Part shown: positions 1-64,000 of the stretch, piece after piece
Layout: the number at the start of each line of letters is the position of its first letter
Numbering within the stretch: the stretch's first letter is position 1
Assembly (NCBI GenBank): GCA_934643145.1
Contig: CAKUBM010000006.1
Location: forward strand, 1-64,000
Source of the DNA: an uncultured Collinsella sp.
GTDB lineage: Bacteria > Actinomycetota > Coriobacteriia > Coriobacteriales > Coriobacteriaceae
Length of the DNA stretch: 64,000 bases
Direction: 5' to 3'
Position numbers and translations under genes: made by a program
Notes under the pieces: model-generated
Databases searched by the model: none
Seen by the model: only the letters and a program-made list of their open reading frames with translations
Told to the model about the DNA's origin: nothing

Positions 1-256
1 CATTGAGTCCACGGGAGGAGCTGGCGATATCGGCCGTGCCAGCGCTGACGGCTTCGATGCCAGCGGAAGAGCCCAAACCGGAAACGAGCACGTCGATGCC
101 GGTCTCCTCCTTAAAGCCCTCTGCCGCAATCTCGGCGATAGGAAGGCAGGTCGTGGAGCCGGCCACGGTAATGGAAGAGGTAGAAGATCCCGAAGAACAG
201 GCGCACAGCGTAAGCGTAAGCACAGCGGCGCTCAGGACCGATACGATCTTTCTCAT
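1..256 (-). CDS. pstS: PstS-like phosphate ABC transporter substrate-binding lipoprotein (N-terminal part)
   Basis: Only the first 85 codons are in the window; the rest lies beyond position 1. The start is a short signal peptide (MRKIVSVLSAAVLTLTLCAC) with a lipobox-like LCAC, so the protein is probably lipid-anchored outside the membrane. It is followed by a Ser/Thr-rich linker and SITVAGSTTCLPIAE, then VSGLGSSAGIEAVSAGTADI, the GST...P and G.S..GI...GTADI pattern of PstS-type periplasmic binding proteins. The ATG overlaps the stop codon of the upstream PgeF-type gene by 2 nt (ATGA), so the two are translationally coupled. Phosphate is inferred from family resemblance; another tungstate-like or phosphate-like oxyanion is possible. 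Confidence 0.8.
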   Translation of the reverse strand, partial: MRKIVSVLSAAVLTLTLCACSSGSSTSSITVAGSTTCLPIAEIAAEGFKEETGIDVLVSGLGSSAGIEAVSAGTADIASSSRGLN

Positions 257-1053
257 AGCATCACGCCGATCGCAGCATGGCGCCCACAGGTGCCGTCCTC
301 GTTACGGTAGGAATAAAAGCGGTCGTTCTGACGCACAGTCGAAAGCTGGGTATCCACGATATTATCCGCGTCCACACCGATATCTACCAGCGCCTCACGA
401 ATGGCGGCAGATAGATCGAGCATGCGAGAAGCACCCGCATCGATGCACGAAAACTCGGCGGCAAAGCGGTCCATGAGTTCCTGAGATACCTCATATTCGT
501 CAGCCAAGATATGGGGACCGATATAGGCGGAAACGTCGCTCGCATCGCAGCCGGCAGCATCGCAAAGCGCCTGGCACGCCTTGGCAGAAATACGTGTAAT
601 CGTGCCCTTCCAACCGGAGTGCACCACGGCAAATCCGCCGGGGGCCACCAGCACCACGGGAACGCAGTCGGCAAAGCAGAGCAGCACGGGCACGTCATGG
701 GCCGTACAGACGATGGCATCGCAGCCCTCGGCAATCTGCTCGCGAACAGCCTCAAGATCGTCGGCGCCGTTCGAAGTCACCGTAACGATATGGTCACCAT
801 GTACCTGATTGGGCACGAGCAGATTATGCTCGCACTCAGTGGCGCCCATAGCTTCGAGCGCTCGACGACGATTCTCTTGAACAGCAAAGGGGTCATCGCC
901 TACATGCGAGCCCAGGTTGAGCGAGGAGTACGCGTCTTCAGAAACGCCACCGGTGCGCTCGGTAAAGGCAAAGCGGACATCGGATGTCGCGCCCTCCACC
1001 AACGTAACTCCATCATGGTCGACACGCGAAACGTTGTCCGCACGTGCTGCCAT
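253..1053 (-). CDS. pgeF: PgeF/YfiH family multi-copper polyphenol oxidase-like protein (LACC1-type)
   Basis: 266 aa, the usual length for this family. Family members are zinc-dependent enzymes with purine nucleoside phosphorylase/adenosine deaminase activity, and bacterial forms are proposed to edit peptidoglycan precursors. The conserved metal-site residues are visible: H85 in NQVHGD, C130 in CFADCVP and H145 in VVHSGWKG. The ATG at 1053 is chosen because AGGAGG stands 7 nt upstream; an in-frame GTG at 1074 would place that ribosome site inside the gene. It is the last complete gene before the pstS-like gene and lies just downstream of the ftsZ terminator, a position next to the cell-wall cluster that fits the proposed precursor-editing role. 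Confidence 0.85.
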   Translation of the reverse strand: MAARADNVSRVDHDGVTLVEGATSDVRFAFTERTGGVSEDAYSSLNLGSHVGDDPFAVQENRRRALEAMGATECEHNLLVPNQVHGDHIVTVTSNGADDLEAVREQIAEGCDAIVCTAHDVPVLLCFADCVPVVLVAPGGFAVVHSGWKGTITRISAKACQALCDAAGCDASDVSAYIGPHILADEYEVSQELMDRFAAEFSCIDAGASRMLDLSAAIREALVDIGVDADNIVDTQLSTVRQNDRFYSYRNEDGTCGRHAAIGVML

Positions 1054-1203
1054 ACTAAAGCCTCCTAATAACACAAGTACCGCGGCGTCGCCGCGCAGTC
1101 CGCGTTTATACGGCTGTCATACTTCCTTAAAAGGATACCCGCAGCGGTAGGGACCAAACGTAAAGGGAACGTAAGGAGATTGGAGGCTTTCGTTTACAAA
1201 CGA

Positions 1204-1241
1204 GAAACAAAACGGGGTGCATCCAAATGGACACACCCCGT
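1204..1241 (-). terminator. Intrinsic terminator after ftsZ
   Basis: On the minus strand an 8-bp stem ACGGGGTG/CACCCCGT (1212-1241) is followed by TTTTGTTT. It lies 23 nt after the ftsZ stop and closes the dcw operon before pgeF. Confidence 0.85.
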
Positions 1242-1263
1242 GCAGGTCGTTAAGAAAAACGAA

Positions 1264-2418
1264 CTAGAAGCTACCGCGCTTCAGGAAGTCGGGAAGCTCG
1301 AACTGGTCGTTGCCAAAGTTGGGCAGCTCGGTACCACCGACGTTGCGGGTCGGAGCGGCCTGAGCCGGGCTGGCAGCCGGAGCGGTGCGCTGCGGCTCAG
1401 CGGAGGCAGCGGCCTTGCTCTGAGACTGCTGAGCAGCAAAGAGCTCGTCCTGACGGTTGACGTTGGAATCGGAGAAGCCCGTAGCGATGACGGTGATACG
1501 CACCTGATCGCCCAGGGACTCGTCGACAACGGTACCGAAGATGATGTTCGCCTCGGGGTCGACGGCGTTGGCGACAACGTCGGCGGCGTCGCTGATCTCC
1601 TGGATGCCCAGGTCCTTGGAACCAGCGATGGAGAGCAGCACGCGCGTGGCACCATCGATGGAGCTCTCGAGCAGCGGGCTGGAGATGGCCTGCTGGGCAG
1701 CGTCGACGGCACGAGTATCCCCAGAAGAGGTACCGATACCCATCATGGCGGTACCGGCCTGCTTCATGATGGTCTTAACATCGGCGAAGTCCAAGTTGAT
1801 GATACCGGGGACGGTGATGAGGTCGGTAATGCCCTGGGTGCCCTGGGAAAGGACGCCATCGGCAATCGCGAAGGCCTCGAGCATGGTGGTCTTCTTCTCG
1901 GCGATGTCGAGCAGCTTATCGTTAGGGATGACGATCATGGTGTCGACGCAATCGGAGAGGGTCTTGATGCCCTCCTCGGCGCTCTTCTTGCGCTTGCGGC
2001 CCTCGAAGGTGAAGGGCTTGGTCACGACGGCGACGGTCAGTGCGCCGACCTCGTTCATCGCGATATCGGCAACGATGGGAGCAGCGCCGGTACCGGTGCC
2101 ACCGCCCTCACCGCAGGTGATAAACACCATGTCGGCGCCAGCGAGCGCCTCGGCAATGTCGTCGCGGGACTCATCGGCAGCCTTGCGGCCAACCTCGGGG
2201 TTGGCGCCGGCGCCCAGGCCGCGGGTAAGGTCGGTGCCGATGTGCACCTTGATATCGGCATCAGAGATCGCGAGTGCCTGAGCATCGGTGTTGATGGCAA
2301 CAAACTCGACGCCGCGGATGCCCTCTTCGATCATTCGATTGACCGCGTTGGTACCGCCGCCGCCGACGCCGACCACCTTAATGACGGCAAGGTAGTTGTT
2401 GATCTCTGTCTCGTGCAT
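1264..2418 (-). CDS. ftsZ: Cell division GTPase FtsZ
   Basis: 384 aa. This tubulin homologue polymerises into the Z-ring at midcell. The GTP-binding signature GGGTGTG is at about residues 105-111 and the T7-loop region ([11 protein letters not shown]) is present. A Gln/Ala/Pro-rich linker leads to the C-terminal peptide [12 protein letters not shown], which resembles the conserved tail that binds SepF/FtsA-type partners. The ATG at 2418 has GGAGG 6 nt upstream; an alternative upstream start would add ten residues and lacks a site. It is the last gene of the dcw cluster, separated from ftsQ by 199 nt that may hold its own promoter. No ftsA lies between ftsQ and ftsZ, as in many actinobacteria. 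Confidence 0.98.
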
Positions 2419-2524
2419 GTCGGTCCTCCGAACAAAGGTTATAGCCATAGCATGGGTCGACCCCTGCGCACATTAACCTTCAGGTTGAAAGTAAATGCAA
2501 AGGTAAACCGTATTATGTTTGCAC

Positions 2525-2553
2525 ATTATGAACGTATCAGTCAAATAATTGAC
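2525..2553 (-). promoter_or_regulatory. Possible ftsZ promoter in the ftsQ-ftsZ gap
   Basis: On the minus strand GTCAAT and CATAAT are separated by 17 nt in an AT-richer stretch about 105 nt upstream of the ftsZ start. The -35 is weak. A small palindrome AACCTTCAGGTT (2475-2486) lies between this site and the gene. The assignment rests only on spacing and composition. Confidence 0.35.
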
Positions 2554-2617
2554 CGTGAAAACCAAACAAACCAGATAAACGGCGTGGTATGGCCCCTCAA
2601 CAAAGCATCAACCAGCG

Positions 2618-3874
2618 CTACGAGGTCGGAGCATTCCTAAATGTGTAGTTGCCCGGAGAGCGCACATTGATATACGTTACGCCCTCTACCTGCGAAAGCA
2701 ACTTGGTGACTACGCGTTCCTTCTTGGCGATATCGTCCGAATCGCCCAGCGACACCTCAATGCCGTTATTGAGGTTTGCCGAGATGGCTTCGACCGAAGG
2801 CGTGGAAATATCCTTGACTTGTCCCAAGAACTCGCTCGAAAAACCACGCACATAATCCAGACCGGCCTTAACGGCTTTGGAGTTCACCGCCTGGCCGGAA
2901 ACCGGAGCGACATCCGCCGAGACATCAGTCAACAACACCGCGCCATAATGCTTGGCGAGCGCCAGCGCGGCATCGATTCCGGTCAAGGTATTTGAGCCCT
3001 GCCCTGTCGTGATGACGTTGCCCTGGTCGTCCACTTCGACCGACGTCGACAGCGGGGCGATCCAGGTGTCATCGTCTCCGATAGCCCAGGCAAGGTCGTC
3101 GGAGCTGATATACGCAATGGCGATAACTTTACGCTCCGTCGGCGTGATGATAAGCGTATGGGGAAACTGGCGCTGGACATCCACGCCCGAGACCCACGGG
3201 TTCTGCTTGAGATCCTCGGTAATCTGGTCGGGATCGACGTTAAAAAGCGACGTTCCCTCGGGCAAGTCGATCAGCTGGATAGCATCGTGCTTCGTCACAT
3301 GCTCGCTGCCTTGAATCTGAATATCAGCGGCAGTAAACAATCCAGAGTTGATCACCACGATGGCAACGACGACGAGCACGGCCAAGACGGCCAGAACGCC
3401 GCCCACGATTTTGCCTTTGCCGGTAACGACAGAAGCGGCGTCTGATGTTTTATTTGCCATCGCTCCAAGTGAAGATAACGGGTTGAAACCTTTTTTACTC
3501 GAAGGCTTCTTGGCGGTAGCCGGCACCGATGTCAGCGAGCGCGGTTTCGATGCGCCCAACGTGCGACCTGGACGCGCCGCCTTAGTTCCCGTCGAGGGCT
3601 TGGGAGTTGCCATGGGACGGGCAGGCTTGGCGCCCATAACAGGCTTTGACGTCACCGAGGGACGCGAGGACTTTTTTGCGGCCGGACGATTACCGAGCTG
3701 CGAGCCGACGACCGGTCGACTGGTCTGTCGAGCATGCCCGCCAGACTTAGAGTGCGCGACGGTATTGCGTTGAGGTTTGGCAGGCGCGCCGGAACGCCCT
3801 CCGGCGCGGCGGAAGGTAGGTTTCGATGCTCTAGAAGCCGAGGAATTTAACTTCCGGTCTGAGCTCGATGCCAT
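2618..3874 (-). CDS. ftsQ: Cell division protein FtsQ with a long basic N-terminal tail
   Basis: 418 aa, longer than usual because of about 150 disordered N-terminal residues rich in Lys, Arg, Pro and Ser with repeated K-P and R-P pairs (GAKPARPMATPKPSTGTK). One transmembrane segment (about 155-176) is followed by a POTRA domain beginning ADIQIQGSEHVTKHDAIQL and a beta domain. FtsQ links FtsL/FtsB to the septal synthase FtsW-FtsI. The ATG at 3874 lies inside the end of murB (44-nt overlap) with GGGAGG just upstream, so the two genes are translationally coupled. The tail faces the cytoplasm and could bind nucleic acid or membrane by charge; that is inference. Confidence 0.93.
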   Translation of the reverse strand: MASSSDRKLNSSASRASKPTFRRAGGRSGAPAKPQRNTVAHSKSGGHARQTSRPVVGSQLGNRPAAKKSSRPSVTSKPVMGAKPARPMATPKPSTGTKAARPGRTLGASKPRSLTSVPATAKKPSSKKGFNPLSSLGAMANKTSDAASVVTGKGKIVGGVLAVLAVLVVVAIVVINSGLFTAADIQIQGSEHVTKHDAIQLIDLPEGTSLFNVDPDQITEDLKQNPWVSGVDVQRQFPHTLIITPTERKVIAIAYISSDDLAWAIGDDDTWIAPLSTSVEVDDQGNVITTGQGSNTLTGIDAALALAKHYGAVLLTDVSADVAPVSGQAVNSKAVKAGLDYVRGFSSEFLGQVKDISTPSVEAISANLNNGIEVSLGDSDDIAKKERVVTKLLSQVEGVTYINVRSPGNYTFRNAPTS

Positions 3875-4742
3875 ACGCCTCCCTCACCTTTCCGTGCACA
3901 TGTCTGATAACCGCGGCAACGTCATCGGCCGAGGCAGTTCCGTTATTAACGATAAAATTAGCGTGAACGGGCGAAACTTCCGCGCCGCCAATCGAAAAAC
4001 CCTTTAATCCACAATCCTCGATAAGCTTGCCCACACTCGCATCGGGCGGATTGCGAAAGACCGACCCGCAGGATGCGCGACCCATGGGCTGCGTACGCTT
4101 GCGCCTCGTAAGGTACCGCTCCATGCGCTCGCGAATGTCGGCCTTGGGCGCCGGTTTAAGCTTGAGCACGCACTCGAGGATGATCTCATTGCGGGGAAGG
4201 CTACATTCGCGGTAGCCCCAAGTGATCTCGGACCCCGCATAATGCTTGATACCGGATGCCGGGTCAAACGTTACGACATCCTCAACCAGCGAGCCAATCC
4301 ACTCGGTCCGTGTGCCGGCATTCATAGATATCGCACCGCCGACCGAACCAGGGATGCCAACGGCAAACTCAAGGCCCGAGAGGCTACGCGACAGGGCATC
4401 GTTGACCAGGCGCGCAAACATCACGCCCGCACCGACCGTCAGCGTACAACCGTCATCGGCAACAACCGTGCGCTGAAACTCACGTCCGAGCGAAATGACG
4501 GCACCGCGATAACCGCCATCGGCAACCAGCAGATTGGAGCCCTTGCCGATGATGACCCACGGCACCTGCTCGCGATCGAGCACCGCCACGGCGCGCCGGA
4601 GGGCATGATAGCTATGGCACGTCACAAAGAGGTCGGCCTTGCCGCCGATACGATAGCTCGTATGACGCGCAAGGCGCTCGTCCTCGATCACATCCGTGTC
4701 GATCATGCCCGAGAGCGCCATGACGGCGTTAAACAGACCCAT
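3831..4742 (-). CDS. murB: UDP-N-acetylenolpyruvoylglucosamine reductase MurB
   Basis: 303 aa. It catalyses the NADPH-dependent reduction that yields UDP-N-acetylmuramic acid in the cytoplasm. The FAD-binding segments TSYRIGGKADLF and IGKGSNLLVADGGYRG are present. The catalytic Ser motif (RASCGSVFRNP) and the C-terminal GAEVSPVHANFIVN place it with the type II MurB enzymes. It starts 5 nt after the murC stop and its end overlaps ftsQ. No strong ribosome site is seen before the ATG at 4742, and a second ATG 12 codons later (MIDTDVIEDE) is an alternative start. Confidence 0.96.
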   Translation of the reverse strand: MGLFNAVMALSGMIDTDVIEDERLARHTSYRIGGKADLFVTCHSYHALRRAVAVLDREQVPWVIIGKGSNLLVADGGYRGAVISLGREFQRTVVADDGCTLTVGAGVMFARLVNDALSRSLSGLEFAVGIPGSVGGAISMNAGTRTEWIGSLVEDVVTFDPASGIKHYAGSEITWGYRECSLPRNEIILECVLKLKPAPKADIRERMERYLTRRKRTQPMGRASCGSVFRNPPDASVGKLIEDCGLKGFSIGGAEVSPVHANFIVNNGTASADDVAAVIRHVHGKVREAYGIELRPEVKFLGF

Positions 4743-4747
4743 TAGTC

Positions 4748-6166
4748 TTAAGCGTCTTTCTTGGCAGTCAGATACTCGATAAATTCGGGACCGACGGTCG
4801 TAACGTCACCGGCGCCCATGGTGAGCAGCAGGTCGCCCTCGCCCACCATCTGCTCGAGCTCCTGATTGAGCTCAAGACGGCTGGAGCAGTACACGACCTC
4901 CTTGCCAGGATGCTTGGCGCGCACGGTATCGGCGAGCATCTTAGAGGTGACACCCGGAATGGGCATCTCGCCAGCCGAGAACACATCAATCAGCAGCAGC
5001 TTATCGGCATTGGCAAATGCATCGGCAAAGTCGTCGCACAGGGCCTGCAGGCGCGAATAGCGGTGCGGCTGGAACACGACGTCGACGTGCTTGTAACCCA
5101 GCGACGAAGCGGCAGCAAGCGTCGCCTTGATCTCGGTGGGGTGATGGCCGTAATCATCGACCACGGTGATGCCGTCGATATCGCCCACGTGGGTAAAGCG
5201 ACGGCGGACGCCCTCAAAGCTCGAGAGCGCCTTGGCGGCGGCGTCGATGTCAAGGCCCAGGACATGGGCAACGGTGAGCACGGCCGTGGCGTTGAGCATG
5301 TTGTGGCGACCGGGATTGCTCTTGATCTCCACAGCGTGCTCAGTGCCGTCCTCAAAGCGAACGATAAAGTCACTCTGGATGCCCTTGACATCCGGGTGCA
5401 CGCAGACGATGTCGTTGCTCTCGGCAAAGCCGTAGGAAAGCACGTGACGGCCCGTCGACTTGGCGAGCTCGACCAGATGCGGGTCCTCGCCGCAGACGAT
5501 GACGGTGCCGTCCTCGCCCACCAGGCTCATGAATTTGGCGAAAGTTGCCTCGATCTCCTCGATACCCGAGTAGTGATCGAGGTGGTCAGCCTCGACGTTG
5601 GTCACAATGACCACGTTGGGGTTCAGGAACAGGAAGGAGCTGTCGGACTCGTCGGCCTCGGCGACAAAGTAGTCGCCCGAGCCGTTCTTGCCGTTTGTGT
5701 CATAGCCCTCGACGATGCCGCCGATCAAGAAGCTCGGATCCAGACCCATGCGGTCGAGCATGGTGGCGCACATCGAAGACGTGGTGGTCTTGCCATGCGT
5801 GCCAGCAACAGCGACGGTGGTGTAGCCGTGGCCCAATGCAGAGAGCATCTTTGCACGGGGCCACACGGGGATGCCCAGCTCGCGAGCGCGCACAAGTTCA
5901 GGGTTGGACTCCGGAATAGCGGTGGAGACAACAACCACATCGGGCTTGACCTCGTCGATCGTGGCGGCCTCATGGCCCACATGCACCTTCACACCAGCGC
6001 GGGTAAGCTGGCGGATATAACGTGACGTCTTAAGGTCGGAGCCGGTAACGGCATAACCGCGCTCATGCAGAACGAGGGCGATGCCGCTCATGCCGGCGCC
6101 GCCGATACCGATAAAGTGGGCGCTCTTAAACTCGGGCGCGGAGGTTGCAGTCTGGGAATCAGCCAT
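4748..6166 (-). CDS. murC: UDP-N-acetylmuramate--L-alanine ligase MurC
   Basis: 472 aa. It adds L-Ala to UDP-MurNAc using ATP, the first peptide-stem step. The N-terminal Rossmann motif is HFIGIGGAGMSGIA and the ATP-binding loop is AGTHGKTTTSSM. VDDYGHHPTEIKATL is the MurC-specific central signature. The ATG at 6166 has AAGGAG 11 nt upstream; an earlier GTG would put that site inside the gene. It lies between murG and murB in the leftward cluster, with a 97-nt gap to murG that holds no recognisable gene. Confidence 0.97.
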   Translation of the reverse strand: MADSQTATSAPEFKSAHFIGIGGAGMSGIALVLHERGYAVTGSDLKTSRYIRQLTRAGVKVHVGHEAATIDEVKPDVVVVSTAIPESNPELVRARELGIPVWPRAKMLSALGHGYTTVAVAGTHGKTTTSSMCATMLDRMGLDPSFLIGGIVEGYDTNGKNGSGDYFVAEADESDSSFLFLNPNVVIVTNVEADHLDHYSGIEEIEATFAKFMSLVGEDGTVIVCGEDPHLVELAKSTGRHVLSYGFAESNDIVCVHPDVKGIQSDFIVRFEDGTEHAVEIKSNPGRHNMLNATAVLTVAHVLGLDIDAAAKALSSFEGVRRRFTHVGDIDGITVVDDYGHHPTEIKATLAAASSLGYKHVDVVFQPHRYSRLQALCDDFADAFANADKLLLIDVFSAGEMPIPGVTSKMLADTVRAKHPGKEVVYCSSRLELNQELEQMVGEGDLLLTMGAGDVTTVGPEFIEYLTAKKDA

Positions 6167-6263
6167 GTGCTCGTGTACTCCTTGCGTAAACACTGCCTGT
6201 AACCCGTTAACTGTACCGCACCTACCGCATCAGCGCGAGGGCGACCGACGATATCCCGTCTAA

Positions 6264-7379
6264 CTAACGCAAACCCTCTACCGCATCGGCCAGAAGAGCG
6301 GCGGCCCTATCCTGAGCCAGGCCACGCGCCGCCTGACGCATGGCGTCGCGCTCCGCCACGTCATCGACCAGGTGCAGCAGCTCATCGGCAAAGGCAGAAC
6401 CGTCGATATCGGCATCGGCGCAGAGCACGCCGGCCCCGGCGTCGACCAGATAACGGGCATTGGTGGTTTGATGGTCGGCCGTCGCATGCGGATACGGCAC
6501 GAGCACCGAGGGCACGGCGAGCGCAGCGATCTCGGCCACGCTCGATGCGCCCGAACGCGAGAGCACCAAATCGGCAGCAGCCAGCATATCGCCCATGTTG
6601 TCGATGTAAGGCTGGACGCGGTAACGCTTCGCCTCCTCGGGCGTCAGCGCCAAAGCGCGCTCGGTCTCCTCAAAGCCGTCGGCACCCGTCGAATGCAACA
6701 CATAGAGGTTCTTGCGCGAAAGCAGCTCGTTTTTGAGCGAAACCACGCGCTCGTTGAGGTGCTGGGCGCCAAGCGAACCGCCAAAGACGAGCAGCAGCGT
6801 AGCGTCCTCGGGAACGCCAAGTGCCTTGCGGCCGCGAGCGCGATCGCCCTCGATCACCGAGCGACGTACGGGGTTGCCGGTCATGAGCACGTGGTCAGGG
6901 TCACCTTCGCGCTCAAAGACCGCGCGCGCTGCCGGCACCGAGATGCACACGCGGGCGGCGTGGGAGTTCATCATCTTGTTGGCCAGGCCCGGAACAGAGT
7001 TCTGTTCATGCAGCAGATACGGAACGCCCGCGCCCTTGCACCACCCCAGCAGCGGAACCTCGACATAGGCACCAAAACCGATGGCGGCATCGGGCTTGCC
7101 GACCTTTGAGAAATGACTGGCGAGCGCACGCTTGGCCTTGTTGACACGCCACAGCGAGGTCAGCGCCGTCCAAGGACGGGAGCGGTCGAAGCCCGTAACC
7201 GTAATGGGCACAAAATCAAACCCAGCCTCGGGGACCAGACGACCCTCGAGCTTGCGCGACTGGCCCACGAACACAACGTGGTGGCCACGGTCACGCAGCT
7301 CTTCGGCCAAGGCAAGCGCGGGGTTGATGTGTCCCGCCGTGCCGCCGGCTGCAATAGCAACGGTCATCTTATCGGTCAT
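6264..7379 (-). CDS. murG: Undecaprenyldiphospho-muramoylpentapeptide GlcNAc transferase MurG
   Basis: 371 aa. This membrane-associated GT-B enzyme converts lipid I to lipid II on the inner face of the membrane. The N-terminal loop AAGGTAGHINPALALAEEL, the second loop FGGSLGAQHLN, and the donor-site region SRSGASSVAEIAAL with QTTNA are the MurG signature. The start at 7379 has a GAAGGGA site and overlaps the ftsW end by 11 nt, which indicates coupled translation. Confidence 0.97.
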   Translation of the reverse strand: MTDKMTVAIAAGGTAGHINPALALAEELRDRGHHVVFVGQSRKLEGRLVPEAGFDFVPITVTGFDRSRPWTALTSLWRVNKAKRALASHFSKVGKPDAAIGFGAYVEVPLLGWCKGAGVPYLLHEQNSVPGLANKMMNSHAARVCISVPAARAVFEREGDPDHVLMTGNPVRRSVIEGDRARGRKALGVPEDATLLLVFGGSLGAQHLNERVVSLKNELLSRKNLYVLHSTGADGFEETERALALTPEEAKRYRVQPYIDNMGDMLAAADLVLSRSGASSVAEIAALAVPSVLVPYPHATADHQTTNARYLVDAGAGVLCADADIDGSAFADELLHLVDDVAERDAMRQAARGLAQDRAAALLADAVEGLR

Positions 7380-8895
7380 GGTAGTCCCTTCGTACACGCG
7401 GTCCCTGGTCGTCGGTGCGTAGACGCGCCGACGGGTCCGAGTTCAAATCGATTCGATTATATCCGCCGCCCGCATTGCGAGGGGTTGGGCGCTGCGGACG
7501 ACCTTGCGGCGCCGTTCGCTGACGCGGACGGGCTGCCGGCTCGGTCGCAGAGCCATCCAGAACGGTAAAGCCGTTACGCGAAGATCGCTCGCCGCGCACG
7601 TGGGGCACGCCGGCGGTACTCTCATCCATAACGGCAAAGCTCTCGCGGCGACGGTCGTACTCATCGCGACGCGCGCTCTCGTACGAAACGCGCAGGATCA
7701 GACCCGCAAGCATGAGCGACACAATAATCGACGAACCGCCGTAGCTAATAAACGGCAACGGTTTGCCCGTCATGGGAAACACGTTGAGGATGCCCAACGC
7801 ATTGATCAAAAACTGCACCGCGAGAATGACCGCGGAGCCAGACGCCATGAGCGCGCCCCGACGATCGGTCGCCTGCTCGGCAATGCGAAACGCCGAGTAG
7901 ATCAGCATCGCAAACACCAAGAAGAACAGCACGGTTCCGACAAAACCGACTTCCTCGCCAATGATGGCCAGGATGTAGTCATTGTGCGCCTCGGGCAGAT
8001 ACGAGTACTTCATGGTTGAGTTGCCGATGCCACGGCCGAACAGACCGCCCGAGGCAAAGGCCATGATGGCAAGCGTGGCCTGATAGCCGTCACCATACTC
8101 GTCGGCCCAAGGGTTCAAGGCAACCTGGATACGCACCATACGGTACGGCTCTGCAACAAGCGCAATCACGATCACGAGAATGCCGAAGATTATCACGCCG
8201 ATGATAAATTTGGGGTCGAGACCCGCAAACAACGCCATGCACATGAGGGTCAACAGGATGATCAGGACGGTACCGAAATCGGGCTGGATAAAGATCAGAA
8301 AGAGCGAAATGCCCAGGTAGATGCCCATCTTGCGAAGGAATTCGTTGATGTTGCCACCGGGCGAAAAGAAGCGATCGAGCATGATGGCCGAATACGCAAT
8401 GGCAAATGGCTTTAAAAACTCGGAAGGCTGGAACTGAATGCCGGCGATGTTGAGCCAGCGCGTGGCGCCACGGCTGCCGCTGCCCACCAAGAACACCAGA
8501 AACAGTAGCCCTATCATGCCTATGAGGAAGATCCTGAGCACATCCTCCCCAAACCAGCTGTCCGGCAAAACGCGCACGATGGCAATCAGCGCCAGAACAC
8601 CGACCACGGCAAACGCAGCCTGTCGGCCCAGAAAAAACGTCGCTGAGCCATTCTCGTGCAGCGCCTCGACCGAAGACGCCGAGTACACCATCAGCAGGCC
8701 AAAACACACCAAGATAAACAGACAGGCCATGAATATCAGACGGGGGCGCATGATGCGGGCGGGAACGCCGGCAATATAGCGTTCGCTAAACGACTGCCCG
8801 CCGCGACCGGAACGCGGTGTGCTACGCCGCGAGGAAGCACGGTCCGAGTCGGGCCTCCTCATACCTTGTCGGGGGCTCTCCTCTCTCACCGGCAA
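7369..8895 (-). CDS. ftsW: SEDS-family peptidoglycan polymerase FtsW
   Basis: About 508 aa, polytopic, with a basic cytoplasmic N-terminus of about 50 residues and an Arg/Pro-rich C-terminal tail of about 100 residues. FtsW polymerises lipid II at the septum with FtsI. The family motifs GRGIGNSTMKYSYLPEAHND and GKPLPFISYGGSSIIVSLM are present. The start is uncertain: 8895 is a TTG. A GTG two codons later has AGGGG at good spacing, and an ATG at 8862 is also possible. The gene begins 3 nt after murD and overlaps murG. FtsW rather than RodA is inferred from the position between murD and murG. Confidence 0.94.
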   Translation of the reverse strand: MPVREESPRQGMRRPDSDRASSRRSTPRSGRGGQSFSERYIAGVPARIMRPRLIFMACLFILVCFGLLMVYSASSVEALHENGSATFFLGRQAAFAVVGVLALIAIVRVLPDSWFGEDVLRIFLIGMIGLLFLVFLVGSGSRGATRWLNIAGIQFQPSEFLKPFAIAYSAIMLDRFFSPGGNINEFLRKMGIYLGISLFLIFIQPDFGTVLIILLTLMCMALFAGLDPKFIIGVIIFGILVIVIALVAEPYRMVRIQVALNPWADEYGDGYQATLAIMAFASGGLFGRGIGNSTMKYSYLPEAHNDYILAIIGEEVGFVGTVLFFLVFAMLIYSAFRIAEQATDRRGALMASGSAVILAVQFLINALGILNVFPMTGKPLPFISYGGSSIIVSLMLAGLILRVSYESARRDEYDRRRESFAVMDESTAGVPHVRGERSSRNGFTVLDGSATEPAARPRQRTAPQGRPQRPTPRNAGGGYNRIDLNSDPSARLRTDDQGPRVRRDYHDR

Positions 8896-8898
8896 CCC

Positions 8899-10305
8899 CT
8901 ATTCCATTTGCGATTTCGCTGCAGCGGCAAGCTGGGCCACATAGTCCTTAAACACGCGGCCGCGCTCCTCATAGCCCGAGAACTCATCGAACGAAGAGCA
9001 GGCAGGAGAAAGTAAGATCACGTCGCCACGGCTCGACAGCGAACGGGCAACGTCCACGGCATCGCGTAGGTCATCCGCCTGGGCGATATCCACATCGCCA
9101 TCGACATCGGCCTCGTCCATAGCGGCGGTGAAGCGCTCGCGCGCATCGCCAAAGCAGACGACCGAGCGCACGTTATCCATGACAACGCGCGCGAAGTCCG
9201 TGAGCGGCGTGCCCTTATCGTGGCCGCCGAGCAGCAAGATCACGTCGTCATCGGGAAATGCCGTCAGTGCCTTCTCGACCGCGTCGGTGTTGGTCGCCTT
9301 GGAATCGTTGACGTAGCGCACACCGTCAATCTCGCCGCACGGCTCCACGCGATGCTCGAGCGGCTGGAACGAGGCCAGACCGCGGCGGACACCATCGACA
9401 TCGGCACCGACGGCCAGAGCAGCCGTGGCGGCACATAAGGCATTGATGACATTGTGATGGCCCGAGATCTTGAGCTCGGACGTGGCGACAAGCTGAGTCT
9501 CGACGCCCTTCAGGCGCACGACCATTTTGCCGTCGCGCACAAAGGCGGCGTCTGCACCCTCGGGCTCGTCAAAAGCAACGTTGCAGATGCGGCGACCCGG
9601 CGTATAGATGTACTCATCGAACTCGTGAATGCCGGCGTCTTCGACGTCGACAACCACCAGATCGTCATCGACCATATTGTCAAACAGCTTGATCTTGGCA
9701 AGCGCATAGTTCTTATGGCTCTTATGCCAGCCCAAGTGGTCGGGAGTGATGTTGAGCAGCACTGCCACGCGAGGGTGGAGCTCGGTGGTCGTAGCAATCT
9801 GATAGCTCGAGAGCTCAGCCACAAACCACTCGTTGTGGGCTCGGCCGTCAATCTCGTTGACCGGCGGCTCGCCGATGTTGCCGACAGCTACGCTGGCCTC
9901 GCCGGCAGCCTTGAGCAGATAATCAGTCAGCGACGTGGTGGTCGTCTTACCGTTGGTGCCCGTGATGGCAATCCAGTTATCGGGCGACAGGCGATAGGCA
10001 AACTCTGGCTCACCCATAATCTGAGCGGCATGTTCGCGCCCGGCCTTAAAGAAGCCCGAGAACTCCGAGATGCCCGGGCACGTCACGCATACGTCATAGG
10101 CGCCCTCGACCTGTTCGGTCCCATAGACAAACGACGCGCCAGCAGCCTCGAGCGCACGCGTGGCGTCATTGGGCTCAGAGGTGCCGCCGCCATACACGGT
10201 AACGGCGCTTACGCGCTCTGGATGTGCCAGCGCCCAGCGGGCGACATCGAGACCGGATTTGCCCTGACCCAAAACGAGCAGGCTAAAGACATCAGCAAGA
10301 GGCAT
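8899..10305 (-). CDS. murD: UDP-N-acetylmuramoyl-L-alanine--D-glutamate ligase MurD
   Basis: 468 aa. It adds D-Glu to UDP-MurNAc-L-Ala using ATP. The N-terminal Rossmann loop is LVLGQGKSGLDVARW, the ATP loop is ITGTNGKTTTTSLTDYLL, and VNDSKATNTDAVEKAL is the MurD-type C-terminal signature. The ATG at 10305 lies 9 nt after the mraY stop with no clear ribosome site, so it probably depends on coupling to mraY. Confidence 0.97.
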   Translation of the reverse strand: MPLADVFSLLVLGQGKSGLDVARWALAHPERVSAVTVYGGGTSEPNDATRALEAAGASFVYGTEQVEGAYDVCVTCPGISEFSGFFKAGREHAAQIMGEPEFAYRLSPDNWIAITGTNGKTTTTSLTDYLLKAAGEASVAVGNIGEPPVNEIDGRAHNEWFVAELSSYQIATTTELHPRVAVLLNITPDHLGWHKSHKNYALAKIKLFDNMVDDDLVVVDVEDAGIHEFDEYIYTPGRRICNVAFDEPEGADAAFVRDGKMVVRLKGVETQLVATSELKISGHHNVINALCAATAALAVGADVDGVRRGLASFQPLEHRVEPCGEIDGVRYVNDSKATNTDAVEKALTAFPDDDVILLLGGHDKGTPLTDFARVVMDNVRSVVCFGDARERFTAAMDEADVDGDVDIAQADDLRDAVDVARSLSSRGDVILLSPACSSFDEFSGYEERGRVFKDYVAQLAAAAKSQME

Positions 10306-10314
10306 GAAAGACCA

Positions 10315-11334
10315 CTATCCCAACTGGAAGAACAGAGCAAGGCCAACGGCACCAAAGGCCGCAGCGATAATCCAAAAACGGATGACGACCTTCGTCTCGG
10401 CCCAGCCCTTCTTTTCGAAATGATGATGGATGGGCGCCATAAGGAAGACGCGCTTGTGCGTAAAGTGGAAGTAGACAACCTGAATCATGACCGACAGAGT
10501 CTCAACGATAAACAGGCCGCCGATGATGAGGGAGACGACCTCGGTGTTAGTCATGATGGACGTGCAGGCAAACGCGGCGCCCAGAGCAAGCGAGCCGGTA
10601 TCGCCCATAAAGATGCTCGCCGGATAGCAGTTGAACCACAGAAAGCCCAAGCAGGCACCGGCACACGCGGTGCAGAAGATGGACAGGTTCACGTCTCCGT
10701 GCAAAAACGCCATGGCAGCCATGGCGAGCATGGCAATCATGGAGGTGCCGCCAGCAAGACCGTCAAGGCCATCGGTCAGGTTCACGGCATTGGAAAGACC
10801 AGCGATCATCAGCCAGCAAAATACGATGTAGAGCCACGGGAACGAAAGGCCGCAGATGGTGGTCGAAAGCACGCCAAGGTCGATCGTCAGGCCGCCGGGA
10901 AAACGAATCTCGGGGGCGACGCCGCACCAGTTGACGGCAAGTACCGTAAAGGTGACACAGATAATGGTTAGGCCGATCATCTTGGCATGGGGCGTCAGAC
11001 CGAGCGAGCGCCCATGCGTAACGGAGGTCAGGTCGTCGATCAGGCCCAGCACGCCGGTCGCCAGCGTGGCGAGCAGCACGAGTACGAGCTCGGTGGTGAG
11101 CTTGCCCATCAGCAGGCAGGTCAGCGAGATCGCGACGAGGATGACAACGCCACCCATGGTGGGCGTTCCCTGCTTAACCAAATGACGCTTGGGGCCGTCG
11201 GCACGAACCTGCTGGCCGATACCCTCGACCTTGAGCAGCTTGATCCACCACGGCATGAGCAGCAGCGCAATGGCTGCGGCGATGCCAAGCCCCAAAAAAG
11301 CCTGATACGTTGGATACGAGGGATTGCCGAACAT
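10315..11334 (-). CDS. mraY: Phospho-N-acetylmuramoyl-pentapeptide transferase MraY
   Basis: 339 aa and about ten transmembrane helices. It transfers phospho-MurNAc-pentapeptide to undecaprenyl phosphate to form lipid I. The conserved loops are GTPTMGG, LTDGLDGLAGG (catalytic Asp residues), MGDTGSLALGAAF and the His-rich MAPIHHHFEKKGW. It begins 3 nt after the murF stop and is followed closely by murD. Confidence 0.98.
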   Translation of the reverse strand: MFGNPSYPTYQAFLGLGIAAAIALLLMPWWIKLLKVEGIGQQVRADGPKRHLVKQGTPTMGGVVILVAISLTCLLMGKLTTELVLVLLATLATGVLGLIDDLTSVTHGRSLGLTPHAKMIGLTIICVTFTVLAVNWCGVAPEIRFPGGLTIDLGVLSTTICGLSFPWLYIVFCWLMIAGLSNAVNLTDGLDGLAGGTSMIAMLAMAAMAFLHGDVNLSIFCTACAGACLGFLWFNCYPASIFMGDTGSLALGAAFACTSIMTNTEVVSLIIGGLFIVETLSVMIQVVYFHFTHKRVFLMAPIHHHFEKKGWAETKVVIRFWIIAAAFGAVGLALFFQLG

Positions 11335-11337
11335 GGG

Positions 11338-12762
11338 CTAGCACACACCTTCCACAAAGCGGTCGAGCTCAACAAAGCGGGAACCCTTGACCAGTACAAC
11401 ATCATGTTTTTCAAGCGCGCCGCCCATGCGGTCGAGCACCTGCTGATAATCGGAGAACACCTGGATGCGGTCCTCGTCCATGCCCATCATGCGTGCGGCA
11501 TCGGCCATAAGCTGGGCCAGCTCACCACCCACGCACGCCAGCATGTCGAGCTTCTTGGCGGCGGCATAAGCGCCCACGAGCTCATGCATGCGAGGAGCCT
11601 CATCGCCCATCTCGCCCATCTCGCCCAGGATCGCCATGCGAGACCCCGTGCACGAAAGCGAGCACAGCAGGTCGAGGCCAGCAGCCATGGATTCGGCGCT
11701 GGCGTTATAGGAGTCATCGATGACGCGGGCGCCGCTCTTGGCGCGCTTGATCTCCTGGCGGTGACCGGTGATCGTGAGGCCCCTAAAGGCAGCATCGATC
11801 TGCTCGGGCGTCACGCCCAGGCGATAGGCAACCGCGGCAGCCTTGACGGCATTAGGAACGGACTGCACGCCGGGGATGGCAAGCATGGTATCGATCGTCT
11901 CGCCCTGGCCAAAATCGAGCGAAAAGACCGGACGGCCCTCGTCATCAACGCGAATGTCGCGGGCACGGACCTCATCATCGTCCGAGACGCCGGCCAGCAT
12001 AACGTCGATACCAGCAGGCTGGGCGAACGTATCGCGAATGAACGGCGTAAAATCGTCCTCGCCGCCCAAAACCAGCAGCGGCAAATAGTCGCCGGCGGCG
12101 CACATGCCCTGGACAATCTCGGCCTTAGCGCGGGCGATGTTCTCGCGGCTGCCCAAAATGCCGATATGAGAGGTGCCGATTTTGCTCACGATGGCAAGGT
12201 TGGGATTGGCAGACAGAGACAGGCGCTCGATCTCGTGGAAATGGTTCATGCCCATCTCGAGCACCAGGACCTCGGTATCGGCCGGAGCGGAAAGCACCGT
12301 GAGCGGCATGCCGATCAGGTTATTGAAATTGCCCTTGGTGGCCCAGACACGATAGCGCTTGGCGAGCACAGCGGCGAGAACGTCCTTGGTCGTCGTCTTG
12401 CCGATGGAACCGGTAATGCCAACGACCAGGCAGCCAAGCTCCAGGCGATACGCGTGCGCCAAACGCAGCAGAAACTCCTCGGGATCATCGGTCAGCAAGA
12501 TGGCACAGCCCTTGTCCTGCGCCAGCGAGACCAGCTCGGCCTCGGGCTCACGCGTCATCACGACGGCGCCGGCACCCGACTGGACGGCACGGGAAGCAAA
12601 ATCATTGCCGTCGACGTTTTCACCGGGAAAGGCGACGAAAATCGTCCCTTCCTCGACCTGGCGCGAGTCGATAACGCACCCGCGGCATACCCGATCGACT
12701 TCTCCCGTCACGGTTCGGGCCCCTGTTGCGGCCGCGAGGTTGTTGACGGCGATCTCTATCAT
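11338..12762 (-). CDS. murF: UDP-N-acetylmuramoyl-tripeptide--D-alanyl-D-alanine ligase MurF
   Basis: 474 aa. It adds D-Ala-D-Ala to the UDP-MurNAc-tripeptide. The ATP loop GITGSIGKTTTKDVL, the EMGMNHFHEIERLS segment and the DDSYNASAESM signature identify MurF rather than MurE. The ATG at 12762 has GGGGAG 5 nt upstream. The 128-nt gap between ftsI and murF holds no gene. murE, which often sits exactly here, is absent, so the tripeptide substrate must come from a murE encoded elsewhere. Confidence 0.96.
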   Translation of the reverse strand: MIEIAVNNLAAATGARTVTGEVDRVCRGCVIDSRQVEEGTIFVAFPGENVDGNDFASRAVQSGAGAVVMTREPEAELVSLAQDKGCAILLTDDPEEFLLRLAHAYRLELGCLVVGITGSIGKTTTKDVLAAVLAKRYRVWATKGNFNNLIGMPLTVLSAPADTEVLVLEMGMNHFHEIERLSLSANPNLAIVSKIGTSHIGILGSRENIARAKAEIVQGMCAAGDYLPLLVLGGEDDFTPFIRDTFAQPAGIDVMLAGVSDDDEVRARDIRVDDEGRPVFSLDFGQGETIDTMLAIPGVQSVPNAVKAAAVAYRLGVTPEQIDAAFRGLTITGHRQEIKRAKSGARVIDDSYNASAESMAAGLDLLCSLSCTGSRMAILGEMGEMGDEAPRMHELVGAYAAAKKLDMLACVGGELAQLMADAARMMGMDEDRIQVFSDYQQVLDRMGGALEKHDVVLVKGSRFVELDRFVEGVC

Positions 12763-12890
12763 TGCAGCTCCCCTGTAAACCTAAATAATGCTATCGGCGT
12801 ATTGTATCCCAGCGCCGCGCATGCGTGGTGCAGGGCATGTGAACACCCCTCATATGGGACAACAAACCACGCCCCAAAGATTGTAACCCC

Positions 12891-14756
12891 CTACTTCGTG
12901 TGCGGGATACCCAGCACGTCGAGCGCGTTGGCCATAATGGACTGGAACGGCACCGCAGCGGCATCTGAGCCGCTCGGCGTTCCGTCGAGCGTGATATAGC
13001 ACAGCACCTTGGGCGATTGTGCCGGTGCAAAGCCCATAAAGGACGACATGTAGTTCTCCTTGAGGTAGCCGCCGTTCTCGTCGGCACGTTCGGCCGTACC
13101 GGTCTTACCCGCCACGTCATAGCCGTCAACCGCGCCGCCAACGCCCGTTCCCTCCGACACGACCGTCTGCATGCACGATGTCACCTGGGATGCGGCGTCC
13201 TCCGAAATCGCGCGCTCGCCTTCGCCCCAGTCCTTCTCGTCGCCTTTGCTGGACTTATAGAAGTGCGGGGTCATCATCACGCCGCCGTTGGCGATGCCGC
13301 CCACGGCACGTGCGATCTCAATCGGCGAGACAGACAGCGCCTGTCCAAAGCTCATCGAGCCCAGCGTGGCGCCGTCATACTGGTCACGCTCCTTGACGAT
13401 GCCCAGGCTCTCGCCCGGAAAATCGACACCAGAGCTGTGACCGATGCCCCACTTGTCCACATAGGCGGCAAAGTCGTCGGCACCGATCTTGCGCCCCACC
13501 AGGACAAATCCCACGTTGGACGAACGGCGCATCATCTCGCGCACATCCATGGTCATGGCGTAGTCGCGCTTGTCGGCATCGGTGACGGTATCGTCGCCCA
13601 CCTTGATGCTCGCCGGCACCTCAAACGACGTACTCGACCGCACGACACCCAAGTCGAAGCCGGCGCCCGCCACGAGCGTCTTAAAGACCGAGCCGGGCTC
13701 GTAGGCGTCGGTGACCAGGCGCAGGTTCATATCCTCGGTCTTGGCGTTTTCCAAATTGGTCTGGTCGTAGGTCGGATACGAGCAGGCTGCCAAGATCTCG
13801 CCTGTCGTAGGATCGGTGACCAGCGCCGAGCCGTTCTTGGCCTTTGTCTTCTCGACAGCCTCTGCCAGGGCATCCTCGGCCGCACGCTGGATATTGACGT
13901 CGAGCGTCGTCACGATATCAACGCCGTCGACCGCAGCCACCTTTTTATAGGCACCGCCCGCGATATAGCTGCCGTCCCTCGCGCGCTCGCGTACGAGAGA
14001 GCCGTTCGTGCCGGTCAGAAGCTTGTTGTATTGCTTTTCGAGACCCGTCAAGCCGTCGTTGTCTACATTCACTACACCCAGCACCTGCGATGCCAGATTG
14101 CCGTATGGATATACGCGCTTCATGGCCTGCTCAAAAAGCACGCCGGGCAGGTTCTTCTTCTCCAGCGCCGCAGCGTCGTCTTCGTCCACCTGGCGCTTGA
14201 TATACACCCAGGTTCCATCGGACTCAACGAGCTTGCGGCAGGTCTTTTTATCGATTCCAGTTGCCTTGACCAGCGCCGACACCGTCTTGTCAACATCCTC
14301 GACAAGCTGGGGGTTCACGGCGATGTTGCGACATTCGACCGACGACGCCAGCACGTTACCGTTGCGGTCGTAGACGGTGCCACGTTTGGCATAGAGAGTC
14401 TGCGCAAGCAGGCGGCGCGCATCGGCACGCTCGCGCAGTTTATCGGCTTCGACAATTTGATAGTCGGCAAGGCGAAAGACGCCCAAGCCCAAGCCAAGCC
14501 CAATGAAGCCCATGACGGCTTTGCGGCGAGGCAGAGGCGTGCCTGTGAGCCATTCGGTCGACGAACTCTTGCGCGACCTGGTGTTATGCACTTGAGGGCC
14601 GCCCGAGCCGCGAAGTCGCGACGCCGGGTCGTTGCCACGGGACTGCCCGGCGTTGTAAGATTGCCGACCCGTTCCTTGATAACCAGAACGTCCCCGCGAC
14701 GAGGGACGTCCAGAACCGCGACTCCCGTCGGATGCGCGGCGATAGTCATTTGTCAT
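12891..14756 (-). CDS. ftsI: Septal penicillin-binding protein FtsI (class B transpeptidase)
   Basis: 621 aa. It has a disordered basic N-terminus (residues 1-75), one membrane anchor (about 80-97), a PBP dimer domain and a transpeptidase domain. All three catalytic motifs are present: SVFK at 356-359, SSN at 412-414 and KTG at 551-553. No PASTA repeats follow. It cross-links septal peptidoglycan with FtsW. It sits immediately after the ftsL-like gene, as expected in a dcw cluster. Partial alternatives such as SpoVD are unlikely given the context. Confidence 0.96.
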   Translation of the reverse strand: MTNDYRRASDGSRGSGRPSSRGRSGYQGTGRQSYNAGQSRGNDPASRLRGSGGPQVHNTRSRKSSSTEWLTGTPLPRRKAVMGFIGLGLGLGVFRLADYQIVEADKLRERADARRLLAQTLYAKRGTVYDRNGNVLASSVECRNIAVNPQLVEDVDKTVSALVKATGIDKKTCRKLVESDGTWVYIKRQVDEDDAAALEKKNLPGVLFEQAMKRVYPYGNLASQVLGVVNVDNDGLTGLEKQYNKLLTGTNGSLVRERARDGSYIAGGAYKKVAAVDGVDIVTTLDVNIQRAAEDALAEAVEKTKAKNGSALVTDPTTGEILAACSYPTYDQTNLENAKTEDMNLRLVTDAYEPGSVFKTLVAGAGFDLGVVRSSTSFEVPASIKVGDDTVTDADKRDYAMTMDVREMMRRSSNVGFVLVGRKIGADDFAAYVDKWGIGHSSGVDFPGESLGIVKERDQYDGATLGSMSFGQALSVSPIEIARAVGGIANGGVMMTPHFYKSSKGDEKDWGEGERAISEDAASQVTSCMQTVVSEGTGVGGAVDGYDVAGKTGTAERADENGGYLKENYMSSFMGFAPAQSPKVLCYITLDGTPSGSDAAAVPFQSIMANALDVLGIPHTK

Positions 14757-14773
14757 ACTCAGCTACCGTCTTG

Positions 14774-15244
14774 CTACTGAGCGGTCGCGGTCGCGTTGGC
14801 GCCCGCGGCTGCATCCTGCGAAAAGTCAAGTGTAACGCTCTCGCTGGGCTCCACCATGCCATAAGCGCCCGCAAGGTCGCGAATGCGTGTGTCGGCGCCA
14901 TAGACCGAATGCATGACCTCCAGGTCGGAGCTCTCATCGGTCGCCTTTTCGAGCGTGTTGGTAAGCTCGGCGTTGCTGTTGAGCACCTGGGCCGTAACGC
15001 CGGCGAGCGCCACGCGGGCGACGCCAATCGTCATGAAGATAGCCGCAATGATGCAAAACGTTTTAAGAACGCTCATGAAAACCGGGCTTACCGCCTGGTT
15101 TGCCTGACGGCCCGCGCCCGTGTAGACATCAAAGCGCGGCGTGCGCTGCTCACGGGGAGCAACGGGGGCCTGCGGCGTCTCACGATAGGCGGGCATGGCG
15201 TTCATATCATAGGCGAGTGCTGCGCTTGAAGTGTTGTAGCCCAT
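14774..15244 (-). CDS. FtsL-like divisome protein
   Basis: 156 aa. A cytoplasmic N-terminal region of about 55 residues is followed by a transmembrane segment (FMSVLKTFCIIAAIFMTIGVARVALAG interior) and an extracytoplasmic stretch of heptad character (QVLNSNAELTNTLEKATDESSDLEVMHSVYG), then an Ala-rich tail. Sequence conservation is poor in FtsL, so the call rests on topology, length and position between rsmH and ftsI. GGAGG lies 9 nt before the ATG. In the cell it would form a coiled coil with FtsB and join FtsQ-FtsW-FtsI. Confidence 0.72.
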   Translation of the reverse strand: MGYNTSSAALAYDMNAMPAYRETPQAPVAPREQRTPRFDVYTGAGRQANQAVSPVFMSVLKTFCIIAAIFMTIGVARVALAGVTAQVLNSNAELTNTLEKATDESSDLEVMHSVYGADTRIRDLAGAYGMVEPSESVTLDFSQDAAAGANATATAQ

Positions 15245-15334
15245 GATATGCCGCCTCCCATCCCGAGTACGTTGGTAGTGTGTTTAAGCTTCGTTTATGG
15301 TGCGAGCGGGAGGTCCAATATCGCGCGGTCGCGC

Positions 15335-16300
15335 CTACAGACGCTGCGCCACGCGGATTTTGGCTGATCTCGCCCGAGGGTTGCGCTCAACCTCATCAGG
15401 CTGGGCAACCAAGGGTTTGCGAGTGATGACCTTGAGTATCGGCACGTTGCCGCACACGCACACCGGAATCTCCGGCGGACACGTGCACCCCTGGCTCATC
15501 TCCTTAAAGTGATTCTTTACGATACGGTCCTCGAGCGAGTGATACGAGATGACGCAGATACGTCCGCCCGGATTGAGCCACCTGGTGGCGGCATCAAGCC
15601 CTCGTTCGAGCACATCGAGCTCGTGATTGACCTCGATGCGAATGGCCTGGAAACTTTTCTTGGCCGGGTGTCCGCCATGCCGACGAGCGGCAGCCGGGAT
15701 ACCCGCCTTGATGATCTCGACAAATTGGCCGGTAGTTTCGATCGGTTCTTGCTCGCGGCGGCGCACGATCTCGCGCGCGATCTGCGAGGCGAACTTCTCT
15801 TCGCCGTAGACGCGTAGAATCCGGGCGAGGTCGTGTTCGTTATAGGTGTTGATGACCTCAGCTGCGTTTAAGGTGTTATTACCCGGATCCATCCGCATGT
15901 CCAATGGGGCGTCCTCGTTATACGAAAAGCCCCTGCCAGGGATATCGAGTTGCGGTGACGAAACGCCCAAATCGAACAGGAAGCCATCGACCCCGGGCAC
16001 CTCGGCCGAGCAAAGCAGCTCGTCCAAGTCGCCGAAGTTGCCCTTCAGCAGCTGGTGCGGAACGCCGGGAACCTCGCGGTCCAGACGGGCGCCAGCGGCC
16101 TCGAGGGCCATGTCGTCCTGATCGACGCCGAGCAAAAGGCCCGTCTCCCCCACCTGCGCGGCCATCTTTACCGAATGGCCGGCACCGCCAAGGGTGCAAT
16201 CGCAGACAACGGAGCCGCTCTTTAGCCGCAGCGACTCAAGCACTTCGCCGAGCATGACAGGTTCATGCCGATATTCTTGTGTCAAGATCCCACGCTCCAT
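15335..16300 (-). CDS. rsmH: 16S rRNA (cytosine-1402-N4)-methyltransferase RsmH
   Basis: 321 aa. This SAM-dependent enzyme methylates N4 of C1402 in the decoding centre. The N-terminal HEPVMLGEVLESL, SAM-loop DCTLGGAGHSVKMA, GVDQDD, FDLGVSSPQLD and the C-terminal RSAKIRVAQR are typical of MraW/RsmH. It lies between mraZ (20-nt gap) and the ftsL-like gene. The ATG at 16300 is the likely start; a TTG six codons later is less likely. Confidence 0.97.
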   Translation of the reverse strand: MERGILTQEYRHEPVMLGEVLESLRLKSGSVVCDCTLGGAGHSVKMAAQVGETGLLLGVDQDDMALEAAGARLDREVPGVPHQLLKGNFGDLDELLCSAEVPGVDGFLFDLGVSSPQLDIPGRGFSYNEDAPLDMRMDPGNNTLNAAEVINTYNEHDLARILRVYGEEKFASQIAREIVRRREQEPIETTGQFVEIIKAGIPAAARRHGGHPAKKSFQAIRIEVNHELDVLERGLDAATRWLNPGGRICVISYHSLEDRIVKNHFKEMSQGCTCPPEIPVCVCGNVPILKVITRKPLVAQPDEVERNPRARSAKIRVAQRL

Positions 16301-16320
16301 CCGTTACCCGTGCCTTGCCC

Positions 16321-16755
16321 TTACGAGAAGAAGAGGTCCAGCAGGGCCTCATCGTCATCGTCCTCATCGGCCGCGGCGCGATCCCAAACCTCAAGGTGGT
16401 CGTAGTTGCCCACAACCGTGACCTCGCGGTCGAGGTTCGCCTGCTTGCGGAGAGACTCGGAAAGACCGATACGACCGGCGCTGTCCACGTCCATCGACGT
16501 GGTGCGCTTGTTGATCGCCCTCATGAGCTTCTGGTCGTTAATGTCACGCGGGTTAAAACCCTCGTGGCCCTCACGACCCGCGAAGAGTCCTTCGACCCAC
16601 TTATCGAAGGCCTCGGCAGAGAACACGTACAGAGCATCGACATCCAGGGCTTTGAACACGCGAACGTGCTCTCCAAGCTCCTCGCGAAGGGGTGCAGGCA
16701 GGGACAGACGACCTTTTGCATCGAGATTGCGCTCGTATGCACCAGTCATTCCCAT
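16321..16755 (-). CDS. mraZ: Transcriptional regulator MraZ
   Basis: 144 aa. Two SpoVT-AbrB half-domains are seen: the first around NLDAKGRLSLPAPLREELG and the second around DVDSAGRIGLSESLRKQANL. An acidic C-terminal tail (AAADEDDDDEALLDLFFS) is longer than in E. coli. In studied bacteria MraZ forms a ring-shaped oligomer and represses or tunes its own dcw promoter through TGGGN repeats; such repeats lie directly upstream here. GAGGGGAGG stands 6 nt before the ATG at 16755. An ATG two codons later is also possible. Confidence 0.97.
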   Translation of the reverse strand: MGMTGAYERNLDAKGRLSLPAPLREELGEHVRVFKALDVDALYVFSAEAFDKWVEGLFAGREGHEGFNPRDINDQKLMRAINKRTTSMDVDSAGRIGLSESLRKQANLDREVTVVGNYDHLEVWDRAAADEDDDDEALLDLFFS

Positions 16756-16823
16756 GTGCGCCCTCCCCTCGGTTACTCAGATGGCACGTACGCGGGGAAC
16801 CACCCCGCCTGTCGACGTCATTA

Positions 16824-16852
16824 ATAATATGGGGAACCGCCCCATTTTTCAA
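16824..16852 (-). promoter_or_regulatory. dcw operon promoter (PmraZ)
   Basis: On the minus strand TTGAAA (16852-16847) and TATTAT (16829-16824) are separated by exactly 17 nt, close to the sigma-70/sigma-A consensus. Transcription would begin near 16817, about 60 nt before mraZ. Confidence 0.8.
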
Positions 16853-16860
16853 CACCTTTC

Positions 16861-16897
16861 CCCACCCCTCCCCCACTCCGCCCCACCACTCCACCCA
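16861..16897 (-). promoter_or_regulatory. MraZ operator: four TGGG repeats upstream of the dcw promoter
   Basis: On the minus strand four TGGG words lie with their T at 16897, 16885, 16875 and 16864, spaced 12, 10 and 11 nt, that is one per helical turn. Known MraZ operators are tandem TGGGN boxes at about 10-bp spacing. The array ends 9 nt upstream of the -35 box, so bound MraZ would sit against RNA polymerase. Confidence 0.75.
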
Positions 16898-17216
16898 CCA
16901 TATATTGCAAAACACCCCCAATCATATGTTCGAAAACACAATATGTTGTGTTTACAGCAACGGCGGGATGCCACCTGTGGCATCGCGCCTTTCAACCTCA
17001 ACCTTCAAGTTGACCTTGAGGCGATTTTTGCGTCCCTTTACATGGCGTTCACATCGCCCCCAAACTCCCCCACCCAAGGCACGTGCGGCCCACCACCGCG
17101 ACGACAAGTGGCGAAAAATGGGACGGGCCCCAGATTGCCCATGCGAGCGCAAAAGCACGCAGCGGCAATCTGGGGCCCGTCCCCAAATACCTATAGATAT
17201 GCAGGCCAGCGATGTG
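16898..17216. other. 319-nt gap between xerD and the dcw promoter
   Basis: No gene is seen. It holds several small palindromes and one large one. AAACACAA/TTGTGTTT (16934-16953) and GATGCCAC/GTGGCATC (16967-16984) are perfect 8-bp inverted repeats. CCTCAA/TTGAGG near 16995-17020 is weaker. The large palindrome at 17120-17183 is listed separately. No U-tract terminator for xerD was found. Confidence 0.5.
17120..17183. repeat. Intergenic palindrome a (20-bp perfect arms)
   Basis: Left arm 17120-17139 (GGGACGGGCCCCAGATTGCC) and right arm 17164-17183 are perfect reverse complements around a 24-nt centre with weaker internal pairing (TGCG...CGCA). It lies 34 nt downstream of the xerD stop. No T-run follows on either strand, so it is not a standard intrinsic terminator. 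Confidence 0.9.
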
Positions 17217-18158
17217 TTAATGATGTGCCAGCGGGTGCGCCGCCAGATAGACCTCGGTCAGTTGCGTACGATCGACATGCGTGTAGACCTGCGTGGTCGA
17301 TATATCGGCATGTCCCAAGATCTCCTGTAGCACACGGAGGTCTGCGCCGCCCGCAAGCATATGGGTGGCAAAGGAGTGGCGCAGCGTATGGGGATGGAGT
17401 CCCACCAGCCCTACCTGGCGCCCGTAGCGCTCACAGATGGCATGGATGCCCTGGCGCGACAGACGACGGCCGTTCTTATTTAAAAAGACCGCCGAGGTCT
17501 CGGTTCCGCGGGCATGGGCCGCCAAGCGAGAACGCCCCTCAGTTATATAGCGCGTCAGAGCTCGCGCCGCGCTTCCCACCAACGGGGACAGGCGTTCCTT
17601 TGAGCCCTTACCGCGAACGAGTACAAAACCATCGTCGATATGGATATCGCCCACATCGAGCCCCACCAATTCGCTCACACGCAAACCGCATCCGTAGAGC
17701 ACTTCCAAGATGGCATGGTCGCGCAAGCCCATCTCGCCCTCGGGGAAGTCTTGATCGAGCAGCGCCGAGACATCCTCCACCGATAGATACTCCGGCAAAC
17801 GCTCAGCCTTTTTAGGCAGGCGCAACGCCGCCGTTGGATTTTGGGCCACAGCCCCATCGCGCACCAAAAAGGCATGCAGGCCCTTCACGGCCGCAAGCGC
17901 ACGCTCCACCGAGGCATCGGAATAGCCCCCATCGCGACGGTCGGCGACAAAGCCCTCCACGACCTGACGAGTCACCTCATCAAAAGACATGATGCCCGCC
18001 CGCTCCAGATAGGCGCAGTACGTCGTCAGGTCACGACGATAGGCCGCAATCGTGTTGCGCGCCAAACCCCGCTCGACCGCGAGGTAATCGAGATACTCCC
18101 CCGCCGCCACGGCGAGCGACGAGGGAGTAGCTTCGGTATGTTCTTTGTTCGCCGGCAC
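17217..18158 (-). CDS. xerD: Tyrosine recombinase XerD
   Basis: 313 aa with the GTG start at 18158, which is the usual XerC/XerD length. It has an N-terminal SAM-like core-binding domain (about 15-105) and a C-terminal catalytic domain. The catalytic residues are R160 (GCGLRVSEL), K184 (GKGSKER), H257 and R260 (HPHTLRHSFATHM), H283 (LGHADIS) and Y292 (TTQVYTH). Xer enzymes resolve chromosome dimers at dif. The GTG is only 2 nt after the pyrG stop, so the two genes form an operon. A longer reading frame extends into pyrG but is shadow. XerD rather than XerC is a best guess. Confidence 0.9.
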   Translation of the reverse strand: MPANKEHTEATPSSLAVAAGEYLDYLAVERGLARNTIAAYRRDLTTYCAYLERAGIMSFDEVTRQVVEGFVADRRDGGYSDASVERALAAVKGLHAFLVRDGAVAQNPTAALRLPKKAERLPEYLSVEDVSALLDQDFPEGEMGLRDHAILEVLYGCGLRVSELVGLDVGDIHIDDGFVLVRGKGSKERLSPLVGSAARALTRYITEGRSRLAAHARGTETSAVFLNKNGRRLSRQGIHAICERYGRQVGLVGLHPHTLRHSFATHMLAGGADLRVLQEILGHADISTTQVYTHVDRTQLTEVYLAAHPLAHH

Positions 18159-18160
18159 CC

Positions 18161-19828
<1,668 letters not shown>

Positions 19829-19942
19829 TTACCTGCGCTTCCCGTAGAAGTTGTTTATCCACATCTTACGGGTCTTCATTGTAATACTCGCGCCGCGGAC
19901 CGTCCGCAATTTTTCTCGCGTGCGATTGCATTTCTCAATCTT

Positions 19943-19976
19943 GAAACAAAACGCCGCCCGGTTTCCCAGGCGGCGT
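19943..19976 (-). terminator. Intrinsic terminator after the winged-helix gene
   Basis: On the minus strand an 11-bp GC-rich stem (19976-19951, one wobble) closes on a GAAA tetraloop and is followed by TTTTGTTT. Confidence 0.9.
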
Positions 19977-20000
19977 CGCTATGGCAAGGGTTACATGCTG

Positions 20001-20339
20001 CTATCGATCAGCAACCTCGTCCTCAAGCATTTCTTGAACGAGCATGCCGGTACGGACGCCCTCAAGATACCACTCACCACGTTCGGTGAGGCAAATGCCA
20101 TTTGCAAGCTGACCGCCATCGTCGCTATAACGCGAGACGACATCAATCATGCCTTCGGAATCCAGGCGATCGATTGCCGCGCGGGCACGATACGGCGAAA
20201 CCCCCACGCGCTCGGCAAGCGTTTTGCGCGAGAAACCATACGGCCCGCCATTGTCTTCGGTTTGCTGGTCGATCTCCATCAACACCAGCACCTCGACACG
20301 CTTCATATCGTTGACACTCGCACGACCCTTGCCCGCCAT
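20001..20339 (-). CDS. Small winged-helix DNA-binding protein
   Basis: 112 aa. The N-terminus (AGKGRASVNDMKRVEVLVLMEID) leads to a helix-turn-helix (FSRKTLAERVGVSPYRARAAIDRL) and a wing (GMIDVVSRYSDDGGQLANGICLTERG), the layout of MarR/PadR-like winged-helix regulators. No ligand domain is present. GAGGAGG stands just before the ATG at 20339; an upstream in-frame start would include it. The gene is monocistronic, flanked by terminators on both sides. Its target is unknown. Confidence 0.72.
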   Translation of the reverse strand: MAGKGRASVNDMKRVEVLVLMEIDQQTEDNGGPYGFSRKTLAERVGVSPYRARAAIDRLDSEGMIDVVSRYSDDGGQLANGICLTERGEWYLEGVRTGMLVQEMLEDEVADR

Positions 20340-20527
20340 AGCAGCCTCCTCAAACCGAGCACGAGCATCTAACGCGCCGTGCGCGACCGACACACCTCAC
20401 GATGGCAGGTAATATCCATCATGCGGCATCCCGCTAAGGATGAAACAGTTACGGTTATTGTATACCGCTCAAATTGTTTCTAGGCAGGTAAACAGCTATT
20501 TTTCGCCGAAATAGACGCTTTATTGAT

Positions 20528-20562
20528 CAAAAAGCCGTACCGGGCGCTAACCCGATACGGCC
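20528..20562 (-). terminator. Intrinsic terminator after the DUF1846 gene
   Basis: On the minus strand GCCGTATCGGG pairs with CCCGGTACGGC (20562-20534) and is followed by TTTTT. It lies 33 nt after the stop. Confidence 0.92.
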
Positions 20563-20595
20563 AAAATGCGATGCAATTACCGCGGTGCTTCAAAC

Positions 20596-22077
20596 TTAGC
20601 GATGGAAGAAACCGCGGCGTTCAAACTTGGGCTCGCAGCACACGTTGATGCCCAACTTGCGCAGTACCGTCTCGTCCGTCGGCGAGATAATCACGCTAAA
20701 GAAGGCGTCGCAACCGCGCAGCTGCTCCAGGCCCGAAAGGACGCGAGCGGCCGTCTCACTCGTGGCCGAGGTGATCGACAGCGCCATAAGCGTCTCGTCG
20801 GTGTGGAGGCGCGGGTTTTTGCTGCCCAGGAAATGCGTCTTGAGCTTGCTGATGGGCTCGATCGCCTCATCGCTAATGACCTCGAGCTCAAGGTCGACGC
20901 CCGAGACATGCTTGAGGGCGTTCATAATGAGCGAACTTGCGGCGCCCAGGCGCGTGGAGGTCTTACCGGTCACCACGGAGCCATCGGGCATGACCATGGC
21001 ACCCACGGGACCACCCGTCAGCTGCTCCCTGGTGAGGGCCGCCGAGCGCGCCGGTGAGTAGTTCTTATCGATGCCGGCTTTCTTCATAATAATCTTGAGA
21101 CGGTCGACTTGCTCATCGCCCACGCCGGTACGGCGCACATTTTCGACCGCGGTAAAGTAGCGGCGGACGATCTCCATCTTGGAAGCGTCGCGGCAGGCAT
21201 CGTCATCGGTGATGGCAAAGCCGACCATATTGACGCCCATGTCCGTAGGGCTCTGGTAGGGGCTCTTGCCCAGGATCTTTTCCATCAGGGCACGGACTAC
21301 CGGGAAGGCCTCGACGTCGCGGTTGTAGTTGACCGTGGTCTTGTTGTAGGCCTCAAGGTGGAACGAATCGATGATATTGGCGTCGTCGAGGTCAGCCGTG
21401 GCGGCCTCGTAGGCAATATTGACCGGATGCGTCAGAGGAAGATTCCAAACCGGGAAGGTCTCGAATTTGGCATAGCCGGCGGCCGTGCCATGCTTGTGCT
21501 CGTGATAGAGCTGAGACAGGCAGGTGGCAAGCTTGCCCGAGCCAGGACCGGGGGCAGTGACCACAACGAGCGGTCGGGTGGTCTCGACAAACTCGTTCTT
21601 GCCATAGCCATCGTCGGACACGATCAGATCGACATCGTGCGGATACCCCTCGATGGGATAGTGCAGCTTGGCGGGAATACCGAGCGCGTTCAGGCGGTTG
21701 CGGAACACATCGGCAGCGGGCTGGCCGGCGTACTGGGTGATGACCACAGCCGCGACGGCAAAGCCGTTGCCGCGGAACAGGTCAACCAGGCGCAGCACAT
21801 CCTCGTCATAGGTAATGCCAAGGTCACCACGAGCCTTGTTTTTCTCGATGTGGTTCGCGTTGATCGCGATGATAACCTCGACATCGTCGGCGATGCTCTT
21901 GAGCATGCGGAACTTGCTGTCCGGCTCAAAACCCGGCAGCACGCGACTCGCATGATAGTCATCGAACAGCTTGCCACCAAACTCCAAATAGAGCTTGCCA
22001 CCAAACTGCGAGATGCGCTCCTTAATGTGAGCAGCCTGCAGCTCGATATATTTCGCGTTGTCGAAACCCTGGCGCAT
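20596..22077 (-). CDS. DUF1846 domain-containing protein
   Basis: 493 aa, the standard length for this conserved family, whose function is not settled. The N-terminus (RQGFDNAKYIELQAAHIKER) and GGKLYLEFGGKLFDDYHASR are family hallmarks. A P-loop-like GPGSGKLATCLSQLYHE is near the middle. The C-terminal domain holds a ribosomal-S5-like stretch (ALSITSATSETAARVLSGL). The ATG at 22077 has GGGAG 6 nt upstream. The gene is monocistronic. A nucleotide- or polyphosphate-related activity has been suggested for relatives, but nothing in the sequence proves it. Confidence 0.88.
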   Translation of the reverse strand: MRQGFDNAKYIELQAAHIKERISQFGGKLYLEFGGKLFDDYHASRVLPGFEPDSKFRMLKSIADDVEVIIAINANHIEKNKARGDLGITYDEDVLRLVDLFRGNGFAVAAVVITQYAGQPAADVFRNRLNALGIPAKLHYPIEGYPHDVDLIVSDDGYGKNEFVETTRPLVVVTAPGPGSGKLATCLSQLYHEHKHGTAAGYAKFETFPVWNLPLTHPVNIAYEAATADLDDANIIDSFHLEAYNKTTVNYNRDVEAFPVVRALMEKILGKSPYQSPTDMGVNMVGFAITDDDACRDASKMEIVRRYFTAVENVRRTGVGDEQVDRLKIIMKKAGIDKNYSPARSAALTREQLTGGPVGAMVMPDGSVVTGKTSTRLGAASSLIMNALKHVSGVDLELEVISDEAIEPISKLKTHFLGSKNPRLHTDETLMALSITSATSETAARVLSGLEQLRGCDAFFSVIISPTDETVLRKLGINVCCEPKFERRGFFHR

Positions 22078-22184
22078 ATATGGCTCCCGTCCCGTTTCCA
22101 TTTAATGTCTTAGGCGATTATAACGGAGCCTGCCCTCCCCGATGCCCAGGCCATCAACAGGCACCAACCAAACACGCGCTCGAT

Positions 22185-22253
22185 AAGTTGCGGTGGAATA
22201 GTTCCCGCTTAGCCCCTCAGGACACACAAACAGGAGCTATTCCACCGCAACTT
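22185..22253. repeat. Intergenic palindrome b
   Basis: AAGTTGCGGTGGAATAG (22185-22201) and its exact reverse complement at 22237-22253 enclose 35 nt; the stem extends a few pairs with one mismatch (TTCC/GGAG). It lies upstream of the DUF1846 gene and downstream of the carrier gene terminator. No T-run follows. Confidence 0.85.
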
Positions 22254-22329
22254 CCCCTTTTTGGTACAAGCTAACCTGACCCCTTTGCATCAATAATGGA
22301 AACATCGCAGGTGGAGCATAAGTCAGCGA

Positions 22330-22427
22330 GCGCCCGCCAGAGCGAGCAAGGTGACGTGAAAGAGGAGGGCATAGGCCTTTTGGCCATGCCCGACGATTGA
22401 ACGTCAGATTGCCGCTCTGGCGGGCGC
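22330..22427. repeat. Intergenic nested palindrome c
   Basis: Outer arms GCGCCCGCCAGAGCG (22330-22344) and its reverse complement (22413-22427) are perfect over 15 bp. Inside them TGACGT/ACGTCA, then GGGCAT/ATGCCC, then GGCC-TTTT-GGCC are stacked concentrically, so the whole 98 nt can fold into one interrupted hairpin. A further perfect GTTCCGCGG-type hairpin follows at 22441-22468. Confidence 0.85.
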
Positions 22428-22468
22428 GCAGCGTCGACCGGTTCCGCGGTTTGGTAAAACCGCGGAAC

Positions 22469-22507
22469 AAAAAGGCGCCCCCTCCCGCGCACGGAACGGG
22501 AGGGGGC
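22469..22507 (-). terminator. Intrinsic terminator after the arcD-like gene
   Basis: On the minus strand GCCCCCTCCCG pairs with CGGGAGGGGGC (22507-22477) and is followed by GCCTTTTTG. It is about 100 nt after the stop; the interval also holds CCGGTGGG/CCCACCGG (22524-22544). Confidence 0.85.
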
Positions 22508-22609
22508 TAAAGGTAGGAGTCTACCGGTGGGTTTACCCCACCGGACAGACGATGACCAGGTGATCCCTTACAGGATCGTCAAGGTTTCCGTGGGGTACCC
22601 GTTGGGTAC

Positions 22610-24088
22610 TTAGAGCATCACGCAGGCGATGGTCAGGATGACGGCGCAGACGACGGAGAGAGCGACGATGAGCTTAAGGGCAAACTTGAGCCAGGTCGTC
22701 CACTCGATCTTGGCCAGGGCGAGACCGCCCATGATGGCGCCGGAGGTCGGGGTGAACAGGTTCACGACACCGATGGCGGCGGAGAAGATCATGACCATGA
22801 CCTCGGGCGAGAAGCCGAGCTTAACAGCCAGCGGTCCCATGATGGGCATGGAGACGGTAGCCATACCGGAGGTCGAGGGGATCAGGAAGGACAGGCCGAA
22901 GTAGACCAGGAAGCTCATGGGAGCGAAGATCACGCCGGACAGGCCAGCCAGAGCATTGGCAGCAGCGTCGAGGACGTAGACGTCGAGGCCGGTGTTAGCC
23001 ATGAGGACGGAGATACCACGAGCAAGGGCGATGACGAGAACAACGGACATCATGTCGGCAGCGCCGGTGATGAAGGTGTTGACGATCTGCTTCTCGGACA
23101 GGCCACCGATGATACCGATCAGGACGGCCATGAGGAAGAACCAGGTGGAAGCCTCGTCGAAGTACCACTGACCAATGGGCAGGCCGGTGATCAGGGCAGA
23201 CCAGCCCTGGACGACGGTGTTACCGTCGGCGTCGTAGACAGCGCCGGCGTCGAAGAAGTTGGCGACGCCCTCGTTGAGGTCGGCCAGCGGGATGAAGCCG
23301 ACGATCATGACGACGAAGGTGAAGGCGAAAGCGATCAGAACACCCTTCTGACGACCGGTGAGCTTGACCTCCTTGTGAACCTCGGAAGCAGCCTTGCCGT
23401 GAGCCTCTTCGGCGTCCTTGAGCTCCTGCATCGACAGGATGGTGGAACCCTTGTCGGCCTTGACCTTCTTGGCATAGCTCATCACGAAGACGATGGACAT
23501 AGCGGTAGTGACAATCCACAGGACGGCACCGAGGCCGATGATGATGGACTGATTCACGGCAATGTCAACGCCGGTCAGAGCGTCGACGGCAGCGCCGACG
23601 GCGAACGGGTTAACCGTGGAGCCGAGGCAGCCGCAGCCAGCGCCGAGCAGGACGGTAGCGGCGCCGACCATGGGGTCGAAGCCAGCGGCCATCATGGTAG
23701 CAGCGAGCAGGGCGTAGAAGGGAACGGTCTCCTCGCACATACCATAGGTGGTACCGCCGAGGGAGAAGATGAGCATCAGCACGGGAATGAGCATAATCTC
23801 GTTACCCTTAAGCTTCTGCACCAGAACGGCGATGCCGTTGTCCAGGGCGCCGGTCTCGGTCATCATGCCGAGGAAGCCACCCAGGATCATAACGAAGAGG
23901 CAGACGGGCAGAGCGTCAGCGAAGCCCAGGATCGGGGCGGTGCAGAAATCGCTCAGACGGGCGGCAGTAACCGCGCCGCCGGACGTGCCGGAGACGATAA
24001 CGGTAATCACTGCGACAATTGCCAGCAGAGCAAGAAGAATGGTGAACGATGAAGGCATACCGCGCTTTTTCTTAGCGGTCTCAGTCAT
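22610..24088 (-). CDS. YfcC/ArcD-type carrier, probable arginine/ornithine antiporter
   Basis: 492 aa and roughly 12 transmembrane helices, with a large polar loop near residues 215-245 (KADKGSTILSMQELKDAEEAHG). The family includes basic amino-acid antiporters and C4-dicarboxylate-like carriers. The motifs GGTTYGMCEETVPFYAL, GSTVNPFAVG and IPSTSGMATVSMPIMGP are typical of YfcC proteins. The ATG at 24088 follows a strong GAAGGGGGG site. Its place directly after ornithine carbamoyltransferase and arginine deiminase supports arginine import coupled to ornithine export; the substrate is inferred from this context. Confidence 0.82.
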   Translation of the reverse strand: MTETAKKKRGMPSSFTILLALLAIVAVITVIVSGTSGGAVTAARLSDFCTAPILGFADALPVCLFVMILGGFLGMMTETGALDNGIAVLVQKLKGNEIMLIPVLMLIFSLGGTTYGMCEETVPFYALLAATMMAAGFDPMVGAATVLLGAGCGCLGSTVNPFAVGAAVDALTGVDIAVNQSIIIGLGAVLWIVTTAMSIVFVMSYAKKVKADKGSTILSMQELKDAEEAHGKAASEVHKEVKLTGRQKGVLIAFAFTFVVMIVGFIPLADLNEGVANFFDAGAVYDADGNTVVQGWSALITGLPIGQWYFDEASTWFFLMAVLIGIIGGLSEKQIVNTFITGAADMMSVVLVIALARGISVLMANTGLDVYVLDAAANALAGLSGVIFAPMSFLVYFGLSFLIPSTSGMATVSMPIMGPLAVKLGFSPEVMVMIFSAAIGVVNLFTPTSGAIMGGLALAKIEWTTWLKFALKLIVALSVVCAVILTIACVML

Positions 24089-24182
24089 AGTTCTCATCCC
24101 CCCTTCATAAATCATTTACTGATCTCGCCCGAAGCGGCTCTTCCGTGCCGTGCCTGCCGCTTGATGCGAGATTATTACCAGA

Positions 24183-24220
24183 TAAAACCGCTCGGGGTGT
24201 GCAGCAATACACCCCGAGCG
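24183..24220 (-). terminator. Intrinsic terminator after ornithine carbamoyltransferase
   Basis: On the minus strand a 12-bp perfect stem CGCTCGGGGTGT/ACACCCCGAGCG (24220-24189) is followed by GTTTTAT. It separates the carbamoyltransferase from the carrier gene, so the carrier may be a read-through product or have its own promoter. Confidence 0.85.
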
Positions 24221-24235
24221 AGATGCAAGATGCTC

Positions 24236-25231
24236 TTACTTGAGCGTGGCGTACATGACAGCCTTGATGGTGTGCATGCGGTTCTCGGCCTCGTCGAAGA
24301 CCTTGGAAGCGGGGCTCTCGAAGACCTCGTCGGTGACCTCCTGCTCGGTGATGCCGAACTGCTCGCACTTCTCGGCGCCAATAGTGGTGTTGGTGTCGTG
24401 GAAGCTAGGCAGGCAGTGCAGGAAGATGGCACCCGGGTTGGCCATAGCCATGACCTCGGAGGTGACACGATACGGGGTGAGCTGGGCGATGCGCTCGGCC
24501 CAGACCTCGTCGGGCTCGCCCATGGAGACCCACACGTCGGTGTAGAGAACGTCGGCACCGGTGACGCCGTCCTTGACGTCAGTGGTCAGCTTGATGGTGC
24601 AGCCGTTGGCCTCAGCGATGGGCTTGCAGGCCTCGATGACGTCATCGGCGGGCATGCACTCCTCGGGGCCGCAGGCCACGAAGTTCATGCCGAGCTTGGA
24701 GCAGACGACCATGAGGGAGCGAGCAACGTTGTTCTTGCAGTCGCCCATGAAGACGAGGGTCTTGCCCTTGATGTCGTAGTTGAAGTTCTCCTGGACGGTC
24801 AGGATGTCGGCGAGCATCTGGGTGGGATGCCACTCAGTGGTCAGGCCGTTCCACACAGGCACGCCGGACTTAGCAGCGAGCTCCTCGACGTCGTCCTGGG
24901 CAAAGCCACGGAACTCGATGCCGTCATACATGCGGCCGAGAACGCGGGCGGTATCCTCGATGGACTCCTTCTTGCCCATCTGCGACGAACCCGGATCGAG
25001 GTAGGTGACGCCCATGCCCAGATCCATGCCGCCGACCTCGAAGGCGCAGCGGGTACGAGTGGAGGTCTTCTGGAAGAGCAGAACGATGTTCTTGCCCTCG
25101 AGATAGCGGTGCGGAACGCCAGCGCGCTTCATGTCCTTGAAGTTCTTGGAGAGCTTGAGCAGGTACTCGATCTCCTCAGTGGTGAGGTCGAGGAGCTTGA
25201 GGAAGCTACGGCCGGAGAGGTTAACACCCAT
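24236..25231 (-). CDS. arcB: Ornithine carbamoyltransferase (catabolic, arginine deiminase pathway)
   Basis: 331 aa. In the deiminase pathway it converts citrulline and phosphate to ornithine and carbamoyl phosphate. The carbamoyl-phosphate loop FQKTSTRTR is at about residues 53-61. HPTQMLADILT, FMGDCKNNVARS and HCLPSFHDTNT are the other substrate motifs. The ATG at 25231 has AAAGGA 8 nt upstream; a longer reading frame is not supported. It is 105 nt downstream of arcA copy 1. The catabolic direction is inferred from the neighbours; biosynthetic ArgF is the alternative. No carbamate kinase gene (arcC) is in the window. Confidence 0.93.
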   Translation of the reverse strand: MGVNLSGRSFLKLLDLTTEEIEYLLKLSKNFKDMKRAGVPHRYLEGKNIVLLFQKTSTRTRCAFEVGGMDLGMGVTYLDPGSSQMGKKESIEDTARVLGRMYDGIEFRGFAQDDVEELAAKSGVPVWNGLTTEWHPTQMLADILTVQENFNYDIKGKTLVFMGDCKNNVARSLMVVCSKLGMNFVACGPEECMPADDVIEACKPIAEANGCTIKLTTDVKDGVTGADVLYTDVWVSMGEPDEVWAERIAQLTPYRVTSEVMAMANPGAIFLHCLPSFHDTNTTIGAEKCEQFGITEQEVTDEVFESPASKVFDEAENRMHTIKAVMYATLK

Positions 25232-25290
25232 GGTTCGTTTCCTTTCGAAGAAATGAATTACGTAAGTATTAGTGTCGCCCGTTTGACGGG

Positions 25291-25324
25291 CGAAACCGGT
25301 GCGGTTGTAGGGAGACCGCACCGG
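25291..25324 (-). terminator. Hairpin with short T-run between arcA copy 1 and arcB
   Basis: On the minus strand CCGGTGCGGT pairs with ACCGCACCGG (25324-25296) and only TTTCG follows. It may attenuate rather than fully stop transcription into arcB. Confidence 0.55.
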
Positions 25325-25336
25325 AAACGGAAAGAC

Positions 25337-26578
25337 TTAGAGGTCCTCGCGCCAGAAGGGCATGCTCATGCAGCGCGGGCCGCCGCGGCCGCGGGAGAGC
25401 TCGGCGGAGGGCACGACGAGAAGGTCCAGGCCCTCCTTGTACAGCACGTCGTTGGTGACGGTGTTGCGGGCGTAGACGCAGATCTTGCCGGGCTCGACGC
25501 ACAGGGTGTTGGAGCCGTCGTTCCACTGCTCGCGGGAGGCCGCGATCGGGTCGCCGCCGCCGCAGGGGATCAGCTTGACCTGGTCGACGCCGGTGGCGTC
25601 CTCCAGGACGTGCTCGAGGGTGTCCTCGATCAGGCGGATGTTCACGTCGCCCGGGTTCTTGCCGGCGGTCAGCTCGTAGACGCGCAGGGTGCCCATGATG
25701 GCGGGGTGGATCGTGAACTTATCGACGTCGATCTGGGTGAAGACCGTGTCGAGGTGCATGAAGGCGCGCGAGACCGGGATGTCGAAGGCCAGGATGCGCT
25801 CGACCTTGGAGTCGGAGTTCCAGAAGATGTTCTGGGCCATGACGTCGATAGCGGCGGCCTGGGTGCGCTGGGAGATGCCGACGGCGAGGGTCTTCTCGTT
25901 GATGTTCAGCACGTCGCCGCCCTCGGTGTGGAACTGGCAGTCGCGGCGGAAGTACAGGGAGACGTCCTTGTAGTCGGGGTGGTACTTGAAGACGTACTTG
26001 CCGTACAGGGTCTCGCGGTTGCGGGTGACCGAGTACATGCGGTTGAGGTTGACGCCCTCGCCGACGACCGCGAACGGGTCGCGGGTGAAGTAGAGGTTGG
26101 GCATCGGGTCGATGATCAGGTCGGACTCGGACTCGGAGTTGACCAGGGAGTCGAGGGTCGTGGACGCCGTGAGGGGCATGTCGATCTCGGCCTTGGTCAT
26201 GCCGGCCATGGTCTTCTTGACGAACTCGAGGTTGTCCTCGATGGAGTCCAGCTTCTCGCGGACGATCTGCGGCATGTGCTGGCCGCGGATGCCGGCCTCG
26301 GCGATGTACTGGTCGGTGAACTCGGCGCGGGCGCCGGGGACCTGGTCGAACACCTCCGCGACGAGGTTCTCGAGGTAGAGGACCTCCACGCCCTGGTCCC
26401 TCAGGATCTGGGCGAAGGTGTCGTGCTCCTGCTGTGCGACCTCCAGGAACGGGACGTCGTCGAACAGGAGTCGCTCGAGCTCGTCGGGCGGCAGGTTGAG
26501 GAGCTCGTCGCCGGGACGGTGCAGGCAGACCTTCCTGAGCTTGCCGATCTCGGAAGGCACGTGCAGACCTTTCGTCAT
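25337..26578 (-). CDS. arcA: Arginine deiminase, copy 1
   Basis: 413 aa. It hydrolyses arginine to citrulline and ammonia, the first step of fermentative arginine use. Catalytic elements are visible: FTRDPFAVVG, FHTEGGDVLNI, the His in FMHLDTVFTQ and the nucleophile Cys403 in GRGGPRCMSMPF. The ATG has GGAGG 3 nt before it inside GGTAGGAGGCC. The protein is identical to copy 2 at 28427. This copy leads arcB and the carrier gene and stops with TAA. Its codon choice is strongly biased to G/C-ending codons, consistent with high expression. Confidence 0.97.
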   Translation of the reverse strand: MTKGLHVPSEIGKLRKVCLHRPGDELLNLPPDELERLLFDDVPFLEVAQQEHDTFAQILRDQGVEVLYLENLVAEVFDQVPGARAEFTDQYIAEAGIRGQHMPQIVREKLDSIEDNLEFVKKTMAGMTKAEIDMPLTASTTLDSLVNSESESDLIIDPMPNLYFTRDPFAVVGEGVNLNRMYSVTRNRETLYGKYVFKYHPDYKDVSLYFRRDCQFHTEGGDVLNINEKTLAVGISQRTQAAAIDVMAQNIFWNSDSKVERILAFDIPVSRAFMHLDTVFTQIDVDKFTIHPAIMGTLRVYELTAGKNPGDVNIRLIEDTLEHVLEDATGVDQVKLIPCGGGDPIAASREQWNDGSNTLCVEPGKICVYARNTVTNDVLYKEGLDLLVVPSAELSRGRGGPRCMSMPFWREDL

Positions 26579-26602
26579 GGCCTCCTACCTTTCTTTCGGG
26601 CC
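25338..26602. repeat. 1,265-nt direct duplication, copy 1 (arcA and its ribosome site)
   Basis: Positions 25338-26602 and 28428-29692 (offset 3,090) show no difference that I could find by reading. Shadow reading frames on both strands also match, so there are no silent changes in those stretches. Identity stops at the stop codon (TAA in copy 1, TAG in copy 2) on one side and 24 nt upstream of the ATG on the other. Confidence 0.9.
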
Positions 26603-26660
26603 CCTGTCAGGGCCGATTCGTTAGCGCCCCTCCGTGTGAGGCGTTATTGCTGACGACATA

Positions 26661-26689
26661 TTTATATCCAAAATCAGTCCATACTTCCA
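26661..26689 (-). promoter_or_regulatory. Promoter of arcA copy 1
   Basis: On the minus strand TGGAAG (26689-26684) and TATAAA (26666-26661) are 17 nt apart. The -10 is good and the -35 poor, as in activator-dependent promoters. The arrangement is matched base for base in spacing at the second arcA promoter. Confidence 0.65.
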
Positions 26690-26697
26690 CCTCGCCC

Positions 26698-26727
26698 CCG
26701 AACGGTTTTATATGAGGGGTGAACGGC
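26698..26727 (-). promoter_or_regulatory. LytTR-type direct repeat upstream of arcA copy 1
   Basis: On the minus strand GCCGTTCAC, 12 nt, ACCGTTCGG: two 9-mers at a 21-bp period, the second ending 8 nt before the -35 box. The published LytTR consensus is two 9-mers of the form [TA][AC][CA]GTTN[AG][TG] separated by 12-13 nt; the promoter-proximal box matches at every position. The regulator itself is not in the window. Confidence 0.6.
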
Positions 26728-26760
26728 ATACACATATACTTCACGCATGGCACACTTTGA

Positions 26761-26832
26761 TTTAATAAAGTGTATTTACGTGCTAAAACGCGTTTTCAAT
26801 CCAAATAGCAAATGGAACTTAACTTTATTAAA
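26761..26832. repeat. AT-rich inverted repeat in the arcA copy 1 upstream region
   Basis: TTTAATAAAGT (26761-26771) and ACTTTATTAAA (26822-26832) are perfect reverse complements and enclose the palindrome AAAACGCGTTTT (26785-26796). They may be operators or just AT-rich promoter-upstream DNA. The rest of the 26728-27062 stretch holds no gene. Confidence 0.5.
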
Positions 26833-26955
26833 CCACCCTCAAATTGCATATTTCTAATAAAGCTATGAATAGAATTAGCGATTCATGCCGCGTCTCAACC
26901 ATTTTCATTTTTATTCAGAAAAAAGTTTGTCCTATTCATTTCTGGTAAACAAATT

Positions 26956-26985
26956 ACCGTTTACCAGACGCTTGATACCGTTCAC
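26956..26985 (+). promoter_or_regulatory. Orphan LytTR-type direct repeat
   Basis: On the plus strand ACCGTTTAC, 12 nt, ACCGTTCAC, again a 21-bp period, but no gene or clear promoter reads rightward from it. The stretch 26963-26986 recurs with two mismatches at 50288-50311, upstream of the MerR-type gene. The upstream flank also forms CTGGTAAAC/GTTTACCAG (26942-26967). Confidence 0.5.
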
Positions 26986-27062
26986 CGGAAGCTCAGTATA
27001 AGGCCCAGCGGATACCGGCTCGCTTTACGGCCCCATTTGTAACAACTTGACTTCTCGGTATA

Positions 27063-27099
27063 GAAAAACGAACCCGCTTCCCCTAGGGAAACGGGTCCG
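27063..27099 (-). terminator. Intrinsic terminator after the aminotransferase
   Basis: On the minus strand a 14-bp stem (27099-27069, two wobble pairs) is followed by TTTTTC. The plus-strand reading also ends in TTTT, so it could act in both directions. Confidence 0.9.
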
Positions 27100-27152
27100 T
27101 TTTCGATTATCTTCGTCCTATTTGGATAAGGCCCTCGAAGATCATCGGAATC

Positions 27153-28277
27153 CTAGCGATCGAACTCCGCCAGCGCCTCGCCCAAAAGCCTCAGGCCCTC
27201 GCGAAGAACGTCCTCGCTCGCGCAGTAGCCCAGGCGTGCGCCGCAGGGGAGCTCAAAGCGGCTGCCGGGAACCAGCAGCACTCCCCTCTCAGCCAACAGG
27301 CGCTTGCAGAACTCCTCGTCGTCCTCGGGAATATCCAGCTGGATAAACGAGGTGGACACGCCCTGCGGGGCCGTCCAGGACACGCGATGCTGCGTATCGA
27401 TCCAAGCCTGCGCGATATCGCGGTTGCCAAACGCGATCTTGCGGTTGCGCTCGAGAATCTTGTCCTTGTGCTCGAGCACGTAGGTCGCCAGGGCGTCGTT
27501 GAACACGCCGCCGCAGATCATGGTGTAGTCGCGATACGTGCGGATGCTGTTGGACACCTCTTCGTCGGCCACGACCCAGCCCACGCGGGCCGCAGGCGTC
27601 GAATAGGTCTTGGACACCGAGTTGGTGACGATGACCTTCTCGTACACGTCGACCATCGACATAAAGGAGTCAGTGTTTTCGAGCGGCAGATACACCTCAT
27701 CGCACAACACGTAGGCGCCCACCGAACGGGCGATCTCGGCAATCTGGCCGAGCATATCGGCATCGAGCACCGTACCGATGGGGTTCGATGCGTTGTTGAT
27801 ACAGATGAGCTTGGTGTTGGGGCGCACCAAGCGCTTGAGCTGCTCGATATCGGGCTTCCAGCCGAGTTCCTCGCGAAGCTCCCAATACTCAACCTCGGCG
27901 CCCAGCGTGCGCGGGATCTCGTAGAGCTGCGCGTAGGTGGGCCACTCGGCGATAACATGGTCGCCGGGCTCGACAACAGCCATGATGGCGTTAAGGTTAG
28001 CGCCCGTGCAGCCGTTGGTCTGCAGGATATGGTCGGGATTGACCTCACGACGATAGAGCTTGGCGACCTCGGCCTTAAACTCCGGCGAACCCTCGATCCA
28101 GCCGTAGTTCATCTTCTCGCGGTCCAGGCGCTCGTAGAACGTGGCACCGTCCTGCTCGTCAAGCGCACGTAGCTCGCCCATGGTGAGCGACGAGATTGTC
28201 GACTGAGCGATATCCCAGGTAGCGCTCTTCTCCCAAACGTTGAGCCATTCCTCAACGCCAATCGTCTTGATGTCCAT
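27153..28277 (-). CDS. PLP-dependent class I/II aminotransferase
   Basis: 374 aa, fold type I. The PLP lysine is K223 in TNSVSKTYSTPAARVGW. The cofactor Asp is D193 in VLCDEVYLPL, and NNASNPIG replaces the usual NPTG loop. The C-terminal Arg region is ELPCGARLGYCAS. The ATG at 28277 has AAGGAG 7 nt upstream; a longer frame is not needed. It sits between the two arcA copies, on the same strand, and has its own terminator. That context suggests a substrate linked to arginine, ornithine or citrulline, but the substrate cannot be read from the sequence. Confidence 0.85.
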   Translation of the reverse strand: MDIKTIGVEEWLNVWEKSATWDIAQSTISSLTMGELRALDEQDGATFYERLDREKMNYGWIEGSPEFKAEVAKLYRREVNPDHILQTNGCTGANLNAIMAVVEPGDHVIAEWPTYAQLYEIPRTLGAEVEYWELREELGWKPDIEQLKRLVRPNTKLICINNASNPIGTVLDADMLGQIAEIARSVGAYVLCDEVYLPLENTDSFMSMVDVYEKVIVTNSVSKTYSTPAARVGWVVADEEVSNSIRTYRDYTMICGGVFNDALATYVLEHKDKILERNRKIAFGNRDIAQAWIDTQHRVSWTAPQGVSTSFIQLDIPEDDEEFCKRLLAERGVLLVPGSRFELPCGARLGYCASEDVLREGLRLLGEALAEFDR

Positions 28278-28332
28278 GACCAAGCTCCTTAGAAAAGCAG
28301 TCATCCAACCGTGTTGACGTTCCTCATACAAG

Positions 28333-28366
28333 ATTGGGGCGGCGCGAAAACCCGCACCGCCCCAAT
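28333..28366. other. GC-rich hairpin between arcA copy 2 and the aminotransferase
   Basis: ATTGGGGCGG and its reverse complement enclose 14 nt. It is followed by CTTG on the minus strand, not a T-run, so full termination after arcA copy 2 is doubtful and read-through into the aminotransferase is possible. Confidence 0.5.
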
Positions 28367-28426
28367 GAGAGACATCTAATGGCAGCTAGATGTATGTATT
28401 AAGACCTGTACGGGTCCTAGAAGACC

Positions 28427-29668
28427 CTAGAGGTCCTCGCGCCAGAAGGGCATGCTCATGCAGCGCGGGCCGCCGCGGCCGCGGGAGAGCTCGGCGGAGG
28501 GCACGACGAGAAGGTCCAGGCCCTCCTTGTACAGCACGTCGTTGGTGACGGTGTTGCGGGCGTAGACGCAGATCTTGCCGGGCTCGACGCACAGGGTGTT
28601 GGAGCCGTCGTTCCACTGCTCGCGGGAGGCCGCGATCGGGTCGCCGCCGCCGCAGGGGATCAGCTTGACCTGGTCGACGCCGGTGGCGTCCTCCAGGACG
28701 TGCTCGAGGGTGTCCTCGATCAGGCGGATGTTCACGTCGCCCGGGTTCTTGCCGGCGGTCAGCTCGTAGACGCGCAGGGTGCCCATGATGGCGGGGTGGA
28801 TCGTGAACTTATCGACGTCGATCTGGGTGAAGACCGTGTCGAGGTGCATGAAGGCGCGCGAGACCGGGATGTCGAAGGCCAGGATGCGCTCGACCTTGGA
28901 GTCGGAGTTCCAGAAGATGTTCTGGGCCATGACGTCGATAGCGGCGGCCTGGGTGCGCTGGGAGATGCCGACGGCGAGGGTCTTCTCGTTGATGTTCAGC
29001 ACGTCGCCGCCCTCGGTGTGGAACTGGCAGTCGCGGCGGAAGTACAGGGAGACGTCCTTGTAGTCGGGGTGGTACTTGAAGACGTACTTGCCGTACAGGG
29101 TCTCGCGGTTGCGGGTGACCGAGTACATGCGGTTGAGGTTGACGCCCTCGCCGACGACCGCGAACGGGTCGCGGGTGAAGTAGAGGTTGGGCATCGGGTC
29201 GATGATCAGGTCGGACTCGGACTCGGAGTTGACCAGGGAGTCGAGGGTCGTGGACGCCGTGAGGGGCATGTCGATCTCGGCCTTGGTCATGCCGGCCATG
29301 GTCTTCTTGACGAACTCGAGGTTGTCCTCGATGGAGTCCAGCTTCTCGCGGACGATCTGCGGCATGTGCTGGCCGCGGATGCCGGCCTCGGCGATGTACT
29401 GGTCGGTGAACTCGGCGCGGGCGCCGGGGACCTGGTCGAACACCTCCGCGACGAGGTTCTCGAGGTAGAGGACCTCCACGCCCTGGTCCCTCAGGATCTG
29501 GGCGAAGGTGTCGTGCTCCTGCTGTGCGACCTCCAGGAACGGGACGTCGTCGAACAGGAGTCGCTCGAGCTCGTCGGGCGGCAGGTTGAGGAGCTCGTCG
29601 CCGGGACGGTGCAGGCAGACCTTCCTGAGCTTGCCGATCTCGGAAGGCACGTGCAGACCTTTCGTCAT
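28427..29668 (-). CDS. arcA: Arginine deiminase, copy 2
   Basis: 413 aa, identical in protein to copy 1, with the same catalytic motifs including Cys403. It stops with TAG instead of TAA. The upstream sequence differs from copy 1 after 24 nt, yet the -10, -35 and paired 9-mer sites are preserved at the same spacing. It is the first gene of the leftward run arcA2, aminotransferase, arcA1, arcB, carrier. Two identical copies allow gene conversion between them, or deletion of the 3,090-nt unit that includes the aminotransferase. Confidence 0.97.
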   Translation of the reverse strand: MTKGLHVPSEIGKLRKVCLHRPGDELLNLPPDELERLLFDDVPFLEVAQQEHDTFAQILRDQGVEVLYLENLVAEVFDQVPGARAEFTDQYIAEAGIRGQHMPQIVREKLDSIEDNLEFVKKTMAGMTKAEIDMPLTASTTLDSLVNSESESDLIIDPMPNLYFTRDPFAVVGEGVNLNRMYSVTRNRETLYGKYVFKYHPDYKDVSLYFRRDCQFHTEGGDVLNINEKTLAVGISQRTQAAAIDVMAQNIFWNSDSKVERILAFDIPVSRAFMHLDTVFTQIDVDKFTIHPAIMGTLRVYELTAGKNPGDVNIRLIEDTLEHVLEDATGVDQVKLIPCGGGDPIAASREQWNDGSNTLCVEPGKICVYARNTVTNDVLYKEGLDLLVVPSAELSRGRGGPRCMSMPFWREDL

Positions 29669-29692
29669 GGCCTCCTACCTTTCTTTCGGGCC
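28428..29692. repeat. 1,265-nt direct duplication, copy 2
   Basis: Second copy of the unit at 25338-26602. Beyond 29692 the two upstream regions diverge into point differences and small gaps but keep islands such as TTATATCCAAAA and CCACCTCGCCCCCGAACGGT, which mark the selected promoter parts. Confidence 0.9.
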
Positions 29693-29750
29693 TTACTGGC
29701 CGAATGTATCAGCGCCCCTCCATATAGGACGCTGCTTGCTGACAGCTCTA

Positions 29751-29779
29751 GTTATATCCAAAAACCACCTGCAATTCCA
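29751..29779 (-). promoter_or_regulatory. Promoter of arcA copy 2
   Basis: On the minus strand TGGAAT (29779-29774) and TATAAC (29756-29751) are 17 nt apart, at the same distance from the paired boxes as in copy 1. Confidence 0.65.
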
Positions 29780-29787
29780 CCTCGCCC

Positions 29788-29817
29788 CCGAACGGTCAAC
29801 AAAGTGCGATGAACGGT
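29788..29817 (-). promoter_or_regulatory. LytTR-type direct repeat upstream of arcA copy 2
   Basis: On the minus strand ACCGTTCAT, 12 nt, ACCGTTCGG. Both 9-mers fit the LytTR consensus fully. The box ends 8 nt before the -35. The spacer sequence differs from copy 1 while the boxes are kept, which argues for selection. Confidence 0.65.
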
Positions 29818-30220
29818 ATATCGCATGTGATTCCCCCATGATGTACTTCGGCGTTCTAAAGTAACTTTTCTAAGGTAAACGCTCTTTTTTCTCAAAAATC
29901 ATTCGCAATTACAACTCCAATCTTTCGCTTAGGAATTGCATATCTACAACGGTTTTATGTATATAAATGACGCTTGTTCGTGTTTCTGTCTGTATTCGAT
30001 GATATTCAGCTACCTATCATTCTTATTCACATATACTCACCAGTTGAGTGAGGATATAGACCGTTTTTCACAACGCGACGGGCGTCATCTCTATGGCTTG
30101 TCAGCGTAAGAAGTAGGTAAAGATACCGTTCACGCGATACGTCCGTGCCATAGGTCGACTAAATTGAGACAATAGTGAATAGTGTTAGGCAACCGTCCCC
30201 TGCGGGGACTGAACGGACAG
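29818..30220. other. Gap between the divergent arcA copy 2 and ppk
   Basis: 403 nt of AT-rich sequence with no supported gene. A single ACCGTTCAC box on the plus strand (30125-30133) lies about 90 nt before ppk, without a second box 21 nt upstream. The ppk promoter is presumably here, but no convincing -35/-10 pair was found. Confidence 0.45.
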
Positions 30221-32629
30221 ATGCATATGCCGAGCAAAATCGAAAAAAAGCAAGCCGCCGCAAAGCTGCGCAAACCGCCGCGCGACTTCTCGTACACGCA
30301 GAACCGAGAGCTCAGCTGGCTGCGCTTTGACAACCGTGTGCTTGACGAAGCCTTCGACGAGACCGTTCCGCTGTTCGAGCGTCTAAAGTTCGTGTCGATT
30401 TTCGAGTCTAACCTCGACGAGTTTCTCATGGTGCGCGTGGGCGGCCTGTCCGATCTGGCAGAGCTCAAAAAACAGCCTGTCGACAACAAGAGCAATATGA
30501 CCGCCTCCGAACAGGTCGATGCTGTCATGGCCGAAATGCCCGGGCTCCTTACCCGATGGGAGTCCATCTTTAAGAGCATCGAGGGCAAGCTCGACACCCT
30601 GGGCGTTCACCGCGCCCGCATCGATTCGCTTACGCCCGAGGAGCGCACCTTTGTAACCCGCTACTTCCAGGCCTACGTGTCGCCGGTCATCTCGCCGTTG
30701 GTCATTGACCCGCGCCATCCCTTCCCCAACCTGCGCAACGGTGCACTCTATCTGGCTTGTGGCCTGGACGGCGTCACCGACGAGGAGAGCCTGCTGGGCC
30801 TTATCGAGATCCCCGCCTCGATGAACCGCGTGGTCGAGATCCCCTCGCCCACCGGCACCTACTCCTACATTCTGCTCGAGGACGTCATCCTCGCCTGCCT
30901 GGACAGCTGCTTTGGCTCCTATAAGCCGCTCGACCGCGCGCTCATCCGCGTCACCCGCAACGCCGACATCGATCCGGACGGCGAGGGCGTCGAGGAGGAA
31001 GAGGACTACCGCCAGCACATGAAGCGCATCCTCAAGAAGCGCCTGCGTCTGCAGCCGGTAGTGCTCGCGGTCTCGGGGTCGCTCGAGAAGGCGACGCTCA
31101 AGACCATCCGCAAGGCGCTCGAGCTTTCTCGCCGCTCGGTCTTTACTTGCGATATCCCGCTCGACCTGGGCTACGTCTTCGGCATTGAGGGCAAGATTCC
31201 CGAGCATCTACGCAACGAGCTGCTCTTTACGCCGTTTAAGCCGCAGCCCAACCCCACCATCGATATGACCCGCTCCATCCGCGAGCAGGTGCTGCAGCAC
31301 GACAAGCTGCTCTTTTACCCTTACGAGGCCATGAATCCCTTCCTGGATCTGGTGCACGAGGCCGCCTACGACCCCGAGTGTATCTCACTGCGCATCACGC
31401 TCTACCGCGTGGCCAAGCAGAGCCGCCTATGCGAGTCACTGATCGATGCTGCCGAGAACGGCAAAGAAGTCACGGTGCTCATGGAGCTCCGCGCGCGCTT
31501 TGACGAGCAGAACAACATCGAGTGGGCCGAGCGCCTGGAAGAGGCCGGCTGCACCGTCATCTACGGCTCCGAGGGCTTTAAGTGCCACTCCAAGATCTGC
31601 CAGCTCACCTATCGCGAAGGCATGGCGCTAACGCGCCTGACGCTGCTGGGCACCGGCAACTTTAACGAGAAGACGGCCAAACTCTACAGCGACTTTATGC
31701 TCATGACCGCCCACCCCGGCATCGGCGAGGACGCCAACTTGTTCTTCCGCAACCTGTCGCTGGGCAATCTGCGCGGCGATTACCGCTTCCTGGGCGTGGC
31801 GCCGGTCGGCCTGAAGCCGCTCATCATGCGCGGTCTGGATCGAGAGATTCAGCGCGCTCTCGCTGGCGAGCCCGCCCGCGTGTTCTTTAAGCTCAACTCG
31901 CTCACCGACCGCGAGGTCATCGACAAGATCGCCGAGGCATCGTGCGCTGGAGTCCGCGTGGACATGATCATCCGCGGCATCTCGTGCCTCAAGCCCGGTG
32001 TTCCGGGCAAGACCGAGAACGTGCATGTCCGCTCCATCGTCGGACGCTTTTTGGAGCACGCCCGTGTTTACGCTTTTGGCGTGGACTCGGACATGATTTA
32101 CCTGAGCTCGGCAGACATGATGACACGCAACACCGAGCACCGCGTGGAGATCGCCTTCCCCGTGCTCGACCCCACCTGCCGCGCCCTGGTACACGAGTAC
32201 ATGGGCATGCAGCTGCGCGACAACGTGAAGGCCCGCAGCCTCACGAGCGACGGCACCTGGGTCCCCGTGGAGCGTGCAGAGGGTGAGAAACCCTTCAACT
32301 CGCAGGAAGCCCTGCTGGAGCGTGCCTATCGCAACGCCGAGGCCGCGCCCGAGCCCGTCATTGAGGCGAAACCCGCCCCCGAGCCCGAGCCGCAGCCGGC
32401 GGCACCCGAGGTCCAGAAGGTCCAGGCGACCGTCATTGAGCCCGAGCCTGCACCTGCGCCTCAGCCCGAGCCGCAGGTCGCCAAGCCCGCGCCCGAGACG
32501 AGCGCCCGTCGCAAGAAGCCCGCTGGCAAGACCAAGGCCATCGAGCGCCACCGTCCCGGTCGCGTGCGCATGGGCCTGGGGCTGATCGGCCTGGGTCTTA
32601 AGACGCTTATTACCGGCAAAACGAAATAG
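30221..32629 (+). CDS. ppk1: Polyphosphate kinase Ppk1
   Basis: 802 aa. It reversibly transfers the ATP gamma-phosphate to polyphosphate. The N-terminal domain begins NRELSWLRFDNRVLDEA. The PLD-like catalytic domains hold RFDEQNNIEWAERLEEAG and FKCHSKICQLT, which carries the autophosphorylated His. The second conserved His region is VGRFLEHARVYAFG. The family is usually near 700 aa; here about 95 extra residues form an Ala/Pro/Glu tail (from about 708) ending in a basic and hydrophobic segment (RMGLGLIGLGLKTLITGK), which might bind membrane or polyphosphate. The start is ATG 30221 or 30227; no strong ribosome site decides. Confidence 0.96.
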   Translation: MHMPSKIEKKQAAAKLRKPPRDFSYTQNRELSWLRFDNRVLDEAFDETVPLFERLKFVSIFESNLDEFLMVRVGGLSDLAELKKQPVDNKSNMTASEQVDAVMAEMPGLLTRWESIFKSIEGKLDTLGVHRARIDSLTPEERTFVTRYFQAYVSPVISPLVIDPRHPFPNLRNGALYLACGLDGVTDEESLLGLIEIPASMNRVVEIPSPTGTYSYILLEDVILACLDSCFGSYKPLDRALIRVTRNADIDPDGEGVEEEEDYRQHMKRILKKRLRLQPVVLAVSGSLEKATLKTIRKALELSRRSVFTCDIPLDLGYVFGIEGKIPEHLRNELLFTPFKPQPNPTIDMTRSIREQVLQHDKLLFYPYEAMNPFLDLVHEAAYDPECISLRITLYRVAKQSRLCESLIDAAENGKEVTVLMELRARFDEQNNIEWAERLEEAGCTVIYGSEGFKCHSKICQLTYREGMALTRLTLLGTGNFNEKTAKLYSDFMLMTAHPGIGEDANLFFRNLSLGNLRGDYRFLGVAPVGLKPLIMRGLDREIQRALAGEPARVFFKLNSLTDREVIDKIAEASCAGVRVDMIIRGISCLKPGVPGKTENVHVRSIVGRFLEHARVYAFGVDSDMIYLSSADMMTRNTEHRVEIAFPVLDPTCRALVHEYMGMQLRDNVKARSLTSDGTWVPVERAEGEKPFNSQEALLERAYRNAEAAPEPVIEAKPAPEPEPQPAAPEVQKVQATVIEPEPAPAPQPEPQVAKPAPETSARRKKPAGKTKAIERHRPGRVRMGLGLIGLGLKTLITGKTK

Positions 32630-32652
32630 ACGTTTGTAGAAGCGGTTTGTAG

Positions 32653-32699
32653 AAGCGCCCCGCATTTGAGGAAAGCCTCGGATGCGGGGCGCTTTTCCC
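32653..32699 (+). terminator. Intrinsic terminator after ppk1
   Basis: AAGCGCCCCGCAT pairs with ATGCGGGGCGCTT around an inner TGAGG/CCTC(G) stem and is followed by TTTTCCC. Confidence 0.85.
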
Positions 32700-32743
32700 T
32701 GCTACCATGGTTGCGGACAACAACGCGAATGACAGGCAGGAAT

Positions 32744-34057
32744 ATGAAGCTCACCATAGAATCGATGACCTACGGCGCCGACGGACTGGCGCACGCCGAC
32801 AACGGCAAGGCCGTCTTTGTGCAGGGCGCCGTGGCGGGCGACACCGTCGAAGCCGAGGTCATGCAGGACGGCAAGTCATTTATGCGTGCCCGCACCACCG
32901 AGATTCTGGAGCCAAGCCCCGATCGCATTCAGCCTCCCTGCCCCTTCGTGGGTATCTGTGGCGGCTGCTCGTGGGGCAATCTCTCACGCACCGCACAGCT
33001 CGCCGCAAAGGAGCAAAACCTGCGTTCCACGCTCGAGCGCATCGGCAAGTTCGCTCCTGAGCAGGTCGATAAGTTGGTACAGCCCATCTGCCACACCAAG
33101 GACGACTGGGGCTACCGCAATAAAATCGAGCTCGAACCGACCGTCGTCAACGGTCGCGTGCGCCTTGGCATGCACGGTGTCGACCCCAGCAAAATCGTGA
33201 CCGTCGATGCGTGCCCGCTGTTCGATAAGCGCTTCCCGAAGGCGCTCAAATCGGTCGTCGGCGCACTCAACTATCTAAGCGGCAGCCATGACTTGGGGCT
33301 CGAACGCGTGGGCATTCGCGCATCGCGCCGCACCAAGGCGCTCGAGGTCGCACTCTGGACGCCTACGGGCTCTTTTCCGCGCTCGCAGGTTTCCCGCGTG
33401 CTGGCGGACGCCGCTCATCCCACGAGCATCGTGCGCGTGATGAGCAAGGGCGAAAAGAAGGCCCGCCGTGTCTCCAAGGTCGAAATGCTCGCCGGCGAGG
33501 GCTCGTGGACCGAGAACATCGCCGAGGGCCAGATGCGCTTGTCTGCCCCGTCGTTTTTCCAAGTCAACACCAAAGGCGCCGAGATTTTGATTGATCTCGT
33601 TATGGACGCCCTCGACCCGCAGGAAGACGAGCTTGCCGTGGACCTGTACTGTGGCGCCGGAACCTTTACCCTGCCGCTCGCCCGCCGCTGCGACTTCGTC
33701 GCCGCCGTCGAGGCCTACGGCCCGGCCGTGCGCGACCTGCGCCGTAACCTGGAAATCAACAAGCTTGATAACGTCGACGTCATTGGCGGAGACGCGGTGC
33801 GCGAGTTCCCCGACCAGGATGCCGACGTCTTGGTGGTCGACCCGCCGCGCGCAGGCCTCGCCCCCGAGGCGATCGACCTTATCGCCAGCACGAGTGCTCG
33901 CGACGTCGCCTACGTGAGCTGCGACCCGGCGACTCTGGCCCGCGACCTCAAGCGCTTTATCGAGGAGGGCACCTTCTCCCCCGTAAAGATCACGCCAGTC
34001 GACCTGTTCCCACAAACCTTCCACTGCGAGACCGTCGTCCACCTTAGGCGCAACTAG
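32744..34057 (+). CDS. rlmD: 23S rRNA m5U methyltransferase, RlmD/RumA (TrmA) family
   Basis: 437 aa. A TRAM RNA-binding domain comes first (residues 1-60). Four cysteines for an iron-sulfur cluster follow: PCPFVGICGGCSW and VDACPLF. The SAM-binding motif is VDLYCGAGTFTLPLA. VVDPPRAGL and the catalytic Cys in YVSCDPATLARDL complete the enzyme. It methylates C5 of a uridine in 23S rRNA or, less likely, tRNA; the exact target (U1939 or U747 type) is not decidable. The ATG at 32744 is chosen from CAGGAAT upstream and the domain start. Confidence 0.9.
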   Translation: MKLTIESMTYGADGLAHADNGKAVFVQGAVAGDTVEAEVMQDGKSFMRARTTEILEPSPDRIQPPCPFVGICGGCSWGNLSRTAQLAAKEQNLRSTLERIGKFAPEQVDKLVQPICHTKDDWGYRNKIELEPTVVNGRVRLGMHGVDPSKIVTVDACPLFDKRFPKALKSVVGALNYLSGSHDLGLERVGIRASRRTKALEVALWTPTGSFPRSQVSRVLADAAHPTSIVRVMSKGEKKARRVSKVEMLAGEGSWTENIAEGQMRLSAPSFFQVNTKGAEILIDLVMDALDPQEDELAVDLYCGAGTFTLPLARRCDFVAAVEAYGPAVRDLRRNLEINKLDNVDVIGGDAVREFPDQDADVLVVDPPRAGLAPEAIDLIASTSARDVAYVSCDPATLARDLKRFIEEGTFSPVKITPVDLFPQTFHCETVVHLRRN

Positions 34058-34163
34058 CCACTTAATCATTGCTCAGAAAAATCATTGGGAAATCGAGCGT
34101 GGCAAGCGGAGGTCTTCGGGGTATAAGACGGCTAATTGTATGCCGCCTATGAAAGGAACCCTC

Positions 34164-34706
34164 ATGCCCAGCGTTGCCGTTCTCGCCGCCGATGGCTTTG
34201 AAACTATTGAATGCTTGACCATGGTCGATGTCATGCGTCGCGGCGGCGTGCGTGCCACGCTCGTCTCGATCATGCCCACGCGTGAGGTCGTAAGCTCGCT
34301 GCAGATCCCCGTGACCTGCGATGCGCTCTTTGATGAGATCAACTTTGACGAGTACGACTGCATTGTGCTGCCCGGCGGTCTGCCCGGCGCTACCAATCTG
34401 CGCGCCGATCAGCGCGTCTGCGACGTGGTCTGCGAGTTCGCCGCGACCAAGCACGTTGCCGCCATCTGCGCCGCCCCGTTTATCTTGGGCGAGCTCGACC
34501 TGCTAGAAGGGCGCCACGCCACGTGCTTCCCCGGCTTTGAGAAGAGCTTCCCCGAGGGAGCCTATACCGGCGAGAAGGTCACGCACGACGGCAACATCAT
34601 CACCGCCAGCGGCATGGCCCAATCACTCCCCTTTGCGCTTGAACTGCTGCGTACGCTTGCCGGCGATAAGGCCGTCGAGAAGGTTGCCGAGGGTATCCAA
34701 CTATGA
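34164..34706 (+). CDS. DJ-1/PfpI family protein (YajL-like)
   Basis: 180 aa. It is a class I glutamine-amidotransferase-like fold. The nucleophile-elbow cysteine is in AAICAAPFILGE, and the conserved Glu near the N-terminus is in GFETIE. Members act as glyoxalases, chaperones or deglycases, and the true role is debated. AAAGGA lies 9 nt before the ATG. Its stop overlaps the maf start by 4 nt (ATGA), so the pair is coupled. Confidence 0.9.
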   Translation: MPSVAVLAADGFETIECLTMVDVMRRGGVRATLVSIMPTREVVSSLQIPVTCDALFDEINFDEYDCIVLPGGLPGATNLRADQRVCDVVCEFAATKHVAAICAAPFILGELDLLEGRHATCFPGFEKSFPEGAYTGEKVTHDGNIITASGMAQSLPFALELLRTLAGDKAVEKVAEGIQL

Positions 34707-35284
34707 TTTTGGCCTCGCAATCGCCTCGCCGCATTGAGCTCATGCGCGAGGCCGGCTATGACATTCGTGTTATCCCTGCCGACATCGACGAAACGCCGTT
34801 TGACGGCGAGGCGCCGCTTACGCTTGTCGAGCGCCTGGCACGCACTAAGGCCGCTGCCGTTGCCGCCGAGCACGCCGAGCCCAACGAGCTGACCGTCGCC
34901 GCCGACACGATCGTCACCTTCGACGGCAAGATCTTGGGTAAGCCGGCAAACGAGGACGAAGCACGCACTATGCTCCGTGAGCTTTCGGGCCGCACGCATC
35001 AGGTCGCAACCGGCGTCTGCATCGTTAAGGCAGGCGACACAGCCGCCCCGCATGCCGCCGAGAGCCTATCCTTTGTCGACGTGACCGACGTGACGTTCTA
35101 TGAGCTCACTGACGAGCAGATTGAGCGCTACGTCGCCTCGGGCGAACCCATGGATAAGGCCGGCGCCTACGGTATTCAGGGTGTCGGCGGACGCATGCTC
35201 GTGCACGATATTTCGGGCGACTTCTACAACGTGGTGGGTCTACCCATCGCACGCGTCGCACGCGCGATTCAAAAACTCTCGTAA
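34703..35284 (+). CDS. maf: Maf-type nucleoside triphosphate pyrophosphatase
   Basis: 193 aa. Maf proteins hydrolyse non-canonical or modified dTTP/UTP or CTP to monophosphates and can affect division. The N-terminus ILASQSPRRIELM is the substrate loop. The TVAADTIVTFDGKILGKP and YGIQGVGGRML motifs are catalytic and structural. It is translationally coupled to the DJ-1 gene. A hairpin GGCGCTGGG/CCCCAGCGCC follows at about 35290-35313 with no real T-run. Confidence 0.94.
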   Translation: MILASQSPRRIELMREAGYDIRVIPADIDETPFDGEAPLTLVERLARTKAAAVAAEHAEPNELTVAADTIVTFDGKILGKPANEDEARTMLRELSGRTHQVATGVCIVKAGDTAAPHAAESLSFVDVTDVTFYELTDEQIERYVASGEPMDKAGAYGIQGVGGRMLVHDISGDFYNVVGLPIARVARAIQKLS

Positions 35285-35386
35285 TTGCATCTGGCGCTGG
35301 GTATCCCCCAGCGCCTACAATTTTGGCGAACCGTACGGATCCCGACCGGGCAAAAGGCCCGGCGGAAAACCGATAGGAGTAAAAAC

Positions 35387-36388
35387 ATGGATACACTGCT
35401 TGAAGCCATTGACGTTTGCGATGTCGATGGCTTTTGCTTTGGCAACTATACGGACGAGGAGGCCGGCACCGGTTGCACCGTAATCGTGGCAGCCGAAGGC
35501 GCCACCGGCGGCGTCGACGTTCGCGGCGGTGCCCCAGCATCGCGCGAAACCGACCTGCTGCGCCCCGAGAACACCGTCGACAAGGTTCACGCCGTCTGCC
35601 TCTCGGGCGGATCGGCCTTTGGCCTCGAGGCCGCAAGCGGTGTTGCCCGCGAGCTCGAGAGCCGCGGCATCGGGCTGCCCGTCGGCCCCACGCAGGTGCC
35701 CATCGTATGCTCCAGCTGCATCTTCGACCTTGCCTACGGCGACCCCACGGTGCGCCCCGACATCGATGCCGGCATCGCCGCCGTGCGCGAGGCGCTCGAT
35801 AACACCCCCACCACCCTTGAGCAGGGCAACGTGGGCGCCGGCACTGGCGCCACGGTGGGCAAGCTCATGGGTCCTGCCACCTGCATGAAGGCCGGCCTTG
35901 GCGCCGCCGCCGTGGCACTCGGCCCCGTCAAGGTGGGTGCCGTGGTCTCGGTCAATGCCTGCGGCAACGTCGTTGACCCCTTCACCGGCGAGTGGGTCGC
36001 CGGTATGAGAGCCGCAGCCGATAGCGACCAGATCGTCGACATGGAGACCGCAGCCTTTGCCGCCGCCGGCTCCATGCAAATGCCGCTCGACCGCACCAAC
36101 ACCACCATCAGCTGCATCGTCACTAACGTGGAGCTCACCAAGGCCCAGGCCACCAAGGTCTCCCAGATGGCCGCAGACGCCTACGCACACGCCATCCGCC
36201 CCACGCACACCACCAACGACGGCGACACCATCTACACCCTCGCCAGCGGCAAACTGGGCACCCAGGCAAGCGCCGCCGTTCCCCTAGACCTGCTGGGCAT
36301 GCTCGCCGTAAGGGCTTTGCAAACCGCCATCGTAAACGGAGCCAAAACCGCCAAAACCTCCCACGGCATCCCCGGCGCCGCGAAGTAG
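35387..36388 (+). CDS. P1 (S58, DmpA/NylC-like) self-cleaving peptidase family protein
   Basis: 333 aa. This family of N-terminal nucleophile hydrolases cleaves itself into alpha and beta chains. CLSGGSAFGLEAASGV and QGNVGAGTGATVGK are family signatures. The likely cleavage site is N238/T239 in DRTNTTISCIV, matching the Asn-Thr site of NylC-type enzymes. Known members hydrolyse beta-peptides, D-amino-acid amides or nylon oligomers; the natural substrate here is unknown. TAGGAG is 7 nt before the ATG at 35387. Two nested palindromes follow the gene. Confidence 0.88.
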   Translation: MDTLLEAIDVCDVDGFCFGNYTDEEAGTGCTVIVAAEGATGGVDVRGGAPASRETDLLRPENTVDKVHAVCLSGGSAFGLEAASGVARELESRGIGLPVGPTQVPIVCSSCIFDLAYGDPTVRPDIDAGIAAVREALDNTPTTLEQGNVGAGTGATVGKLMGPATCMKAGLGAAAVALGPVKVGAVVSVNACGNVVDPFTGEWVAGMRAAADSDQIVDMETAAFAAAGSMQMPLDRTNTTISCIVTNVELTKAQATKVSQMAADAYAHAIRPTHTTNDGDTIYTLASGKLGTQASAAVPLDLLGMLAVRALQTAIVNGAKTAKTSHGIPGAAK

Positions 36389-36400
36389 CCTAACCTGACC

Positions 36401-36525
36401 GGTTGCCCGGTGGGGCTTGGTTATGTTTGCTGCTCTACAGTCCTGGCTCGCACGAAGAGCACATTAAGTGCTCTTCGGCTCGTGCGGAACTCGCGACAAA
36501 CATAACCAAGCCCCACCGGGCAACC
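36401..36525. repeat. Intergenic nested palindrome d (29-bp perfect arms)
   Basis: Left arm 36401-36429 and right arm 36497-36525 are exact reverse complements over 29 bp (starting GGTTGCCCGGTGGGGC). Inside, GAAGAGCAC (36454-36462) pairs with GTGCTCTTC (36468-36476) around ATTAA, flanked by CGCAC and GTGCG with an extra GGCT on the right. It begins 13 nt after the peptidase stop. The inner core is shared, in reverse orientation, with element e. Confidence 0.92.
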
Positions 36526-36572
36526 TACCAACCAGCTTCTTTTCAGCCCAGGCCCCTGTGTACCGCGCGTCG

Positions 36573-36781
36573 AAGATCTTCAAATTCAAACTGTCTGACA
36601 ATCGAATCTTATAGCAGAGGCCCCTTGTCCTTTAGTTTGATACAAGTTCCGCACGAGCCGGAAAGCACTTAATGTGCTTTCCGTGCGAGCAGGACTGTTC
36701 GCAGTAGCAAACTAAAGGACAAGGGGCCCAGTCAACCTATCAGCAGCGATTACTCAACAGCTAGTTGAATTTGAAGATCTT
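36573..36781. repeat. Inverted repeat copying the 3' end of the glycosyltransferase gene around element e
   Basis: AAGATCTTCAAATTCAA at 36573-36589 is the exact reverse complement of 36765-36781, which encodes the last residues of the glycosyltransferase (KIFKFN end). The 17-bp pair encloses element e, giving a third outer layer of symmetry. Confidence 0.85.
36619..36728. repeat. Intergenic nested palindrome e (21-bp perfect arms)
   Basis: Left arm 36619-36639 and right arm 36708-36728 are perfect over 21 bp. Inside, GGAAAGCAC (36660-36668) pairs with GTGCTTTCC (36674-36682) around TTAAT, flanked by CGCACG-AGCC on the left and GTGCG on the right. Read on the minus strand, the centre matches the centre of element d closely: both have ACAGTCCTG, CTCGCACG, AGCACATTAAGTGCT and CGGCTCGTGCGGAACT. 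The outer arms are unrelated. Confidence 0.92.
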
Positions 36782-37792
36782 TGAGGCAAGACGGTATAGG
36801 CCGAGTGTGGTTTTGTCTCCGGCCCGTCCGTGCAGATTGGTAAAGAAGCCCACCACACCATAACGTGCGCGACGATACATGCGCTCGTCGTAAGCCTTCA
36901 GATCATTCCACAGCGTCTTCAGGCGCTCATCGGCGCATTCTTCCTCGGAAAGTTTGGTGAGCACCGAGCAGATCGCCATCATCATGGTGAAGTAGCCCAT
37001 CATGTACGAGCGCAGGCGCGAAGACTCAACATCGCCGTACAGATGGAACGACTCCATCATAATGCGCGTAACGCGGAACTGCTGGTCCAGACGCTTGACC
37101 ATCGTAGCCTCGTTGACACTCTGGCCCTCGCGGCCAATGAAGTAACGGTAGAGGTCGATATCGGCGTAGTACATGGTCTTGCAGCGCGGCAGCGGCACGT
37201 ATGCGTAGATGTTGTCCACGTAGAAGGTGTGCGGCGGCATGGGCAGGTTAGACTCGCGCAGCACATCCGTGCGATAGCACAGACTGTGCATAAGCAGATT
37301 CTGGTCCAGACGGAAGTGCCCGATCTGATCCCAGGTGAAAATCTTTTTACGCGGCAGGGCAAACTTGTAGCCAATAGCGGTATGCGTGCCCTCGTAGACT
37401 TTCTCGTACACGTAGTTGGAGATAAACAGATCGACGCGCTGGTCGCGCTCCTCGAAGCCGCGCAGGATCGACAGCATGGTCGAAAGGGCCGCGCCGTCGA
37501 GCCAGTCGTCGGAGTCTACGACCTTGTAGTACGTACCCTGCGCCTCTCGCAGGCCCGAAAGAACGGCGATACCGTGGCCGCCATTTTCCTGGTGCACCGC
37601 GCGGATGATACCGGGGTAACGCGCCTCCCACTCATCGGCCTTGGCGGCCGTCTCGTCCTTGGAGCCGTCGTCGACCACGATAATCTCGATATCGGTGGCG
37701 TAATTGCTTCCCTCCAGGATGGAGGTGATGCAATGGTCCATGTCCTTGGCGGCGTTATACGAGGGAATACCGAATGTTATGACTTTATGCAT
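36761..37792 (-). CDS. Family 2 glycosyltransferase
   Basis: 343 aa, GT-A fold. The N-terminus HKVITFGIPSYNAAKDMDHCI, the EIIVVDDGSKDET loop and the DXD-like VVDSDDWLDG are the nucleotide-sugar and metal motifs. The C-terminal part (about 220-343) has basic stretches (RRARYGVVGFF) but no clear membrane domain. The ATG at 37792 overlaps the glf stop by 8 nt, so it is coupled to UDP-galactopyranose mutase. A role in attaching galactofuranose or another sugar to surface glycans is inferred from that pairing. Confidence 0.88.
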   Translation of the reverse strand: MHKVITFGIPSYNAAKDMDHCITSILEGSNYATDIEIIVVDDGSKDETAAKADEWEARYPGIIRAVHQENGGHGIAVLSGLREAQGTYYKVVDSDDWLDGAALSTMLSILRGFEERDQRVDLFISNYVYEKVYEGTHTAIGYKFALPRKKIFTWDQIGHFRLDQNLLMHSLCYRTDVLRESNLPMPPHTFYVDNIYAYVPLPRCKTMYYADIDLYRYFIGREGQSVNEATMVKRLDQQFRVTRIMMESFHLYGDVESSRLRSYMMGYFTMMMAICSVLTKLSEEECADERLKTLWNDLKAYDERMYRRARYGVVGFFTNLHGRAGDKTTLGLYRLASKIFKFN

Positions 37793-38987
37793 GGCAGGCG
37801 ATAATCTCATCCGAAAGATCGAGGGCAGAATTGGTCACGGCGTCCATATCGTAGTAGCGATACTCGGCCAAGCGACCCACCGGGTGGAAGTTCGTCAGGT
37901 TCTGAACGCGCTCAAGATAGCGCTCATAGAGCTCGCGGTTCTCGGGCTCGAGAATGGCGTAGTACGGCGTCTCGCCCGAGCCGGGCGTATAGGCCTTGGA
38001 GTATTCCTTCATGATGGTGGTCTTGCCGGGCAGGACCTGACCAGTCATGTTCTTGAACTCGGTGATGCGCGTGTAGTCCTCGCTCGTGGTGTAGTTGACG
38101 GTGCCCACGGGTTGGAACTGATCCATATCGAGCGTCTCGAACTTCATATCGAGCGTGCGGTACGGCAGAGCACCCAGGTCGAGATTGAACAGCTCATCGA
38201 GCGGACCGGTGTAGACGATCTCGCCGCCATAGACCTTACCGTCGACCTTGACGGTGGTCTCGTCAATCTCGAACAGATCGCGAGCGTCCACGTCGCAGAA
38301 CACGTCGATCAGGTCGTGATCGAGCATATGCTCGAACAGCGCAGTGTAACCGTCCTGCGGCATACCCTGGAAGGGGGCCTGCGGGAAGTAGCGATCGTCA
38401 TCGCCCACAAAGACGGGAACGCGACCAGTGATCGAGGGATCGATCTGGTCGGGCGTCTGGCCCCACTGCTTCATGGTGTAATGCAAAAAGACGTTCTCGT
38501 AGACGTAATCGGCGACCTCGGCAAGATCCGGGTCGTTCTTCTTGCGCAGCTCCATGATGGGCACCTTGACGTCCTTGCCAAAGGTCTCCACAAGCTTCTG
38601 ATACAGCTCCTCGCCGCGCTCATCGCCAAAAGCAAGCTTGAGGCTCGCGTGGTTGAAGGGCACGGGCATAAGGGTGCCGTTGATGTTGGCAAGCACCTTG
38701 TGCTGATAGTCCGTCCACTTGGTAAAGCGCGACAGGAAATTGTGCACGCGCTCGTTAAAGGTGTGATAGATATGCGGACCGTACTCGTGGATCAGGATTC
38801 CGACCTCGTCAGTGCAGTCATAGGCATTGCCCGCAATGTGGCTACGGCGCTCCAAAACGGCAACACGATAGCCGATGGTCTCGGCAAGACGGCGGGCGCA
38901 AACGGCACCGGCATATCCAGCACCGACGACAATCATGTCGTACGCGCCGGCGTTAAAGCCTTCAGGCAGGCCTGAGGTAATCTGCAT
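37785..38987 (-). CDS. glf: UDP-galactopyranose mutase Glf
   Basis: 400 aa. This FAD enzyme interconverts UDP-galactopyranose and UDP-galactofuranose for surface polysaccharide. It has the dinucleotide-binding loop VVGAGYAGAVCARRLAE, then LERRSHIAGNAYD and GPHIYHTFNERVHNF, then MKQWGQTPDQIDPSITGRVP. AAGGAG lies 6 nt before the ATG at 38987. It is the first gene of a two-gene unit with the glycosyltransferase. Confidence 0.96.
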   Translation of the reverse strand: MQITSGLPEGFNAGAYDMIVVGAGYAGAVCARRLAETIGYRVAVLERRSHIAGNAYDCTDEVGILIHEYGPHIYHTFNERVHNFLSRFTKWTDYQHKVLANINGTLMPVPFNHASLKLAFGDERGEELYQKLVETFGKDVKVPIMELRKKNDPDLAEVADYVYENVFLHYTMKQWGQTPDQIDPSITGRVPVFVGDDDRYFPQAPFQGMPQDGYTALFEHMLDHDLIDVFCDVDARDLFEIDETTVKVDGKVYGGEIVYTGPLDELFNLDLGALPYRTLDMKFETLDMDQFQPVGTVNYTTSEDYTRITEFKNMTGQVLPGKTTIMKEYSKAYTPGSGETPYYAILEPENRELYERYLERVQNLTNFHPVGRLAEYRYYDMDAVTNSALDLSDEIIACHA

Positions 38988-39084
38988 CGATACTCCTTGT
39001 CAAAAGCCACGGGCTCGTTAGCTGGGCTTTTCTCGAACATTCTTCGAGACATATTTATCAGAGCGATTATAGCGCTAATGCGTC

Positions 39085-39165
39085 CTATAATGAGCTTGCC
39101 ACACAAGGAAAGCTCAAGCACCGCGGCGTACATAATTGAAAGGTAAACCCGCTAGCAGCGGGTTT
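39085..39165 (+). promoter_or_regulatory. pta promoter -10 and 5' leader hairpin
   Basis: TATAAT at 39085-39090 is a perfect -10, with a poor -35 (GCGATT at 17 nt). The leader of about 125 nt holds AAACCCGC-TAGCA-GCGGGTTT (39145-39165) followed by ATT, which resembles a weak terminator or processing hairpin. Confidence 0.5.
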
Positions 39166-39218
39166 ATTCGTGAACAGCCGGGCGCCTGGAGCTTAGCGAA
39201 ACGCTTGCAAGGAGTAAC

Positions 39219-40199
39219 ATGAGCGATTTCCTAAACCGTATGAAGTCTGCCGCCAAGGCCGACCTTAAGACCATCGTCCTGCCCGAGGGCGAGGATCCGC
39301 GCACCATCGTCGCGGCCAACAAGATCATCGAGGAAGGCCTGGCCAACATCGTCATCCTGGGCGATCCCAACGAGATCAACGTTCCCGGCGCCACCGTCAT
39401 CGACCCGCGCAATGCCGAGAAGCACGAGGAGTACGCACAGAAGTTTGCCGAGCTCCGCGCCAAGAAGGGCGTTACCATCGAGCAGGCTCGCGCCCAGGTG
39501 ATGGACGCCACCTACTTTGGCACCATGATGGTCAAGATGGGCGACGCCGACGGCCTGGTCTCCGGCGCCTGCCACTCCACCGCCGACACCCTGCGCCCCG
39601 CGCTTCAGATCCTCAAGACCGCCCCGGGCACCAAGCTGGTCTCGGCCTTCTTCGTGATGTGCACCGACACCCCGCAGTTCGGCACGGACGGCACGCTGAT
39701 CTTCGCCGACTGCGGCCTCAACATCAACCCGTCCTCCGACGAGCTCTCCGAGATCGCCATCGCCTCCGCTCACTCCTGGTCCACCTTCATGGGCAACGTT
39801 GAGCCGCACGTGGCCATGCTCTCCTACTCCACCATGGGCTCCGCCGGCGGCGAGGTCGCCAAGAAGGTCCAGGAGGCCGTGAAGTTCTGCAAGGAGAAGG
39901 CTCCCGAGCTCGCCATCGATGGCGACCTGCAGCTCGACGCCGCTATCGTCCCCACCGTCGCCCAGCTCAAGGCTCCCGGCTCCTCTGTCGCCGGCAAGGC
40001 CAACGTGCTCGTGTTCCCCGACCTCGAGGCCGGCAACATCGGCTACAAGCTGGTCCAGCGCTTCGCCGGCGCCGATGCCTACGGCCCCATCCTGCAGGGC
40101 ATCGCCAAGCCGGTCAACGACCTGTCGCGCGGCTGCTCTGCCGACGACATCGTGGGTGTCGTGGCCATCACCGCCGTCCAGGCTCAGATGGCTGAGTAA
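39219..40199 (+). CDS. pta: Phosphate acetyltransferase Pta
   Basis: 326 aa, the short form without the DRTGG regulatory domain. It converts acetyl-CoA and phosphate to acetyl phosphate and CoA. LPEGEDPRTIVAANKI, DADGLVSGACHSTADTLRPA and the C-terminal QGIAKPVNDLSRGCSADDIV are family signatures. AAGGAG is 4 nt before the ATG. It faces two acetate kinase genes about 550 nt away, completing the acetate fermentation route that yields ATP. Confidence 0.97.
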   Translation: MSDFLNRMKSAAKADLKTIVLPEGEDPRTIVAANKIIEEGLANIVILGDPNEINVPGATVIDPRNAEKHEEYAQKFAELRAKKGVTIEQARAQVMDATYFGTMMVKMGDADGLVSGACHSTADTLRPALQILKTAPGTKLVSAFFVMCTDTPQFGTDGTLIFADCGLNINPSSDELSEIAIASAHSWSTFMGNVEPHVAMLSYSTMGSAGGEVAKKVQEAVKFCKEKAPELAIDGDLQLDAAIVPTVAQLKAPGSSVAGKANVLVFPDLEAGNIGYKLVQRFAGADAYGPILQGIAKPVNDLSRGCSADDIVGVVAITAVQAQMAE

Positions 40200-40214
40200 C
40201 GTACATATCCCCTC

Positions 40215-40339
40215 GGGACCCTACAGGGTAAAGCTCTGAAAACGTCCTCAGGCATGCGAGAAGCCCCGCTGCGCACTACGTGCGGCGGGGCTTCTCGCGC
40301 CTTGCGGATTGTTTTCAGAGCTTTACCCTGTAGGGTCCC
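40215..40339. repeat. Intergenic nested palindrome f (29-bp perfect arms)
   Basis: Left arm 40215-40243 and right arm 40311-40339 are perfect over 29 bp (starting GGGACCCTACAGGGTAAAGC). An inner perfect stem GCGAGAAGCCCCGC (40256-40269)/GCGGGGCTTCTCGC (40285-40298) encloses CGCAC-TAC-GTGCG. It starts 15 nt after the pta stop. No T-run follows on either strand. Confidence 0.92.
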
Positions 40340-40344
40340 TGCCG

Positions 40345-40687
40345 CTACGTGATGCTCAGGGAATCTGGGATGGACGGCGGCTTGGCTACGAGCTGGGGCT
40401 GCTAATCTGGATGGTTGGGTGCCGTCGCTGGGAGCGCAGGCGTTACTGGTGATGGTCACTTTGGGACCGAAATGTTGGCTGAGCTCGACGTCCGTCCAAC
40501 CGGAAAGCGCGTCCCGGTTTGGAGGTGGATTATGGGATGCGATTTCCGCTTGGGGCCTGTTTGGGAAAGTGCGGGACGGAATTTTGCTTTATTGTGGGTC
40601 GTAGTTTCCGTAACGTACCTCAGCTGGAAAGCGTGTCCCGGAATTCGTGCTCTAAATGGGATGGAGTTCCCGTCGTCTGCCTGTCAC
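40345..40687. other. Noncoding stretch with repeated GGAAAGCG(C/T)GTCCCGG words
   Basis: No supported gene. GGAAAGCGCGTCCCGG (40502-40517) and GGAAAGCGTGTCCCGG (40626-40641) differ at one base. A related GGAAAGTGCGGGACGGAA lies between them (40564-40581). These could be remnants of repeats related to the palindromes, or a decayed gene. Confidence 0.45.
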
Positions 40688-40724
40688 CAAAAAGGCCTCC
40701 CGAGCTGTTGCTCAGGAGGCCTTT
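40688..40724 (-). terminator. Intrinsic terminator after acetate kinase 1
   Basis: On the minus strand AAAGGCCTCCTGAGC pairs with GCTCGGGAGGCCTTT and is followed by TTGG. The stop codon is 22 nt away. Confidence 0.88.
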
Positions 40725-40745
40725 CTTCAATCGCAAGCGAACGCG

Positions 40746-41924
40746 TTAGTTGTTTCCGGTCAGACGCTCGACGTCGTGGGCGATCATGTATTCCTCGTCG
40801 GTGGGGATGACCATGACCGTGACGGAAGAGCCGGCGGCGCTGATGACCTGCGGGCCGTTACCCACGGCCTCGCGGTTCTTGTTGTTGTCGATGCGCACGC
40901 CCAGCCACTCAAAGCAGTCGCAGAAGGCCTTGCGGATCGACCAGTCGTTCTCGCCGATGCCGGCGGTAAAGGTGATGGTGTCCACGCCCGCCATGGAAGC
41001 GATCATGGAGCCGGCCTGCTGCATGGCCTTGTAGGCGAACATATCGAAGGCGAGCAGGCAGCGCTCGTCGCCCTCGGAGGCGCGCGTACGGATGTCACGG
41101 GCGTCGTTGGAGATGCCCGAGATGGCAAGCAGACCAGACTGCTTGTTCATCATGTCATCGACTTCCTGGTAGCTGTAGCCGCCCTCGCGCTGCAGGTAGC
41201 ACACGGTAGCCGGGTCAATGGAACCACAACGGGTGCCCATCATCAGGCCGTCGAGCGGCGTGAGGCCCATCGTGGTATCGCGGCATACACCGTCCTCAAT
41301 GGCGGCGAGCGAAGCGCCGTTGCCCAGATGACACGAAAGCAGACGGTGGCAGCGCGTGCCCAAAATCTCCTTGGCCATCATCCACTCGTAGCGGTGGCTC
41401 GTGCCGTGGGCGCCGTACTTGCGCACGTGATACTTATCGCACACGTCCTTGGGCAGCGCGTAGGTGTAGGCGACCTCGGGCATGGTCATGTGGAACGACG
41501 TATCGAAGACGGCCACGTTGGGCAGCTCCGGATATTTCTCGCGGCAATACTCAATTGCTGCGGCCTCACCGTAATTGTGCAGCGGGGCGAGCGGGGCCAC
41601 CTCAAGGATCTTAGCCATGACCTCATCGTCGACGACCGCGGAATCATCGAAGTGCCAGCCACCCTGAACGATACGGTGGCCGATGCCATCGATCGTAAAG
41701 TCGGTCTTCTCGAGCTCCTCGAGCACGCGCGCAATGGCGCAGCGATGATCGGGAAAAGGAATCTCCTCGGTCTGCTTGGCACCACCGTTCTCGGAGTGGC
41801 CAAAGATGCCCATCTCCGAGCCGATACGCTCGCAGTTGCCCTTGGCGAAAACCTCGCGGGTATCGGTATCCAAAAGCTGATATTTAAGGCTCGAGCTGCC
41901 GGCGTTGACAACAAGTACGTTCAT
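40746..41924 (-). CDS. ackA: Acetate kinase, paralogue 1
   Basis: 392 aa. It makes ATP and acetate from acetyl phosphate. NVLVVNAGSSSLKYQLLD, PDHRCAIARVL, FDTSFHMTMP, CHLGNGASLAAI and DTTMGLTPLDGLMMGTRCG are the ASKHA-family motifs. Its sequence differs clearly from paralogue 2 (for example NGGAKQTEEIPF against NGSKKVTENIEF), so the duplication is old, unlike the arcA pair. It lies 164 nt downstream of paralogue 2, behind a terminator. Confidence 0.96.
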   Translation of the reverse strand: MNVLVVNAGSSSLKYQLLDTDTREVFAKGNCERIGSEMGIFGHSENGGAKQTEEIPFPDHRCAIARVLEELEKTDFTIDGIGHRIVQGGWHFDDSAVVDDEVMAKILEVAPLAPLHNYGEAAAIEYCREKYPELPNVAVFDTSFHMTMPEVAYTYALPKDVCDKYHVRKYGAHGTSHRYEWMMAKEILGTRCHRLLSCHLGNGASLAAIEDGVCRDTTMGLTPLDGLMMGTRCGSIDPATVCYLQREGGYSYQEVDDMMNKQSGLLAISGISNDARDIRTRASEGDERCLLAFDMFAYKAMQQAGSMIASMAGVDTITFTAGIGENDWSIRKAFCDCFEWLGVRIDNNKNREAVGNGPQVISAAGSSVTVMVIPTDEEYMIAHDVERLTGNN

Positions 41925-42036
41925 GAGACTCCTTCGTGATTACAGTACGGTCGGCAAACCTATAAGGCGGCCGTACCCTTAATAAGAAGTTATCAGAATC
42001 CAATAAATAACTATTAAACTCTTCGCCCAAAGAGCG

Positions 42037-42075
42037 TAAAAGGGGGCTGAACGGCACAAGGCCATCCAGTCCCCT
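42037..42075 (-). terminator. Intrinsic terminator between the two acetate kinase genes
   Basis: On the minus strand AGGGGACTG pairs with CAGCCCCCT (one mismatch) across a 17-nt loop and is followed by TTTTA. Confidence 0.7.
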
Positions 42076-42088
42076 CCTCTTGCATCAA

Positions 42089-43267
42089 TTACTTACTGCT
42101 GACGATGCGCTCGACGTCGGAAGCGATCATAAACTCCTCGTCCGTGGGGATGACGAAGATCTTGACCTTGGAATCCTTGGCGGACAGGCACCAAGCGCCG
42201 TCGCCACGCAGGGCGTTGCGGGCGTGATCCATCTTGACGCCCATAAAGGCCAGACGGTCGGCCACGCCGGCGCGAACAGCCGGAGCGTGCTCGCCGATGC
42301 CGGCGGTGAAGACGAGCGTGTCCATGCCGCACATGGAGGTTGCCATCTCGGCGGCCTTGGCGGCAATCTTGTAGACAAACATATCGAAGGCGAGCTGAGC
42401 CTCGGGATCGCCAGCAGCGGCGAGCTCCTCGACGTTGCGGCAGTCGTTGGTCTTGCCGCCGGTCACAGCCATGAGGCCGGACTTCTTGTTCATCATCTCG
42501 TCAACCTCGTCGAAGGTGTAGCCACCCTCGCGCTGCAGGTAGCACACGGTAGCCGGGTCGATGGAACCGCAGCGGGTGCCCATCATGACGCCGTCGAGCG
42601 GGGTAAGGCCCATGGTGGTGTCCATGCACTTGCCGTCCTCGATAGCGCACAGGGAAGCGCCGGAGCCGATGTGGCACACGACGACCTTGCGGGCCTCGCC
42701 GTTGGTCATCTCGGCAACCTTCTTGGAGATGTAGCGGTAGCTGGTGCCGTGGGCGCCGTACTTACGGATGTGCAGTTTGTCGCAGACGTCCTTGGGCAGG
42801 GCGTAGGTCTTGGCGACCTCGGGCATGTTGAAGTGGAAAGCGGTGTCGTAGACCGTGACGTTGGGCAGGTCGGGATACTGCTCCAGGCAGAACTCGATAA
42901 CGTTGGCCTCGGGGTTGTTGTGCAGCGGGGCGAGTGGGGCGACCTCGCGGATCTTGGCAAGAACGTCCTCGTCGACGAGGGAGGAATCGCCAAAGTACCA
43001 ACCGCCCTGAACGATGCGGTGGCCGATGCCCTCGATCTTGACGCCGTTGGCCTCGAGGTCCTTCAGGACGACCTCGATGGCGACCTTGTGGTCGGGGAAC
43101 TCGATGTTCTCGGTCACCTTCTTGGAGCCGTTGGCAGCGTGGGTGAAGGTACCGCCGGTAAAGCAGACGCGCTCGCAGGAGCCCTTTGCGGACACCTTAT
43201 GGGACTTGGTATCGATGACCTGATACTTAAGGGTCGAAGATCCTGCGTTGACGACCAGAACGTTCAT
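42089..43267 (-). CDS. ackA: Acetate kinase, paralogue 2
   Basis: 392 aa with the same motifs as paralogue 1: NVLVVNAGSSTLKYQVID, CHIGSGASLCAI and DTTMGLTPLDGVMMGTRCG. The loop HIGSGAS replaces HLGNGAS, a change in the phosphate-binding region that might alter kinetics or acyl-chain preference (propionate or butyrate kinase-like). Both genes keep the catalytic Arg, Asp and Glu neighbourhoods. Each appears to be its own transcription unit. Confidence 0.95.
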   Translation of the reverse strand: MNVLVVNAGSSTLKYQVIDTKSHKVSAKGSCERVCFTGGTFTHAANGSKKVTENIEFPDHKVAIEVVLKDLEANGVKIEGIGHRIVQGGWYFGDSSLVDEDVLAKIREVAPLAPLHNNPEANVIEFCLEQYPDLPNVTVYDTAFHFNMPEVAKTYALPKDVCDKLHIRKYGAHGTSYRYISKKVAEMTNGEARKVVVCHIGSGASLCAIEDGKCMDTTMGLTPLDGVMMGTRCGSIDPATVCYLQREGGYTFDEVDEMMNKKSGLMAVTGGKTNDCRNVEELAAAGDPEAQLAFDMFVYKIAAKAAEMATSMCGMDTLVFTAGIGEHAPAVRAGVADRLAFMGVKMDHARNALRGDGAWCLSAKDSKVKIFVIPTDEEFMIASDVERIVSSK

Positions 43268-43317
43268 GTGTCTCCCTACTAACAGGCGGTGTGGCGCCGC
43301 CAGGTTACATACGCTTC

Positions 43318-43353
43318 AATAATAAACCCAAACGCCCTCGCGCTCGGGTTTAT
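43318..43353 (-). terminator. Intrinsic terminator after the first MFS gene
   Basis: On the minus strand AATAAACCC pairs with GGGTTTATT, with an inner CGC-rich stem, followed by ATTG. It is about 35 nt after the stop. Confidence 0.65.
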
Positions 43354-43387
43354 TGCGTTGATATATAAGTTATCGATGCCTGGTCGC

Positions 43388-44548
43388 TCATGACCTTTGA
43401 CTTGTAAGGCGAAATAGCGCGGGGACATACGCCAGAGAAGAAATCCCAAGCGCAACAAGCAGCACAACCCGAATACCCACAACGCTACTCAACACAGCGT
43501 TGAGCAGATAGAAAAGAACGGCACCCACCGCCACCATCTGGCTTTGAACCGAAATCAGTGAACAGCGCATCGAAGAATCGGCTGCTTTTTGAAAAATTGA
43601 GTATTTAATTGGAGCAAATAACGAGTACGCAACCGTCTGCAGCACATAGAACACGGGCAGCAAATTAGCCGGAGTAAGGGGAATCAAAAACAAAGCTGTC
43701 AGGAAAAGACGCACGATGCCGCAAATACGCGCAAAGCGGCCCTTGTCGACATGAGCAATCGCACAGGGCACAATAAACCCTATGGAGGCGGAGACAAAGA
43801 GCTGGACCGCAATGGTCACACCCGAAGCGACGGCATTCATTCCGCGACCCGCAAGCAGCAGTGAGAAAAAGTCTTCAAGAGCGACGAAAGCAAATGCCTG
43901 GGAACAATCCATGATGAACGCCGAGCGAAGAATGCTATTACCCGCAATAGCGGCCCTGATCATCTTCGGGTTAATTCTACGCCCGGGTATTGCAGCAGCG
44001 CCCCCGCTTCGCCCCTCAGGAATACAGGCAACAGCAACCAACGTCAACGCCATTGCAACGATATCGATCGAAAGACCGATGAGATACGCGCTGGCAGACG
44101 AGATGAAGCCGCCCACACAAGCGGAAAGGGCATATGCCGCATAGAAGACAAAACGCTCAACTACATTTAGTTCCACGAGCTGGTCCCGAGAGACGCTGTC
44201 GATGTAAATCGCTTCAATGGACCCGCTCACGCATGCAACGGCAAAACCTTTGAGAGCAAACGCGCCGATTAAAAGCAGAGGAGATCGGACGAGAAGCAAG
44301 GCGGCGTAGTACCCAAGCATTCCCATGATGCCAACGAGGCCGCTCGCCTTTCGTCCAAACCTGTCTGCAATATAGCCAGTAGGAACCTCAAGAATGAACT
44401 TGCTCACTTGGTATGCAATCATCATGCCAGAAATCGCAACCATCGAGAATCCGACGAACTCAAGGTAAACCGTCAGAAAATACAAAATGGTGCTGAAGTT
44501 CGACAGGAAAACAAACGCCATATACAGCCAAACTGTATGGTTTTTCAT
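43388..44548 (-). CDS. MFS transporter A
   Basis: 386 aa and about 12 transmembrane segments. The loop 2-3 motif appears as GYIADRFGRKASGLVG, the MFS A-motif. The ATG at 44548 follows GGAGG closely; a longer frame adds 15 residues without a site. It is 112 nt downstream of the LysR-type gene on the same strand, so LysR may regulate it. The substrate is unknown; the family includes drug and metabolite exporters. Base composition is lower in GC than the neighbours, which may point to acquisition. Confidence 0.82.
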   Translation of the reverse strand: MKNHTVWLYMAFVFLSNFSTILYFLTVYLEFVGFSMVAISGMMIAYQVSKFILEVPTGYIADRFGRKASGLVGIMGMLGYYAALLLVRSPLLLIGAFALKGFAVACVSGSIEAIYIDSVSRDQLVELNVVERFVFYAAYALSACVGGFISSASAYLIGLSIDIVAMALTLVAVACIPEGRSGGAAAIPGRRINPKMIRAAIAGNSILRSAFIMDCSQAFAFVALEDFFSLLLAGRGMNAVASGVTIAVQLFVSASIGFIVPCAIAHVDKGRFARICGIVRLFLTALFLIPLTPANLLPVFYVLQTVAYSLFAPIKYSIFQKAADSSMRCSLISVQSQMVAVGAVLFYLLNAVLSSVVGIRVVLLVALGISSLAYVPALFRLTSQRS

Positions 44549-44660
44549 ACTCCTCCAAAGACCGATTATCCGAACCGGGGTCTCGAAAAGCATGAAGGCA
44601 ATGCCGTCAGCTATGCGTTACAAAGCGTCAATATCCATTTGACGGAACGAAGCAGTAGTC

Positions 44661-45551
44661 TCAAGAAGCGAGATGGCGCAATAGGTGAAGAAATACCGTC
44701 TGATGCCGATCTGTCCAGGCATTTTGCCGGTAGCAAAAGTAGATAGGCAGAGTTACGTCACGCGATCCTTCAATGGAACACTCGCTCACTTCTGATCCAT
44801 CCGATGCGAGAGAAGAGCCTGCCAAGCTCAGTATCAATCCCCCCGCTTGAAGAAACTCAACCTGAGCCCTGCTTCCGTATTCAACATCACGGAAGCGGAA
44901 ATTAACGAGCTGAGCTTCGGGGCATTGGTTGATTGCACTGAGACAGGGCGACAAATTAATTGGAACAGCGAGCCTGCCGCCCAGTAGCTCACGAATGGTC
45001 ATAGCGTCCACAGATTGATGGCCCGCCGGGCACGAAAGAACCTTGAGCTCCTTTTCACCCAAGTATTTCGAAGAAAGGGCGCTGTCCCGTGGTTCTTCAA
45101 ATGAGATGGCTGCATCCGAAATACCAAGCATGAGCGACTCAAAACATGTTGCAGTTGGCTGATGCCACACATCGAGGTGGATCTGAGGATGCAAGCGCTC
45201 AAACGAGTCATACCAGTTTTCAACAAAAAGGCGCCCCCGTCCATGAAGGCAAGGGGCGTAAAGACGAAAGTGGCCGTCGGGCGAAACGCCATCGCCCCTC
45301 GATTGAGCGTACTTTTTGAGATCGTCGACTTGCGCTAGGATCACGCGTGCACGACGCGCAAATTCTCTGCCCGCCGGAGACAAAACAGCCTCCCCCGCCG
45401 ATCGGTCGAGCAAAACAATCTGATACTCAGATTCCAACTTCTTAATTGCCGACGAAACGGCCTGTGGACTCACATGGACGGCGCGAGCAGCCTTGCGCAC
45501 GCCGCCATAGCTCGCTACCGCTTGAAGGTATTCGAGTTGAGAAAGCTGCAT
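44661..45551 (-). CDS. LysR-type transcriptional regulator
   Basis: 296 aa. The N-terminal winged helix-turn-helix is LSQLEYLQAVASYGGVRKAARAVHVSPQAVSSAIKKLE split over residues 3-38. A periplasmic-binding-like effector domain follows (GHFRLYAPCLHGRG onwards). LysR regulators usually control a neighbouring gene; the MFS gene downstream is the nearest candidate. The inducer is unknown. Confidence 0.88.
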   Translation of the reverse strand: MQLSQLEYLQAVASYGGVRKAARAVHVSPQAVSSAIKKLESEYQIVLLDRSAGEAVLSPAGREFARRARVILAQVDDLKKYAQSRGDGVSPDGHFRLYAPCLHGRGRLFVENWYDSFERLHPQIHLDVWHQPTATCFESLMLGISDAAISFEEPRDSALSSKYLGEKELKVLSCPAGHQSVDAMTIRELLGGRLAVPINLSPCLSAINQCPEAQLVNFRFRDVEYGSRAQVEFLQAGGLILSLAGSSLASDGSEVSECSIEGSRDVTLPIYFCYRQNAWTDRHQTVFLHLLRHLAS

Positions 45552-45592
45552 AGATTACTCCAAAGGCAGCCAAGGCGACGGACTGCGCGCCC

Positions 45593-45928
45593 TCAGATGA
45601 GGTTCTCGCCCAGGTTCTTGCCGCCGAGGACGTGCATGTGGAAGTGCATAACGGTCTGGCCGGCGTTGACGCCCTTGTTGGAGATGACGCGGAAACCGTC
45701 CTCCAGACCCTTGGCCTTGGCGACCTCCTGGATGGCGTGAGCCATGGCGCCCATGGTCTCGGCAGGCACGTTGTCGGCGATGTCGCTGTAGTGCTTCTTG
45801 GGGATCACGAGCGTATGGACCGGCGCCTGGGGGTTAAGGTCGTCGAACGCGATGACCTGGTCGTCCTCATAGACAACGGTCGAGGGGATCTCGTGGTTAG
45901 CGATTTTGCAGAAGATGCAATCACACAT
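45593..45928 (-). CDS. HIT family nucleotide hydrolase (HINT-like)
   Basis: 111 aa. The zinc-binding CDCIFCKIANHEIP start and the histidine triad HFHMHVLGG near the end define the family. Members hydrolyse nucleoside phosphoramidates or aminoacyl-AMP. The ATG at 45928 has AAAGGA 8 nt upstream; a longer frame begins with MTFCVVTRKEP but includes this site. Confidence 0.94.
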   Translation of the reverse strand: MCDCIFCKIANHEIPSTVVYEDDQVIAFDDLNPQAPVHTLVIPKKHYSDIADNVPAETMGAMAHAIQEVAKAKGLEDGFRVISNKGVNAGQTVMHFHMHVLGGKNLGENLI

Positions 45929-46079
45929 AGCTGGTTCCTTTCTAGTGACAACGCAAAAAGTCATGTTGTTCAGTGAAACACCAAAACAGTTTAGCCCACT
46001 TCAAAGATCCCAATTGAGCGAAATCTATTCCTCGGCAATCGCAATGGCCAGAGGGTTTCATCCATCCATATGCTCTCAC

Positions 46080-47300
46080 CTATTTTGAGCGTTTGACCTC
46101 GGGAACGATCAACACCGGAAGGACGGATAGACCGTAAAGCAGAGTAATAAGCATCATTTGTTTGTCGTAATCTGAACCGGAAATAGCCGCAATCCCAATA
46201 GGAAGCATATAAGAGCCCAAAAGGCTAACTTCGGCCATAATGCCGCCAGCGCTGCCAGCATAACGAGTGCCGATTTCAACAAATGAAACTGGCAGAGCTT
46301 GAACAACTGGACCCATCATGCTCGTAACGATGCCGCACACTGCAAGCAATACCCCCATGGACTTTAAGCCCGAGGCAAACCACGCAACCGCAATTGAAAT
46401 GGAACCAAGAAGCCCGACAATCACAAGATACGGTCGCGTAAGGCGGCATTTGCCGTAAAGAATCGGAGCAATCAAGCAACCGACAATCCCAGCAGCGGTT
46501 GTCAGCGCCGCCATTTCGCCGGCCGTCGAGGCATCGGTGCCTCGCACAAGCTCAAGAGCCTGAGGCAGCACACCAGAAAAGGCGGTCGTGGCAGCAAGTG
46601 AGAAAGCGGCGCAAATCGCGCAAAGCCAAACGTTGCGCGAGCGAAATGCAGTCAAAAGTGCTTGGTCGTGCTCAATGCCATCAGGAATAAGTGAGTCATT
46701 CTGCACGTTCCTACCAAATATGCCCCAGAAGATAGTCAGAACGGCCAACAACCCTTCTGCAGCTGTATAGCCCATTAGCACGGAAGGCATAAACGCCGAT
46801 GACGCCTGGGCCGCCGCGATGCCAAAGCAAGTCGCCGCATAGTAAATGCCCATCGCAACATCCGTCTTATCTGCAAACCAAAGTCCAAGCGTCTTTGCAT
46901 TATTGGCAGTCAATGCCGCCATCCCCACGCCGATGCAAAACATCGAGACAAGTTGAGCAGGATAGTTCGATAGGGTGAAAATTCTGATAGCGCCGCCGAC
47001 TAAAGAAACACAGAACCCGCCAAGTATCACTACTTTGGGCCCAAGTCTATCTCCAAGTGATCCGAACGGGAGACTAAAGAAAACGGCCGCAAGCATTGGC
47101 GCCAGAAAGAGAGATGAGAATCCGACAGGGTCGATATTCATCTGAGGTATGATGACCGTGGCATAGGCAGCGACCTGATACTGCATGAAGTTGCCCAAAA
47201 AACAGAGACCACACGTCAACAGCAATATTAACCAGCGGTAACCACTCGAAGCCCGCTTTTGCTCAACTTTGTGCGCAACTTCGCACGCTTCACCATCCAT
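46080..47300 (-). CDS. MFS transporter B
   Basis: 406 aa with about 12 transmembrane helices. SGYRWLILLLTCGLCFLGNF near the N-terminus and the A-motif GSLGDRLGPKVV are present. It is homologous along its length to transporter C next to it (shared GYRW, NFMQYQV, ALELVRG, KYAGSAGGI-like motifs), so they arose by tandem duplication. A GAGG site lies 8 nt before the ATG. A terminator lies between B and C, so B has its own promoter or depends on read-through. The substrate is unknown. Confidence 0.85.
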   Translation of the reverse strand: MDGEACEVAHKVEQKRASSGYRWLILLLTCGLCFLGNFMQYQVAAYATVIIPQMNIDPVGFSSLFLAPMLAAVFFSLPFGSLGDRLGPKVVILGGFCVSLVGGAIRIFTLSNYPAQLVSMFCIGVGMAALTANNAKTLGLWFADKTDVAMGIYYAATCFGIAAAQASSAFMPSVLMGYTAAEGLLAVLTIFWGIFGRNVQNDSLIPDGIEHDQALLTAFRSRNVWLCAICAAFSLAATTAFSGVLPQALELVRGTDASTAGEMAALTTAAGIVGCLIAPILYGKCRLTRPYLVIVGLLGSISIAVAWFASGLKSMGVLLAVCGIVTSMMGPVVQALPVSFVEIGTRYAGSAGGIMAEVSLLGSYMLPIGIAAISGSDYDKQMMLITLLYGLSVLPVLIVPEVKRSK

Positions 47301-47316
47301 TGCACCAACCTCACAT

Positions 47317-47359
47317 TAAAAATGGTCGCGACCCCCATATCAACTGGAGGTCGCGACCA
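47317..47359 (-). terminator. Intrinsic terminator between MFS genes C and B
   Basis: On the minus strand TGGTCGCGACC pairs with GGTCGCGACCA across 15 nt and is followed by TTTTTAA. Confidence 0.88.
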
Positions 47360-47376
47360 GGCAAAACACCGATTAA

Positions 47377-48594
47377 TTATAATTCAGAAGTCTCAGGCAT
47401 CTCGGCTTTTGCCGCCGCACCAGTCTCGGGCAACATCGCAATAGGCAAAACGCTCGCAAGGAAAAGAATCGATTCGATCGTAAAGTTCAACGTCCAATTG
47501 TCACCAGAAATAGACGAAACAATAACGGGAACAAAATAGGAGCAGAGAAGGCCGACAGTACCGATTATTCCACCAGCGCTACCGGCATATTTCGCGCCAA
47601 TCTCAGGAAGATCAGGAGTCATTGCCTGAATAATGGGGCCAGAAAGAGCGGTCATAAAACCATTGAGGACGAGAGCAACCCACATGACAGTGCCAAGCGG
47701 CAAAAACCAGTTTGCAACCATTACAACGGCGGCAATCACCGTGGTTACAATGAGAAACGGTTTATTCTTACCGAGCTTGAGGACGGCAGCCGGTCCCGCA
47801 AAACAAGCAAAGAAGCTACCAACTGTAATAATTGCTGCCATAGATCCAGCGGTGGCAGTATCAACGCCGCGAACGAGCTCAAGCGCAGACGGCAGAATTG
47901 CACAATATGCCGTGGTTGAAGCGAGGGTAAGACCATAAGCCAAGGCAATGCACCAAACGCCGCGCGACTTAGCGGCAATCTTAATGTACTTCATAACCGG
48001 CTCGGGCTCGGGCATGGGCTCGCCCTCCGGGACGTTCCTCATAAAGAAGATCCACAGCGCAGCAGTTACAGCTTCGGCAATAGCAGCGACCAGATAAGAC
48101 ACGTCAAGCGTAGGAAAATAAGTGCTGAATGCCTGGGCTATCACGATGGACACACATGAAGCAGCATAGAAAACTCCCACGGCAAGGGAGGTCTGCTGTT
48201 TAAACCAGGAACCCAGCACCTTTGCCAGATTGGCATTGAGCGCCGCAATGCCAAAGCCGATCATAAACATCGAAACGATCTGCACGGTAAAGTCATTAAT
48301 CATGAAATAACGCAGAAAGCCGCCTACAGCAGAAAGCACCATGCCAATTGACACGACAAGCTTAACGCCGTAGCGATCAGCAAGAGATCCTGCAGGAATC
48401 GACAAAAACACAGCGGTGAGCATCGGCATCAACATGAGATTGGTAAGCCCACCGGCATCGATGCCGAGAGTCGTCATCACGACGACACCCCATGCTGAAA
48501 CCTGATATTGCATGAAGTTTGCCATGAAGCAAATGAGGCAAACTACGAATAAGATCATCCACCGATAACCCGATAGCTTTTCTTCTTGAGCCAT
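47377..48594 (-). CDS. MFS transporter C
   Basis: 405 aa with about 12 helices and the A-motif GSLADRYGVKLVV. LSGYRWMILFVVCLICFMANF and FMQYQVSAWGVVVM parallel transporter B. It lies 77 nt downstream of the carboxylesterase on the same strand with no terminator between, so it is probably cotranscribed with it. A plausible role is import of the ester substrate or export of its product. Confidence 0.86.
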   Translation of the reverse strand: MAQEEKLSGYRWMILFVVCLICFMANFMQYQVSAWGVVVMTTLGIDAGGLTNLMLMPMLTAVFLSIPAGSLADRYGVKLVVSIGMVLSAVGGFLRYFMINDFTVQIVSMFMIGFGIAALNANLAKVLGSWFKQQTSLAVGVFYAASCVSIVIAQAFSTYFPTLDVSYLVAAIAEAVTAALWIFFMRNVPEGEPMPEPEPVMKYIKIAAKSRGVWCIALAYGLTLASTTAYCAILPSALELVRGVDTATAGSMAAIITVGSFFACFAGPAAVLKLGKNKPFLIVTTVIAAVVMVANWFLPLGTVMWVALVLNGFMTALSGPIIQAMTPDLPEIGAKYAGSAGGIIGTVGLLCSYFVPVIVSSISGDNWTLNFTIESILFLASVLPIAMLPETGAAAKAEMPETSEL

Positions 48595-48671
48595 TTCTTT
48601 CTCCTTACGCAGGGATAGTTCAAGCTGAATTCAATGGGGCTAATTAGCCCACTCCATTGCGGTTTCTTTCA

Positions 48672-50162
48672 CTAATCGTTGAGTAGTACCTCGTACATAG
48701 GACGGAACACCGAATCTTCTTTGGCATGCAGCGAATGCACCGGCTTCCACTCGTTTTCGTCAATTACCATATGAATGTGGTTCTCAGCGGTATAGGGGTC
48801 CCATGGTGCCTTGCCCTCAACAAACGGTTTGCCCGTCTTCGCAAAGCTGAACCACGCATCGTTCATTTCATCCGCGAGATGCGCTGGAGGATTGTCACCC
48901 GTAAACATCAGACCACTCGCGGTATCAAGATTCTTGAAAACGAACGGCACCTCGATTGCGTGGCAAGAACCCATTCCCTCGACACGAGATTTATAACGGA
49001 ACAAATAGTTGTACACGGGCTTAAACGCCGACTGCTCTTCAGCCATAAGGTCGGTGCCGACAAAGAAACCGGTTGAGTTCATAAAATTGGTGTAATTCTC
49101 GGCAAAATCGCGCTCAGGCCATGCCTCTCGATATGCCTGCTCCCAGTAATCAATATCAATCTGATCATCAAAATGAATCGGGAATTGGCCGTGCCAGAAT
49201 CCGGGAAGGTCATCGAAGTAGAAATGGAAATACGTAAACTCGTCCTCGGTACACCCAATCATAATATCGATATCCTTGGCTGCGCCCTCCGCCCAGGCCT
49301 TCATCGGCTTTTTAGGAAGGAAAGTACCGTCGCAAACCGGCGAGAAAATTAGCGACACTTCGTAAGTATGACGATCGCACCACACCTGCATGCCCTCAAT
49401 GAGCTCGTCTGCCGACTTCGCCAAGAGATCTTGGGCGGTTTTGCATCCCATGATTTCGGCGAACTCCCGAGCAAAGTGCTCGCCGCGCTCACGGGTCTTA
49501 TAAAGCTGGATAGGGCCGGATTCCAAAATCGCACGTTGGAAATACTTATTTGCCTCTGGCAAAATGGATAGAAGAGCCTGGCTGGAAGAACCTGCCGACT
49601 CACCGAAAAGCGTAACGCAATTGGGGTCACCGCCGAAGGCGGAAATATTCTCATGCACCCACTCGAGCGCGCGGATTTGATCAAGAATGGCAAGATAACC
49701 AGCCTCTTTGTAATCCTCCCCACCCGGCAGGCAATCGAGCAGCAGCGATCCAAACAAGTTCAGACGGTAGTTAATCGAAACAATAACGACATCCTTCGCT
49801 GCCGCAAAATTGGAGCCGTTATATAGCGGGTCGGCAGATCCGCCTGAGAAGTAGGCACCTCCATGGATATACACCATGACAGGAAGGTTCTTGCGCTCGT
49901 GTCCCCTGACCCACACGTTAAGGCTCAGGCAATCCTCCCCCTGCTCATGAAGCGAAGCGAGTTCGACTTCATCGATAAACTGCCTGGCAGAATGCCCGAA
50001 TTCCACGCATTCAATTTCCTCATCGGAATCGTCAAGGCGCTCGGGGGCACGCCAGCGAAGATCACCTACCGGTTGCTTTGCATAGGGGATGCCCAAAAAT
50101 GCTTCAACCCCGTTATCGAGCGTCTTGCCCGAAACTATGCCCGTCCTAGTCTTGACCTTCAT
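48672..50162 (-). CDS. Type B carboxylesterase
   Basis: 496 aa, alpha/beta hydrolase of the carboxylesterase/cholinesterase type, without a signal peptide, so cytoplasmic. The oxyanion-hole sequence is YIHGGAYFSGGS, and the nucleophile elbow is TLFGESAGSSS. The acid is in GCTEDEFTYFHF and the His in GSCHAIEVPFVF. Such enzymes hydrolyse aromatic or aliphatic esters, including drugs and plant compounds in gut bacteria. It is divergent from a MerR-type regulator gene and followed by MFS transporter C, suggesting a regulated uptake-and-hydrolysis unit. Confidence 0.93.
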   Translation of the reverse strand: MKVKTRTGIVSGKTLDNGVEAFLGIPYAKQPVGDLRWRAPERLDDSDEEIECVEFGHSARQFIDEVELASLHEQGEDCLSLNVWVRGHERKNLPVMVYIHGGAYFSGGSADPLYNGSNFAAAKDVVIVSINYRLNLFGSLLLDCLPGGEDYKEAGYLAILDQIRALEWVHENISAFGGDPNCVTLFGESAGSSSQALLSILPEANKYFQRAILESGPIQLYKTRERGEHFAREFAEIMGCKTAQDLLAKSADELIEGMQVWCDRHTYEVSLIFSPVCDGTFLPKKPMKAWAEGAAKDIDIMIGCTEDEFTYFHFYFDDLPGFWHGQFPIHFDDQIDIDYWEQAYREAWPERDFAENYTNFMNSTGFFVGTDLMAEEQSAFKPVYNYLFRYKSRVEGMGSCHAIEVPFVFKNLDTASGLMFTGDNPPAHLADEMNDAWFSFAKTGKPFVEGKAPWDPYTAENHIHMVIDENEWKPVHSLHAKEDSVFRPMYEVLLND

Positions 50163-50287
50163 TGCTTGTCCTTCCTCACAATTAAGATGCTAGATCGATA
50201 TGGTTTAAGCTAGCTGGCTTGAAGCCATCTTAAAATTTGGAGAAAGTCAAAGGTCAACGACGTGTTTCAATGGAATACCAACTGGAA

Positions 50288-50311
50288 ACCAGGCGCTTAA
50301 TACCGTTCACC
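50288..50311. promoter_or_regulatory. 24-nt motif shared with the arcA upstream region
   Basis: ACCAGGCGCTTAATACCGTT begins a 24-nt stretch that matches 26963-26986 with two differences and ends in the ACCGTTCAC box (50302-50310). It lies in the 245-nt divergent gap between the esterase and the MerR-type gene. No second box stands 21 nt upstream. A TTGACC on the minus strand nearby is a possible esterase -35. Confidence 0.5.
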
Positions 50312-50407
50312 TCGTCAAAACGACCGCTTGCCCGACAATGACGGTGTAACAAACATTAGAATAGCTCCAAGGTTTTGAGTGGCCCTAGGGCAGTCGGAAG
50401 GTGTGAC

Positions 50408-51238
50408 ATGGAACGCGAGTTTTCCCTTAATATCAAGCAGACGGCCGGCCTCTACGGCGTAAGCGCAGACACCCTTCGCTATTACGAGTCAATTGGTCTA
50501 GTTGCCCCAAAGCGCGGAGCGAATGCCTACCGTGAATACAGGAAGGACGATTTCGGCAGGCTTAACATCATCATGTCAATGCTCAACATGAATTACACGC
50601 TTAGCGAAATCAGGTCTTTCCTAGACAACCATTCACTCGAAACAAGCTTTGAGCTGTTCAGCAACGAACTTGACAGCATCGACGCAGCCATTGCAAAGCT
50701 ATCGCAACGGCGCCGAAAGATCGAGCATTGCATGCAAAATATATCCATGTCGTTAAGAGCGCGCGAGGAGAAGCAATCGAGGGTGGTTCATAAGGGACCC
50801 CGAGGATATGTCATCGTAAGCGAAGACGAGCTAAGCGGCGACATAATTCCCTACGCCACCATTAAACGCATGAAAGAACTCGGGATGGAAATCGACTCGA
50901 TACACACGGTTCCATGCTTCATCCTTGACCCATCGCACATGAGCACCGATGGCTGCTTAGTGGCAAAGAAAACATTGCTTTCGCTCGGATCAAGCGAAGA
51001 TAAAGGATGTGAGTTTTTTCCGGAAGGCAACTATCTCTGCAGAACAACTGCTGGCCCAGCAGAAATAACACCAGCAGTATGGAGGGAGATGAACGAGTTC
51101 ATGGCCCAGAATCACCTCACAGCAGCAGGTCCACTTCTAGAGTTCTGGTATGTAAGTGAGTACATATCTGATAATCAAGATGAATACTTACATACGCTTG
51201 AAATAATGGTCAAATCCAGTGAAAACGAGCAGCAATAA
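50408..51238 (+). CDS. MerR-family transcriptional regulator
   Basis: 276 aa. The N-terminal MerR helix-turn-helix is seen in FSLNIKQTAGLYGVSADTLR and YYESIGLVAPKRGANAYREY, then a dimerising coiled coil (about 90-125). The C-terminal half (from RGYVIVSEDEL) resembles a GyrI-like small-molecule-binding domain. GGAAGG lies 7 nt before the ATG at 50408. Transcribed away from the esterase gene, it probably controls the esterase and MFS genes in response to a ligand. Confidence 0.88.
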   Translation: MEREFSLNIKQTAGLYGVSADTLRYYESIGLVAPKRGANAYREYRKDDFGRLNIIMSMLNMNYTLSEIRSFLDNHSLETSFELFSNELDSIDAAIAKLSQRRRKIEHCMQNISMSLRAREEKQSRVVHKGPRGYVIVSEDELSGDIIPYATIKRMKELGMEIDSIHTVPCFILDPSHMSTDGCLVAKKTLLSLGSSEDKGCEFFPEGNYLCRTTAGPAEITPAVWREMNEFMAQNHLTAAGPLLEFWYVSEYISDNQDEYLHTLEIMVKSSENEQQ

Positions 51239-51251
51239 CATCTGAGCAATT

Positions 51252-51298
51252 CATCCCAAATGGACTCGGAGACAAGCCCACCCATTTGGGATGTTTCT
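51252..51298 (+). terminator. Intrinsic terminator after the MerR-type gene
   Basis: CATCCCAAATGG pairs with CCATTTGGGATG (51252-51293) across 18 nt, followed by TTTCT. Confidence 0.85.
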
Positions 51299-51307
51299 AA
51301 CAGACCA

Positions 51308-51417
51308 GGGTAGTCTTTTTGGGACGGGGCTTTTTTGACTACTTTTCGCGAACGCAAGCGCTCGGCGAGCCGTCGCGCAAGGGTAGTCAAAAAAGCCCCG
51401 TCACAAAAAGACTACCC
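51308..51417. repeat. Intergenic nested palindrome g (35-bp arms, one mismatch)
   Basis: Left arm 51308-51342 and right arm 51383-51417 pair over 35 bp with a single mismatch. The left reads GGGACGGGGC where the right encodes GTGACGGGGC. The centre has CGCGA/TCGCG. It sits between the convergent MerR-type and xseB genes, after the former's terminator. The arms hold T-runs inside the stem but none after it. Confidence 0.92.
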
Positions 51418-51437
51418 CAAAGTTGGCTGTGAGGTGG

Positions 51438-51704
51438 TTAGAACGAGAGGTTGTCGTCGGTGTTGGCGGCTTCGCCGTCGGCGAGCACGTCGTTGCCGTC
51501 GACATCCTTAAGGAGCACCGAGACCTTCTGCTCGGCATCGGCCAGGCGGGTACGCAGGCTCTTGAGGAGCTCGACGCCGCGGGTGTAGCTCTCGAGCGAC
51601 TCCTCGAGTTCCATGTCGCCCGACTCCAGGCTGCGGATAATGAGCTCCAGCTCCTGCGAGGCCTGCTTGTACGTAAGCTGCTCGACCGGGGTCTTCTCTG
51701 CCAT
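51438..51704 (-). CDS. xseB: Exodeoxyribonuclease VII small subunit XseB
   Basis: 88 aa. It partners with XseA in the nuclease that degrades single-stranded DNA ends. The family core LTYKQASQELELIIRSLESG and LEESLESYTRGVELLKSLR is present. It lies 42 nt downstream of xseA, in the same unit. Confidence 0.95.
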   Translation of the reverse strand: MAEKTPVEQLTYKQASQELELIIRSLESGDMELEESLESYTRGVELLKSLRTRLADAEQKVSVLLKDVDGNDVLADGEAANTDDNLSF

Positions 51705-51746
51705 ATCTGTTTCCTTTCCTAAAGGTCTATCACCATAAAACGCGGT

Positions 51747-53198
51747 TTACTCAACCGTATCGACGGTTGCTGCCACGTTACCATCCGCCATACGCACGCG
51801 GATGGCGTCACCGGGCTTAAAAGTCTTAGCGCTCGTAGCCACGCCGCCATCGCTGTATGCGATGGAGTAGCCGCGGGCAAGCACCTTGAGCGGTGACAGG
51901 GCATCGAGCGAGGCCGCTGCGCGACCCAAGTCGGACGCGGGTTTGCTCAACATCGTGCGTCCCTGATGCTCCAGACGGGAACTCGCGAGCGTAAGCGCAT
52001 GGCGCTTGCCATCGAGCCCCGAGGTGCTTGCGACCAAGCGCTCGGGCAGGCGCTCGAAGTTGGAGCGGAAGGCACCGACCGAGCGCGCAATGGCGCCCGA
52101 CAGGCGATCGGCCGTCAGGGCAAGCTCCGACTCGCGACGCTCGACCATAAACGTGGGGTCGTTGAGGCACGGGCGGCATGCAGCTGCATCGAGCGCATCG
52201 CCCAAGCGTGCCGTATAGGTATCCCAGGCACGCCGACCGCGCTGATCGAGCATCTCCAGATCGACTTGATCCGACCCGATCATCGATGACATCGCAGCGC
52301 CCAGACGCTGATGGCGCGTCTCGAGCACGTCGGCCAGCTCTGTCATGGCTGGCGCCACGGATTCTGCAGCCGCCGTTGGCGTGGAGGCACGACGGTCGCT
52401 CACCATGTCGCAGATCGAGGTATCGGGCTCATGGCCAATACCCGTCACCACAGGCACGGGACAGGCCGCCACTGCACGGGCAAGCTCCTCGTCGTTAAAG
52501 GTCATGAGGTCCTCGAAGGAACCGCCGCCACGCACGAGCAAGATGCAGTCGGGAGCCGGCGTGATGGAAGCGGCGCGACGCAAGCCCTCAATGAGCTCTG
52601 CCGGCGCACCTTCGCCTTGCACCTTGGCGCCCACGCAGACAAGCTCGACAAGCGGGTTGCGACGGCGCAGTGTGCGCTTGACGTCGTCGATCACGGCGCC
52701 CGAAAGCGAGGTGACGACCGCCACGCGCGAGCAAAACACCGGAATGCGACGCTTGCAGGACTCGTCCATCAGCCCCTCGCGGCGCAGCTTCTCGGCCAAC
52801 TGTGCCACCTGTTGACGCAGCAGGCCCTCCCCCGCCAGCGAGAACGAACGGGCGACAAAGCTCATACGGCCCGTGGGCTTATAGAGATTGAAGCTGCCCT
52901 TAAAGCTCACCTGCATACCGTCGCGCAAGTCGAAGGTGCGCTTAAGATAGGCACCCTTCCAGATGATGCAATCGACGGCAGCCGAGTCGTCCTTGATCTG
53001 GAAGTAGCAGTGGCCGCTTCGGGCATTGGGGCCACGAAAGCCGGTGACCTCGCCCAGGACGCTCAGCTGCGGAATGGCATCGAGCGCACCAGCGGCGATC
53101 TCCACCGCCTGGCTCACGCTGAGCTCTTTGCGCTCCTGCTCGTCCGAGCCGTCGAACTCGGCAGAAACGCTATTGCCGGTTAGATTCCAGCCTGCCAC
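51747..53198 (-). CDS. xseA: Exodeoxyribonuclease VII large subunit XseA
   Basis: 483 aa from a GTG start at 53198, preceded by AAAGGAGG at 4 nt; a longer frame starting upstream would bury this site. The N-terminal OB-fold includes LSVLGEVTGFRGPNARSGHC and FQIKDDSAAVDCIIWKG. The catalytic region holds LLVRGGGSFEDLMTFNDEEL and GIGHEPDTSICDMVSDRRAS. A long helical region and a beta domain (LARGYSIAYSDGG) complete it. The two-gene unit with xseB is the standard order. Confidence 0.95.
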   Translation of the reverse strand: MAGWNLTGNSVSAEFDGSDEQERKELSVSQAVEIAAGALDAIPQLSVLGEVTGFRGPNARSGHCYFQIKDDSAAVDCIIWKGAYLKRTFDLRDGMQVSFKGSFNLYKPTGRMSFVARSFSLAGEGLLRQQVAQLAEKLRREGLMDESCKRRIPVFCSRVAVVTSLSGAVIDDVKRTLRRRNPLVELVCVGAKVQGEGAPAELIEGLRRAASITPAPDCILLVRGGGSFEDLMTFNDEELARAVAACPVPVVTGIGHEPDTSICDMVSDRRASTPTAAAESVAPAMTELADVLETRHQRLGAAMSSMIGSDQVDLEMLDQRGRRAWDTYTARLGDALDAAACRPCLNDPTFMVERRESELALTADRLSGAIARSVGAFRSNFERLPERLVASTSGLDGKRHALTLASSRLEHQGRTMLSKPASDLGRAAASLDALSPLKVLARGYSIAYSDGGVATSAKTFKPGDAIRVRMADGNVAATVDTVE

Positions 53199-53267
53199 GC
53201 AGCCTCCTTTCGTCATTGTGTACACGGGCTCCAGCCCTGTGTAAATTCAAGTCCCACACATAGTACA

Positions 53268-53297
53268 GCGCCGCGGGGACACGAATCCCCGCGGCGC
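53268..53297. other. 12-bp GC hairpin between the YugP-like gene and xseA
   Basis: GCGCCGCGGGGA and TCCCCGCGGCGC pair perfectly around a 6-nt loop. No T-run follows on either strand, so it may stabilise a 3' end rather than terminate. Confidence 0.6.
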
Positions 53298-53313
53298 CCA
53301 GCGACCCAATTTG

Positions 53314-54018
53314 TTATCGGTTGGAGTTTCTGTTGTAGCGAGCCATAAGATAGAGCAGCTGAATAATCGAGGTGAGCGCCGCAGCCACATAGGTAAGCGC
53401 GGCGGCCGTCAGCACCTTCTTGGCACCGTTGACCTGTTTGGAGCTCATGCCCGACTGCTCGATATACGCCACGGCGCGGCGGCTGGCGTCAATCTCGACC
53501 GGCAGCGTAACCAGTTGGAACAGCACGCTAAACGAGAAGAAGACCAGCGCGAGGGTCGTGAGCCCGGCAATGTTCATAAACAAGCCCATGAGCAGCACGA
53601 TCGTCCAGGTATTCTGGGTAAAGTTGACGACCGGCACGAGGGCGCTGCGCACCTTCATCATGGCGTAACCGCTTTGACGCTGGGCGGCATGGCCCGCCTC
53701 GTGGCAGGCGACGGCAACGCTTGCGACCGACCCGCCCGAACGGTTAGCGTCAGACAGATACAGGTTGTTGTCCTGCGGGTTGTAGTGGTCGGTGAGCTCG
53801 CCGGCAACGCCCTTGATGCCCACGGCGTTGCAACCGTTGGCATCGAGCATGCGGCGAGCGACCGTAGCGCCCGTGTCGCCGTCCGATCGTACCTTGGACC
53901 ACGTCTTGTACGTCGAGTTGATATAGCTCTGTGCGGCAAGACCAAGCACCGTACAGACAAGAACAACCAGCAGGTACAGCGGGTCGATGCCAAAGCCGTA
54001 TCCATAGTAATAAGGCAT
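53314..54018 (-). CDS. YugP-like membrane zinc metallopeptidase
   Basis: 234 aa. An N-terminal transmembrane helix (about 14-30), the zinc motif HEAGH at 106-110, and further transmembrane helices toward the C-terminus (about 140-170 and 205-225) match the YugP/Zn-peptidase family. GGAGG lies upstream of the ATG in GGAGGAATTCGC. The substrate is unknown; relatives are thought to act in membrane-protein quality control. It is monocistronic. Confidence 0.88.
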   Translation of the reverse strand: MPYYYGYGFGIDPLYLLVVLVCTVLGLAAQSYINSTYKTWSKVRSDGDTGATVARRMLDANGCNAVGIKGVAGELTDHYNPQDNNLYLSDANRSGGSVASVAVACHEAGHAAQRQSGYAMMKVRSALVPVVNFTQNTWTIVLLMGLFMNIAGLTTLALVFFSFSVLFQLVTLPVEIDASRRAVAYIEQSGMSSKQVNGAKKVLTAAALTYVAAALTSIIQLLYLMARYNRNSNR

Positions 54019-54082
54019 GCGAATTCCTCCGGATCGAGTTACACGTTGGAGGCATTCTACCCACTCAGGCGGTTAGGCTTCC

Positions 54083-55216
54083 CTACAGTAGCTCGATTTT
54101 GCCGTCTTTGACCGTCAACCCCATGTTGCCCGAAAGCAAATCGTCCAGGCGCGAGCCCACGAGCTCAAAGCGCCAGCCTTCGCGCAAGGGACTCTGCTCG
54201 GGATGCTCAATGTAGTCAGCCAGATCATCGCGCGAGGCAATGACTGAGGTTGCCACGCCCGAGCGCTCGGCAACCAGGCGGATGAGCGCGTACATCAGGT
54301 CCGTCACGCTCTCCAGCTCCGGCGAGATCTGACGGTGCCCGCGCACCATGAGCGGCAGGCGATCGTGCGGGCAGCTCGCGCCGCGCTTGATGGCCATGAG
54401 CGCGCCGTCCACGTCGCGCTCCCCCAGCTGATCGGTACCGCGAATGCTACGGAACTCCTCAACGCGCACGGGATTGCGCTTAACGAGTGCAAGCAGCGTG
54501 TCATCGGACATGACCCACTTGCGCGGGATGTTACGGCGCTCGGCGCGATCCTCGCGCCAGGCGGCGAGCTCGCGCGCGATGCCCAACTGGTGACGGCTGC
54601 ACGAATTGATGCGTTTGACCTTACGGAACGCCTCGTGGCGATCGGCGCGATAGTGCGACTCGTCAGCCAGCGGGCGCAGCTCGTCGAGCACCCAGTCCAC
54701 ACGGCCCAGTTCGCGCAAGCGGCTCATCATCTCGGTATAGGCGACGATCAGGTACTTGACGTCATCGATCGCGTACTCAATCTGCTTATCGGTCAGCGGG
54801 CGACGCGACCAGTCGGTCAGCGACTCAGTCTTGGGCAATGAGACGCCGCAAAACGTCTGCACGAGCGCGCCGTAGGAAATCTGCTGACGTTCGCCCAAAA
54901 AGGCGGCGGCCACCTGCGTGTCAAAAATCGGACGCGGCAACACGCCTACGGTATGAAGCATAACTTCCATGTCCTGCGAGCAAGCATGGAACACCTTGGT
55001 TACGCTCTCATCGGCCATAAGCTCGGCGAGCGGCGACAGGTCGTCGATCACCAGGGGGTCGACCGCGACGCTCTCGGCAGGGGTGGCAATCTGGACCAGG
55101 CACAGACGCGGATGGAACGTGCGCTCGCGCAAAAACTCGGTATCGACGGCAATCGCGTCGAACTCGCGGGCGCGCTGGCAAAAGTCGAGTAGAGCCTGAT
55201 GTGTGGAAATGTACAT
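54083..55216 (-). CDS. rnd: Ribonuclease D
   Basis: 377 aa. This 3'-5' exonuclease trims tRNA precursors. The DEDD catalytic residues are in AIAVDTEFLRE, FDTQVAAAFLGE and YAIDDVKYLI. An HRDC domain follows (GIARELAAWREDRAERRNIPRKWV). The ATG at 55216 is favoured as it starts MYISTHQALLDFC; a longer frame adds 12 residues. The divergent lipid kinase gene starts about 100 nt away. Confidence 0.93.
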   Translation of the reverse strand: MYISTHQALLDFCQRAREFDAIAVDTEFLRERTFHPRLCLVQIATPAESVAVDPLVIDDLSPLAELMADESVTKVFHACSQDMEVMLHTVGVLPRPIFDTQVAAAFLGERQQISYGALVQTFCGVSLPKTESLTDWSRRPLTDKQIEYAIDDVKYLIVAYTEMMSRLRELGRVDWVLDELRPLADESHYRADRHEAFRKVKRINSCSRHQLGIARELAAWREDRAERRNIPRKWVMSDDTLLALVKRNPVRVEEFRSIRGTDQLGERDVDGALMAIKRGASCPHDRLPLMVRGHRQISPELESVTDLMYALIRLVAERSGVATSVIASRDDLADYIEHPEQSPLREGWRFELVGSRLDDLLSGNMGLTVKDGKIELL

Positions 55217-55314
55217 ATCAACCCATCGAATAAGGTTAGGCCCGAAAAACACGGGTAGGATATCGGCATTGCCTTACAACTATACTCGGTTAGTCACAGA
55301 ACGGGAACGTAAGT

Positions 55315-56232
55315 ATGCGCTGCCTTATCATCCACAACCCGGCATCGGGCCCCAGCTCAGATGAAATCTTCGCATTCACGCACGCCCTCGCGCAGGGCGG
55401 CGACGAGGTCGTGATGCGCTTTATCGGCGACGGTATGGAGCCCGAAGACGCCGTGGCAGACGTGCGCGAGTTCGATCGCGTGGTGGTCTCGGGTGGCGAC
55501 GGCACCGTCTCCAATGTGCTCGACCAGATGCGCGGATGCGGCGTCCCCACGCTCGTCTTTCCCTCCGGCACGGCCTGTCTGTTCTTCAACAACATCGGCA
55601 ATGCCCCCGAGGCGGCGGCACTCGCCAAGGCCTGCCGCGCCGGCCGCACGGTCAAGGTCGACATGGGCGAGCTCTTTTGGCTCGACGAGGACGGCAACGA
55701 AAAGCGCCATGGTTTTATCATCATCGCCGGCTCGGGCTTCGACGCCGAGATCATGATGAAGGCCGCCCCCACCAAAAACGACATCGGCGAGATCGCCTAC
55801 TTCCTGTCGGCGCTTGCCACGCCCAATCCCACGGTGGCGCACTTTACGATTGAGCATGACGGCATTGTCGAGGAGCTCGACGGCATCTGCTGCATGGCAG
55901 GCAACACCTCGGTCATCCAAAACGACATCAACCTGTTCCCAGACTGCCGCATGAACGACGGCATGGTCGACATCGCGGTCATCGAGCCCGTGCGCACCGT
56001 GCAGCTGCTGCCCACCGTGATCACCGCTGCGCTCGACCCCGCCGGCAAGGTGCTCGGTCGCCCACAGTTCAAGATCATCCAGACCAAGGAAGCTAAGATT
56101 ACCTGTACACCGTCGCTGGGCATGCAGTTCGATGGCGAGATTATCTCCAGCAACTCCGGCGTCTTTGGCGCCCGCGCGCTTCCGCAATGCCTCGACCTCA
56201 TCGTCGACGAATTCTCACCGCTTGGTAAATAG
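55315..56232 (+). CDS. Diacylglycerol/lipid kinase family protein (YegS/BmrU type)
   Basis: 305 aa. The N-terminal LIIHNPASGPSS and the ATP loop VSGGDGTVSNVL (GGDGT at 60-64) define the DAGK catalytic domain. FIIIAGSGFDAEIM and MNDGMVDIAVI are the C-terminal signature. It probably phosphorylates diacylglycerol or undecaprenol-like lipids, recycling them. A small membrane protein gene follows 9 nt after it with a strong ribosome site. Confidence 0.92.
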   Translation: MRCLIIHNPASGPSSDEIFAFTHALAQGGDEVVMRFIGDGMEPEDAVADVREFDRVVVSGGDGTVSNVLDQMRGCGVPTLVFPSGTACLFFNNIGNAPEAAALAKACRAGRTVKVDMGELFWLDEDGNEKRHGFIIIAGSGFDAEIMMKAAPTKNDIGEIAYFLSALATPNPTVAHFTIEHDGIVEELDGICCMAGNTSVIQNDINLFPDCRMNDGMVDIAVIEPVRTVQLLPTVITAALDPAGKVLGRPQFKIIQTKEAKITCTPSLGMQFDGEIISSNSGVFGARALPQCLDLIVDEFSPLGK

Positions 56233-56241
56233 GAGGACCCC

Positions 56242-56334
56242 ATGAACGACAATCCCCTGCTCGGCTTTATCGTCATTGTTCTGGCCATGCTCGTCGGCTA
56301 TGCGATCAACGTGATCCACCGCCGGAAGAAATAA
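56242..56334 (+). CDS. 30-residue single-pass membrane protein
   Basis: Reads MNDNPLLGFIVIVLAMLVGY then AINVIHRRKK. One transmembrane helix (about 6-25) is followed by a basic HRRKK tail, so the C-terminus should be cytoplasmic. AGGAGG stands 5 nt before the ATG, and an intrinsic terminator follows 36 nt after the stop. It lies 9 nt downstream of the lipid kinase, so it is likely cotranscribed and may modulate it. No known family was recognised. Confidence 0.75.
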   Translation: MNDNPLLGFIVIVLAMLVGYAINVIHRRKK

Positions 56335-56370
56335 TTCCACATTGGTATGATACTCATCCAATTATCGTCT

Positions 56371-56415
56371 CCCCCGCTGTTTATGCATTTGCCAAACAGC
56401 GGGGGATTTTTTCTT
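56371..56415 (+). terminator. Intrinsic terminator after the lipid kinase operon
   Basis: CCCCCGCTGTTT pairs perfectly with AAACAGCGGGGG and is followed by ATTTTTTCTTT. Confidence 0.95.
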
Positions 56416-56500
56416 TGCGACCCAGCCATGTGCTTTATCAAGGTAGAGTAATTGCAGGGTGCCTTTATTTAACTAAAGCCACAAAATGAGTATTCTTATC

Positions 56501-56530
56501 CGCTTATCGCATATTTTAGAACGCTTATCG
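56501..56530 (+). promoter_or_regulatory. 9+12+9 direct repeat upstream of the C69 peptidase gene
   Basis: CGCTTATCG occurs at 56501-56509 and 56522-56530 with a 12-nt spacer, a 21-bp period like the arcA sites but a different sequence. It lies about 113 nt before the ATG in AT-rich DNA. No clear -35/-10 pair was found; the role is inferred from geometry. Confidence 0.5.
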
Positions 56531-56642
56531 AGTATTTAATCAAAGTTGATGAATACTATTTCAACTTCCGATAGGCTAATAGGTGTATTTATTAGCTGGA
56601 ATCTCGCACGGTTGTGCGGGGTTTCAACCGTTGGGAGGGATT

Positions 56643-58448
56643 ATGAGGTTTACTCATCCTGTCAACACGCTCAAAAAGCTTGGCTGCGGCCTTGCATTTG
56701 GAGCTGCGGCCATTATGGCCATGCCGACTTCAGCGCTTGCCTGCACCCAGATTTACATGGGCAGCAAGCTCACGGCAGACGGCAACACGTACTACGGCCG
56801 CGCAGAAGACTTTGGTACGCGCTACCTCAAGCACTTTGGCATCGAGCCCGCGCACAAGGACGGCACCGAGTACACTTCGCTCGAGTCCGGCTTCGACTAC
56901 AAGTCCAAGGGCGCAACCTACCGCTACACCTTCGTTCGCGACAACCCCTCGCAGTGGGAAGATCGCTATGACGCTTATTCCGAGGCCGGCATCAACGAGA
57001 AGGGCGTTTCCTGCTCTGCCACGCTGAGTACCTCCTACAACGAGAAGGCCGAGGAGGCCGACCCCATCACCGAGGAGACCGGTATCGGCGAGTATAGCTA
57101 CGCCAGCGTCATCCTGGGCGAGAGCGCCACGGCACGCGAGGGCGTCGAACTCATCGGAAGCCTGATCGACGAGCAGGGGACCTGCGCCAACGACCAGGTC
57201 ATCATCGCCGACAACAACGAGACCTGGCTGTTCGCCGCGCTTTCTGGCCATCAGTGGATCGCCATGAAGCTCACCGACGACATCGCCTCGGTCAACCCCA
57301 ACATAGGCAACCTTAACTACGACATCGACCTCGACGACACCGAGAACTGCCTCCACTCCGAGGGCATTCAAACCATGCCCGAGGAAAAGGGCTTCGCCAA
57401 GTACTTCGAGGATGGCAAGCTCGACGTTGCCCAGACCTACGGAGAGGAAATTAGCGAGAAGGCCATGCATTCTTGGTCTCGCTATGTCCAGGGCCGCGAT
57501 TACTTCATGGCTCCGCTTGCCGAGGGCACCGACTACGAGATCGTCAAGGACGAGCGCGAAGACGCTCGTGCCACGACTGGCGCCCTGGTCCACGAGCTGC
57601 AGCCGCTGTTCTTTACGCCCGGCAAGTCCGACTGGAACACCTTTGAGATGATCCGTTCCTTCGCCGCTCGCGGCGAGAACGTCGCCGGCCTCAACGCCAA
57701 CACCGACGGCGCCTATGCCATCGGCTCTAACCGCAACACCGAGATTCACACTTTCCAGATCCGTCAGGGCATGGACCCCGAGATCGCGACCATTCAATGG
57801 GAGATGCTCTCCAACGCCGAGTTCTCCGTCGCCATCCCCCTCTACTCCGCACTGCTCACCGAGGTCAGCCCCTACTTCAGCGATCAAGATGTCTCCTTCG
57901 ATCACTGCGAAGAGGAAGACGTCGTGAACAACGAGGAGCCCAAGAACTCCATCAACTACGTCCTCATGGACATCAACACGCTCGCCTATGAAAACCGCGA
58001 CCACTGCGCCACCGGCGTCCGCGCCTATCTCGACGCTCTGCAGAAGGAGCTCATCGAGCAGAACCTGACCGTCGACGAGGCCATGCAGGCCGAAGAAGGC
58101 ACCGAGGCCCGCACCGCCCTGGCCAACAAGGCCGGCAAGGCTGCAACCAAGAACACTTATGTTAAGTGCAAGGCCATGCTCGAGGAGATGCGCGACTATC
58201 TCCAGGAGGGCGACTTCTCCGAGGAGTTCGTCCCGAGTGACTACGATGCCGACAACGACTGCCTGGTCAAGTCCATCACCTACGCCGACGAGGCCCTTTC
58301 CGATGAGGACGTGGCCGAGCCCGAGGCCGAAGAGGAAGAGACCACCGAGGAGAAGTCCGAGGGCAACAACATGGCCGCCATGGCCGTTGGCGCCGTCGTC
58401 ATCATCGGTGTCTGCGCCTACGTGATCTATCGTCGCAAGAAGGCCTAA
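56643..58448 (+). CDS. C69 family dipeptidase, secreted and C-terminally membrane-anchored
   Basis: 601 aa. A signal peptide ends at PTSALA and the next residue, Cys34 (CTQIYMG), is the expected Ntn-hydrolase nucleophile, exposed by processing. GRAEDFGTRYLKHF and NEKGVSCSATLS are family signatures. The last 60 residues hold an acidic Glu-rich spacer and a transmembrane helix (about 576-595) followed by YRRKKA, so the enzyme is tethered at the outer face; there is no LPXTG. It probably degrades dipeptides for uptake. GGGAGG precedes the ATG at 56643; a hairpin-rich leader of about 110 nt lies upstream. Confidence 0.92.
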   Translation: MRFTHPVNTLKKLGCGLAFGAAAIMAMPTSALACTQIYMGSKLTADGNTYYGRAEDFGTRYLKHFGIEPAHKDGTEYTSLESGFDYKSKGATYRYTFVRDNPSQWEDRYDAYSEAGINEKGVSCSATLSTSYNEKAEEADPITEETGIGEYSYASVILGESATAREGVELIGSLIDEQGTCANDQVIIADNNETWLFAALSGHQWIAMKLTDDIASVNPNIGNLNYDIDLDDTENCLHSEGIQTMPEEKGFAKYFEDGKLDVAQTYGEEISEKAMHSWSRYVQGRDYFMAPLAEGTDYEIVKDEREDARATTGALVHELQPLFFTPGKSDWNTFEMIRSFAARGENVAGLNANTDGAYAIGSNRNTEIHTFQIRQGMDPEIATIQWEMLSNAEFSVAIPLYSALLTEVSPYFSDQDVSFDHCEEEDVVNNEEPKNSINYVLMDINTLAYENRDHCATGVRAYLDALQKELIEQNLTVDEAMQAEEGTEARTALANKAGKAATKNTYVKCKAMLEEMRDYLQEGDFSEEFVPSDYDADNDCLVKSITYADEALSDEDVAEPEAEEEETTEEKSEGNNMAAMAVGAVVIIGVCAYVIYRRKKA

Positions 58449-58466
58449 GGCCCTCATGTCCTTGTC

Positions 58467-58546
58467 GAGTGGGCAAGGCAGCAATGGCAGCCTCGCCCAC
58501 TCAGCCCGTCCTTTTGACCGGCGGGAAACCCGCCTGAAATCTTTTT
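58467..58546 (+). terminator. Two-hairpin terminator region after the C69 peptidase gene
   Basis: GAGTGGGC pairs with GCCCACTC (58467-58502), then CCTTTT; next GGCGGG-AAA-CCCGCC (58520-58534) is followed by TGAAATCTTTTT. Either could end transcription. Confidence 0.6.
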
Positions 58547-58558
58547 AAAAAAGATTTC
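58536..58558. promoter_or_regulatory. Palindrome upstream of the ECF operon promoter
   Basis: GAAATCTTTTT, A, AAAAAGATTTC is a perfect 11-bp inverted repeat placed about 20 nt upstream of the extended -10. It may be an operator, an upstream promoter element, or part of the preceding terminator. Confidence 0.5.
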
Positions 58559-58576
58559 CCCGCACACACTTCGCTG

Positions 58577-58585
58577 TGCTATAGT
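58577..58585 (+). promoter_or_regulatory. Extended -10 promoter of the ECF (tryptophan) operon
   Basis: TGCTATAGT fits the TGnTATAAT extended -10 with one mismatch; there is no good -35, as is common for extended -10 promoters. Transcription would start near 58592, giving a leader of about 265 nt before the first S-subunit gene. Confidence 0.6.
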
Positions 58586-58643
58586 GCAGCGCAACAGCAA
58601 CTAGGTGCGACCGCGCCACGGCATCACGAAAGGAGCCACCAAC

Positions 58644-58712
58644 ATGAAGAACACGATGAAGTCTCTCAACAACTGGTGGTGGCGTGATGCGAATACGATC
58701 GGTCGACAGTGA
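58644..58712 (+). CDS. Tryptophan-codon leader peptide (22 aa)
   Basis: Reads MKNTMKSLNNWWWRDANTIG then RQ and stops at TGA. Three consecutive Trp codons (58674-58682) stand at positions 11-13. AGGAG lies 8 nt before the ATG. It ends 36 nt before an intrinsic terminator stem, the layout of trp-type attenuators. The peptide itself probably has no other function. Confidence 0.88.
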   Translation: MKNTMKSLNNWWWRDANTIGRQ

Positions 58713-58780
58713 GTCCCTCACGCCTATTTTTGCGCTCTAGGTGATTGGAAGGCCTCCGGTTTCGACCGGGGGCCTTTTTC
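58681..58780 (+). promoter_or_regulatory. Ribosome-mediated attenuator with intrinsic terminator
   Basis: The terminator is AAGGCCTCCGGT-TTCG-ACCGGGGGCCTT (58749-58776), a 12-bp stem with a T run (58775-58779). Segment 1, GGCGTGA (58681-58687), overlaps the last Trp codon and pairs with TCACGCC (58718-58724). Alternative partners exist: TCACGCCTA (58718-58726) with TAGGTGA (58738-58744) and CGGTCGA (58700-58706) with TCGACCG (58762-58768) inside the terminator. A ribosome stalled on the Trp codons would cover segment 1 and favour the alternatives. The pairings were found by eye, not by energy calculation. Confidence 0.75.
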
Positions 58781-58856
58781 TATCTCGAGCCCGATCGCAT
58801 TCGCATCACGCGCCTCCGCTTTTCTCCTGCACTCCCCTTCCGAAAGGATTTTCACC

Positions 58857-59429
58857 ATGTCTCAGAACACCACCGCCACCCAGCCCCGCACCGTCCAGGC
58901 CGCCGACCGCGGCAAACTCGATGTTCGCGCCCTCGTCCTGCTCGCCATTCTGCTTGCCGCCGGCTTTATCCTCAACTTCACCGTCGGCAAGGCCATCTCG
59001 GGTATCTCGGGCGGCATGATCAGCCCCGAGTTCATCATCTCGGCCTTCTGCCTCACCATCCTGGTCGTGCGCCCCAACATCGGTCAGGCGCTCGTCATCG
59101 GCCTTATCTCGGCCGCCGTGATCCAGATCACCACCACCTCGCCGTTCATCGATTTTGCCGCCGAGGGCATCGCCGCCATGCTCATGGCCGCCATCGTCAA
59201 CGCCGCCGGCAAGAAGGGCCAGGTTAAGCCCGCTGTCGCTATTGTCGCCACCTTCGTGACCACCTTTGTCTCGGGCGTTATCTTCATGGTCATCAAGATG
59301 GCTATGCTCGGCGTGGTGGGCGAGCTCGCCGCCGCCATGCTGCCTGTCGTCGCCATGACCGCCGTCTTTAACGCCATCCTGGTCGGTGCCCTCTACCTGC
59401 CCATCCAGAAGGCTCTGAAACTCAACTAA
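58857..59429 (+). CDS. ECF transporter S component, probable tryptophan (TrpP-like), copy 1
   Basis: 190 aa and about six transmembrane helices, no signal peptide. The first helix region is DVRALVLLAILLAAGFILNF, followed by TVGKAISGISGG. It resembles the copy at 59638 along its length (AILLAAGFILN, AVIQITT). S components bind the substrate and dock to the shared EcfA-EcfT module. Tryptophan is inferred from the Trp-codon attenuator in its leader and a general resemblance to TrpP-type S proteins. Its ATG lies 77 nt after the attenuator terminator. Confidence 0.8.
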   Translation: MSQNTTATQPRTVQAADRGKLDVRALVLLAILLAAGFILNFTVGKAISGISGGMISPEFIISAFCLTILVVRPNIGQALVIGLISAAVIQITTTSPFIDFAAEGIAAMLMAAIVNAAGKKGQVKPAVAIVATFVTTFVSGVIFMVIKMAMLGVVGELAAAMLPVVAMTAVFNAILVGALYLPIQKALKLN

Positions 59430-59435
59430 CCCGCT

Positions 59436-59535
59436 CGGCTTTACGAGCCACCCCATCTTGGCGTTCATTCGTCGCTCGCGTACCCAAGTACGCTTCGCTC
59501 CTCTTTCGCGCCAACCTGGGCCCCTCGTAAAGCCG
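59436..59535. repeat. Intergenic nested palindrome h
   Basis: CGGCTTTACGAG (59436-59447) pairs with CTCGTAAAGCCG (59524-59535). Inside, CCCA/TGGG, TTGGCG/CGCCAA and GCGTAC-CCAA-GTACGC are stacked in order. It lies between the two S-subunit genes, 7 nt after the first stop. No T-run follows. Confidence 0.85.
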
Positions 59536-59637
59536 TCTCCGTGCTCCATTATTCAAAATTAATCCCCTTTTCGATTTAACCCCTTTCGTGGGGGTCTAGG
59601 ACACGCTTATCTCAAATCCCACCTTAAGGAGAACATC

Positions 59638-60189
59638 ATGGCCACCAACACTCAGGCTCGTACCATTTCTGCCAACGCCGCTTCCGACAAAGGCATCCTC
59701 GACATCACCTCGCTCGTCCTGCTCGCCATCCTCCTTGCCGCCGGCTTTATCCTCAACATGACCGTCGGCAACGCTCTTGCCGCAACGGGTATTAAGCCGC
59801 AGTTCATCATTGCCGCCTATGCCCTGGCCATCGCACTCACGCAGGCAAGCTTTGCCCAGGCAGCCATCTTTGGCATCCTGTCGGCCGCCGTCATCCAGAT
59901 CACCACGTCAATCCCCGGCCTCAACTTTGTCACCGAACTTGCCGGCGCGCTGACGATGGCGGCGCTCATCAAGTCCAACATCGGCGGTAGCAAACTCAAC
60001 CCCTTCATCGCCGGCCTGCTCACCACCTTGGTCTCGGGTGCCCTCTTCGCCGTCCTGGGCACCGTCATCATGGGTGCCGCGCTGCCCACGGCGCTCGCCA
60101 AGGTGCCCATCGTGCTCGGCACTGCCGTCTTCAACGCCGTCGTGGTCCAGGCCCTCTTCTTCCCCCTGCGCAAGGTGCTCAACAAATAG
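59638..60189 (+). CDS. ECF transporter S component, probable tryptophan (TrpP-like), copy 2
   Basis: 183 aa, about six transmembrane helices, with DITSLVLLAILLAAGFILNM, TVGNALAATGIKPQF and AAVIQITTSIPGLNFVTE. It is a diverged paralogue of copy 1, so two related ligands or two affinities are possible. AAGGAG lies 7 nt before the ATG. Hairpin ACCCC/GGGGT (about 59579-59595) lies in its leader. The next gene encodes the fused ATPase. Confidence 0.8.
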   Translation: MATNTQARTISANAASDKGILDITSLVLLAILLAAGFILNMTVGNALAATGIKPQFIIAAYALAIALTQASFAQAAIFGILSAAVIQITTSIPGLNFVTELAGALTMAALIKSNIGGSKLNPFIAGLLTTLVSGALFAVLGTVIMGAALPTALAKVPIVLGTAVFNAVVVQALFFPLRKVLNK

Positions 60190-60201
60190 CCTGATATGAT
60201 G

Positions 60202-60229
60202 GACGGGGCCGCGCGCAAGCGGCCCCGTC
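60202..60229. other. GC hairpin after the second S-subunit gene
   Basis: GACGGGGCCG and CGGCCCCGTC pair perfectly around CGCGCAAG. The sequence after it is ACTAAAG, so termination is doubtful. It may set the ratio of S-subunit to ATPase message. Confidence 0.55.
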
Positions 60230-60257
60230 ACTAAAGACTGTCCCAAACAGCTAGCTT

Positions 60258-60301
60258 TTGGGGACGTTCTTAGACGATTAGTCATTTAAGAACGTCCCCA
60301 A
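60258..60301. repeat. Intergenic palindrome i
   Basis: TTGGGGACGTTCTTA (60258-60272) pairs perfectly with TAAGAACGTCCCCAA (60287-60301) around GACGATTAGTCATT, which has GAC/GTC symmetry itself. It ends 18 nt before the ATPase start, so it could act on translation. The GGGGACGTTCTT word recalls REP-type elements mobilised by tyrosine transposases in other bacteria; that link is inference. Confidence 0.88.
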
Positions 60302-60319
60302 TGACTATGAAAGGTATCC

Positions 60320-62071
60320 ATGAAAACGATCATCAACGTCGACGATGTCTCGTTCTCCTATGGTGCGCAGACCGAGCAGGCGCTTAAGCACATCTCGCTC
60401 GACGTGAACAAGGGAGATTTCATCGGCATCATCGGGCCCTCAGGCGCCGGCAAGTCCACGCTTGCTGCCTGCCTGTCGGGCGCCGTTCCCCACCACTACA
60501 CCGGCACGTTCTTTGGGTCCGTCATGGTTGACGGCCGTGACACCTGCGAAGTCTCGCTCACCGACGTGTCGCAGATCGTCGGCAGCGTGCTGCAGGACAT
60601 CGACACGCAGATGGTCGCCTCGGTCGTCGAGGACGAAATGCTCTTTGGCCTGGAGAACTTTGGCGTCCCCCACGATCAGATCGAGCAGCGTGTAAGCGAG
60701 ACACTCGAGACGGTCGGCATCAGCGACCTGCGCGACCGCGAAATCGCCACCCTCTCGGGCGGGCAGAAGCAAAAGGTGGCCATCGCCGCCATCCTCGCCA
60801 TGCGCCCCCGCGTACTGGTGCTCGATGAGCCCACCGCAGCACTCGACCCCGCCAGCTCCACGCTGGTCTTCGAGACCCTGCGCGAGGCAAACCGCGCACT
60901 CGACATCACCATCGTCGTCGTTGAGCAAAAGGTCGCCCTGCTCTCGGAGTACTGCAACCGCGTGCTCGTGCTCAACCATGGCGAAATCGCGCTACAGGGC
61001 GAGCCGCACGAGGTCTTCGCGCACACCGATGAGCTTCGCACCATTGGCGTCGACTGCCCCCGCGTCACACGCATCTTCAATAGCCTGGAGGCCGATGGTC
61101 TGGCAAGCGGCACCCCTTGCTTGGATGTCGACGAGGCCGAGCGCCTGATTTCGGGCATCGTCGACCCCGCGCACGCGGCCAGCGAAGCCCAGGCTCCCGC
61201 GGGCTCCCCGCACGCCCCGTCGTTGCGCCCTCATGCCAAGGACGCCGAACCCGTGCTCACCTTCGACCATGTTGAGTTTGCCTATCCCAACGGCGGTGCC
61301 GCCGTCCACGACCTCAACCTGACCCTCTACCCCGGCGAGCTCGTGGGCATTGTCGGCCAAAACGGCGCCGGCAAGACCACGCTCACCAAGCTGCTCACGG
61401 GCCTGCTTAAGCCCGCCTCGGGCAGCGTGCGCGTCACGGGCCTTGACACCGCCGCGGTTCCCACGAGTCGCATTGCCCGCGAGGTCGCAACGCTCTTCCA
61501 AAACCCCGACCGCCAGATCTGCAAGGACACCGTGCTCGACGAGGTCGCTTTTGGCCTGGAGCTTGCCGGCATCGACCGCGCCGAAGCCTTGCGCCGTGCC
61601 CAGCTCGTCATCGACCGCTTTGGCCTGCCCGCCGACGAGGCTCCCTTCTCGCTTTCGCGCGGCCAGCGACAAATGGTGGCGCTCGCCTCCGTCGTAGTGG
61701 TTGAGCCCAAGATTGTAGTGCTCGACGAGCCCACGAGCGGCCTTGACTACCGCGAGTGCATGACCGTCATGGAAACGGTGCGCACCATGGCCGAACGCGG
61801 CTGTGCCGTGATTATGGTCTGCCACGATATGGAAGTCGTTTCCGACTTTGCCGAGCGCATCGTTGTGATGGCCGACGGCCGCATCCTCGACCGCGGACGC
61901 ACACACGAGCTGTTCTCGAATATCGAGCTCATGCAGCGTGCCTACGTGGAACCGCCCCAGGTCATTGAGCTCTCGCGCCGTTTGGCATCCTCCGTCTCTC
62001 CCGCTTTTGCGCAGGTGAGCGAGGTCACCGATATCGTTCGCATTACCAAGGAGATGGTCCGTCGTGGTTAA
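60320..62071 (+). CDS. Fused double ECF ATPase (EcfA1-EcfA2)
   Basis: 583 aa with two ABC domains in one chain. Domain 1: Walker A GPSGAGKST, signature LSGGQKQKVAIA, Walker B VLVLDEPTAALD. Domain 2: Walker A GQNGAGKTT, signature LSRGQRQMVALA, Walker B IVVLDEPTSGLD. A linker (about 275-310) rich in Ala and Pro joins them. Both Walker B Glu residues are present, so both sites look active. It powers the importer with EcfT and the S components. The stop overlaps the ecfT start by 8 nt. Confidence 0.94.
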   Translation: MKTIINVDDVSFSYGAQTEQALKHISLDVNKGDFIGIIGPSGAGKSTLAACLSGAVPHHYTGTFFGSVMVDGRDTCEVSLTDVSQIVGSVLQDIDTQMVASVVEDEMLFGLENFGVPHDQIEQRVSETLETVGISDLRDREIATLSGGQKQKVAIAAILAMRPRVLVLDEPTAALDPASSTLVFETLREANRALDITIVVVEQKVALLSEYCNRVLVLNHGEIALQGEPHEVFAHTDELRTIGVDCPRVTRIFNSLEADGLASGTPCLDVDEAERLISGIVDPAHAASEAQAPAGSPHAPSLRPHAKDAEPVLTFDHVEFAYPNGGAAVHDLNLTLYPGELVGIVGQNGAGKTTLTKLLTGLLKPASGSVRVTGLDTAAVPTSRIAREVATLFQNPDRQICKDTVLDEVAFGLELAGIDRAEALRRAQLVIDRFGLPADEAPFSLSRGQRQMVALASVVVVEPKIVVLDEPTSGLDYRECMTVMETVRTMAERGCAVIMVCHDMEVVSDFAERIVVMADGRILDRGRTHELFSNIELMQRAYVEPPQVIELSRRLASSVSPAFAQVSEVTDIVRITKEMVRRG

Positions 62072-62810
62072 CGTCATCGACTACATGCCGGGCGACACAC
62101 TGCTGCACCGCCTGAACCCCGTCGTCAAGCTGGGCCTCGCTGCCTCCATCATCATAGGCATCTTCTTGTCCGACACCTATGTGGCGCTGCTGGGCTTTTT
62201 GGCACTCACCCTTGCGTTGGGCGCCTACGCCGGCGTCGTCGATCGCCTGTTCTCGCTGCTCAAGCTGCTGATTCCGCTCGCACTTATCATGTTGTTGCTC
62301 CAGCTGGCCTTTATGCGCGATGGCAACGTGATATGGGGCTTTATCACCGACACGGGGCTCATCACCGGATCAAAGGCCTGCCTGCGCCTGCTGGGTGTGG
62401 CATTGCCACTCATCCTCATGCTCATGGTGACCAAGCTCAACGACCTTGCCAACGCCTGCGTCGAGGTGCTGCACGTGCCGTATCGCTATGCCTTTACCTT
62501 TACCACGGCACTGCGCTTTGTGCCGGTGTTTGGCCAGGAGATGAACGCCATCATGGAGGCGCAGACCGCACGCGGCGTCGAGTACGACACCAAGAACCCC
62601 ATCAAGAAGCTCAAGCTCATGCTGCCGCTGTGCGTACCGCTGCTTATCTCGAGCGTGGGCAAGACCGACGCCACCGCGCTTGCCGCCGAGCAGCGCGGCT
62701 TCTACCTGCGCACGCGCGCCAGCTCGTACAAGCGCTATCCCATCAAGGGTCTGGATATCGCCGTGCTCGCCATCAGCGTCGCCCTCATCATCCTGGGATT
62801 CCTGTTCTAG
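62064..62810 (+). CDS. ECF transporter T component (EcfT)
   Basis: 248 aa and about five to six transmembrane helices. The two coupling-helix motifs are AQTARGVEY and AAEQRGFYLRT, with Arg-Gly as in other EcfT proteins; they contact the ATPases. The GTG start at 62064 lies within the end of the ATPase gene with AAGGAGAT upstream. Substrate specificity is set by the S components. Confidence 0.92.
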   Translation: MVNVIDYMPGDTLLHRLNPVVKLGLAASIIIGIFLSDTYVALLGFLALTLALGAYAGVVDRLFSLLKLLIPLALIMLLLQLAFMRDGNVIWGFITDTGLITGSKACLRLLGVALPLILMLMVTKLNDLANACVEVLHVPYRYAFTFTTALRFVPVFGQEMNAIMEAQTARGVEYDTKNPIKKLKLMLPLCVPLLISSVGKTDATALAAEQRGFYLRTRASSYKRYPIKGLDIAVLAISVALIILGFLF

Positions 62811-62837
62811 CAATCGCCAGCGGCAACCGGTACATGC

Positions 62838-62875
62838 AAAAGGCCTCGGCTCGCGCCAAACGAGCCGAGGCCTTT
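62838..62875. terminator. Shared terminator for ecfT and the racemase gene
   Basis: AAAGGCCTCGGCTCG pairs perfectly with CGAGCCGAGGCCTTT around 7 nt. A T-rich end follows on both strands, so it can serve both convergent genes. Confidence 0.85.
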
Positions 62876-62934
62876 ACTGTTTCCCCAGATAATACCTACC
62901 AAAATAAACCTGTCCCTTTTTGGCAGGTTGAGGG

Positions 62935-63681
62935 CTATTGGCGGTAGGGGGCGCCGCTGCGAATGATGGACTCGCGCACCAGGACGTCCATGGCGTCGAG
63001 GGTAATCTCGGGCATCTCGCGGTATTTCTGCAGCACCGAAAGCTCCGTGCAGGCCAGAATGACGCGATCGCAGCCGCTGCGGGCAAACTCCCACATCACG
63101 CGGTCGAACTTATCCATATCGGGCTCGCGTCCGGCCTTCACATCGTCGTAGATAAGCGACATCACATCGACCTGACGCTTCTCGCTGGGATAGACGACCT
63201 CGACGCCCGCCGCCTCACATTCGCGCCCATAGACGCCCGCGCCCACAGTTCCGTCGGTGCCCATGATGCCGATCTTGCGCACCGGCTCGGCCGGCATGCT
63301 CAGGTTAGGATCGAACTCGCACTCCCCCATCACCGCGCCCGCTAGGGCATAGCGCACCGACTCGCGCGGCATGTGGATAATCGGCACCTTCGTAAACGAC
63401 TGAATCTGATCGTAAAAGTAGTGTGACGTGTTGCAGGGAATGGCGATATGCGCGCAGCCCAGCGACTCGAGCGCCTGGGCGCACTCCTTCATAGTCGCCA
63501 GCAGCTCGGCATGCTCGCCGGTCTTGATGGCCAGCGTGCGGTCGGGCATGGTCGACTTGGAAAGAACCGCCATGTCGATATGCTCCTGGTCGCACGTAGC
63601 CGCCGTATGGCGCACCACCTGGTCGTAGTAATACGACGTGGCCTCGGCGCCCATGCCGCCGATAACTCCCAGCTTTTCCAT
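62935..63681 (-). CDS. Aspartate/glutamate racemase family protein
   Basis: 248 aa. LGVIGGMGAEATSYYYDQV is the N-terminal signature. Two catalytic cysteines are visible in AIPCNTSHYF and ILACTELSVL, both flanked as in cofactor-independent racemases. It may make D-aspartate or D-glutamate for peptidoglycan. AAGGAGG lies 5 nt before the ATG at 63681; a longer frame includes it. A dedicated MurI is not excluded, but the sequence fits the broader RacX/AspR group better. Confidence 0.9.
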   Translation of the reverse strand: MEKLGVIGGMGAEATSYYYDQVVRHTAATCDQEHIDMAVLSKSTMPDRTLAIKTGEHAELLATMKECAQALESLGCAHIAIPCNTSHYFYDQIQSFTKVPIIHMPRESVRYALAGAVMGECEFDPNLSMPAEPVRKIGIMGTDGTVGAGVYGRECEAAGVEVVYPSEKRQVDVMSLIYDDVKAGREPDMDKFDRVMWEFARSGCDRVILACTELSVLQKYREMPEITLDAMDVLVRESIIRSGAPYRQ

Positions 63682-63765
63682 CGCCGCCTCCTTGGTGACG
63701 CCCGCGCAATTGCGCGTATCATACCCGCGCCCGCCCGATGTAAACCGGACGGGCGCCGCACTCAT

Positions 63766-64000
63766 CTACTTGTAATACGTCTTGAACAGCTTAAAGTGGC
63801 GCAGTTTGGTGTGCCACATGCGCAGCCAGCGGTTAAAGACAAAGTCGCCCTTCATAAACGAGGGGTCGGCGCCCTTACCCTCCTTGGCCAGGCGATGTAC
63901 CTTCGCGCGCAACTCGGGATCCTTGACGTACTTGTCGACGACACCCATGGGAACGACCATCCACAGCGCCTCGTCCTGCGCCGTCACAAACTCCGGCTCA
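63766..64000 (-). CDS. Partial C-terminal part of an unrecognised protein
   Basis: The reading frame is open to the window edge, so only the last 77 or so residues are seen (EPEFVTAQDEALWMVVPMGV to FKLFKTYYK). The end is basic and aromatic-rich (NRWLRMWHTKLRHFKLFKTY). A GTG at 63987 is unlikely to be the start because the frame continues upstream. I do not recognise the family. It ends 84 nt before the racemase start, on the same strand. Confidence 0.6.
   Translation of the reverse strand, partial: EPEFVTAQDEALWMVVPMGVVDKYVKDPELRAKVHRLAKEGKGADPSFMKGDFVFNRWLRMWHTKLRHFKLFKTYYK

Follow-up and report, generated by a model that had tools for sequence, protein, structure and literature searches.

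The window, a stretch of 64,000 nucleotides from contig CAKUBM010000006.1 of an uncultured Collinsella sp., carries on its plus strand a 22-codon leader ORF, a pairing segment, a terminator and an ECF operon of the TrpP-like type, read from the sequence in the order S1-S2-EcfAA'-EcfT. A probable extended -10 promoter element (TGcTATAGT, 58577..58585) was assigned by inspection; a consensus scan gave no match at these positions, and TGTGCTATA-like letters, which resemble the element of the window, were found 5' of several Collinsella leaders. The Shine-Dalgarno (SD) sequence of the leader, AAGGAG (58630..58635), is similar in relatives. The leader peptide (MKNTMKSLNNWWWRDANTIGRQ, 22 aa; ATG 58644, TGA 58710-58712) contains three tandem Trp codons (58674..58682), to which a regulatory role is assigned from sequence and conservation. 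Segment 1 (58680..58687) comprises the last Trp codon and the next bases, and its partner is segment 2 (58718..58725), which either pairs with segment 1 as an anti-antiterminator or joins the antiterminator. The intrinsic terminator with its U-tract occupies 58749..58779. Its stem (AAGGCCTCCGGT/ACCGGGGGCCTT, 58749-58776) has 12 bp including one G-U and a predicted stability of about -23.6 kcal/mol; the U-tract lies at 58775-58779. The leader with its WWW run, the segment that pairs over the last Trp codon, the 12-bp terminator and the S-component gene are all located where the sequence-only reading had put them.

The S1 gene (58857..59429) and its paralogue S2 (59638..60189) encode TrpP-like ECF S components. 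They are followed by a gene for fused EcfA-EcfA' ATPases (60320..62071; TIGR04520/TIGR04521 over the cut-off) and by the gene for the EcfT transmembrane component (62064..62810; Pfam CbiQ, E 2.9e-26), all on the plus strand. A single transcript probably extends from the leader through EcfT. Right behind S2 is a GC-rich hairpin without a clear U-tract (60202-60229), so that the expression of EcfAA'T may need readthrough or a promoter of its own. The gap between S2 and EcfA also has an inverted repeat (60258-60301; TTGGGGACGTTCTTA.../...TAAGAACGTCCCCAA) with arms of 20 nt and a loop of 4 nt; similar GTCCCC-rich letters are also seen near the leader in some relatives. In the S1-S2 gap (59436-59535) there is a perfect 12-nt inverted repeat with arms 76 nt apart, possibly a repeat element. 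A C69-family dipeptidase gene (56583-58448) lies upstream of the leader, and an Asp/Glu-type racemase gene (62935-63765, opposite strand) lies downstream of the operon; in L042, the dipeptidase gene (end only) and the racemase gene again adjoin the locus.

The window is Collinsella-like; the nearest genome compared has 41% of sampled words in common with it. Homologues of S1 were collected from Collinsella genus genomes and from a class-wide sample (296 genomes, 162 with an S1 homologue). S1 was present in 43/43 genus genomes, in one as a contig-end fragment only, and its nearest named contigs were those of Collinsella aerofaciens and Collinsella sp. Outside the genus, 70 loci were taken from 125 genomes with an S1 match, picked from the matches listed; thus, the distant family f3 is under-sampled. 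Family f2 corresponds to Atopobiaceae, as judged by named contigs, and f3 is of Eggerthellaceae type, a name based on one Gordonibacter contig. The 112 upstream regions compared were those of the window and of L001-L112 minus L028, of which the contig ends 24 nt upstream. From the 99 leader-positive regions (see below), a non-redundant set of 62 members was chosen by excluding L093, L098, L105, L106 and L108 (different architecture) and sequences more than 93% alike. Alignment A1 (58 rows) additionally excludes L008, L033, L057 and L060; alignment A2 excludes L108 and L112.

A short ORF with at least two tandem Trp codons was found in 99 of the 112 regions, and 97 of these 99 leaders had three. 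The comparison of leaders upstream of orthologous S genes had been proposed earlier as a check, with leaders devoid of Trp codons to count against attenuation; the orthologous leaders keep the codons. The leader occurred in 42/42 regions of the genus Collinsella (window included), in 14/15 of the other Coriobacteriaceae (the exception, L061, reads WAW), in 39/40 of the Atopobiaceae and in 4/14 of f3 (10/14 without), and it was absent from the one region of f4 (0/1). Note that L095 has no Trp codons upstream of its S gene and retains a terminator with GACC; its genome has TrpA, and the case is possibly a loss of the sensor. An intrinsic terminator followed the leader in 99/99 cases, with stabilities from -15.1 to -30.7 kcal/mol.

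A chance origin of the leader was ruled out by dinucleotide shuffling of the 62 non-redundant members: 0/6200 shuffles had both leader and terminator (11 gave a WW leader, none with a terminator), and 0/62 passed on the reverse strand, the value for the members' own sequences being 61/62 by construction. Region 58590-58860 of the window folds at z -4.5 relative to shuffles. No Rfam family matched within the window at the gathering score, so that a T-box or another leader known to Rfam was rejected. The same search with 16 relatives lacking the leader or having a variant of it gave a single match, an azaaromatic (yjdF) riboswitch elsewhere in L108 (5652-5752, minus strand), an f3 genome, near an ECF locus.

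Besides the 1:2 helix, an antiterminator was identified, in which the last codons of the leader, its stop codon and the next bases pair with the 5' arm and loop of the terminator. In the window its 5' half (58700..58724) consists of CGGUC at the peptide end, the stop codon and segment 2, and folding pairs it with 58749-58768. This long pairing was seen in several sequences when they were folded with the 3' arm still growing. The partner of CGGUC at the leader end is GACCG, which belongs to the loop and 3' arm of the terminator; the two are paired in 99.7% of the A1 cells, with G-U alternatives. Thermodynamic folding of the leader in both ribosome states, as had been suggested, separated them: 6 nt short of the full terminator, the antiterminator formed in 56/62 sequences with the ribosome stalled at WWW and in 7/62 with the ribosome at the stop codon. 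The corresponding numbers were 40/62 and 0/62 at 3 nt short. At 8 nt short, upstream pairing was obtained in 58/62 and 23/62, respectively; the shorter the 3' arm, the more upstream pairing gains ground with the ribosome at the stop codon too. In the full-length RNA, the terminator prevailed in 53/62 even with the ribosome stalled; therefore, antitermination must be kinetic. Without a ribosome, 44/62 of the sequences truncated by 6 nt folded as the antiterminator, which makes the translation-off state less certain than the two translated states.

The 1:2 helix (58680-58687/58718-58725) showed two-sided changes in 5/5 inner pairs, and its covariation score was higher than in any of the 500 shuffles. 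Pair types were no more numerous than in shuffles (15 vs 15.0), and the number of pairs with a two-sided change was weakly above them (5 vs 3.0; 31/500 shuffles). When cognate strands were compared with permuted strands, a test in which shared ancestry remains, z was -4.4 for the 1:2 helix overall (-4.8 in f2, weak at -1.2 in f1) and -3.9 for the antiterminator (-4.7 in f1, -2.5 in f2). The single consensus structure from RNAalifold showed the terminator and neither the 1:2 helix nor the antiterminator. The SD region (segment 0, 58622..58641) is able to pair with the Trp codons of segment 1 (-20.8 kcal/mol in the window); here the comparison with permuted strands gave z -6.7 over 61 sequences (L081 excluded) and -3.5 in each of f1 and f2. 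The alternative pairings announced by the sequence-only reading are present, and it had missed the antiterminator as well as segment 5, a further arm described below.

We read the observed anatomy, conservation, alternative pairings and covariation as those of a classical ribosome-mediated attenuator that would respond to charged tRNA-Trp in the control of an ECF importer operon of the TrpP type, with a probability of roughly 0.86. When Trp is ample, the ribosome would pass WWW and reach the stop codon, covering the 5' half of the antiterminator (CGGUC...UGAGUC...); the terminator would then form, and transcription would stop ahead of S1. Under Trp shortage, the ribosome would halt on WWW and block the pairing of segment 1 with segment 2, the freed CGGUC...segment 2 stretch would pair with the 5' arm and loop of the terminator, and RNA polymerase would continue into S1-S2-EcfAA'-EcfT. 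If the leader is not translated, segment 1 would pair with segment 2, the antiterminator would be disrupted and the terminator favoured. Regulation by the charging of tRNA-Trp in vivo is what we infer from these features.

An attenuator with Trp codons that precedes an ECF importer points to tryptophan as the substrate. The proteins point in the same direction. Both S proteins of the window matched Pfam TrpP (YhaG; PF17099) weakly (S1, E 5.2e-5, 23.5 bits; S2, E 6.9e-5, 23.1 bits; curated cut-off 27.2), and no NCBIfam match was obtained for them. The TrpP domain was borne by 38/120 of the homologues listed (precomputed annotation, counted by eye). The structural model of S1 has six helices (pLDDT 85.7); its ten best matches in the PDB were ECF transporter chains (ThiT, RibU, FolT, PanT, CbiM), with TM values by target of up to 0.71 and every E above 0.02, and a PDB search for sequence relatives of the S family gave none at E up to 1. 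In 80 of 82 loci (L031-L112; exceptions, L073 and L079), the S gene was followed by an EcfA homologue. PMC11487621 lists TrpP as one of the S proteins of B. subtilis and gives tryptophan as an ECF substrate. Because both S proteins match TrpP weakly, the assignment of tryptophan is not independent of homology: the earlier proposal that it could be made without homology holds as far as the leader does indicate Trp, and the better description is that two lines converge. The assignment of tryptophan as the substrate carried by the importer is inferred but supported.

It is improbable, in our estimate, that the attenuator is real and the cargo is a different aromatic compound (indole or a catabolite of Trp), the use of which merely correlates with the need for Trp, or that the substrates of S1 and S2 differ. 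This reading can draw on the TrpP scores, which are below the cut-off, and on the fact that the window and 10/43 genus genomes have two S genes. Against it, organisms without tryptophan synthase require Trp itself: no match to the alpha subunit (TrpA) was found in 49/52 Coriobacteriaceae sampled (the source genome was not among them), and Collinsella and Olsenella are given as 41.6% of actinobacterial Trp auxotrophs in a published survey (PMC10665431). The leader is not confined to TrpA-less genomes, since several f2 genomes with TrpA also have it. The second ligand, such as an indole compound, that had been suggested for the two S subunits under one attenuator is not supported. The identity between S1 and S2 is 46%; several Atopobiaceae have an S gene nearer to S2 on its own behind a like leader, and in genome G253 two S genes, S1 and another, are each preceded by a WWW leader of their own. 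The simplest reading is that S1 and S2 are paralogues that would share one substrate or have closely related ones.

The other genes found behind like leaders also bear on the cargo. A pattern search detected a like leader in two genomes outside the set with S1 matches, where it precedes a symporter gene of the SNF family (PF00209, E about 3e-49). The best PDB match of the symporter was 4us3 and its relatives (E 2.9e-55); 4us3 is MhsT solved with bound tryptophan. A WWW leader with a terminator was present at 6 of 30 symporter loci examined, all six in one genus (g18), and G109, one of these six genomes, also has an S-type leader (L105). Together with the double leaders of G253, the symporter leaders favour tryptophan and disfavour a special role of S2 in indole uptake. 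Note that the NSS symporters of the MhsT/LeuT type (PF00209) are amino-acid symporters unrelated to ECF transporters, and are of relevance here only as an alternative target of the leader.

The leaders are constrained near their ends. The distance from the Trp run to the stop codon is nine codons in 95/99 leaders, and in 93/99 GGUC falls within 15 nt of the ORF end. Of the 95 leaders with standard spacing, 93 encode the Gly by GGU; the codon after the Gly is CGN in 79 of the 95, CAR in 15 and CUA in 1. The strongly conserved C-terminal Gly-Arg/Gln-x-stop could suggest a TnaC-like mechanism, in which free Trp is sensed by the nascent leader peptide and the ribosome arrests at the peptide end. 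In E. coli, the Trp-responsive leader peptide of tnaCAB likewise stands ahead of a gene for a Trp permease; the system is Rho-dependent and catabolic, and the arrest of the peptide is induced by excess Trp. We consider this reading very improbable for the present leaders, in which the terminators are intrinsic and induction by Trp shortage is predicted. GGU is near-constant while R, Q or L follows it, which places the conservation at the level of the RNA (GGU-C) and not of the peptide, and the residues between WWW and GGUC differ widely. In four of the symporter leaders, the stop codon comes earlier and GGUCG is still present behind it, which again indicates that the RNA is conserved and not the peptide. 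Moreover, an arrest at the peptide end would cover the antiterminator and lead to repression, not induction. Least credible of all is a generic translation or reinitiation enhancer with Trp codons that carry no signal: leader genes have been proposed to raise translation by reinitiation (PMC4833913), but the tandem Trp codons and the terminator are kept (99/112 and 99/99), the alternative pairings exist and partly covary, and the S start lies 86-274 nt from the leader stop in the loci listed.

Downstream of the terminator, between the U-tract and the S1 start, segment 5 (58784..58815) is complementary to 58677-58707, the part of the leader ORF that runs from the second Trp codon as far as the Gly-Arg codons, and this pairing spans the terminator. 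The duplex has a predicted stability of -43.3 kcal/mol in the window. The mean was -36.7 kcal/mol in 33 non-redundant Coriobacteriaceae (32/33 at -20 or below) and -19.8 kcal/mol in 28 Atopobiaceae (13/28 at -20 or below). In 20 of the 33 Coriobacteriaceae the duplex was beyond 3 sd of that with shuffled downstream sequence; segment 5 was rejected for the Atopobiaceae (0/28 beyond 3 sd). Cognate versus permuted strands gave z -6.5 in f1 and -1.1 in f2, and many positions of the duplex have several Watson-Crick types. Segment 5 was also found in f3 (L045, z -4.5; L105, z -5.8) and in two of the six symporter leaders (L214, z -4.6; L213, z -2.0 only, though the duplex is long); it was not found in the other four symporter leaders or in L106 and L108. 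Because it covaries across genera and accompanies two of the six symporter leaders, segment 5 appears to be part of the switch rather than a companion of the S gene.

Segment 5 was also considered as a switch of the S1 ribosome-binding site, and this was rejected as a general rule: the mean accessibility of the SD was 0.44 for the free leader and 0.39 for the occupied one (32/33 f1 sequences; L062 has no recognised SD). The accessibility changes strongly in a few single species (L037, L063). Segment 5 would form only on transcripts that escaped termination. Tentatively, and at somewhat less than even odds, we suggest that segment 5 acts in Coriobacteriaceae as a fifth arm of the attenuator: beginning at the second Trp codon and going towards the stop, about 24-30 bases of the ORF would be re-paired by it, and the leader would be closed over the terminator. 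Such an arm might serve a second layer of control, as an RNase III-type processing site severing the attenuator from the message, as a lock on leader translation, or through a trans target of the terminated leader RNA. We know of no second control layer of this kind in other Trp attenuators.

Among known systems, B. subtilis trpP is under TRAP control; unlike it, the operon of the window has a dedicated EcfAA'T module and leader-peptide control. The closest likeness is to the attenuators that precede the trp operons of Corynebacterium and Streptomyces, and a trpS, according to PMC1262725. Shared with them are the phylum Actinomycetota, a short leader with 2-3 tandem UGG codons, a GC-rich terminator with poly-U and an alternative antiterminator. 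Their targets as given there are trp biosynthesis and trpS; here the target is an importer, and a WW leader with a terminator was found in 0/17 trpA regions (reaching at most about 9 kb from trpA, the operon start not always inside), 6/17 having short WW ORFs without a terminator. The pairing letters CGGUC/GACCG and the segment 5 of Coriobacteriaceae also differ from what that source describes. Judged by its sequence, the element probably works like known Trp attenuators, and differs by its importer target, its pairing letters and segment 5. Control of histidine genes by HisR in Coriobacteriales and leader peptides in Firmicutes are treated in PMC9413887, and the part of it available does not mention this element. 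Among the matches listed in a search of the open-access literature (titles and the starts of abstracts; subscription papers mostly fall outside), no Trp leader was described before an ECF importer or in Coriobacteriia.

The attenuator gives a conserved ECF importer of mostly TrpA-less gut Actinomycetota a strong candidate substrate, tryptophan, and indicates how the uptake of tryptophan is likely controlled in these bacteria. That two unrelated families of transporters carry a like attenuator amounts to a natural experiment in regulatory capture, and the covarying segment 5 calls for a mechanism beyond the textbook attenuator.
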